Of a DNA stretch of 26,365 nt, positions 1 through 26,365 are shown piece by piece. The notes under the pieces were generated by a model. It did no database searches and had not been told where the DNA came from. It saw only the letters and a program-made list of their open reading frames with translations. The DNA comes from a virus: the IMG/VR virus record IMGVR_UViG_3300030382_000915, positions 1-26,365 of that record, one strand, 5' to 3'. Position 1 is the first letter of the stretch; each line of letters opens with the position of its first letter. The position numbers and the translations under genes are program-made.

Positions 1-32
1 CAGTTGTTGCATTTGTAGTCGTATCGTATCAT
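1..32 (-). CDS. Possible start of a small zinc-ribbon protein (cut by window edge)
   Basis: An ATG at 32 begins a frame that stays open to the left edge and reads MIRYDYKCNN. This resembles the opening of FmdB-type zinc ribbons, which often begin with a short hydrophobic/aromatic strand followed by a Cys pair. A GGAAAG purine stretch lies just upstream of the ATG. Only ten codons are visible, so the family assignment is a guess from the N-terminus. It would be the next gene downstream of the HTH gene at 122-451, on the same strand. The 90 nt between them contain a 17-codon frame (MVVYAADRK...) that I do not call as a gene. Confidence 0.3.
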   Translation of the reverse strand, partial: MIRYDYKCNN

Positions 33-121
33 CTTTCCGGAAAGAGTACGTTTGTTTTCCTGTCTGCCGCATATACTACCATCTGATTACCAGAAACACG
101 GGTAGGGCAACAAATACCCTT

Positions 122-451
122 CTATATATAAGGCGGAATTATGACTTTTTGCGTTACAGATTCTTCTAAAGCCTTGTCGCCCTTGAGTTTACAGCGATTC
201 CAAGCAGACCGAAGCGTAGATTCTTTTTTACTTAGTATTTGTGCAATTTCTGGAAACGTGTTTTTTCTTATTTGATAAAAAAAGTACACTTTTCTTTCTA
301 AGTCAGTAAATAAATAACTAAGTGTAAAGCCTAGATTTAAAAACTTTAAATTGTTTATAGCTTTATCTGCAAGTTCCTGTACATCTGTAATACGTTGTTC
401 TTGTTCAGAATGTCCGCACATTGGACAAGGTTCGTGGCTTGGTTCGTTCAT
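122..451 (-). CDS. Sigma-region-4-like helix-turn-helix protein with N-terminal Cys pair
   Basis: This 109-aa protein carries CPMCGH at residues 9-14, a possible zinc knuckle. Residues about 50-92 look like a sigma70 region 4 or phage terminase/antiterminator type HTH: LERKVYFFYQIRKN is followed by FPEIAQILSKKESTL and SAWNRCKLK, the usual 'does the next codon of the recognition helix vary' pattern. It probably binds DNA and may control phage transcription, possibly late expression, but no target can be read from the sequence. The ATG at 451 overlaps the stop of the upstream membrane peptide by 4 nt (ATGA), so translation is probably coupled. The gene ends in TAG at 122. An alternative role is a packaging or replication accessory HTH protein. 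Confidence 0.6.
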   Translation of the reverse strand: MNEPSHEPCPMCGHSEQEQRITDVQELADKAINNLKFLNLGFTLSYLFTDLERKVYFFYQIRKNTFPEIAQILSKKESTLRSAWNRCKLKGDKALEESVTQKVIIPPYI

Positions 452-576
452 TTAAAATATCTTTGGTATATTTCAACAACAAAAGAACATAAAACAACTA
501 AACCAAATACTAATAAGACTAAACCCACACCTAAACAAAATATTGATCCGGCTATTTTTACTATTATGTCAATCAA
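448..576 (-). CDS. Small membrane peptide with TTG start
   Basis: This 42-codon frame fills the gap between the SSB-like gene and the HTH gene. It starts at TTG 576, inside the TGA of the SSB-like gene (TTGA overlap), and ends with ATGA overlapping the HTH gene. Almost all of residues 4-36 are hydrophobic (for example SIFCLGVGLVLLVFGLVV), giving one long transmembrane helix, followed by a short polar tail EIYQRYFK. The frame has no ATG, so the TTG is inferred from the overlap pattern used throughout this genome. The function is unknown. It could be a holin-like or superinfection-related peptide, but nothing shows that directly. Confidence 0.5.
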   Translation of the reverse strand: MIDIIVKIAGSIFCLGVGLVLLVFGLVVLCSFVVEIYQRYFK

Positions 577-854
577 AACGGCAAATCGTCCGCTTCTTCA
601 GAACCATATCTTGATTCGTGTTGATCTGTTCCTTTAGGTTTATAAGTATCTTCGACAATATAGTGTGTAACACCTTTATCTGAAGGTTCTTTTCTTTCTT
701 GAATTACAATATTAGCTGATCCATTTTTTTCAATAGATTCTAACTGTTCAATAAACTCATCAACTTTTATCCATACTTTTAATACTGTTCCTCCATTATC
801 AAAAGAGTGTTCTTTTATTACTGCACCATTAAGATAGTTCTTTTTTTCTGGCAT
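573..854 (-). CDS. Short single-stranded DNA-binding-like protein with DDLPF tip
   Basis: This 93-aa protein ends in EEADDLPF, the acidic-Pro-Phe tip by which bacterial SSBs recruit replication and repair partners. The body has an alternating beta pattern (TVLKVWIKV, SANIVIQERK, THYIVEDTYKP) consistent with a small OB fold. It is shorter than the usual SSB (about 150 residues or more), with almost no linker. I start it at the ATG at 854, which follows a clear AGGGAGA Shine-Dalgarno. An in-frame start further upstream (893) would run through the overlapping basic gene and has no such site. Its likely role is to coat ssDNA during replication or recombination, alongside the annealing protein at 5323-5907 and the exonuclease at 1338-2273. 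The family call rests mainly on the tip and the context. Confidence 0.6.
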   Translation of the reverse strand: MPEKKNYLNGAVIKEHSFDNGGTVLKVWIKVDEFIEQLESIEKNGSANIVIQERKEPSDKGVTHYIVEDTYKPKGTDQHESRYGSEEADDLPF

Positions 855-951
855 CTTTTTTCTCCCTTCGTTTCTTTGCTTTGTATTCGGCAATAGCTTT
901 ACGCTTCTTAGCCTTTAATTGTTTTTTACGTTTTGCATTTTTATTTGGCAT
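829..951 (-). CDS. Very basic 40-aa protein
   Basis: An ATG at 951 opens a 40-codon frame with 20 Lys/Arg residues (MPNKNAKRKKQLKAKKRK..., then KKRREKKDARKKELS). Its 3' end overlaps the SSB-like gene by 26 nt, and its codons supply that gene's Shine-Dalgarno. The composition suggests nucleic-acid binding or charge neutralisation. I recognise no family. A single-helix, lysine-rich peptide of this kind is common in phage early regions. Confidence 0.55.
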   Translation of the reverse strand: MPNKNAKRKKQLKAKKRKAIAEYKAKKRREKKDARKKELS

Positions 952-956
952 AATTA

Positions 957-1163
957 TTATAAAGAATTAGCTTGTTTTATTTTATTTTTTACAAAATCAG
1001 AACTTTGACTTAATTTTGATAAAAGCTTTTTATCTTTTAAAGACTCCATTCTTTTCCAAGCACTTCCGCCTATTTTTATTGTTCCATCTTTTATCAGTCC
1101 TTCATAGAATTTTATTTTTGAACTTATAGATTTACAAGATAAAACTTGTTTCTTTTTAGTCAT
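957..1163 (-). CDS. Hypothetical basic protein, 68 aa
   Basis: This small, Lys/Ser-rich protein (MTKKKQVLSCKSISSKIKFYEGLI...) is predicted mostly helical, with no membrane segment and one Cys. The ATG at 1163 overlaps the upstream Cys-rich gene by 8 nt, typical of this operon. I do not recognise it. Its position among replication and DNA-processing genes suggests an early accessory role, but the sequence does not show one. Confidence 0.6.
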   Translation of the reverse strand: MTKKKQVLSCKSISSKIKFYEGLIKDGTIKIGGSAWKRMESLKDKKLLSKLSQSSDFVKNKIKQANSL

Positions 1164-1341
1164 TTTTATTTTCCTTATATATCTTTTTTAAAAGTTTATT
1201 AACACTATCAACGTGCTTATTACAAGAATAAGCCAACGTAATTGTCTCGCCATCTTTATAATCTGTAAACTCATACACACCCTTACTCAAACACGAGCCT
1301 TGTTTACATATATTTGGTAATACTTTATTAACTTGTATCAT
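1156..1341 (-). CDS. Small Cys-containing hypothetical protein, 61 aa
   Basis: This protein carries C12, C17, C40 and H43 (NICKQGSC ... SCNKH), a spacing that could bind one zinc ion as a minimal treble-clef or ribbon. The ATG at 1341 overlaps the stop of the exonuclease gene (ATGA), so it is probably translated by coupling. The many zinc-binding proteins in this part of the window (exonuclease, NinG-like, replication protein, HTH protein) make a zinc role plausible. No family is recognised. Confidence 0.6.
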   Translation of the reverse strand: MIQVNKVLPNICKQGSCLSKGVYEFTDYKDGETITLAYSCNKHVDSVNKLLKKIYKENKND

Positions 1342-2273
1342 TTTGGTACACTTCTCAAGTTAGTTTGCACATAATTAGAATTTTTCTTGTGTCTGATATA
1401 AGGTGTTTTGCAACCTTGACATCTATACACAGGGAACTTGTTAGCTGATGTAAAATAGCTTGTATCTGTTTCATCTAAAAACTCACAACCACAATTAGGA
1501 CAAACATCTTGATCCATTAATACACCCAGGTTCGGATGGTTCTTTATGTATGGTCTAAGCTTTAAGTAAACTTCTTCCAATCCCATTACATCGTGGCGAT
1601 TATATTCTTCCATTGTGTCCAATTGTTCTTGAACTCCGTGAATACAATCAACCCATAATTGAAACTCTGTTGATAGTTTTTGTTCTAACTTAAAGTGTTT
1701 TGTTAAGTAGTCTTGTTTATATGAAACAAAAGCAAATTCCCTACGTGCTACTTTAAGCGTATCTATGGTCCTAAATGGTGAAGGTGGTTTTATATCGTTA
1801 TCAATAAAACGTGCATTTAACTTTCTTAAATCAAACCTATCGCCATTATGTCCTATTACAATATCAGCTTCATCTAATAGCTTCCAGATTGATTGCAATA
1901 CACGCTTATCATTGCGTGTTTTTGTTTCTTCTGGTGTTACTATATCAGATACAACATTCTCATCATATAACCACTTTGCTGCCCACGATAATACATACCA
2001 CGATTTTTCTTCCCCTTTACTATCTTTAATAATATTAGTGTGTGGAATAAACTGCTTATATAATCCCCAAACATATACTTCCATTGGTGCAGTCTCTATA
2101 TCAAATAATAAAATTTTAGGTAAATCAACCTTTGGCGAATCTCTAGGCACTTGAAATTGTTTATTACAAGTAACGCATTTATATCTTTGTACATTACATT
2201 CATAACCTTTTGAATAGACTACTCCCTTTTTACTTACGTGCGATGAATTACATTTTGGACATATTGCTCTCAT
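1338..2273 (-). CDS. DEDDy 3'-5' exonuclease flanked by two zinc ribbons
   Basis: This 311-aa protein has three parts. Residues 5-36 form a zinc ribbon (CPKC ... CVTC), like the N-terminal ribbons of some transposases. Residues about 52-240 are an RNase H-fold exonuclease with the three DEDDy motifs: FDIETAP (D58, E60), GHNGDRFD (D148) and YNRHD (Y224, D228). Residues 258-288 form a second zinc ribbon (CPNCGC ... CQGC). All four acidic metal ligands and the tyrosine are present, so it should be active as a 3'-5' exonuclease on DNA or RNA. Relatives include the proofreading domain of B-family polymerases and the YprB-like ribonuclease H family, but no polymerase domain is attached. An AAGGA Shine-Dalgarno precedes ATG 2273. 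It may recess ends for the annealing protein or degrade host DNA. Confidence 0.8.
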   Translation of the reverse strand: MRAICPKCNSSHVSKKGVVYSKGYECNVQRYKCVTCNKQFQVPRDSPKVDLPKILLFDIETAPMEVYVWGLYKQFIPHTNIIKDSKGEEKSWYVLSWAAKWLYDENVVSDIVTPEETKTRNDKRVLQSIWKLLDEADIVIGHNGDRFDLRKLNARFIDNDIKPPSPFRTIDTLKVARREFAFVSYKQDYLTKHFKLEQKLSTEFQLWVDCIHGVQEQLDTMEEYNRHDVMGLEEVYLKLRPYIKNHPNLGVLMDQDVCPNCGCEFLDETDTSYFTSANKFPVYRCQGCKTPYIRHKKNSNYVQTNLRSVPK

Positions 2274-2294
2274 TGTTTTTCCTTCGGTATGTGG

Positions 2295-2708
2295 TTACCA
2301 TAAACTTGAATTGCTTATTTTTTTTACACTATCTTTTAAACTTATATAACCTACAAATTTTGGAATTTTATCTTTATTTTCAAAATCTGTTGTGCTTGGT
2401 TGTTCTCTCCATTCCCATTTAAAATTATAATTATTTTTTTCAAGATCAGAAATATTGAATATGTATATATCGCCATTTATATAAACTGCATAAATAAATT
2501 TTTTAGCATTTAATTTTGCATAATAAGAATTAAAAGAAAATTTACTAAATTCGATAATTTGTTTTTCGTAAAATGTTTTTCTGGCTTTTATTTCAATTAT
2601 ATAATTCTCATCATAAGCATCAAACTGTAAATATTTTACTGAAGGCTTTTTTAAACTTAAAGAAAAATCTTTATTTATAGCTTCTCGTATTAAGTTTTCT
2701 TTATTCAT
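2295..2708 (-). CDS. Putative PD-(D/E)XK-type nuclease, 137 aa
   Basis: Residues about 24-57 read YLQFDAYDENYIIEIKAR followed by a helix with IIEFSKF. This matches the PD-(D/E)XK core pattern: an acidic residue (D30 or D33), then a strand with E-x-K (E39, K41), then a helix with a basic residue. A hydrophobic beta hairpin (KFIYAVYINGDIYIFNI) follows. The length suits a minimal nuclease domain. It lies directly downstream of the Mom-like modification gene and upstream of the exonuclease. Known phage roles for this fold include host-DNA degradation, recombination and restriction; which applies here is not shown. The family call comes from motif spacing and is moderately secure. Confidence 0.55.
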   Translation of the reverse strand: MNKENLIREAINKDFSLSLKKPSVKYLQFDAYDENYIIEIKARKTFYEKQIIEFSKFSFNSYYAKLNAKKFIYAVYINGDIYIFNISDLEKNNYNFKWEWREQPSTTDFENKDKIPKFVGYISLKDSVKKISNSSLW

Positions 2709-2733
2709 TTATTTGTATTATAATAAGACATAA

Positions 2734-3447
2734 TTATTGAGCGGTGTCAAGGAACTGCCCCTTGCCCTCACCAATGGTATTAGTGTGTATCTCTCTTGAT
2801 ACTTCCACCGCATAAAAGTCTTTTTTGTATTTATTATTTAAAATATATAAAAATCTTCTTTGTTTAAAATTTCCTTTTATATGTTTTATTCCGGGATAAA
2901 TTTTCGAAACTACGGACCATTTTCTAGTTTTATGTCTGTGCCACATTGATACAGGGTGAATCCTCTCGCCGTTTTTTAACAAATAAAAATCAACAGGAAC
3001 ACTTGGAATTTCAATTGCGTTAGTTGCTTTATAAATAATACCTTTATTACCAACTGATTCATCTGCATAAGTAATAATAAATTTTATCCTAGAATGTGCT
3101 TGTTTTATAAAACTAATTAACAAAGAGATCACTTGGCTTTCGCTATTTTTAGGTAGATCATCACTTAGCCACATCCTGTCAAATTCACAATAATTGTCTT
3201 TTGTAATTAACTTACTTATTGTGTGTTTCATTCTAGGTCTTATTCCATAACCTAGTTGCAAAAAACCTTTGTTTTTATTTACAAAAAAACTCAAAAATCT
3301 ATTTTTTGTATTTTTTTTACTGTAATGATATTTTTTTACCCATTCATCAACTTCTTTATTTGGTGCAACTTTTAAACAAAAACTATTGCTTTTAATACCA
3401 ACTATTTCTTTATCAAATAAATTTTTATTATAAATTAACTTTTTCAT
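2734..3447 (-). CDS. Mom-like DNA modification protein (GNAT-fold adenine modifier)
   Basis: This 237-aa protein carries the signature blocks of the phage Mu Mom-like family. They are an early HYSKK block (41-45), FDRMWLSDDLPKNSES (89-104) and ITYADESVGNKGIIYKATN (126-143), then a C-terminal block containing KNGERIHP and a basic KQRRFLYIL segment (195-203). Mu Mom converts DNA adenines to a methylcarbamoyl form and so protects the genome from many restriction enzymes. By family, this protein should modify phage DNA in the cytoplasm. The ATG at 3447 overlaps the NinG-like gene by 20 nt. I see no com-like regulator next to it, unlike in Mu. The presence of nucleases on both sides is discussed as a finding. 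The modification chemistry is inferred from the family, not visible in the sequence. Confidence 0.75.
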   Translation of the reverse strand: MKKLIYNKNLFDKEIVGIKSNSFCLKVAPNKEVDEWVKKYHYSKKNTKNRFLSFFVNKNKGFLQLGYGIRPRMKHTISKLITKDNYCEFDRMWLSDDLPKNSESQVISLLISFIKQAHSRIKFIITYADESVGNKGIIYKATNAIEIPSVPVDFYLLKNGERIHPVSMWHRHKTRKWSVVSKIYPGIKHIKGNFKQRRFLYILNNKYKKDFYAVEVSREIHTNTIGEGKGQFLDTAQ

Positions 3448-3802
3448 TTTTAATTTTATTTAATAATTCTTCCAGATCATAGTCTTTGTATTTTTGCACA
3501 GTCTTATGCCGCCTTCGTAATTCGTCAAACTTCTCTTGTCCAAACTTGTCGATATACCATTTGAAGTAATCCCATTGGTCGTAGCCGTGCTTAAAGTTGC
3601 AAGACCAACATTGGCAATGACAATTACCATCATTCGATATGTCAAACCGGGTTGAATAGTTTTTTCGTGTGAAGATATGACCATTCGTGAGATTTTCAGA
3701 AGTTCCGCATTGTACACAGAACTTGTCTCGTTGTCTAATGTATAATGAAACGGCTTTGTCAAGGTTCTTTACGAGGGTTTTTCGGCTTGGTTTTCTTGGC
3801 AT
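3428..3802 (-). CDS. NinG/Rap-like recombination nuclease
   Basis: This 124-aa protein has a basic N-terminus (MPRKPSRKTLVKNLD), then RDKFCVQCG (C29, C32), NGHIFTRK (H42), a conserved Arg (R52) and HCQCWSCN (C63, C65, C68). It ends with the helix YIDKFGQEKFDEL. This order (Cys pair, GH, Arg, Cys cluster with N, then Y...G.E....L) is that of lambda NinG/Rap, which cleaves recombination junctions, and of related treble-clef HNH-type nucleases. It probably resolves branched DNA made during annealing-based recombination, working with the protein at 5323-5907. It starts inside the end of the upstream 53-aa gene (44-nt overlap). A plain HNH endonuclease is the main alternative. Confidence 0.7.
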   Translation of the reverse strand: MPRKPSRKTLVKNLDKAVSLYIRQRDKFCVQCGTSENLTNGHIFTRKNYSTRFDISNDGNCHCQCWSCNFKHGYDQWDYFKWYIDKFGQEKFDELRRRHKTVQKYKDYDLEELLNKIKNEKVNL

Positions 3803-3920
3803 ATTCTTCCATTGCTTTAATATATTTTATTTTGTTTATTCTTATTTCTGACTCTGGTCGTTTATCAATTATTGAATTAATCCACTTCATATCTAATTCA
3901 TTTAATGTTTGCTTATCCAT
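3759..3920 (-). CDS. Small charged hypothetical protein, 53 aa
   Basis: An ATG at 3920 overlaps the stop of the replication gene (TAATG). The product is helical and charged (MDKQTLNELDMKWINSIID..., ending KKTKPKNPRKEP), with no cysteines or membrane segment. Its last 44 nt overlap the NinG-like gene in another frame. Its place between a replication initiator and a recombination nuclease suggests a small replication accessory protein, but I do not recognise a family. Confidence 0.5.
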   Translation of the reverse strand: MDKQTLNELDMKWINSIIDKRPESEIRINKIKYIKAMEEYAKKTKPKNPRKEP

Positions 3921-4717
3921 TATGCAATTGCCCTGTTAATCTGTATTTCTTCTAGTGGCTTTAAATGTTCGTGACATTCTGGACATACCGCACTTACACC
4001 TTTACTTACTTCCCTTTGTCCGTGACCAGAAGGACAAGCAATAATAATTGTACTTGATTTAGATTTACCGGCTTTAGTTGAGTTTGGTCGGTCTTTATAC
4101 CATTCTTGTCTGCAACAGTTTTTAAATGCTGAAGCATAATTTGAATATCTTTTATCTTTAGAATCTAAATAATCAACAAACGAATCATAATACCATTTAA
4201 TATTTAAGTGTGGATATTCTTTTGAATAATTAGGCAAGTTTGCCTTGATTTCTTCTAATTGCTCTTTTTTGCCTTTTTTCTTATTGTCTTTATCCTTATC
4301 CTTATCCATATCCATATCCATATCCAGAACAGTTAAATGAGTTGATTTAACAGTTGGGCAACTGTTGGGCAACTGTTGGTTTTCCACATTTAATCCATAC
4401 TTTGTTAATAACTTTATTACAGATTTGTGTGCATTTACTTTTTCATTTAGTTCGCCATACTGATATTCAATGAATTTAGGTAAGAACCACTTACCATCTT
4501 TAAATGGCACAATCTTACGATTAAAGGTTTTTAATATAGTTTGTTCATCAAGCTTTACACCAAGCTGAAATGCTGCACGTTCAATATCTACTTCCCATAT
4601 TCCGGCGTGGTCACAATCTGTTAATAAATATACCCAAAACAACTTCATATTTGGACTAAGTTGTCTAATCCAACGCTTCCGAAAAAGTCCTGTATCGATG
4701 AAACGTTTAGCCACCAA
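3920..4717 (-). CDS. Phage replication protein with winged-helix N-terminus and C-terminal zinc ribbon
   Basis: This 265-aa protein opens with the pattern typical of phage replisome-organiser proteins. KRWIRQLSPNMKLFWVYLL (14-32), DHAGIWEVD (36-44) and FLPKFIEYQYGEL (78-90) together indicate a winged-helix DNA-binding domain. A low-complexity acidic/basic linker (131-151) follows, made of DM and DK dipeptides encoded by a hexanucleotide repeat. Next is a DnaD-like helical part with KWYYDSFVDYLDSKDKRYSNYASAF (174-198), and finally a Cys/His cluster (C228, H232, C245, C248) that should bind zinc. It probably binds the origin and recruits a host or phage helicase. The start is TTG 4717 or GTG 4714; the latter gives MAKRF and is equally likely. 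No helicase gene is visible in the window. Confidence 0.7.
   Translation of the reverse strand: MVAKRFIDTGLFRKRWIRQLSPNMKLFWVYLLTDCDHAGIWEVDIERAAFQLGVKLDEQTILKTFNRKIVPFKDGKWFLPKFIEYQYGELNEKVNAHKSVIKLLTKYGLNVENQQLPNSCPTVKSTHLTVLDMDMDMDKDKDKDNKKKGKKEQLEEIKANLPNYSKEYPHLNIKWYYDSFVDYLDSKDKRYSNYASAFKNCCRQEWYKDRPNSTKAGKSKSSTIIIACPSGHGQREVSKGVSAVCPECHEHLKPLEEIQINRAIA
4288..4326 (-). repeat. Hexanucleotide tandem repeat in the replication gene linker
   Basis: On the plus strand, TTATCC units turn into CATATC units, about six hexamers in a row. On the coding strand this is GATATG/GATAAG, translated as alternating Asp-Met and Asp-Lys. Hexamer slippage keeps the frame, so linker length can vary between genomes without breaking the gene. 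Confidence 0.85.
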
Positions 4718-4775
4718 CTGATCCGTGCTGTATAACGGCTCTTACAAACTGAAAAAGCATATACCAACCAAACAC
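4707..4775 (-). CDS. Possible 22-aa membrane peptide
   Basis: A GTG at 4775, directly after the TAA of the 88-aa gene (TAAAGTG), opens 22 codons (MFGWYMLFQFVRAVIQHGSVGG). Its TAA at 4707 overlaps the start of the replication gene. The peptide is hydrophobic with one Arg. Its main effect may be translational coupling between its neighbours. A longer in-frame version exists upstream but would lie wholly over the 88-aa gene, so I do not use it. Confidence 0.25.
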   Translation of the reverse strand: MFGWYMLFQFVRAVIQHGSVGG

Positions 4776-4776
4776 T

Positions 4777-5043
4777 TTACATACTGTCAATATTATCTTG
4801 TCCAATTGGCTGTCCTGTTTGTGGGTGTATTTGCGGTAATTCATCCTTAACCTCCTCTTTCTTATGTTCGTTAATGGTCCAATTTCTGGCTTCATAGTGT
4901 CTATAAGTTTTTTGGAACTCGCCCTCTGGATCACGTGCTTGTAATTGAGATATAATAAGAACCATTGGTTCTTGTTTGTCTGGTGGGTAAAAATAAAATG
5001 TTCTGTAAGTCGTTGGCTTGGTTTCTTGACTTGTGGAATCCAT
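4777..5043 (-). CDS. Hypothetical protein, 88 aa
   Basis: This polar protein (MDSTSQETKPTTYRTFYFYPP...) has a central beta-like strand (EPMVLIISQLQARDPEGEF), and its C-terminal third is rich in Gln, Pro and acidic residues and probably disordered. It has no cysteines and no membrane segment. The ATG at 5043 directly follows the TAA of the upstream gene, with an AGAGG ribosome-binding site inside that gene's end. Its position between an annealing protein and a replication initiator suggests a DNA-metabolism accessory. No family is recognised. Confidence 0.6.
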   Translation of the reverse strand: MDSTSQETKPTTYRTFYFYPPDKQEPMVLIISQLQARDPEGEFQKTYRHYEARNWTINEHKKEEVKDELPQIHPQTGQPIGQDNIDSM

Positions 5044-5319
5044 TTATAAACCTCTTAGTTTCTCTATTTCATTATTTAAGGCTTTTCTATTATACTCCAT
5101 TTTAGATAAAGTATGAAGTATTTTTTCTGAATTAGCTTTTATTTCTTTTGACTGTCGTTCCATTCTTTTCGCAAGGCAAACAATAGTCGGTTCAGTTGTT
5201 GAACCGATAAATGATTCAGCTTCGGTGTATCCCCGAAAAGATTCCACTTCACTTTTAAGGTTTTTTTCCATCCCATCAACCTCTGTGCCTTTGCTACTTG
5301 TTTTATTAGGACGTACCAT
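5044..5319 (-). CDS. Hypothetical coiled-coil protein, 91 aa
   Basis: The N-terminal half is polar with two Gly/Ser-rich stretches. Residues about 50-88 form a strongly helical, heptad-like segment (LAKRMERQSKEIKANSEKIL and MEYNRKALNNEIEKLRGL), which suggests a coiled coil. It starts at ATG 5319, preceded by a GGAG site in the end of the annealing-protein gene. It could be a partner or loader for that recombinase. I recognise no family. Confidence 0.6.
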   Translation of the reverse strand: MVRPNKTSSKGTEVDGMEKNLKSEVESFRGYTEAESFIGSTTEPTIVCLAKRMERQSKEIKANSEKILHTLSKMEYNRKALNNEIEKLRGL

Positions 5320-5322
5320 TTA

Positions 5323-5907
5323 TCACTTCTCCAATCCATCGTAATCATTTATTATTTTTTCAAAACGCTCAATTGCTTTTTCACCATCTTTAAACGAATG
5401 CAATCCTTTTGATCTTATCCAAACTTCAAACTTTTCTAAAGTTTCGCCTTCAATAGCTTCGTGTTCGCTTAACTTTATTATTGTTTCAGCTTGTTCTTTT
5501 GTCATTGGATTAAACTTTTGTTGGTGTATAGCATTTTCAACTTCATTAGCAGAAGCATATTCGTTACCTCCACCAAATCCCGCAGCACTCAAGGCACGTC
5601 CAATTGCTGACGTTTCACAATTTTCAAGTGCGGAAGTTTTATTTATTTGACTTGAATCTTCTTTTTCGTAAGCGTGACCGGTATATGTTGAAATAGTCGT
5701 ATAAGCTTCTAATGTGTCTAAAGAAGCGTGTTTATTTTTGTATGTGGTTATTGTTAATGTTGCCTTCATAATTACAACTTCATTTTCCCAACTAATTAAT
5801 TCAGTTGTTAATGAATACGTTTTATCTTGTTTTTGCATAAAATCGCTTAAAAGATTTATTCTTTCAGCAACTGTGTAATATTCTTTATTATGTATTTTTA
5901 CAGGCAT
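5323..5907 (-). CDS. ERF-like single-strand annealing protein
   Basis: This 194-aa protein has the core of phage single-strand annealing proteins of the ERF/Rad52-like superfamily. It has a beta-rich front (YTVAERINLLSDFM, VVIMKATLTITT) followed by the signature TSALENCETSAIGRALSAAG (about 100-119) and GGGNEYASANEVENAI. The C-terminal 60 residues form a charged helical tail. By family it coats ssDNA and anneals complementary strands, supporting recombination-dependent replication or repair. GGGAG precedes ATG 5907. The window also carries a 3'-5' exonuclease, an SSB-like protein with an interaction tip, and a NinG-like nuclease, which together make a plausible recombination set. The exact subfamily is uncertain. 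Confidence 0.7.
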   Translation of the reverse strand: MPVKIHNKEYYTVAERINLLSDFMQKQDKTYSLTTELISWENEVVIMKATLTITTYKNKHASLDTLEAYTTISTYTGHAYEKEDSSQINKTSALENCETSAIGRALSAAGFGGGNEYASANEVENAIHQQKFNPMTKEQAETIIKLSEHEAIEGETLEKFEVWIRSKGLHSFKDGEKAIERFEKIINDYDGLEK

Positions 5908-6176
5908 TTTTTTTGCTCCCTAGTTAATCTAATCAAATCAACGCTAGATTGTATAATGTCTGTTATACTATCTACTGATTTGTATTTGTATTGTTTTTTT
6001 CTTTTGTTAAATCTCATTGGTAAGTGGCATCTATGAGCGTAATTCAGAACCCAACTGTCGCCACTTTTTACAATCTTATCTATTAGTTCATCAATAGTAT
6101 TAGTTACGATTGAACGACCTTTATTACCTCTAGGTGTACCACATTCAATCATTGCTCTGTATTCAATACCCTTCAT
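5898..6176 (-). CDS. Hypothetical protein, 92 aa
   Basis: Residues 1-30 read MKGIEYRAMIECGTPRGNKG followed by RSIVTNTIDE. The middle contains SWVLNYAHRCHLPMRFN and a run of basic residues (NKRKKQYKYK), and the end is helical. Cys and His residues are present but in no clear zinc pattern. The ATG at 6176 overlaps the stop of the upstream 42-aa gene (TAATG), and its 3' end overlaps the annealing-protein gene by 10 nt. The basic patch suggests nucleic-acid contact. No family is recognised. Confidence 0.6.
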   Translation of the reverse strand: MKGIEYRAMIECGTPRGNKGRSIVTNTIDELIDKIVKSGDSWVLNYAHRCHLPMRFNKRKKQYKYKSVDSITDIIQSSVDLIRLTREQKKCL

Positions 6177-6304
6177 TATTTTTTAAATGTTTTTAGTTTT
6201 ATATATTTTATTATTGCTGATATACCACCAAAAGTTAGTATAATATGAATCAAGCCGTGTGGCTCTCCGCAAAGTCCTAATATATGTTTAAAAAACTCTA
6301 TCAT
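6176..6304 (-). CDS. Small membrane protein, 42 aa
   Basis: An ATG at 6304 begins MIEFFKHILGLCGEPHGLIH, followed by a hydrophobic stretch (IILTFGGISAIIKYIKL) that could cross the membrane once, then a basic tail KTFKK. I have an uncertain memory of LGLCGEPH-type motifs at the N-termini of small phage membrane proteins of unknown function. It ends in TAATG overlapping the 92-aa gene, which supports it being translated. Confidence 0.5.
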   Translation of the reverse strand: MIEFFKHILGLCGEPHGLIHIILTFGGISAIIKYIKLKTFKK

Positions 6305-6310
6305 AGTTAC

Positions 6311-6391
6311 CTAACTAAAAAACAATAATGTAAATGTAAATACACCAAACATAAATAATAAGCATAAAGCTTCTTTTATTCTTTCGTTCAT
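6311..6391 (-). CDS. 26-aa hydrophobic peptide
   Basis: An ATG at 6391 follows a good AGAGGA ribosome-binding site. It encodes MNERIKEALCLLFMFGVFTF and then TLLFFS, a short charged head and one transmembrane helix, ending in TAG. Its size and shape resemble the many one-helix peptides of phage early regions. The function is unknown. Confidence 0.45.
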   Translation of the reverse strand: MNERIKEALCLLFMFGVFTFTLLFFS

Positions 6392-6435
6392 TATTTGTCC
6401 TCTTTTGTTATATTGGAATCGGGCAGAGGCTTCAT
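6391..6435 (-). CDS. Possible 14-aa leader peptide inside a hairpin
   Basis: An ATG at 6435, in the loop of the bulged hairpin at 6415-6468, opens MKPLPDSNITKEDK. Its TAA overlaps the ATG of the 26-aa peptide (TAATG), the junction type used by real genes here. A weak GGAA lies upstream. Translation would unwind one arm of the hairpin. I regard it as possible only. Confidence 0.2.
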   Translation of the reverse strand: MKPLPDSNITKEDK

Positions 6436-6468
6436 CTCAAGTTCCACGCATCTGCCCTTTTTGATTCC
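6415..6468 (-). promoter_or_regulatory. Bulged intercistronic RNA hairpin
   Basis: Two nested inverted repeats are perfect: GGAATC/GATTCC (6415-6420 with 6463-6468) and GGGCAGA/TCTGCCC (6421-6427 with 6451-6457). On one side they are separated only by five A/T bases. On the minus-strand transcript this is a 13-bp stem with a five-adenine bulge and a loop of about 23 nt. No U-run follows on that strand, so it is not a terminator for these genes. It lies immediately after the 77-aa gene and before the 26-aa gene and may protect or process the mRNA. Confidence 0.6.
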
Positions 6469-6472
6469 GTTA

Positions 6473-6706
6473 TTAATTAACAGGCTCATTTTGTATATGT
6501 GATAAAACTTGGTCCTCAATGTTGTATAATCTATTTCTAACTCGTTCTACAATTGAATAATTTCCGTGTTTTCTTAAATTAGACTGTCTTGTAGCATCAA
6601 CTTCTGGAAAATGATGTTTAATATTCATTTCTTCACATTCTAATAAATTTTTAACATCTTCTAAACAGTCTACAACTTGTTTTAAAGTAAATTCGTTTAT
6701 TTTCAT
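6473..6706 (-). CDS. Hypothetical protein, 77 aa, first gene of the early unit
   Basis: I start it at ATG 6706, 25 nt downstream of the structured RNA, with AAAGAG upstream. The product (MKINEFTLKQVVDCLEDVKN...) is helical and acidic at the front, with HHFPEVDATRQSNLRKHGNY in the middle and a charged helical end. No family is recognised. The frame stays open upstream to 6829, but that stretch is the inverted-repeat RNA and encodes an unlikely sequence; the upstream ATG at 6823 would make the mRNA leaderless. Being promoter-proximal, it may act very early in infection. Confidence 0.55.
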   Translation of the reverse strand: MKINEFTLKQVVDCLEDVKNLLECEEMNIKHHFPEVDATRQSNLRKHGNYSIVERVRNRLYNIEDQVLSHIQNEPVN

Positions 6707-6730
6707 TTTATTACTCTTTGTTAAATGATT

Positions 6731-6823
6731 ACCGGGACAAAAATTGGTGCTTAAACCGACCACAGACGTAAGTCCATTGTGGGTATGTCCCGGTGAATTA
6801 TTTGATTTAATCGGTTTAAGCAT
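6731..6823 (-). ncRNA. Structured RNA with pseudoknot topology at the predicted transcript start
   Basis: Two perfect inverted repeats interleave. The 12-bp pair TGCTTAAACCGA/TCGGTTTAAGCA occupies 6748-6759 and 6811-6822. The 9-bp pair ACCGGGACA/TGTCCCGGT occupies 6731-6739 and 6787-6795. The order along the RNA is stem1-5', stem2-5', stem1-3', stem2-3', which is an H-type pseudoknot arrangement. Between the two inner strands lies a third hairpin, CCACA/TGTGG with an inner GAC/GTC pair closing TTAC (about 6760-6783). The 5' edge matches the start site predicted from the -10 box at 6829-6834. It could be a 5'-UTR switch, a ribozyme or a stable small RNA. I do not recognise it as a specific known class. 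Confidence 0.55.
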
Positions 6824-6828
6824 ACCCA

Positions 6829-6858
6829 AGTATAACGATGCGGATATATTAAATGCAA
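6829..6858 (-). promoter_or_regulatory. Predicted sigma70-like promoter for the early unit
   Basis: On the minus strand, TTGCAT (6853-6858) and TATACT (6829-6834) are 18 bp apart. The -10 box matches the consensus at five of six bases; the -35 box is weaker. The expected start is near 6821-6823, exactly where the structured RNA begins. The site follows the late terminator by about 60 bp, in a very AT-rich stretch. Confidence 0.5.
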
Positions 6859-6920
6859 ATTATTTTTATTTATCATATACAGCCTTATAATTTCTAAGCA
6901 TACATATACTTAAAATAAAC

Positions 6921-6955
6921 AAAAAAGCCTCATATCGCTTGAATATAAGGCTTTT
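6921..6955 (-). terminator. Intrinsic terminator ending the late operon
   Basis: On the minus strand, AAAAGCCTTATAT pairs with ATATGAGGCTTTT around a 7-nt loop (TCAAGCG), with one G-U pair, and runs into a six-T stretch at 6921-6926. It lies 23 nt past the stop codon of the last late gene (6978). The plus strand has only four T residues after the stem, so it mainly stops minus-strand transcription. Confidence 0.85.
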
Positions 6956-6977
6956 AGAAGTATGTTTGTGCTTGTAC

Positions 6978-7289
6978 TTAGCTTTTGCCGTTGATACGTC
7001 CCTTTAAATAATTTAAATCGTCTGTAACATCATTAAGTTCTTTAACAATATCGTTTCTGTATTTTTGTGTGGTTTCGTCTGATCTATTCCATCTATCTAT
7101 TAATTTAACTGTTATATCAAAAGTAGAACGCACATTTCCTTCCATCTTTGATATGGCTTGACGTATCTGATCTAAATCTTCATTCTGTGCATTTTGGCTT
7201 TTAATTAAATTCATAATCATATAAGCAAATAAAGCACATACCAATCCAATTGCACCATATTCAGCATAAATTTTAACCATCGGACTCAT
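6978..7289 (-). CDS. Membrane protein with coiled coil, holin-like topology
   Basis: This 103-aa protein has one transmembrane helix near the N-terminus (about residues 11-29, GAIGLVCALFAYMIMNLI). A long charged helical tail follows (SQNAQNEDLDQIRQAISKME ... VKELNDVTDDLNYLKGRING) that looks like a coiled coil. The layout resembles small BhlA/UviB-type holin-like proteins and many phage accessory membrane proteins. It is the last gene before the terminator. A second lysis protein or a superinfection-exclusion factor are both possible. The true holin may instead be at 18030-18495. Confidence 0.65.
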   Translation of the reverse strand: MSPMVKIYAEYGAIGLVCALFAYMIMNLIKSQNAQNEDLDQIRQAISKMEGNVRSTFDITVKLIDRWNRSDETTQKYRNDIVKELNDVTDDLNYLKGRINGKS

Positions 7290-7303
7290 TTATTTTCTTT
7301 CAA

Positions 7304-7681
7304 TTATTTTCCTCGTGAATACCATTGGATAGATTTTTTTACGTCATCCGTAGTTAGTTCAAGTTTACCATCAAAATTTGCCTTCCAAACTTTTACTTTT
7401 TTACCATCCTTAAATAAGACTACACTAGGAAAGTTTCTCAATCTTAATTTTCTTACAGTTTCCGGTACGTTTTTACTTGGCAGTATAGTCATTATTGTCC
7501 CATAGTAAGCACTATCGCCATCCACAATAAACTTACCTTGATAAAAGTTTTGTTTACTATCTTCTGACCATTCAGCCGTAAACCTTACTAGGTGCATACC
7601 TTTGTATATTGCTCCGTAAAAATTTGAGTCTGTAACCTTCTGCTGACTAAAAACTAGAGATAATAATAATAATAATCTCAT
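7304..7681 (-). CDS. Secreted thioredoxin-fold protein lacking both active-site cysteines
   Basis: The N-terminus MRLLLLLSLVFSQQ looks like a short signal peptide. The body follows thioredoxin order: VTDSNFYGAIYKG, then LVRFTAEWSEDS (31-42), then LRNFPSVVLFKDGKKVKVW (81-99) with P85 in the cis-proline position, and a final helix. The segment AEWSEDS lines up with the classic AEWCGPC, so both redox cysteines are serines (S39 and S42). The protein has no cysteine at all, so it cannot act as a disulfide oxidoreductase. It may be a binding or chaperone module in the periplasm, like the redox-dead domains of the PDI family. The ATG at 7681 overlaps the upstream stop (ATGA). It sits in a row of membrane protein genes. 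Confidence 0.65.
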   Translation of the reverse strand: MRLLLLLSLVFSQQKVTDSNFYGAIYKGMHLVRFTAEWSEDSKQNFYQGKFIVDGDSAYYGTIMTILPSKNVPETVRKLRLRNFPSVVLFKDGKKVKVWKANFDGKLELTTDDVKKSIQWYSRGK

Positions 7682-8031
7682 CTGACTTTAATCCTTAAAT
7701 CGATTACTTGTTGTTTTAATATACCTATTTCCTGTTGCAGTTCTTCCATTGTCTCAAATATCTCGTCATTATCGTTTTGTAATTGTGAAATCTGTTGCTT
7801 GTATTGTTCGTACGAAGGCGACCAATTATAATCACTAATTCCTTTACTCGGATATTCTTGAGAAAATAAAGACACAGGTACAGGCAATTCTTTTGCTTCT
7901 TGTATATCTGCTTGTAATGCGTACCACATACCTATCAGACTAGCAAGTCCTGTTCCCGCTGCAATCATAGTCTGCAAAGATAAGGTAAACTTTGATCCTA
8001 ATATTTTTTCTTCACTTATTTCTTTACTCAC
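7678..8031 (-). CDS. Membrane-anchored coiled-coil protein, 117 aa
   Basis: It starts at GTG 8031 (GTGA overlap with the upstream stop). A hydrophobic helix lies at about residues 19-40 (LQTMIAAGTGLASLIGMWYAL), followed by a Pro/Tyr-rich segment (ELPVPVSLFSQEYPS, DYNWSPSYEQYKQQ). The C-terminus is a long coiled coil (QNDNDEIFETMEELQQEIGI and onward). The layout, one membrane helix plus an outer coiled coil, fits inner-membrane spanins and phage membrane anchors. No family is recognised. Confidence 0.6.
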   Translation of the reverse strand: MSKEISEEKILGSKFTLSLQTMIAAGTGLASLIGMWYALQADIQEAKELPVPVSLFSQEYPSKGISDYNWSPSYEQYKQQISQLQNDNDEIFETMEELQQEIGILKQQVIDLRIKVR

Positions 8032-8297
8032 TTTTTTAATCCCATTTTTTGTAATAAAGAGCGTTGTTCTTTTACTTCTTCTTCTAATTCTTTTAAATGT
8101 TCTTGTTCCATACCTTGCACAGCAGAAGTTAAAACTGTCACTCGATCTTCTATATCATTAAGTCTAATGCTTATCTCTTGAAATTTCATTTGTGCTTGAT
8201 ACCAACTGCTCACGACAATTCCCATTGCAGCTATTGCTTTAATTAAAAAAGCAATGCTTATATGTATTTGACTATCAGAGTTAATACCCTTTTGCAT
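8028..8297 (-). CDS. Membrane-anchored coiled-coil protein, 89 aa (candidate i-spanin-like)
   Basis: A hydrophobic helix at residues about 12-32 (HISIAFLIKAIAAMGIVVSSW) is followed by a continuous charged coiled coil (EISIRLNDIEDRVTVLTSAV, then EQEHLKELEEEVKEQRSLLQ). The ATG at 8297 lies inside the end of the upstream lipoprotein gene (17-nt overlap). The topology matches an inner-membrane spanin subunit, and the overlap with a lipoprotein gene recalls Rz/Rz1 pairs, though here the order is reversed. A membrane-tethered tail or envelope protein is the alternative. Confidence 0.6.
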   Translation of the reverse strand: MQKGINSDSQIHISIAFLIKAIAAMGIVVSSWYQAQMKFQEISIRLNDIEDRVTVLTSAVQGMEQEHLKELEEEVKEQRSLLQKMGLKK

Positions 8298-8505
8298 TTA
8301 ACGAATCCAAATCTTTTTGTATTGTCATTATTAATGAATCAGTTTCAAATATTAATTGACTTATTTCTTCAAAATCTTTATTGTATCCACCTATATAAAT
8401 ATTGTCATCACAAGAAGATACAATCATAAAAGTATATACAATAGCAACTACACCCGTAAGATTTAACAAGGTTTGTAAAAATCTTTCTATTCTATCTTTT
8501 TTCAT
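8281..8505 (-). CDS. Probable small lipoprotein, 74 aa
   Basis: I start it at ATG 8505, which overlaps the upstream stop (ATGA). It begins MKKDRIERF, then a hydrophobic stretch TLLNLTGVVAIVYTFMIV, then VSSC at 29-32. This fits a lipobox (V-S-S before Cys32), so the mature protein would begin with lipidated Cys followed by DDN. Asp at position +2 usually keeps lipoproteins in the inner membrane of enterobacteria. The rest is acidic and helical (NKDFEEISQLIFETDSLIMT...). It could pair with the coiled-coil protein encoded just downstream. An uncleaved membrane anchor remains possible. Confidence 0.55.
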   Translation of the reverse strand: MKKDRIERFLQTLLNLTGVVAIVYTFMIVSSCDDNIYIGGYNKDFEEISQLIFETDSLIMTIQKDLDSLNAKGY

Positions 8506-8669
8506 TTGTTTAACAAAGTTTGTTTTTTTATTTCTTCCTTTACAACTTTTTCTGGTACAGGGATTCCTAATTTCTTTTCCCATTTTTTCATAAAAGGCTC
8601 AAACGTGCCTTTAGCATCTGTTATTAAAACTATTACTGCAACTGTACAATGTAGATAGAACCAGGCCAT
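8502..8669 (-). CDS. Small membrane protein, 55 aa
   Basis: An ATG at 8669 overlaps the stop of the upstream gene (TAATG), and the gene ends in ATGA overlapping the lipoprotein gene. It encodes MAWFYLHCTVAVIVLITDAK, a single hydrophobic segment, and then a charged helical tail (PFMKKWEKKLGIPVPEKVVK..., EEIKKQTLLNK). It fits the one-helix-plus-polar-tail pattern of its neighbours. The function is unknown. Confidence 0.55.
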   Translation of the reverse strand: MAWFYLHCTVAVIVLITDAKGTFEPFMKKWEKKLGIPVPEKVVKEEIKKQTLLNK

Positions 8670-8974
8670 TAGTTTTTAGTCCCCCACGATTCTGTTCTTT
8701 GTTGTGGAGTATGGTCAAATGTTTTCGTTGGTGTATTCGTTCTATTTTCTCCACTACTTCTATTATATCCACCACCATTGTTATATGGTCTTTGTCTGTT
8801 GAATGTATCGGGATGTCTACCATACTCATAATAATATTCATTGGGATATGCTCTGTAAATATATCTTATTTGATATCTGTCGTAGTATTTAACTTTCTTA
8901 ACAGGCTTACCATCAGTCAATTCTTGAATGATTAATCCTGTGAAGATTCCAATTAAAAATGTACCCCAAGACAT
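8669..8974 (-). CDS. Membrane-anchored Tyr/Asn-rich protein, 101 aa
   Basis: The first 18 residues (MSWGTFLIGIFTGLIIQE) form a membrane anchor or signal anchor. The next part is rich in Tyr and Arg (YYDRYQIRYIYRAYPNEYYY). The C-terminal half is Asn/Gly/Pro/Thr-rich and probably disordered (YNNGGGYNRSSGENRTNTPT). The composition suggests an extended periplasmic or virion-surface tail. The ATG at 8974 overlaps the 36-aa gene's stop (TAATG). No family is recognised. Confidence 0.6.
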   Translation of the reverse strand: MSWGTFLIGIFTGLIIQELTDGKPVKKVKYYDRYQIRYIYRAYPNEYYYEYGRHPDTFNRQRPYNNGGGYNRSSGENRTNTPTKTFDHTPQQRTESWGTKN

Positions 8975-9084
8975 TATCTTTTATTTACCTTATGATATGC
9001 GGAAACTCTGCCAAGAGATAAAGCATTTTTTGTCCATCTTTCATTTCGTCTAACTCGCCATTTAGTTATAAATTTTTTAAGCAT
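8974..9084 (-). CDS. Basic 36-aa peptide
   Basis: An ATG at 9084 directly follows the TAA of the tail gene, with GAGGAAG upstream inside that gene. The product MLKKFITKWRVRRNERWTKN... is strongly basic and helical. It ends in TAATG overlapping the next gene. Coupling on both sides supports it. The function is unknown. Confidence 0.45.
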   Translation of the reverse strand: MLKKFITKWRVRRNERWTKNALSLGRVSAYHKVNKR

Positions 9085-10170
9085 TTAAAATTCTTCCTCT
9101 ACTGTTAAAGATACATTATAAATTTCTGGTGCAACTTGTGTCATATCTAAAGAGTTGTTTGCAAATCGACCAAATATATGTTCGGACTCTGCATTGTCAC
9201 CTTCGGAAGATTTGTCAATAGAAAAGATAAACGGCAAGTGATTGCCATTTGTTTTATTCCATACGTCTGAAATAAAGTTATCATCGTCTGCAATGATGTC
9301 GTATTCATCTGGCATCAGTTCTGTATTGCTTAAAAAGCTGTATTTCATATCATATATAATACGTCCACCATACATATCATATTGATTAGAAGCTGTGGTA
9401 AAAGGCGATTTAGACGTACTTGTTGCTGTCCTACCTATTGTCTTTAAATTGCTAAATCTCTGACCGCCGTGCGATTCTTGCAAGTCGTTTAATCTGTTGT
9501 ATGAAATCATTCGTGTAAGATCAAGGTCTGGTGAATGTGGCATTTCAAAATATTTTCCAATCATTACACAGCCAACAAAGGCATCTGTACTACCCCAAGT
9601 TCCATTTGTTGCAACTCCTGTATTAGTGGTGTTTCCTTCAAGCTGTATGCCCCAATACCTATTTGTTTGCTCTGCAAATCTTACAATTGTGCTTCCATCT
9701 GTTGCCGGTTCAACTACAACACTTTTTTGGTTTGCTGCTGCTAATGTCGTATCACCATTCACAACATCAATTACAGTATCGTCCGCCCAAGCAATATCTG
9801 CCGTGTCTGCGTTTGCACCATCAACCGCTGTAACATCACTTGCTGCGTCACCCGCAAATATTCTTATTTTACCAACAGCACTAACAAGATTGTGATTTAA
9901 TAAAGCAATATAATTTTTCTTAGACGTGTTTTGTGTATCTATTGTAATAAGTACGTGTGCATCTGTGTCTGCACTAGTGTCAAAGGTTACTTTGTTTAAT
10001 GGTCTTAAATCAAACAACTCTGCTGCTGATCCTGTTGTAAATGTTCCCATAAATTTATTGCTTGTATTTGATGCCGTAACTGCAACTAAATTAGCTTCTA
10101 CACCTCTTGACATTAAATAACTTACTTGGTCTGGATAGAAACGTGGTGTCCCTATGTTCATATTTGCCAT
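9085..10170 (-). CDS. Tail tip / distal tail structural protein, 361 aa
   Basis: A beta-rich protein with long runs of Thr, Ala and Asp, no cysteine-rich or enzymatic motif, and an acidic end (SLTVEEEF). It begins MANMNIGTPRFYPDQVSYLM. A middle segment (NRYWGIQLEGNTTN) resembles a jelly-roll or carbohydrate-binding-like beta sandwich, but this is a weak impression. It lies next to the 826-aa tail protein and after the tape measure, where siphoviruses encode distal-tail and tip proteins. I assign it from position and composition. Receptor recognition is possible but not shown. Confidence 0.6.
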   Translation of the reverse strand: MANMNIGTPRFYPDQVSYLMSRGVEANLVAVTASNTSNKFMGTFTTGSAAELFDLRPLNKVTFDTSADTDAHVLITIDTQNTSKKNYIALLNHNLVSAVGKIRIFAGDAASDVTAVDGANADTADIAWADDTVIDVVNGDTTLAAANQKSVVVEPATDGSTIVRFAEQTNRYWGIQLEGNTTNTGVATNGTWGSTDAFVGCVMIGKYFEMPHSPDLDLTRMISYNRLNDLQESHGGQRFSNLKTIGRTATSTSKSPFTTASNQYDMYGGRIIYDMKYSFLSNTELMPDEYDIIADDDNFISDVWNKTNGNHLPFIFSIDKSSEGDNAESEHIFGRFANNSLDMTQVAPEIYNVSLTVEEEF

Positions 10171-10171
10171 C

Positions 10172-12652
10172 TTATGATACCTTTATTGCTTTAATTTGAC
10201 AGCCTGTGATTGATTTACCTATACTTGCTACAATAAAATATCCAGACATTGCAGCACCATATATTTCAACTTGACTGTCCCAATTGCTAAAATCTATTAT
10301 GTCACCAATTTCAAGGTGATTGTACTTTGGTCTAATACAATTAAATTCAATTACATCTTTTCTGCTTTTCATTATATTTATATATGCTTCAGCTAGTTTA
10401 GTTGCAGTTGTTGAATCAAGTATTTCATTTGCATCAATTTGAAATTCCATAGTTTGATTAAAGCCATTAACTGTTGTGCCTTGTGAAGTTGAATCTGTTG
10501 CAGTAGCTTCCGATAAATTTTGATTTGCTCCGTAACTATGATTGTATTTAACTAATACAGAATTTTTTACAGCACTTAATGAAGTCTTACCTACTTTATT
10601 TAATTCAACATCAGAATAATCAACTGTTTGATCTGAAGATGAATAGTCATCGGTTCTTCTTAATGTTCTTATTTTAAATTTTCCATCACTACTTAAAAAA
10701 ACATAAGAAAAACAAAGCTTTGCCAATCTATCAATTAAGTCTTTTGAGTTAATAAATTTATATTGTGAAAATGCAAATTTGACATCACTAACAGCATCTT
10801 CATATATATCGCCAAGTAATCCAGAGCTTGTATCGCCAGAAGCATCAAAAAGTTCATAATCAATTTGCGATGAAGTTAATCCACTTACAATATAGCCTTC
10901 TCCACTTGCCATAATGTTGGCACTAATACTTAATGTTGTTGCACTATCTCTAGCAGTAACCATTGCACTTGTTTTGTCTTTAATGTTATAAACAGTTTGA
11001 CCTACAACTGAAGTTGCAAACGAAGCATTAGAATCAACTAACTTATTTGAAGTTGTACTTGTACCAGAGCCGGTGTATATAGGACCTAATTCAGATCGCA
11101 GAATACTTTCTATAATAAATATAGGGTTTTCAATTACTGCGTTTACTGCATAACCTTGATCTCTTGAATCAGCATCAATATATGCTCCATACTGACGACC
11201 TTTACCAGAGCAATAAATATAGTCTAGTTTATTTGGTGTTAATAAATTAACAGTCCTAGAAAGCGTTACAGTTTCTTCAATTTTTTCAGATTCAGTTTCA
11301 AATTGTGTTGTGACACCATATCCGCCTGTATATGTTTTTTCAAAAAATTCTTCTATACTATGAGAATCAATGCTTTCAATATTAAAATCAATAACCACTC
11401 CTGTTTCTTCTATTTGTACAGACTCGTTTGTATTACCGGTAAATAGCTTGAAGCTTATATTCTTTTCAAAATCAAAAGACTCTTCTTGTGCAGCCGTGAA
11501 CATTCCTTCAATATTATATTTAACTTCTGAATCACTTGTTATAGAAGGTAAAGTTACTACACCCGCTAATTGAAAAAAGTCATCTACTGTATCAGTTAAA
11601 CTTGTAACTGTACCCCACTTTACTAATGAAGAAATTCCTGTATAATCACCTAGCTTATTCACTTTTGGAATTGCATAACTTATTGATGCACGAGAATCAG
11701 CAGTAGTTGCACCATTTGCTGCAATAGCTGTTAAAGTTGAAAAGCTTCCATCAACTGCATTGAGCGGATTTGTTACACTACCAGAATTTGTAATTGTACC
11801 ACTACCTTGACCAGAAGAACTTAAAGGTATAAAAACACTTGCAGTACCACCAGAAAATTCCATAACAGGATTGTTTGTTGTTGCATCACAAGTTCCGGTA
11901 AATGTTGGGTAATATCCATCTTTGTAAAAATATAAGTTTTCACTATCTAATGTATTTAGAGCTTGGCTGTCTGGCTTTGCTTCTGAAGCAGATTCACCAA
12001 CGTCCCACTTGTCAGTAATAATTGCCGGAAAAGCACCTTTGTAAAAATTTGAATACCTATCAAAATGCGAAGTTGGTATTGTCCCTATGTCTGTTTTTTC
12101 ATAAAAGTCACCATAAGACAAAGGAATGGGTTTGCCGATATTATTGCTTGGAGCATTGGGATAATTTGTTGAATCAACTATATTTGCGGGTATTCTTTTA
12201 TGAAGTATTGAAGAATTATCAAGCAATGTTAATGTAAAATTATTTTGGTCATAAGATACTTCACCAGAAATTACACCAACACCAATTCTTCTTGCTGCTG
12301 TGTCCAATGTTGTAGTGTTGTTTGTATTAAGAAACAATTCCCATTTACGATTAGCAAAATTATTACTAGCAATTAAATCTGAAAACCTACCGCCTTTTAT
12401 AGACTTAGCAGTATTTATTAGATTAACATTCATATTGCCAATTGATGTACTAAAATTAAAAAAGTCTAATGATTGCGTATATGTTCCAAAACTTGCAACA
12501 ATACCATAATATATATCTGTGCCGTCTTGTCTATGTCTATCACTTACACCAATAAAATCAGATTCGTCATTATAATATAATTTAAGAACCCAAAACGCAG
12601 TAGTATTTGCACTAGCTAGTCCACTCGTTAAAGCTGTATCAAAGGTTAGCAA
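10172..12652 (-). CDS. Large tail tip / baseplate hub-like protein, 826 aa
   Basis: The gene starts at TTG 12652, immediately after the TAA of the tape measure gene (TAATTG). It is the longest gene in the window. The N-terminal 200 residues (FWVLKLYYNDESDFIGVS..., SLDFFNFSTSIGNMNVNLIN) are followed by long Ser/Thr/Asn-rich beta regions. A C-terminal part (FKIRTLRRTDDY, NSVLVKYNHSYG, HLEIGDIIDFSNWDSQVEIY) resembles hub proteins that close a siphovirus tail tip. Its place directly after the tape measure is that of the distal-tail/tail-associated protein group. No enzymatic domain is evident. The exact subunit identity is uncertain. Confidence 0.65.
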   Translation of the reverse strand: MLTFDTALTSGLASANTTAFWVLKLYYNDESDFIGVSDRHRQDGTDIYYGIVASFGTYTQSLDFFNFSTSIGNMNVNLINTAKSIKGGRFSDLIASNNFANRKWELFLNTNNTTTLDTAARRIGVGVISGEVSYDQNNFTLTLLDNSSILHKRIPANIVDSTNYPNAPSNNIGKPIPLSYGDFYEKTDIGTIPTSHFDRYSNFYKGAFPAIITDKWDVGESASEAKPDSQALNTLDSENLYFYKDGYYPTFTGTCDATTNNPVMEFSGGTASVFIPLSSSGQGSGTITNSGSVTNPLNAVDGSFSTLTAIAANGATTADSRASISYAIPKVNKLGDYTGISSLVKWGTVTSLTDTVDDFFQLAGVVTLPSITSDSEVKYNIEGMFTAAQEESFDFEKNISFKLFTGNTNESVQIEETGVVIDFNIESIDSHSIEEFFEKTYTGGYGVTTQFETESEKIEETVTLSRTVNLLTPNKLDYIYCSGKGRQYGAYIDADSRDQGYAVNAVIENPIFIIESILRSELGPIYTGSGTSTTSNKLVDSNASFATSVVGQTVYNIKDKTSAMVTARDSATTLSISANIMASGEGYIVSGLTSSQIDYELFDASGDTSSGLLGDIYEDAVSDVKFAFSQYKFINSKDLIDRLAKLCFSYVFLSSDGKFKIRTLRRTDDYSSSDQTVDYSDVELNKVGKTSLSAVKNSVLVKYNHSYGANQNLSEATATDSTSQGTTVNGFNQTMEFQIDANEILDSTTATKLAEAYINIMKSRKDVIEFNCIRPKYNHLEIGDIIDFSNWDSQVEIYGAAMSGYFIVASIGKSITGCQIKAIKVS

Positions 12653-14023
12653 TTAATTTATCCTTGCCTGTCCGGTGCTTATTGCTTTATTTATAGCCGG
12701 TATAATACTATTGGCTGCAAAGTTATGATCAATAACACCCATACCACCAAAACTTTGATTTATTGTAATCTTTTGATTTGCTGCTGAATTTGCACTTGGT
12801 GAAGTTTGTGTTGGTGATGCACCAAATAAAAAATTCGCAATACCCGCAGTAATTTTATTAGTACCACCAGAAGCTGAAGTCATAAACATATCATACAATT
12901 TAGCTTGTGCCACCATAATCATTAATTGTACAACTGCACGTTTTAATGAAGCGGTTATACTATCGCCCATTACTGCTGAAGTAAGCATTGAAGAAGCTGT
13001 TTGGGCTGCAAATTCAGCAGCTTTTTTACTTGAACTATTTATTTCTTTGTAAGTTACTTCTTGTAAATCTAATTGCACAAAGCTTTGTTTGCGTATTTGT
13101 AAAGTTTCTGCTTCTAAATCTTTAGTTATAATACCAAGTTCAATTGCTTGTTCCGTAGTAAAAAGTTCTTCGCCAACACCAATTTCTTTTGCTTCCTTTA
13201 CAATTTCATTTCTACGTCCTAATGCTTTATTTATAAGGTCCATACCTTTGTTAAAAATATTAAGTGAAGGTGTTGCTTCAACTATTGATTTATTTAAAAG
13301 AGCAAAAAATTCTTGAACTCCTTCTTTTTGTACAGCTTCAGCAAGTAGTGTTAAATTATCAGCAGTTTTCTTAACATTTGGTGCTAATAGTTTACCGAAG
13401 GCTTCACCCGCATCGCTTGTTGCGTTCTGAAGATTTGAAAGACTTCTTGTTAAAGTATCGGATTGCTCTAAAGCTTGTCCACCAAAAAGGTCAGCCATTA
13501 ACTTGACAGCTTCACCGGCTTTCATTTCTTCGGTAGTTAAAGTACGAAGTTGTGGAATTAATTCACCCAATTCACCGGCAAGACCAGAAAAAGTCTTAGC
13601 TGTATTTCTTACCGCAGATTCAAGTTCAATTCCTGTTGCTGCTGACAAATCAATAGCAACTGTAATAATTTCCTTTATCTGTTCTTCTGTAAATTTTAAA
13701 CTTGCAAGAAAAGCCTGTTGCACAATTATAACTTCATCGCCAATACCCGAAACTTTTTGTAATGCAGAGGCTTGATCAAGCAAAGCTTTTGAAGTTTTGC
13801 CTAAAGCTGTCTCAAGCTTCTTTTCAGCAATTTCTTGTTCTGCTGTTAATCTTACAAGAGTTTTTAAACCTGTAATTAATCCGGCAGCACCAACAAAAGC
13901 AACAGCAGATTTTGCAGCGGCTTTACCTAAAGATGTTATTCCTGTTTCAACACCTTTAATATCTTTTTTTGCTCGTTTTGCTCCATCGGCACGAACTTTA
14001 ATATTTAATTTTTTATCAGCCAT
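12653..14023 (-). CDS. Tail tape measure protein
   Basis: This 456-aa, mainly helical protein is rich in Ala, Leu, Lys and Glu, and begins with the basic motif KLNIKVRADGAKRAKKDIKG seen in many tape measures. A hydrophobic segment (SAVAFVGAAGLITGLKTL, about 39-56) is typical, as are the long repeats of polar helix and the Gly/Ser/Asn-rich tail. It follows the frameshifted chaperone genes, the usual place. It sets tail length and enters the host during infection. It is short: at about 1.5 angstrom per residue the tail tube would be roughly 70 nm. The ATG at 14023 overlaps the chaperone gene by 8 nt. Confidence 0.85.
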   Translation of the reverse strand: MADKKLNIKVRADGAKRAKKDIKGVETGITSLGKAAAKSAVAFVGAAGLITGLKTLVRLTAEQEIAEKKLETALGKTSKALLDQASALQKVSGIGDEVIIVQQAFLASLKFTEEQIKEIITVAIDLSAATGIELESAVRNTAKTFSGLAGELGELIPQLRTLTTEEMKAGEAVKLMADLFGGQALEQSDTLTRSLSNLQNATSDAGEAFGKLLAPNVKKTADNLTLLAEAVQKEGVQEFFALLNKSIVEATPSLNIFNKGMDLINKALGRRNEIVKEAKEIGVGEELFTTEQAIELGIITKDLEAETLQIRKQSFVQLDLQEVTYKEINSSSKKAAEFAAQTASSMLTSAVMGDSITASLKRAVVQLMIMVAQAKLYDMFMTSASGGTNKITAGIANFLFGASPTQTSPSANSAANQKITINQSFGGMGVIDHNFAANSIIPAINKAISTGQARIN

Positions 14024-14435
14024 TATCTTTTTTTGCCTTTTCTTGCATACAAGCGTTTATTTCTTTATCTATAATTGAGAAACAATCGAGCCGGTGAGCA
14101 GATACATTGTCAAGTTCGCCTAGAGAAATGTTGAACCTGGTGGTATAATTATATTCATTAATCATATCTAGCATCCACTTTTCAACTAACAAACTACAAT
14201 CTGCAAAAAAAGGAACAGAATGAAAGAGTGTTTGACCATCGGTAAATTCTTTGCTTGATTTACATACTTCATCTATTATGTCCCAAATATCTTCAATCGT
14301 TTGCACTCTCACAGGCTTGTGTTTGTAAGTAACCGGGAGCTTCGCCACAGTATAGGGGAGGCTTCTATATATATCACGTGGTTCTGGTGTTCCAAAATGC
14401 CAACACCAAACCGCTAGGCTTAACCCCCGGAATCT
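14016..14435 (-). CDS. Tail assembly chaperone, T-frame extension (made by -1 frameshift)
   Basis: This frame is open from the A7 slippery run at 14435-14441 to the stop at 14016. It has no ATG before its GTG at 14348 and no Shine-Dalgarno there. Read through the slip, it begins with RFRGLSLAVWCWHF and continues through YTVAKLPVTYKHKPVRVQTI. The fused G-T protein would be 86 plus 139 residues (225 aa). In lambda and many siphoviruses the GT product is needed in small amounts to load the tape measure. The C-terminal part is acidic/helical (FSIIDKEINACMQEKAKKDNG) and overlaps the tape measure start. A separate GTG-started 110-aa protein is the alternative. Confidence 0.75.
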   Translation of the reverse strand, partial: RFRGLSLAVWCWHFGTPEPRDIYRSLPYTVAKLPVTYKHKPVRVQTIEDIWDIIDEVCKSSKEFTDGQTLFHSVPFFADCSLLVEKWMLDMINEYNYTTRFNISLGELDNVSAHRLDCFSIIDKEINACMQEKAKKDNG

Positions 14436-14692
14436 TTTTTTGCCGGTTCAATACCTAAGTATTCTAAAAATATTGCTTGTAAGACTTCATCGACTTTTGC
14501 CATTCCCATATCTTTAAAGTCATTTTCACCAACTCCCGCAATATCACCAACCTTTTCTAAAACTTCGTAATATGATTCTACGTCCATCTTGCCATCCCAC
14601 CAGACTTTCGCATTTAACTTATGCAACTCACGTCTTTGTGCATACGTACAATCATTTACGTCCCACTTTTTTTTGTTTATCTCAATAATCAT
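14420..14692 (-). CDS. Tail assembly chaperone G-like protein, 90 aa
   Basis: This small acidic/helical protein (MIIEINKKKWDVNDCTYAQR..., DKM-like centre KMDVESYYEVLEKVGDI, end FLEYLGIEPAKKDSGG) lies between the tail tube and the tape measure, the position of lambda gpG. GGGAGG precedes ATG 14692. Its end contains the lysine codons of the A7 run at 14435-14441, where a -1 slip would bypass the TAA at 14420 and join it to the T frame. The main product chaperones the tape measure during tail assembly in the cytoplasm and is not usually part of the virion. Confidence 0.8.
   Translation of the reverse strand: MIIEINKKKWDVNDCTYAQRRELHKLNAKVWWDGKMDVESYYEVLEKVGDIAGVGENDFKDMGMAKVDEVLQAIFLEYLGIEPAKKDSGG
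14435..14441 (-). promoter_or_regulatory. -1 ribosomal frameshift site (A AAA AAA)
   Basis: On the coding strand the zero frame reads GCA AAA AAA GAT. Both lysine codons can re-pair after a one-base backward slip. The -1 frame opens just upstream of the site, after TGA four codons earlier, and stays open into the T gene. About 30 nt downstream lies a perfect 6-bp stem GGTGTT/AACACC, further away than a usual stimulator. The zero-frame stop is four codons past the slip site. Confidence 0.75.
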
Positions 14693-14708
14693 TTCGCCTC
14701 CCGATTTA

Positions 14709-15698
14709 TTAAGTTGCTATTATTGTAATTAGAGCGTTTGAGCCGTCTGCTGTCGCTTTAAACGGCAGATCAATAAACACTCCACTATCAGTATTGGTAT
14801 GGGTATATCCTGTGTATTTAGCAGTTGGAATATCAAAGTCAATTGCTGATCCATCGCCTATGCTAATATTTACAGAAGTTCCATCCCTAAAGTCGTCAAT
14901 TGTATCTGTTACGTTGTCATCTAATTTTGCCGATACGCTTCCTGTAACCTCAATCATTCCCCCACGCATATAAGCAGATGGCTCGTGACTTACTGAATTA
15001 ACAGTAGAATAACCTACACGTTGTGCCGGATTCGAGATTGTAACACTAAAGTTATTTAGGACCACATCGTCACCGCCAATACTCATTGTAGTACAATCAA
15101 AAAATCCTTTTGTGTAATCAACAGCAGTTGCATTAGCAGAAGTTCCTTCTGTTCCAACTACCGGCTGATAGCCGCTAAAAAACGTACCAGAAGCAGTAAG
15201 TCGTCCGCCATTTACTGTCGGATCAACGCTTAGTGTCAATTCTTGCAATATAGAAGAAAACATTAATTTATCTTCATCTGTATCTGGTGAAGATATAACA
15301 ACACAAGCATATTCGCCTGTTGAAGCACCTTCTTCATAAGCAACTGTTCCTTGATTTCCTGTAATTGCAACTGTTCCGGAAGGACTGTCATCTTCAGATA
15401 CTAATTGTAGTAAAAGTTGCAAGGCTGCTTCATTTTCTACTGCATAGTCACTAAAAGACCAAGTGAAAGTACCACCTTTAAACGTAGCAATATGATCTGT
15501 TGGTCTTTGCACTCTTTGTCCCGACCTAACTGCATCTGCAAAGGTTGAACCGGCGGAATAATCAATATCATTCACTTCCGGTGTTCTTATTTTATACAGC
15601 GTTCCCGATACATCATTTGTCCCTAAAGCATCTGACTGCAAGGATATATACGATTCAAATTGTTTACCGGAATAAACTGTTTTGTCTAAACCCGCCAT
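14709..15698 (-). CDS. Major tail tube protein
   Basis: This 329-aa beta-rich protein begins MAGLDKTVYSGKQFESYISL and has an N-terminal region (GTLYKIRTPEVNDIDYSAG) and core typical of siphovirus tail tube subunits, with a segment NNFSVTISNPAQRVGYST. The last 60 residues are a beta-rich, Thr/Asp-rich end (TDSGVFIDLPFKATADGSN). It lies between the tail completion genes and the chaperones, the standard order. It polymerises around the tape measure. Its start forms TAATG with the 58-aa gene upstream. The length is above that of short tube proteins, suggesting an added Ig-like or decoration domain, possibly at the end. Confidence 0.75.
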   Translation of the reverse strand: MAGLDKTVYSGKQFESYISLQSDALGTNDVSGTLYKIRTPEVNDIDYSAGSTFADAVRSGQRVQRPTDHIATFKGGTFTWSFSDYAVENEAALQLLLQLVSEDDSPSGTVAITGNQGTVAYEEGASTGEYACVVISSPDTDEDKLMFSSILQELTLSVDPTVNGGRLTASGTFFSGYQPVVGTEGTSANATAVDYTKGFFDCTTMSIGGDDVVLNNFSVTISNPAQRVGYSTVNSVSHEPSAYMRGGMIEVTGSVSAKLDDNVTDTIDDFRDGTSVNISIGDGSAIDFDIPTAKYTGYTHTNTDSGVFIDLPFKATADGSNALITIIAT

Positions 15699-15874
15699 TA
15701 TTTATTTCCCTTTTTTTGTTTTATTATATATCCACCATCAATTAATTGCTTTGGTGGACTTTTGATCTCAACCGATTCGCCATTTTCTAATTTTTCAGCA
15801 ATTTTCTTACCTAAACCTTGCCAATCATTTATAGCTGAAAATGATTGAATTTTTTTACTTATTTTATACTTCAT
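15698..15874 (-). CDS. Small basic hypothetical protein, 58 aa
   Basis: An ATG at 15874 overlaps the stop of the upstream tail gene (ATGA), and the end overlaps the tail tube gene (TAATG). The product MKYKISKKIQSFSAINDWQG... is basic, with a mixed segment ENGESVEIKSPPKQLIDGGY. It lies between tail terminator and tube genes, so a small tail-assembly role is reasonable. It has no recognisable family. Confidence 0.55.
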   Translation of the reverse strand: MKYKISKKIQSFSAINDWQGLGKKIAEKLENGESVEIKSPPKQLIDGGYIIKQKKGNK

Positions 15875-16386
15875 ATAAATATTTCTGTTACTGTACAGTT
15901 AAAAGATAAGTTTGCTCTCCATATATCTAAATTTTCTTCATCTTGTTCGTATGTAACTGTTTCAATCCTACCATCGTGATATTTATAAATACCAGAAGGT
16001 GAATAACTTGTATTATTATGAATTAATCTTTTTAAATGTTCTGCGGTGCTTGTCAATTGTGTTTTAACATTCTTATAGCCACCGCCACGCATTAATGTAT
16101 AAATAATATCAACATCATAGTTTCTTGTTTGACCAGAAGATAGATATTGAACAAACGTATCTTGCTGTGGATCAATAACAAAAGATTGATTGCCTCTATG
16201 CTCGTCAATAACAGGAATCTGAAATTCTTTACGTATAAGGTCCTGTAAAGATTCTATTACGTTTTCATAGACTACATTCGCATAACTGCTTGAGTCATCA
16301 GTTCCCGTTGCAAAAGTAGTTCCTGTGACCGAACTCCAAATTTCGTGTGAATCTGCCCAAAGTGGCGATTGTAAATTTAAAGCCAT
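15871..16386 (-). CDS. Tail completion / tail terminator-like protein, 171 aa
   Basis: Residues 42-72 contain NVIESLQDLIRKEFQIPVID and then HRGNQSFVI. Later strands (YDVDIIYTLMRGGG, EHLKRLIHNN, NLDIWRANLSFNCTVTEIFI) give the helix-then-beta pattern of gpU-like tail terminators. It lies just upstream of the tail tube gene, as terminators usually do. By family it caps the tube and joins it to the head. The ATG at 16386 overlaps the connector stop (TAATG). The assignment is mainly positional and structural. Confidence 0.55.
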   Translation of the reverse strand: MALNLQSPLWADSHEIWSSVTGTTFATGTDDSSSYANVVYENVIESLQDLIRKEFQIPVIDEHRGNQSFVIDPQQDTFVQYLSSGQTRNYDVDIIYTLMRGGGYKNVKTQLTSTAEHLKRLIHNNTSYSPSGIYKYHDGRIETVTYEQDEENLDIWRANLSFNCTVTEIFI

Positions 16387-17369
16387 TAAATTCTTTCTGC
16401 TGTTGCGTGTTTAACTGCTAAAGTCCGTGAATCCAACTCACCAGATACTTCTAGTTCCCATTCATCATTTATTGTATAAACACCAGGTGAAAATCTTACT
16501 TGCATCCCGTGTCCTACATCTTGAAAGTTTCCATCAATTACTTCTGCATCACTTGACTTGTCTATTTTTAAGCTTGTGTCATCTGAAATAAAAGTATCAT
16601 ACTTAACACCAGAAGCCGAGCCACTTGTAAATGTACCGGCTGTACTAATAATAATTTTTATGACATCCCATACGGCTGTTGGTCTGCCACGTACATCAAT
16701 GATTGATCCCGTTGTACTTCCATTGATTGATACTTCTCTAACTATACCAGAGTTTTTAGCCAAGCCTTCATCTTGTGATAAAGCAATTTCACCTTTGCGA
16801 ATCATATCAAGATAGCCTGTACCTTCTGGATTCATAGCCATCGCCATTATCTCATCGCCTTTATCTTTGTCAAAAGGTCTTACTAAATCTGCACAAGCAA
16901 TAATTGCTGTACTTCTTACTACAATCTCTGGATAATCATTACCCGTAGCAGAAGCCATTCCCACACCTTTTCGTGGGTATATAGGAACAGGCAATACATT
17001 ACGCACAAAGTCGCTTGCTTTACGAACTGCTTCTACTTTTGTATCATACCAATCACGTCCCGCTTCTATAACTGCACTATTTAAAAGCGATGTTGATGAA
17101 TTTTCAAGAAAGAAGCTTAATAGTCCTGTGCTTGTATTGTAATTAAATTCTTTGTTTGCATTTGGTGTATCTGTAACCGAAGTCATTTCTTCACCATTAT
17201 AAAACAATTGAGTTACGTATCCGGCAGAATAAAGATAATATAAATCAGTTGTAGCAGATGAAACCCAATCGCTAGGTATTACCCTTCTTAGATTGTAGTT
17301 ATTTATATTCGGTTCTATGTATTGTAAATCTGTATTTGTGTCACAATAAGTGGCTTCGTATGTACTCAC
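16386..17369 (-). CDS. Head-tail connector / adaptor-like structural protein, 327 aa
   Basis: The gene starts at GTG 17369 (GTGA overlap). The N-terminus (YCDTNTDLQYIEPNINNYN) and a middle helical part (WYDTKVEAVRKASDFVRNVL, then YPEIVVRSTAIIACADLVRP, DEIMAMAMNPEGTGYLDMIR) resemble head-tail adaptor proteins, which have a helical bundle of this kind. The C-terminal 130 residues are beta-rich (VREVSINGSTTGSIIDVRGR...), ending with EWELEVSGELDSRTL, and may be an extra domain. It lies between the lysis genes and the tail genes. The role is inferred from position and shape. Confidence 0.55.
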   Translation of the reverse strand: MSTYEATYCDTNTDLQYIEPNINNYNLRRVIPSDWVSSATTDLYYLYSAGYVTQLFYNGEEMTSVTDTPNANKEFNYNTSTGLLSFFLENSSTSLLNSAVIEAGRDWYDTKVEAVRKASDFVRNVLPVPIYPRKGVGMASATGNDYPEIVVRSTAIIACADLVRPFDKDKGDEIMAMAMNPEGTGYLDMIRKGEIALSQDEGLAKNSGIVREVSINGSTTGSIIDVRGRPTAVWDVIKIIISTAGTFTSGSASGVKYDTFISDDTSLKIDKSSDAEVIDGNFQDVGHGMQVRFSPGVYTINDEWELEVSGELDSRTLAVKHATAERI

Positions 17370-17551
17370 GCTTGATGTGTCCTATTCTTTATATCATTAA
17401 AATTAATTGGTGTTGGTTCTTCCATTTCATTTATCGCATTAATCAAAACAACCAGATCGTTAAAGTAAACTTCTGGATTTTCATAAAGCGTATTAAGATC
17501 AATGCTTTTAGCTTTGTCTTTTATTATATGTATGGAATCGCCTAATGTCAT
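17366..17551 (-). CDS. Hypothetical protein, 61 aa
   Basis: A helical, acidic protein (MTLGDSIHIIKDKAKSIDLN..., FNDLVVLINAINEMEEPTPI) without cysteines or membrane segments. Both ends overlap neighbours with ATGA/GTGA junctions. It sits between the endolysin gene and the connector gene and could belong to either group. No family is recognised. Confidence 0.55.
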   Translation of the reverse strand: MTLGDSIHIIKDKAKSIDLNTLYENPEVYFNDLVVLINAINEMEEPTPINFNDIKNRTHQA

Positions 17552-18033
17552 AAGTATTCTTTTACTGTGTCTATATACTTTTCTTCTGTGCCTTTACCTT
17601 GTTCTGTGTTGTAATACTTTTTCCATTGTTTCGCACGTCCTTCTAAAGTATTAGGTAAAGACTTTGGTATTCTCCACAGCTTTAAACGGCAATGCACAAT
17701 TGCTGCTGATATATTCTTTTCAAGTATATCCGCCCATAACTTATCATTATTGTTTTGCCAATGTTTTAAATCAACAAGACTTGCTTCAGCACATTTACCC
17801 ATTAAAGATTTGCGGTGTTTTAAATAATGCTCAAGATTGTCAATAGCTGATAATGGTTCTACTTGCCAGAAGCTTCTTGCCGGTCCATCGCCTAGCTGTC
17901 TTAAATACTTGTATCCAGATTCAACAGCACCTATCTCGTGTATAAAGGTAATTGCATCTTCTGAAGCAAATATGTCGCCCATCCCTTCACAAGTGGACTG
18001 AATAAGCGACTTAATTTGTGTAGGACTGATCAT
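17548..18033 (-). CDS. Putative endolysin (lysozyme-like fold)
   Basis: This 161-aa protein contains HEIGAVESGYKYLRQ (32-46), with an E-S-G(Y/F) motif centred on E38 as in lytic transglycosylases and goose-type lysozymes. It is followed by LGDGPARSFWQVEP (47-60), a conserved substrate-binding style segment, then helices with WADILEKNISAAIVHCRLKL and a C-terminal WKKYYNTEQG. It should cleave the peptidoglycan backbone. It has no signal peptide, so it would need the holin-like proteins encoded immediately upstream. I prefer ATG 18033, which overlaps the upstream stop as ATGA; a TTG at 18039 is an alternative. The fold assignment is from motifs only. Confidence 0.6.
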   Translation of the reverse strand: MISPTQIKSLIQSTCEGMGDIFASEDAITFIHEIGAVESGYKYLRQLGDGPARSFWQVEPLSAIDNLEHYLKHRKSLMGKCAEASLVDLKHWQNNNDKLWADILEKNISAAIVHCRLKLWRIPKSLPNTLEGRAKQWKKYYNTEQGKGTEEKYIDTVKEYL

Positions 18034-18263
18034 TTCCAAGCAATCTTCATTAACGCACCTAATACGTCCAGAACTTCCTTCATTATCTTCTTGCGTTCAT
18101 CGTTATCAAGTTTCCCATCTTCGTAAGCTTCTTGCAAAACTTTAAAGACTTCTTTTATTTCATCGACTAATTTCTTGTATTTTAACCCAATAAATGTTGC
18201 CCCACCGGCAATCATAATTCCGGCTAAGTAAAAGAAATTTGTCCAATTAAACCAATCGCTCAT
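18030..18263 (-). CDS. Holin-like membrane protein, 77 aa
   Basis: ATG 18263 has an excellent TAGGAGA Shine-Dalgarno, so I reject the upstream in-frame start at 18299. One transmembrane helix lies at residues 10-27 (FFYLAGIMIAGGATFIGL). It is followed by amphipathic helices (KKLVDEIKEVFKVLQEAYED, LDNDERKKIMKEVLDVLGAL). The gene is directly upstream of the endolysin gene (ATGA) and directly downstream of another membrane protein, so the pair probably forms the lesion or controls lysis timing. Family names cannot be given with confidence. Confidence 0.65.
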   Translation of the reverse strand: MSDWFNWTNFFYLAGIMIAGGATFIGLKYKKLVDEIKEVFKVLQEAYEDGKLDNDERKKIMKEVLDVLGALMKIAWK

Positions 18264-18264
18264 A

Positions 18265-18495
18265 TTATCTCCTAAATAGGTATGCAATAAAACCGCCAAA
18301 CACGATGCTTACTACCGATCCGATACCTTGTATCGCTGCCATTCCACCTTCTAGCCTTCTTACTCGTCCGTTCTGCATTTGTATTTCAAGCTTGGTATCT
18401 CTGGCTTCTTTATGTATCGACTGCATTGTTGATTCAATACGTGCCAATCTATCTACAATATCCAATCGGTATTCATCGACTTGTGGTTTGTTCAC
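18265..18495 (-). CDS. Holin / XhlA-like membrane protein, 76 aa
   Basis: The gene starts at GTG 18495 (GTGA overlap with the upstream gene). The N-terminal 50 residues are a charged coiled coil (DIVDRLARIESTMQSIHKEA, KLEIQMQNGRVRRLEGGM). The C-terminal 20 residues are a transmembrane helix ending in Arg (GSVVSIVFGGFIAYLFRR). This order, coiled coil then C-terminal helix, matches XhlA-type hemolysin/holin partners. It is followed by a second membrane protein and the endolysin, so it is likely part of the lysis cassette. Confidence 0.6.
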   Translation of the reverse strand: MNKPQVDEYRLDIVDRLARIESTMQSIHKEARDTKLEIQMQNGRVRRLEGGMAAIQGIGSVVSIVFGGFIAYLFRR

Positions 18496-18635
18496 TTTTT
18501 AGATTCTTTCTTATCTTCTTTTTCTGCCGCTTTTTCCGCAGCTTCGTATCCTTGTATAAGAAAATTAATTTCTGAAATTCTCATACTTAGATTCTCACGT
18601 TCTGCTTTTAGCTGTTCCAATCGTTTTTCTGGCAT
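18492..18635 (-). CDS. Small coiled-coil protein, 47 aa
   Basis: ATG 18635 has a strong GGGAGGC Shine-Dalgarno. The product MPEKRLEQLKAERENLSMRI..., ending EKAAEKEDKKESKK, is a charged helix, probably a coiled coil with a disordered Lys/Glu tail. It couples to the XhlA-like gene by a GTGA overlap. It may be a chaperone or regulator of the lysis proteins, or a fibre-assembly helper for the S74 fibre encoded just upstream. No family is recognised. Confidence 0.55.
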   Translation of the reverse strand: MPEKRLEQLKAERENLSMRISEINFLIQGYEAAEKAAEKEDKKESKK

Positions 18636-18657
18636 AATGCCTCCCTTTCATTTTTGA

Positions 18658-20535
18658 TTATCCTTCTAATGCAGTCACTTTCGCAGAAAGCTCTTGTATT
18701 GCTTTGACAAGGATTGATGTTAATTCACCATAAGCAATTGATTTGCCGCCCACGATTGTATCATATTCAATTACAGCTTCCGTAGCTTCAACTGCTTCAA
18801 TTTTTACATCGCCAACTTTTATACCTTCAGGTAGTTCATCCCCTTCAACATATAAAACTTCTTCAACCGCTTCAACTGCTTCTTTCTTGACTACATCTTC
18901 TAATCTTGCATCTTCACCGGTTACAATCTCTGGAATAATCTTTTCCATTTCCTGTGCAATGAAACCGATACCGCTAATGTCTTTATGCTTATAGACATAC
19001 TTCTTCGGTTGCATCTGTAATAGTTCAGAAAGACCATAAGGTAAATCAACCACATCTTTTTTTCTTAATACATCTGAAGCATCAGTCCAGACACCGGCTG
19101 CGGTCAGTTTTGCACCGCTACTATCTTCAATTACATAATCCGCACCATCTTGGTCTAAATAAAGTAAAACCGCATTATCTGCTGAAGGATTATCATTTGT
19201 AATTTGTACAAGATTTCTTGTGCTATTATCAACTGAATTACTTAAAAATGAAGCTATCGATCCTGTTGTTATAGCATCTACGTCATCAATTAATAAGCAA
19301 GTTCCTGTTGTTGTTAGCGGACCATCTATCCTCATAACGTGATTGCTAGTTGCGGCTGAATCAATTACAATAGCTTTTTGATTAGCATCTTGCTTAATCT
19401 TTAATGCTGTTGTTCCTGTTGCTAACTCGTTGTCATTTTGAATTTCAACAAGATTTCTAGTTCCTGTTGAACTTGAATTAGAATAAACGTATGCTCCTGC
19501 ACCTGTTGTTAAGGCATCAGCTTCAATAGTAAAAACATTAGTTGTTGTGCCTTCTGAATCTATTTTAAAAGCTGCGGCATTATCGTCTTGATCAATCAAC
19601 AAGCTTGAATCATTTAGAATTAAATCATCGCCAGATGTATCCCAAGTCATATTTGAACTTGCTGTGTCTCCGTAAAAGATAACATCGTAACCTTGATCGT
19701 CTGCACCAACTGTAACTGTGTTATCAATTTGTACCGCTCCATCTATATCTACTGCATCAAGATTTGCAGTTCCATTTACATCAATACTACCTTCTAAATC
19801 AATATCACCCGTTACAACTAAATTATCATTTACAGTTGTTTCAGAAGTTGTGTGTCCAATTGAAATTGGTACTCCAGATGTAGCCGTTCCAATTGTGATT
19901 CCGTTAGAAGTGTTTGAATTATCAATATTAAAAGATGTTGTAGCATCTAATGATATTGTTGTTCCATCAACTGCAAGTGTTCCCTCAATATCTGTGTTAT
20001 CTAAGTTTGCTGTACCATTAACATCTATATCGCCTTCAATATCTACGTTATCAGCAACAACTAGATTTCCGTCAGCTACATCTAAAGCTGTTTGTCCATT
20101 TGTTCCTGTTATTGTAAGCTTTTCTTCTGAAGCATCCCAACTAAAATTATCACCCGCTGTTCCGCTGTAAAATATTACATCTGTTCCGCTTCCATCTGCA
20201 CCAACTGTTACTGTTCCGCTTAGTTGTGCATTTCCAGATAAATCTAATGCACCATTCATATCAATAGTAGTTGCGTTTATTTCTATTTCTGTATCTGAAA
20301 CCAGGTCAAGTACACCATCTGCTGATTGATGTATATAAGTTCCTGTGTCACCAAACTCTAATCGGTTGGTGCTTGTCATCATTAAAGCATCTGATGCAAT
20401 CGTGAATCCAAATGTTGTTCCGTTGTCACCATCTTTTATGCTGACGTGTGTTGTTGTATTACCGCCACCATCCCTATCTACGTGCAACAACTGCTCGTAC
20501 GATGAAGCGATACTTTGTGAGCCTAAAGCTGCCAT
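18658..20535 (-). CDS. Fibre/structural protein with C-terminal S74 intramolecular chaperone
   Basis: This 625-aa protein has a repetitive beta-rich shaft and a C-terminal chaperone. Shaft modules recur: VTVGADGSGTDVIFY near 109-123 and VTVGADDQGYDVIFY near 274-288, each followed by a W-D-x-S motif; IDVNGTANLD occurs twice. The chaperone begins at S487 (SDVLRKKDV), continues with GIGFIAQEMEKIIPEIV, and ends AYGELTSILVKAIQELSAKV, a trimeric coiled coil. S487 and K492 keep the Ser/Lys spacing used for self-cleavage, though the usual R-L order is L-R here. It should trimerise, then release the chaperone. An AAGGAG site precedes ATG 20535. It may be a tail or head fibre; location near head and lysis genes leaves this open. 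Confidence 0.8.
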   Translation of the reverse strand: MAALGSQSIASSYEQLLHVDRDGGGNTTTHVSIKDGDNGTTFGFTIASDALMMTSTNRLEFGDTGTYIHQSADGVLDLVSDTEIEINATTIDMNGALDLSGNAQLSGTVTVGADGSGTDVIFYSGTAGDNFSWDASEEKLTITGTNGQTALDVADGNLVVADNVDIEGDIDVNGTANLDNTDIEGTLAVDGTTISLDATTSFNIDNSNTSNGITIGTATSGVPISIGHTTSETTVNDNLVVTGDIDLEGSIDVNGTANLDAVDIDGAVQIDNTVTVGADDQGYDVIFYGDTASSNMTWDTSGDDLILNDSSLLIDQDDNAAAFKIDSEGTTTNVFTIEADALTTGAGAYVYSNSSSTGTRNLVEIQNDNELATGTTALKIKQDANQKAIVIDSAATSNHVMRIDGPLTTTGTCLLIDDVDAITTGSIASFLSNSVDNSTRNLVQITNDNPSADNAVLLYLDQDGADYVIEDSSGAKLTAAGVWTDASDVLRKKDVVDLPYGLSELLQMQPKKYVYKHKDISGIGFIAQEMEKIIPEIVTGEDARLEDVVKKEAVEAVEEVLYVEGDELPEGIKVGDVKIEAVEATEAVIEYDTIVGGKSIAYGELTSILVKAIQELSAKVTALEG

Positions 20536-20553
20536 TTTAAAGTCTCCTTAAAT

Positions 20554-20679
20554 TTAAACAATGTTTTCCCACTTGCGTTCTTCTAAATCCCAAGTGTCAT
20601 TAATCTTAGTCCATAAATCTCTAGCCAAACGTGCTACTTGGTTTGGTAATGTTAATACTGATAATCCTAGCTTTAACAT
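20554..20679 (-). CDS. Small protein, 41 aa
   Basis: An ATG at 20679 overlaps the upstream stop (TAATG). The product begins MLKLGLSVLTLPNQVARLAR and continues DLWTKINDTWDLEERKWENIV. It has a short hydrophobic front and an amphipathic, Trp-containing helix. It sits between the decoration-like and fibre genes. The function is unknown; a small virion-assembly factor is one option. Confidence 0.5.
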   Translation of the reverse strand: MLKLGLSVLTLPNQVARLARDLWTKINDTWDLEERKWENIV

Positions 20680-21020
20680 TAGCCTACGTACGCTATACAC
20701 GCACCCGATGCTAAAGTGAATCCGCTCCATCTACCATAAATCGTCATTCCTTGTGGGAATGTTTCGCCATCAATTGCAGCACCACCATTGGCATCAATTA
20801 ATGTTCCCGCCCCTGTATCGTCTGGAAATAATTGTTCTGTTTCTGCAATAAGTCCCCCGCTACCGGAAGCAAATACAGTATCTTCCGTAAACTGTATCGC
20901 TACAAATATTCCCGATCCCGCACCGCAAGTCACGGCTGTTGTACCGGTTACAAATATTGAACCGGCTTGTCCCATCGCTAAATTTTGAGCCTCTACGACT
21001 GCATATTCTCTCATTGACAT
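20679..21020 (-). CDS. Small capsid decoration-like / structural protein, 113 aa
   Basis: A beta-rich, Gly/Ala-rich, acidic protein starting MSMREYAVVEAQNLAMGQAG. Its end, FPQGMTIYGRWSGFTLASGA plus CIAYVG, is the kind of conserved beta strand seen at the C-terminus of small phage head proteins in environmental phages. AGGAG precedes ATG 21020. It follows the capsid gene and an intervening 50-aa gene, the usual place for head decoration proteins. This is a position-based inference. Confidence 0.5.
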   Translation of the reverse strand: MSMREYAVVEAQNLAMGQAGSIFVTGTTAVTCGAGSGIFVAIQFTEDTVFASGSGGLIAETEQLFPDDTGAGTLIDANGGAAIDGETFPQGMTIYGRWSGFTLASGACIAYVG

Positions 21021-21081
21021 ATTGTTTCTCCTATTCTAATACCTTACCGAGCGGTCATTCTCATAGGTATTTTGGTTATAA

Positions 21082-21234
21082 TTATTTTTTAGCCTTTTTA
21101 GCTTTTACTTCAACTTTAATCTTCTCACCATTCTCATCACATTCTTCAAATCTATCTTGTAGTGACTTTATATCGTGTACTTTTTCATCATACTTAAGAA
21201 CTACACCACTCGCTTTTTTAAAAAATTTACTCAT
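21082..21234 (-). CDS. Small charged protein, 50 aa
   Basis: ATG 21234, with GGAG just upstream, encodes MSKFFKKASGVVLKYDEKVH..., ending KIKVEVKAKKAKK. The front resembles the strand-rich N-terminus of small head proteins, and the tail is Lys-rich. It lies just downstream of a strong hairpin after the capsid gene. It may be a capsid cement or completion factor. No family is recognised. Confidence 0.5.
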   Translation of the reverse strand: MSKFFKKASGVVLKYDEKVHDIKSLQDRFEECDENGEKIKVEVKAKKAKK

Positions 21235-21249
21235 AATATTACTCCGTTT

Positions 21250-21280
21250 GTAACGGGCGGTAATTAAACCGCCCTGTTAC
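21250..21280 (-). promoter_or_regulatory. Strong hairpin between major capsid and next gene
   Basis: GTAAC-GGGCGGT pairs with ACCGCCC-(T)-GTTAC around a six-base AATTAA loop: a 12-bp GC-rich stem with one bulged base. It starts 15 nt past the capsid gene's stop. No U-run follows on the minus strand, so it is not a classic terminator. It probably stabilises or pauses the end of the capsid mRNA. The downstream gene's GGAG lies just after it. Confidence 0.65.
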
Positions 21281-21294
21281 GTTAATCAGTTAAA

Positions 21295-22200
21295 TTAAGA
21301 AACGTCACTTAGTACGTAAACACCATAAGCATCTTTAATCTCAACTTGTCCCCAGAATCCTGTTGCAACGTACTTAGTCATACGTTCGGACTCTTCTCTT
21401 TGTGTTCTAATGCGGAATAAACCTTCTGCACCAACACCAAGACCGATTGCACCTTTACTAAAGGCGAACCCGGCTGCATCCCCGCCAGAAGAAACATCCT
21501 CATCAATTTGATCGCTCCAATAGACGTTAAATCCTGCGATGCTACCAACAAACCCCGTTTGAAATGCTTCTTCGCCTTTTCCACCCATCATTCCAATTGG
21601 ACGTGCAGTTGCAGTATCAGTTGTAGATGAACCCGCAGTATCTAATGCTGTATTGTGTAGCAAAGATATAATTCCTTTTCCGCCCCAAACTTGCTTTGGA
21701 GATAGAACTAAAGAATAAGGCATAGGTGCTCCGGCTGCTTTCATTTGTCTCATTGATCCGAAGATATGAGATAAAGCAAGAGAAGAACCCGCTCCACATT
21801 CAGTCTGTGAAAAGGTTTTACCAAGTTCTACAAGATCGTCATCTAATTTAGCGGAAACGGCATTTCCAAGAGCCGGTCCGGCTTGTCCAACAACGTCATC
21901 GCCAGAACCCATCAATACCAGGTCACTAACTTGTGACTCGATTACGTGTTCTGAAATCGTTGCTGTTCTTGCTGCTGTTGTGATTGCTACCGCAGTTGTT
22001 GCAGTTGCTTGTGTTGCAGCACTTACATTACCAGATGTAAGTTTTGTCCAATCAGAAAATTGTACGTGATTTGATCCTCTTGCAGCCTGTTTTACAGTTA
22101 CAAGTGGATACATTACGTTAACGTGATTGAACGCTATTACAGCATCGCCAATGGTTCTTCCTAAACCACCCGCAGCTGTACTTGTATTCGTTAAAGCCAT
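21295..22200 (-). CDS. Major capsid protein
   Basis: This 301-aa protein is beta- and helix-mixed, with the capsid-like segments MALTNTSTAAGGLGRTIGDA, YPLVTVKQAARGSNHVQFSD, then SYLVLSPKQ-like PMPYSLVLSPKQVWGGKG, GFVGSIAGFNVYWSDQID and FAFSKGAIGLGVG. The last part, TKYVATGFWGQVEIKDAYGV, is the strand-plus-turn typical of the end of HK97-fold major capsid proteins. It lies after the scaffold gene, has a strong AAAGGAG site, and is followed by a hairpin. I see no protease gene, so the scaffold may be removed without a phage protease or by one outside the window. The fold is inferred, not modelled. Confidence 0.8.
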   Translation of the reverse strand: MALTNTSTAAGGLGRTIGDAVIAFNHVNVMYPLVTVKQAARGSNHVQFSDWTKLTSGNVSAATQATATTAVAITTAARTATISEHVIESQVSDLVLMGSGDDVVGQAGPALGNAVSAKLDDDLVELGKTFSQTECGAGSSLALSHIFGSMRQMKAAGAPMPYSLVLSPKQVWGGKGIISLLHNTALDTAGSSTTDTATARPIGMMGGKGEEAFQTGFVGSIAGFNVYWSDQIDEDVSSGGDAAGFAFSKGAIGLGVGAEGLFRIRTQREESERMTKYVATGFWGQVEIKDAYGVYVLSDVS

Positions 22201-22233
22201 TTGCTTAAACTCCTTTTAATGTAATTAAAGATT

Positions 22234-22470
22234 TTAGTCATCATACGGCTTCTTCAATGTTCCCGGTCCAAAACCACTAAACACTCCAACACTATCTGGC
22301 TTCTTGCCTTTTTGTACTCGCTCCCCACGTTCTTCGTGAATGTCAAGATAATCGTCATAATTGACTTTAGAACCTTTGTAAGTACATTCAATATCTTCTC
22401 CGCCATTAACCTTCTTATGCTGAAGATCATTGTTTGGATCGAGCTTTTCTTTAAAAAAATCAGTCGCCAT
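22234..22470 (-). CDS. Small acidic/basic hypothetical protein, 78 aa
   Basis: I start it at ATG 22470, which overlaps the end of the scaffold gene by 11 nt. The upstream in-frame start at 22674 would lie wholly over the scaffold. The product MATDFFKEKLDPNNDLQHKK..., with DIECTYKGSKVNYDDYLDIH and a C-terminal GVFSGFGPGTLKKPYDD, is polar, probably partly disordered. It is sited between scaffold and capsid genes. A scaffold-like or capsid-assembly role is possible. No family is recognised. Confidence 0.6.
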   Translation of the reverse strand: MATDFFKEKLDPNNDLQHKKVNGGEDIECTYKGSKVNYDDYLDIHEERGERVQKGKKPDSVGVFSGFGPGTLKKPYDD

Positions 22471-23014
22471 AACCAATTTTGATATCACCCGAAGATTGAG
22501 AATTGTTGGCTCTCTTGTATCCTTGTGGATCAAGTGTTGCCCATTCCTCAAACGAAGCATATCCGCCTGTTTCTGTTGGTTTAGAGTTATCAACCGAAGC
22601 CGGTGAAGGTGTCGTATTGACCTTTTCAACGTGAGCTTCCAATTTTTCAAGTGGTAAGCCATCGTATATTGCACGATCTTCTTCTGGTAACTTAGAAAGT
22701 AAAGACTCCCGTTTAGTTACTTGATATTCGTCAAAAGCATTAGCCTTAGTTTGTGCAGCTTCAAGCTTAGCAGTCATATCAGTCATTATCTTTTCGTATT
22801 CGCCTTTTGACTCCATATCTTTTAGCTTACGTGACTCGGCTTGTTCCTTCGCATCTTTGCGAATAGAATCTAGTTCAACCTTTAACGTGTTTTTTTCGTC
22901 CACCAATTCACTGAATCGTGCGTAAGGAACTTGATTGACGGGCTGCTTTTCTTCACTTGCAGTATCAGCGGTGTCCTGTTTTACGTCTTGGACTTCGACT
23001 TGTTGTTCACTCAT
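22460..23014 (-). CDS. Capsid scaffolding protein
   Basis: This 184-aa protein is acidic and highly helical. The first 20 residues are disordered, followed by a coiled coil (FSELVDEKNTLKVELDSIRK, EYEKIMTDMTAKLEAAQTKA) and a Leu-rich helix (SLLSKLPEEDRAIYDGLPLE). The C-terminal 50 residues are polar and disordered, then GGYASFEEWATLDPQGYKRA and the end IKIGYGD, which may bind capsid. This layout, and position directly before the major capsid gene, is that of phage scaffolds. It is expected to leave the head before DNA packaging. An AGAGG site precedes ATG 23014. Confidence 0.75.
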   Translation of the reverse strand: MSEQQVEVQDVKQDTADTASEEKQPVNQVPYARFSELVDEKNTLKVELDSIRKDAKEQAESRKLKDMESKGEYEKIMTDMTAKLEAAQTKANAFDEYQVTKRESLLSKLPEEDRAIYDGLPLEKLEAHVEKVNTTPSPASVDNSKPTETGGYASFEEWATLDPQGYKRANNSQSSGDIKIGYGD

Positions 23015-23044
23015 TTTAACCTCTTGTTTGAGTTAGTTAATTCT

Positions 23045-23569
23045 TTAACCAATAGTTATGTTAATTGGTTTCTTAGCGTACTTGTTGACATTCTTGCCAA
23101 CTACATCACTTAAATTCTTTAGGATTTGATCTTCGTTTTCACTATTAAGACCAAAGATATTTCTTCCATTGTCTGCATTTCCTTTAACTTTTAAGCCATC
23201 ACGAAATACAATATCAACACCAATGTTAGTTGGTTTCTGTGCAGATATAGAACCGAGCATTGTCCCTGTTAATCTTAGATTAGGTGGACTTGTTTGCTTT
23301 GATGTACTAACACCTTTTGATGCCGCTCTACCCGCAGCTTTTCTTGTAGGATAGTCCTCTGCATAAATGCTTTTTTTTGTCCCATCTTTTAAAGTTTTAG
23401 TAAACCAAAAAGGTGAATGTCTTTTGTATTCTGGAAACTTATATCTTTTATTTGTGCCTTCTCTTGTTCCATATCCTTTATCTGAATCTTTAACAATCTT
23501 TGTTGCAGCTTTACCACCTATCTTCGCCCATACAGAACGTGGCAAGTTTAAAATGTCTTGTGCCTTCAT
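23045..23569 (-). CDS. Head morphogenesis-region protein, 174 aa
   Basis: A basic protein (pI looks high from the Lys count) with segments AQDILNLPRSVWAKIGGKAA, KRHSPFWFTKTLKDGTKK, PNLRLTGTMLGSI (about 96-108) and NIFGLNSENEDQILKNLSDV. The LRLTGTML...SI pattern resembles the central motif of phage virion morphogenesis / HK97 gp10-like neck proteins, although these usually lie nearer the tail genes. The ATG at 23569 overlaps the MuF-like gene (ATGA). I treat the assignment as tentative. Confidence 0.5.
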   Translation of the reverse strand: MKAQDILNLPRSVWAKIGGKAATKIVKDSDKGYGTREGTNKRYKFPEYKRHSPFWFTKTLKDGTKKSIYAEDYPTRKAAGRAASKGVSTSKQTSPPNLRLTGTMLGSISAQKPTNIGVDIVFRDGLKVKGNADNGRNIFGLNSENEDQILKNLSDVVGKNVNKYAKKPINITIG

Positions 23570-24438
23570 TGATTAACAATCCTATTTAAACCTTGTGACC
23601 ATTGTTCGTTAGTAATTAATCTAGCTGATCGTAACTTTGCAAGTTTTGTGTATTTTGTTAATTGAGATTTATTTAAATCCGATGTCTTTAGTTTACTAAA
23701 CTTCTTTGGAAGCCTAGCTTCTTTTAATGGTTCTTTTACTTTGTTTGTGCTTTCAAAAATCATCCACGAATGCCTACAATTGAATCCACCTCTTGTGCCA
23801 AAAGGTGTTGCACTTGCATTGACTTGTGCTTCTGTATATCCTTTAGCCGGTTGATTTGTTAATGTGTTAAAACATATATCTCTTGTAACTTCATCTGCCG
23901 GACCTACATACTCCCATCGCACATCCTCACCTTCAAAGACTTTATGTCTAGCTACATCATCAAACTGTTTAATCCCATCTTGTACTGCTACATTTAATTG
24001 ATGTGTCTCTAGCTTTACAGTATCTTTTAATCGTGCTACTATATTTGAAGGACGTTCGCCAGACACAATACCTTTAAACAATCCATCCTTTAAATCATTA
24101 GCGAATGTAGTTGCTTTACCTAATAGACTTTCTGCTTCTAAGTCTTGTAATAATTGAAGCTGTGCAACTGTTGCTCCCTGTATTGTTGCTATGCCACGTT
24201 TATCTGCTAGAGCTTTAATCTTTACAACTTGATCTTCATACGATTCCATCAGTCCATTAACAGCATTTGTGTAGCCTCTATCCAATAACTCTTGAAAGAA
24301 GTCTAATTCTTTTGCAATAGCCACAAGTTCTGTGTCTGTTAAACTGTCCATTCGTTTAGCAATAGTATCTAAGTCATTGAGCAATTTGTTCTCAATGTTC
24401 TTGATTTGCTTCATAAACTTATCTACGGGATCAGCCAC
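23566..24438 (-). CDS. MuF-like minor head protein
   Basis: This 290-aa protein starts at GTG 24438, overlapping the portal gene by 8 nt. The first 160 residues are helical. The C-terminal part has RWEYVGPADEVTRDIC (174-189), a central block NQPAKGYTEAQVNASATPFG and GGFNCRHSWM (217-226). The Cys at 189 and the NCRH motif with C221 and H223 are the conserved features of phage Mu gpF-like (SPP1 gp7-like) minor head proteins. These bind the portal or head interior and may be ejected. Position right after the portal supports this. Confidence 0.8.
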   Translation of the reverse strand: MADPVDKFMKQIKNIENKLLNDLDTIAKRMDSLTDTELVAIAKELDFFQELLDRGYTNAVNGLMESYEDQVVKIKALADKRGIATIQGATVAQLQLLQDLEAESLLGKATTFANDLKDGLFKGIVSGERPSNIVARLKDTVKLETHQLNVAVQDGIKQFDDVARHKVFEGEDVRWEYVGPADEVTRDICFNTLTNQPAKGYTEAQVNASATPFGTRGGFNCRHSWMIFESTNKVKEPLKEARLPKKFSKLKTSDLNKSQLTKYTKLAKLRSARLITNEQWSQGLNRIVNQ

Positions 24439-25753
24439 CTAATATCCTCTGTATTGCTGTTGTTGGTTGTTGTGCTTGTGCTTCTTGCTCATTGTTTTCA
24501 TCTACTCTATTCATAAGCTTCTGCAAATCTTCTTCGCTTATGTCTGGATTAAAATACTTGATAAGGTCTGTTCTATCCATTAAGCCTTTAGCCATCATAA
24601 ATTCTAATCGTTCAAATTCTTGCTTCTGATCCGTTGGAAATTCTATTTCTGCGAAATCCACCGAATAATTCTCGCCCATATCTTTGCCTGTATGTACACG
24701 CAATACTTCTCTATCCACTTCATATCGTTCGTGTTCCCAATCTCTCCATTTAGGTATGTCTGATATTCTTGACTCAAGGTTCTCCATTTCCATTAAACGT
24801 AATGCAGCACCGCTTGGTGCATTGCCCGACTCGTCCCACTTAATACGTAAGTGATTATTAATAGCAGTCTGATTAGCAAAAGACTTAGCCACATCAATCA
24901 TTTGTGCAAGATTAGCCGGACTTGATACAAAAGAAAATGAACTATCTTGTGGCATTAGAAGGACACGATCAATACCAAGCTTCATACGTGTAGCTTCTTC
25001 TATCCCTGTTGCCACAGGCTGACCAAACGCAAAACGTGTTGCCAATGCTATCTCTGTATTAGCGATGCCTATTTGAATGGCTGCTCTCACTACATCTGAT
25101 GCACTCTGCTTGTAATCCATAAAGGTCACAGGCATAATTGAGTACGGATTGATGTTATCTTCATTGACTTGTATTGTCCTACCCGCTTGGTCAAACTTTA
25201 AATGAATACCAGGTACTCCATCCCTTGCTTCTGACCAGAATACAAATACACGATTGTTTTTCGCATCCCTACCTACCTCATACGATACACCAAAGGGACG
25301 TGAATCACCTTCAACGTAATATCTTTTGTAATGTGGAATAATATCATAATCTAACTTGTCACCAACGTACTTAGTACGAAAAGCCATAGAGCCTGTAAGC
25401 CACGCTGTTTCGTTATACTCACGTGCTGCTGTATCTAAATGATGTGCCAACTCCATATACTCATCTGCTGACTCTCCGTTAATCATACGTTTAGGTGGAT
25501 TCTTATAGATCATATTCCTAGCACGTGCAAAACGTGGCACAATCTTCTGTGGAAAAGCCGGTATCTGCTCTAATGTAGAAGGCGAGAACCATTGCTCTAT
25601 ATGTTGATCCACGTGCCTGTGATAATAAAAGTCTAAAGCTGTATCACGTTCTGCGTTCTCTTGGTCCTCTAAATTCTTTTGTGCTGTGCGTATAGACTCA
25701 AGGACTATCTGCTGTGATAAATCGGGCAACACTACATCATTAACTGTCATCAT
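24431..25753 (-). CDS. Portal protein
   Basis: This 440-aa protein has the helical/mixed N-terminus of portals (ALDFYYHRHVDQHIEQWFSP, IVPRFARARNMIYKNPPKRM), a wing (MAFRTKYVGDKLDYDIIPHY, KRYYVEGDSRPFGVSYEVG), and the crown/clip region containing SGNAPSGAALRLMEMENLES (309-328). The SGxAPSGAALR-type motif followed by a long helix is typical of SPP1/HK97-style portals. It ends with a Gln/Glu-rich tail. It lies between terminase and minor head genes. The protein forms the dodecameric ring at the capsid vertex through which DNA is packaged. The start is ATG 25753, overlapping the small gene upstream as ATGA. Confidence 0.85.
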   Translation of the reverse strand: MMTVNDVVLPDLSQQIVLESIRTAQKNLEDQENAERDTALDFYYHRHVDQHIEQWFSPSTLEQIPAFPQKIVPRFARARNMIYKNPPKRMINGESADEYMELAHHLDTAAREYNETAWLTGSMAFRTKYVGDKLDYDIIPHYKRYYVEGDSRPFGVSYEVGRDAKNNRVFVFWSEARDGVPGIHLKFDQAGRTIQVNEDNINPYSIMPVTFMDYKQSASDVVRAAIQIGIANTEIALATRFAFGQPVATGIEEATRMKLGIDRVLLMPQDSSFSFVSSPANLAQMIDVAKSFANQTAINNHLRIKWDESGNAPSGAALRLMEMENLESRISDIPKWRDWEHERYEVDREVLRVHTGKDMGENYSVDFAEIEFPTDQKQEFERLEFMMAKGLMDRTDLIKYFNPDISEEDLQKLMNRVDENNEQEAQAQQPTTAIQRILGG

Positions 25754-25917
25754 TCATACATCCAATTCTTATCCATATTGAAACTCATTACTTGAGTGTT
25801 ATTAATTAAGTCTTGTGCTTCCCTTTTAATTCTTTTGTCGATTTGTATTCCGTATATCCATAGTCCTATAAATACACAGTTAATCGCTATTGACATCCCT
25901 AAGATAAATGCTACCAT
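25750..25917 (-). CDS. Small membrane protein between terminase and portal genes, 55 aa
   Basis: An ATG at 25917 lies inside the end of the terminase gene (7-nt overlap). The product MVAFILGMSIAINCVFIGLW is a membrane helix, then IYGIQIDKRIKREAQDLINN and a polar tail. Its TGA overlaps the portal start (ATGA). A one-helix protein in the packaging block is unusual. The function is unknown; it may tether packaging to the membrane or be unrelated to it. Confidence 0.55.
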   Translation of the reverse strand: MVAFILGMSIAINCVFIGLWIYGIQIDKRIKREAQDLINNTQVMSFNMDKNWMYE

Positions 25918-26365
25918 CTTACGCTTTCCATAATCTTACGAGTAGCCGGATGCAGACGATTAATCGCATAACCCATTGCATCGCTACTATGGCTCTGGGT
26001 GCTATCTCTTTTATCTATATCATTGCCAGACCAGACGTTTCTTTCAAAGTCCATAATAAGATTCGGGCAGTTCTCACAAGAGAAGTTGCCATCACGTATC
26101 AACTTGTTTACTGAATTAACACGCTCACGTACAGGCGGATTGGCTTTAGGTACTGATACAGTATATCCCGGATTAGATTTAATAATATAATGATCACTAT
26201 TTACTGCGGACGATTTTCTCGCACTACCACTTGCATCCGGAAAGATTTTAGCCTCTGGATATCTCTTTACTAATTCTTCAACCATATCATACGTTGTTGC
26301 GTTCTTTAATCTCACCTCGTCAAATACGTGTATCCAATTAGGTCCTATATAAAAGACTTCTGTAC
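25911..26365 (-). CDS. terL: Terminase large subunit, C-terminal part (5' end outside window)
   Basis: The frame is open from the right edge (first full codon at 26363) and its first residues read TEVFYIGPNWIHVFDEVRLK, so the GTG at 26315 is not the true start. The visible 150 residues are the nuclease half. AKIFPDASGSARKSS contains one metal-binding Asp, and DSTQSHSSDAMGYAINRL contains the final H-x-x-D-A motif with the last Asp. This is the RNase H-like domain that cuts concatemers during DNA packaging. The ATPase half lies outside the window. It ends in TAG at 25911. Confidence 0.85.
   Translation of the reverse strand, partial: TEVFYIGPNWIHVFDEVRLKNATTYDMVEELVKRYPEAKIFPDASGSARKSSAVNSDHYIIKSNPGYTVSVPKANPPVRERVNSVNKLIRDGNFSCENCPNLIMDFERNVWSGNDIDKRDSTQSHSSDAMGYAINRLHPATRKIMESVRW

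Follow-up and report, generated by a model that had tools for sequence, protein, structure and literature searches.

A predicted pseudoknot leader RNA ahead of exchangeable first genes in phage early operons

Two inverted repeats lie interleaved on the minus strand of a viral sequence (IMG/VR virus record IMGVR_UViG_3300030382_000915, positions 1 to 26,365; this whole stretch of 26,365 nucleotides is called the window), shortly ahead of the first gene of a predicted early operon. The question raised by this locus is whether these repeats serve as DNA, as coding sequence or as a folded RNA and, if the last, what the RNA would do for the gene behind it. A preliminary description had read them as a pseudoknotted RNA at a transcript start, possibly a riboswitch-like leader, a ribozyme or a stable small RNA. 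The parts of the locus are listed below in the order in which the minus strand would be transcribed.

6923-6955, minus strand: terminator-like hairpin after the upstream (late/lysis) operon, a 14-pair stem followed by a T-rich tail
6829-6834, minus strand: TATACT, -10 box of the predicted early promoter; almost every distinct element has a TAnnnT hexamer 5-6 nt ahead of its AUG
6821-6823, minus strand: AUG, predicted 5' end of the transcript, present in all relatives; stem A begins with its G
6811-6821, minus strand: 5' strand of stem A, GCUUAAACCGA; 165 of 165 cells paired in 15 cores, four positions changed on both sides
6795-6810, minus strand: A-rich linker of 16 nt between stems A and B, constant in length in the relatives, with a few invariant A and U
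6786-6794, minus strand: 5' strand of stem B, ACCGGGACA; 131 of 135 cells paired, double changes at six of nine positions
6763-6776, minus strand: hairpin P3 (6776-6772 with 6767-6763, loop 6771-6768); 73 of 75 cells paired, double changes at four of five positions
6749-6759, minus strand: 3' strand of stem A (A'), UCGGUUUAAGC, from the covariation alignment
6740-6748, minus strand: linker of 9 nt between A' and B', holding most of a T-run that is not conserved
6731-6739, minus strand: 3' strand of stem B (B'), UGUCCCGGU, from the covariation alignment
6714-6719, minus strand: Shine-Dalgarno site of the first gene, AAAGAG (AAGAGG in relatives)
6473-6706, minus strand: first gene of the early operon, encoding 77 aa; no family match, and unrelated genes in its place in relatives

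From 6823 to 6731 the minus strand reads 5'-AUGCUUAAACCGAUUAAAUCAAAUAAUUCACCGGGACAUACCCACAAUGGACUUACGUCUGUGGUCGGUUUAAGCACCAAUUUUUGUCCCGGU-3'. Stem A is formed by 6821-6811 with 6759-6749 (12 bp if 6822/6748 is counted) and stem B by 6794-6786 with 6739-6731 (9 nt), both with 100% match and in the interleaved order A-B-A'-B'. The two perfect repeats (12 and 9) of the preliminary description were therefore present at the places and in the order given there, and both stems covary in relatives. Folding energy of the minus strand, calculated without the pseudoknot, had z = -2.3 and was better than that of 199 of 200 shuffles. Judged from sequence comparison, the element is an H-type pseudoknot of ~90 nt (stem A 11-12 bp, stem B 9 bp) whose middle loop holds a small hairpin.

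Relatives were collected by pattern scans, a scan for the neighbouring spanin-like gene, nucleotide profiles and a structural scan. The same element was found in 23 further viral contigs, giving 24 contigs with 16 distinct cores, and each virus record examined held one copy at full model score. Among them was contig L001; a close relative of the 77-aa gene was encoded in no other viral contig. The structural scan was run on viral loci with tight spacing (~1.2 Mb, both strands counted), a wide-gap version being swamped by G+C-rich bacterial DNA; true elements scored 43-47 and five shuffled copies of the same DNA scored no higher than 41.5. A model trained without contigs L108 and L150 recovered L108 at E=2e-17 and L150 at 4e-7. 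When a search specified nothing beyond the AUG and a portion of stem A, 24 loci were returned and stem B was also present in 22 of them, which supports the second helix independently. Searches by DNA similarity against named phages and plasmids returned no relative, bacterial and archaeal genomes gave 87 pattern matches of which none had both stems of the element's sequence type, and the model had no match in 395 genomes of one phylum (Bacteroidota, according to the organism named for the starting locus; no positive control).

Compensatory changes were found in stems A and B, where the preliminary description had suggested that covariation be sought, and in P3 as well. Pairing in each stem was counted strand by strand over 15 cores, with the results listed above; the counts for stem A are partly conditioned, since the AUG/stem-A search fixed part of it. 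In alignment A5 (14 cores), 98.3% of cells were paired and nine pairs had changes on both sides. Contigs of the L201/L262/L266 group and of the L176/L265/L274 group have some of the changes by common descent, so the counts do not represent independent events. The covariation score of this alignment was 0.315 vs 0.138 in shuffles, with 0 of 500 shuffles reaching it, and pairing dropped to 25-45% when the structures were slid along the alignment. Stem B is CCGGGACA/UGUCCCGG in the window, CCGGCAC/GUGCCGG in L176, CCGAGGCA/UGCCUCGG in L108 and CGAGGGCA/UGCCCUCG in L150; stem A is GCUUAAACCGA/UCGGUUUAAGC in the window vs GGUUAGUACGA/UCGUGCUAACC in L150. L150 and L108 carry changes of their own, and neither was selected by stem sequence.

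Not every pairing noted earlier was kept in relatives. A CCACA/TGTGG hairpin, put forward as the third stem, is lost in L001, L150 and L201, and the hairpin kept by evolution is the 5-bp P3. The additional pairing GGGTATG/CATACCC does occur in the window (8 nt), but the alternative fold that it would form is lost in L004, L001, L176 and others; like the T5 run, which does follow A' in the window, it belongs only to the window's own sequence type.

In eight gap-free cores, 14 G-U pairs were counted against 0 A-C pairs, and A-C pairs were almost absent overall, which identifies the minus-strand transcript as the folded molecule. The plus-strand RNA, with its better nested energy and GNRA-like loop, was ruled out by this asymmetry. 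The same asymmetry bears on a reading in which the element works as DNA, be it an operator, a recombination hot spot or a cruciform. Such a reading would account for the inverted repeats and for the exchange of genes just behind them (window vs L005), but only one strand tolerates G-U pairs, relatives retain P3 as well as the pseudoknot order, and the spacing downstream of the -10 box is fixed; a DNA-level element is accordingly held to be highly improbable. That a structured, transcribed element exists here is, in our judgment, very nearly certain.

The start of the transcript was predicted from the promoter. In the window the TATACT box at 6834-6829 stands 5 nt before the AUG and the -35 region is weak; a TTGACA -35 is found at proper distance in L270 and L262. 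Promoter DNA upstream of the element varies among relatives while the spacing of the TAnnnT box to the AUG stays, and the AUG was kept also in 11 relatives found with a query lacking ATG. A hairpin similar to that at 6923-6955 precedes the element in L001, L006, L105, L106, L112, L176 and L201. The terminator-like hairpin upstream, together with TATACT at 5 nt from the AUG, predicts that a new transcript starts at stem A. This is where the preliminary description had set the start, at the 5' edge of the first stem, and the constant spacing of the box agrees with it; the predicted location at the head of the early operon likewise fits the box spacing and the gene order.

What follows the element bears on two further proposals of the preliminary description. 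Switching between termination and read-through had been suggested from the T-run after A', but this run varies (TTCGATTCTC, CTGATATAT and CCTATTTAT in relatives). A transcription attenuator would have a conserved hairpin with a T-run, and in most relatives the linker after A' contains no T-run, which makes an attenuator unlikely. The element is followed by a ribosome site rather than a terminator and is thus not a separate small RNA.

The conserved AUG also suggests that the region might code for protein, either as a leaderless upstream frame of 38 codons or as the N-terminus of the first gene. This AUG is present in every relative, its frame runs into the gene without indels in the window and L001 (116 aa) and reaches the first gene in several contigs, and 0 stops were found in the AUG frame of 14 gap-free cores against 3.1 expected (P about 0.03), a result that a leader RNA does not predict. 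Substitutions within the frame behave otherwise: in eight gap-free cores 12 of 48 distinct substitutions were synonymous vs 12.9 expected at random, with 14 cores the numbers were 22 and 21.0, and third codon positions were not more variable, the unpaired ones being, if anything, less so. Frame-shifting indels fall inside the element in L108 (loss of 1 nt) and L150 (2 nt removed and 2 nt inserted), one segment would have to head 14 unrelated proteins, and a Shine-Dalgarno site stands before the internal start and none before the AUG. No selection on a peptide is seen in the substitution pattern and the indels, and coding for protein is considered very unlikely; the upstream frame may be translated with the peptide sequence irrelevant. 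The narrower view suggested by the comparison with L001, that the region is merely the N-terminus of the 77-aa gene, was ruled out by the relatives with other genes and by the codon test. For the longer N-terminus that the preliminary description had named as a result against an RNA, the frame is open but codon-level selection is not seen.

Behind the element, the first genes of the 23 contigs fall into 14 families without mutual similarity. In 15 of these 23 contigs the first gene starts at +116 to +118 nt from the AUG, after the Shine-Dalgarno site and an A/U-rich stretch. In the window the start codon (6706) lies 24 nt beyond the end of stem B, which does not pair with the Shine-Dalgarno site. 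The ribosome site is further off in L005, L108/L276, the L265-type contigs and L274; as far as these positions can tell, close coupling of the element to translation is not universal. The cores of L005 and the window are identical, but their genes differ immediately beyond stem B. Since the element is retained through changes of the first gene, it is taken to act on the transcript and not for one gene, and on this comparative evidence it is uncoupled from any particular downstream gene. The first genes appear to be exchanged as cassettes (window 6706 onward; L005 4440-4480), identity stopping directly after stem B, and in L005 a TTTCACGTGAAA palindrome lies within the new junction.

The element proved to be absent from Rfam in the covariance scan that the preliminary description had recommended. 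At gathering thresholds Rfam 15 had no match in the window or in six relatives; at relaxed thresholds nothing covered the window element (best overlap E 9.4) and only chance-level matches were obtained elsewhere. The earlier suggestion of a ribozyme is not borne out, as no known ribozyme model matches. HDV-like ribozymes share the helix order P1-P2-P3-P1'-P2' in outline, but they have a short P1, a P4 and a catalytic C in J4/2, whereas stem A is 11-12 bp, there is no P4 and the 9-nt linker leaves no room for one; self-cleavage at the 5' end of the element is not indicated. SAM-II and other H-type pseudoknot riboswitches have the A-B-A'-B' order and the leader position in common with the element, which differs from them in its longer stems and in the lack of an Rfam match even at relaxed thresholds. 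A riboswitch would further be expected to share a downstream pathway or gene, and none is shared here. The preliminary description is supported in its pseudoknotted leader at a predicted start, outside Rfam. Passages on phages, pseudoknots and marine RNAs in a survey of 104 candidate RNAs name other cyanophage and marine motifs (PMC2864571). Within this limited part of the literature, the element is treated as a new RNA family of known kind, unusually uncoupled from its downstream gene.

From the alignments, the element is read as a new cis-acting pseudoknot leader RNA that heads the early operon. Early-operon transcription would start at or beside the conserved AUG (6823), so that the first nucleotides transcribed go into stem A, and the leader would fold as an H-type pseudoknot with a hairpin in the middle loop. 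The pseudoknot would most likely seal the 5' end against 5'-end-dependent decay and expose the next ribosome site in an open state, which would ensure steady early expression of whichever gene occupies the slot; the leader may be bound, and expression tuned, by a protein of the phage or of the host. This mechanism, in which the 5' end is protected and the ribosome site kept open, perhaps with a binding protein as at the T4 gene 32 pseudoknot, which serves its own gene (PMC535899), is proposed tentatively, as one that may well apply. A few loop nucleotides are conserved across relatives, and these could serve ligand or protein recognition. A broader reading, possible but doubtful, is that the element represents a new class of phage RNA, a gene-independent expression module in which a 5' pseudoknot accepts any early gene, protects or licenses the mRNA in a new way (or acts via RNA polymerase) and has accessory genes exchanged at its 3' border.

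A regulated switch was weighed against 5'-end protection. Here the pseudoknot would bind a specific protein or small molecule, and the bound form would block or open the adjacent ribosome site. The order of parts recalls the T4/RB69 gene 32 operator, in which a 5' pseudoknot is followed by an unstructured A/U-rich stretch with the ribosome site (PMC535899), and this arrangement was found here too. Some unpaired bases are invariant, and nested folds built from stem A alone and from stem B alone are similar in energy. The pseudoknot component of the T4 operator is ~28 nt, against ~90 nt with an inner hairpin here, and that operator is tied to gene 32 and fronts the gene of the phage's single-strand binding protein, whereas the present element stands at the transcript start before 14 unrelated first-gene families. 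With first genes differing among relatives, no autoregulated gene or pathway stands out; the loops are variable overall, and stem B ends well clear of the start codon without pairing with the Shine-Dalgarno site. A regulated switch is judged unlikely.

The put RNA of phage HK022 folds into two hairpins, with no pseudoknot. It is a cis-acting RNA of early phage transcripts that works as RNA alone and independently of the following gene (PMC9378689). If the element were put-like, the nascent leader would bind RNA polymerase and let it pass terminators of the early operon, and both the predicted place at the head of early transcripts and the independence from the downstream gene resemble put. The fold differs, however, and the window operon has only weak terminator-like sites. 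Antitermination of this type is quite unlikely, and less likely than 5'-end protection with an open ribosome site.

Structured phage leader RNAs are known from few model systems. The present element combines covariation in three helices, including a true pseudoknot, with a place outside Rfam, and is common to marine phages that swap the gene behind it. It would offer a compact module through which to see how early expression is ensured in phages that lack a cultured host, and accessory genes of unassigned function are exchanged at the slot it marks.

Another structured RNA, also conserved and apparently forming a three-way junction (AACCGCCUUGAGG...CCUCGCC..CCGA..UCGGUCAAGGCGGUU), was observed in early operons of relatives just before another ribosome site, at the following positions.

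L277, about 10963-11087, minus strand: second structured RNA
L262, 3278-3399: second structured RNA
L004, 6078-6201: second structured RNA
L150, 4363-4483: second structured RNA
L006, 1272-1402: second structured RNA
L112, 4364-4488: second structured RNA
L201, 1692-1818: second structured RNA
L265, about 4706-4780: second structured RNA

It had no match in Rfam and none within the window. In L265, L271-L273 and L274 a second structured RNA lies between the pseudoknot and the first gene.

Several other genes of the window were noted. At the far end of the early operon, 122-451 encodes a 109-aa protein with a weak match to a phage sigma-factor family (E 4.6e-5), a candidate for the switch to late transcription. 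A small protein at 573-836 has no family match; its final residues, DDLPF, recall the acidic tail found in single-strand DNA-binding proteins. Should the leader operate in the way of the T4 gene 32 operator, this protein would be a candidate partner. Adjoining the lysis genes, 7304-7681 encodes a small protein that is thioredoxin-like (Pfam E 5e-4, short of the curated cut-off) and has a hydrophobic N-terminus. A Mom-like DNA modification protein (E 5.6e-35) is encoded at 2734-3447.
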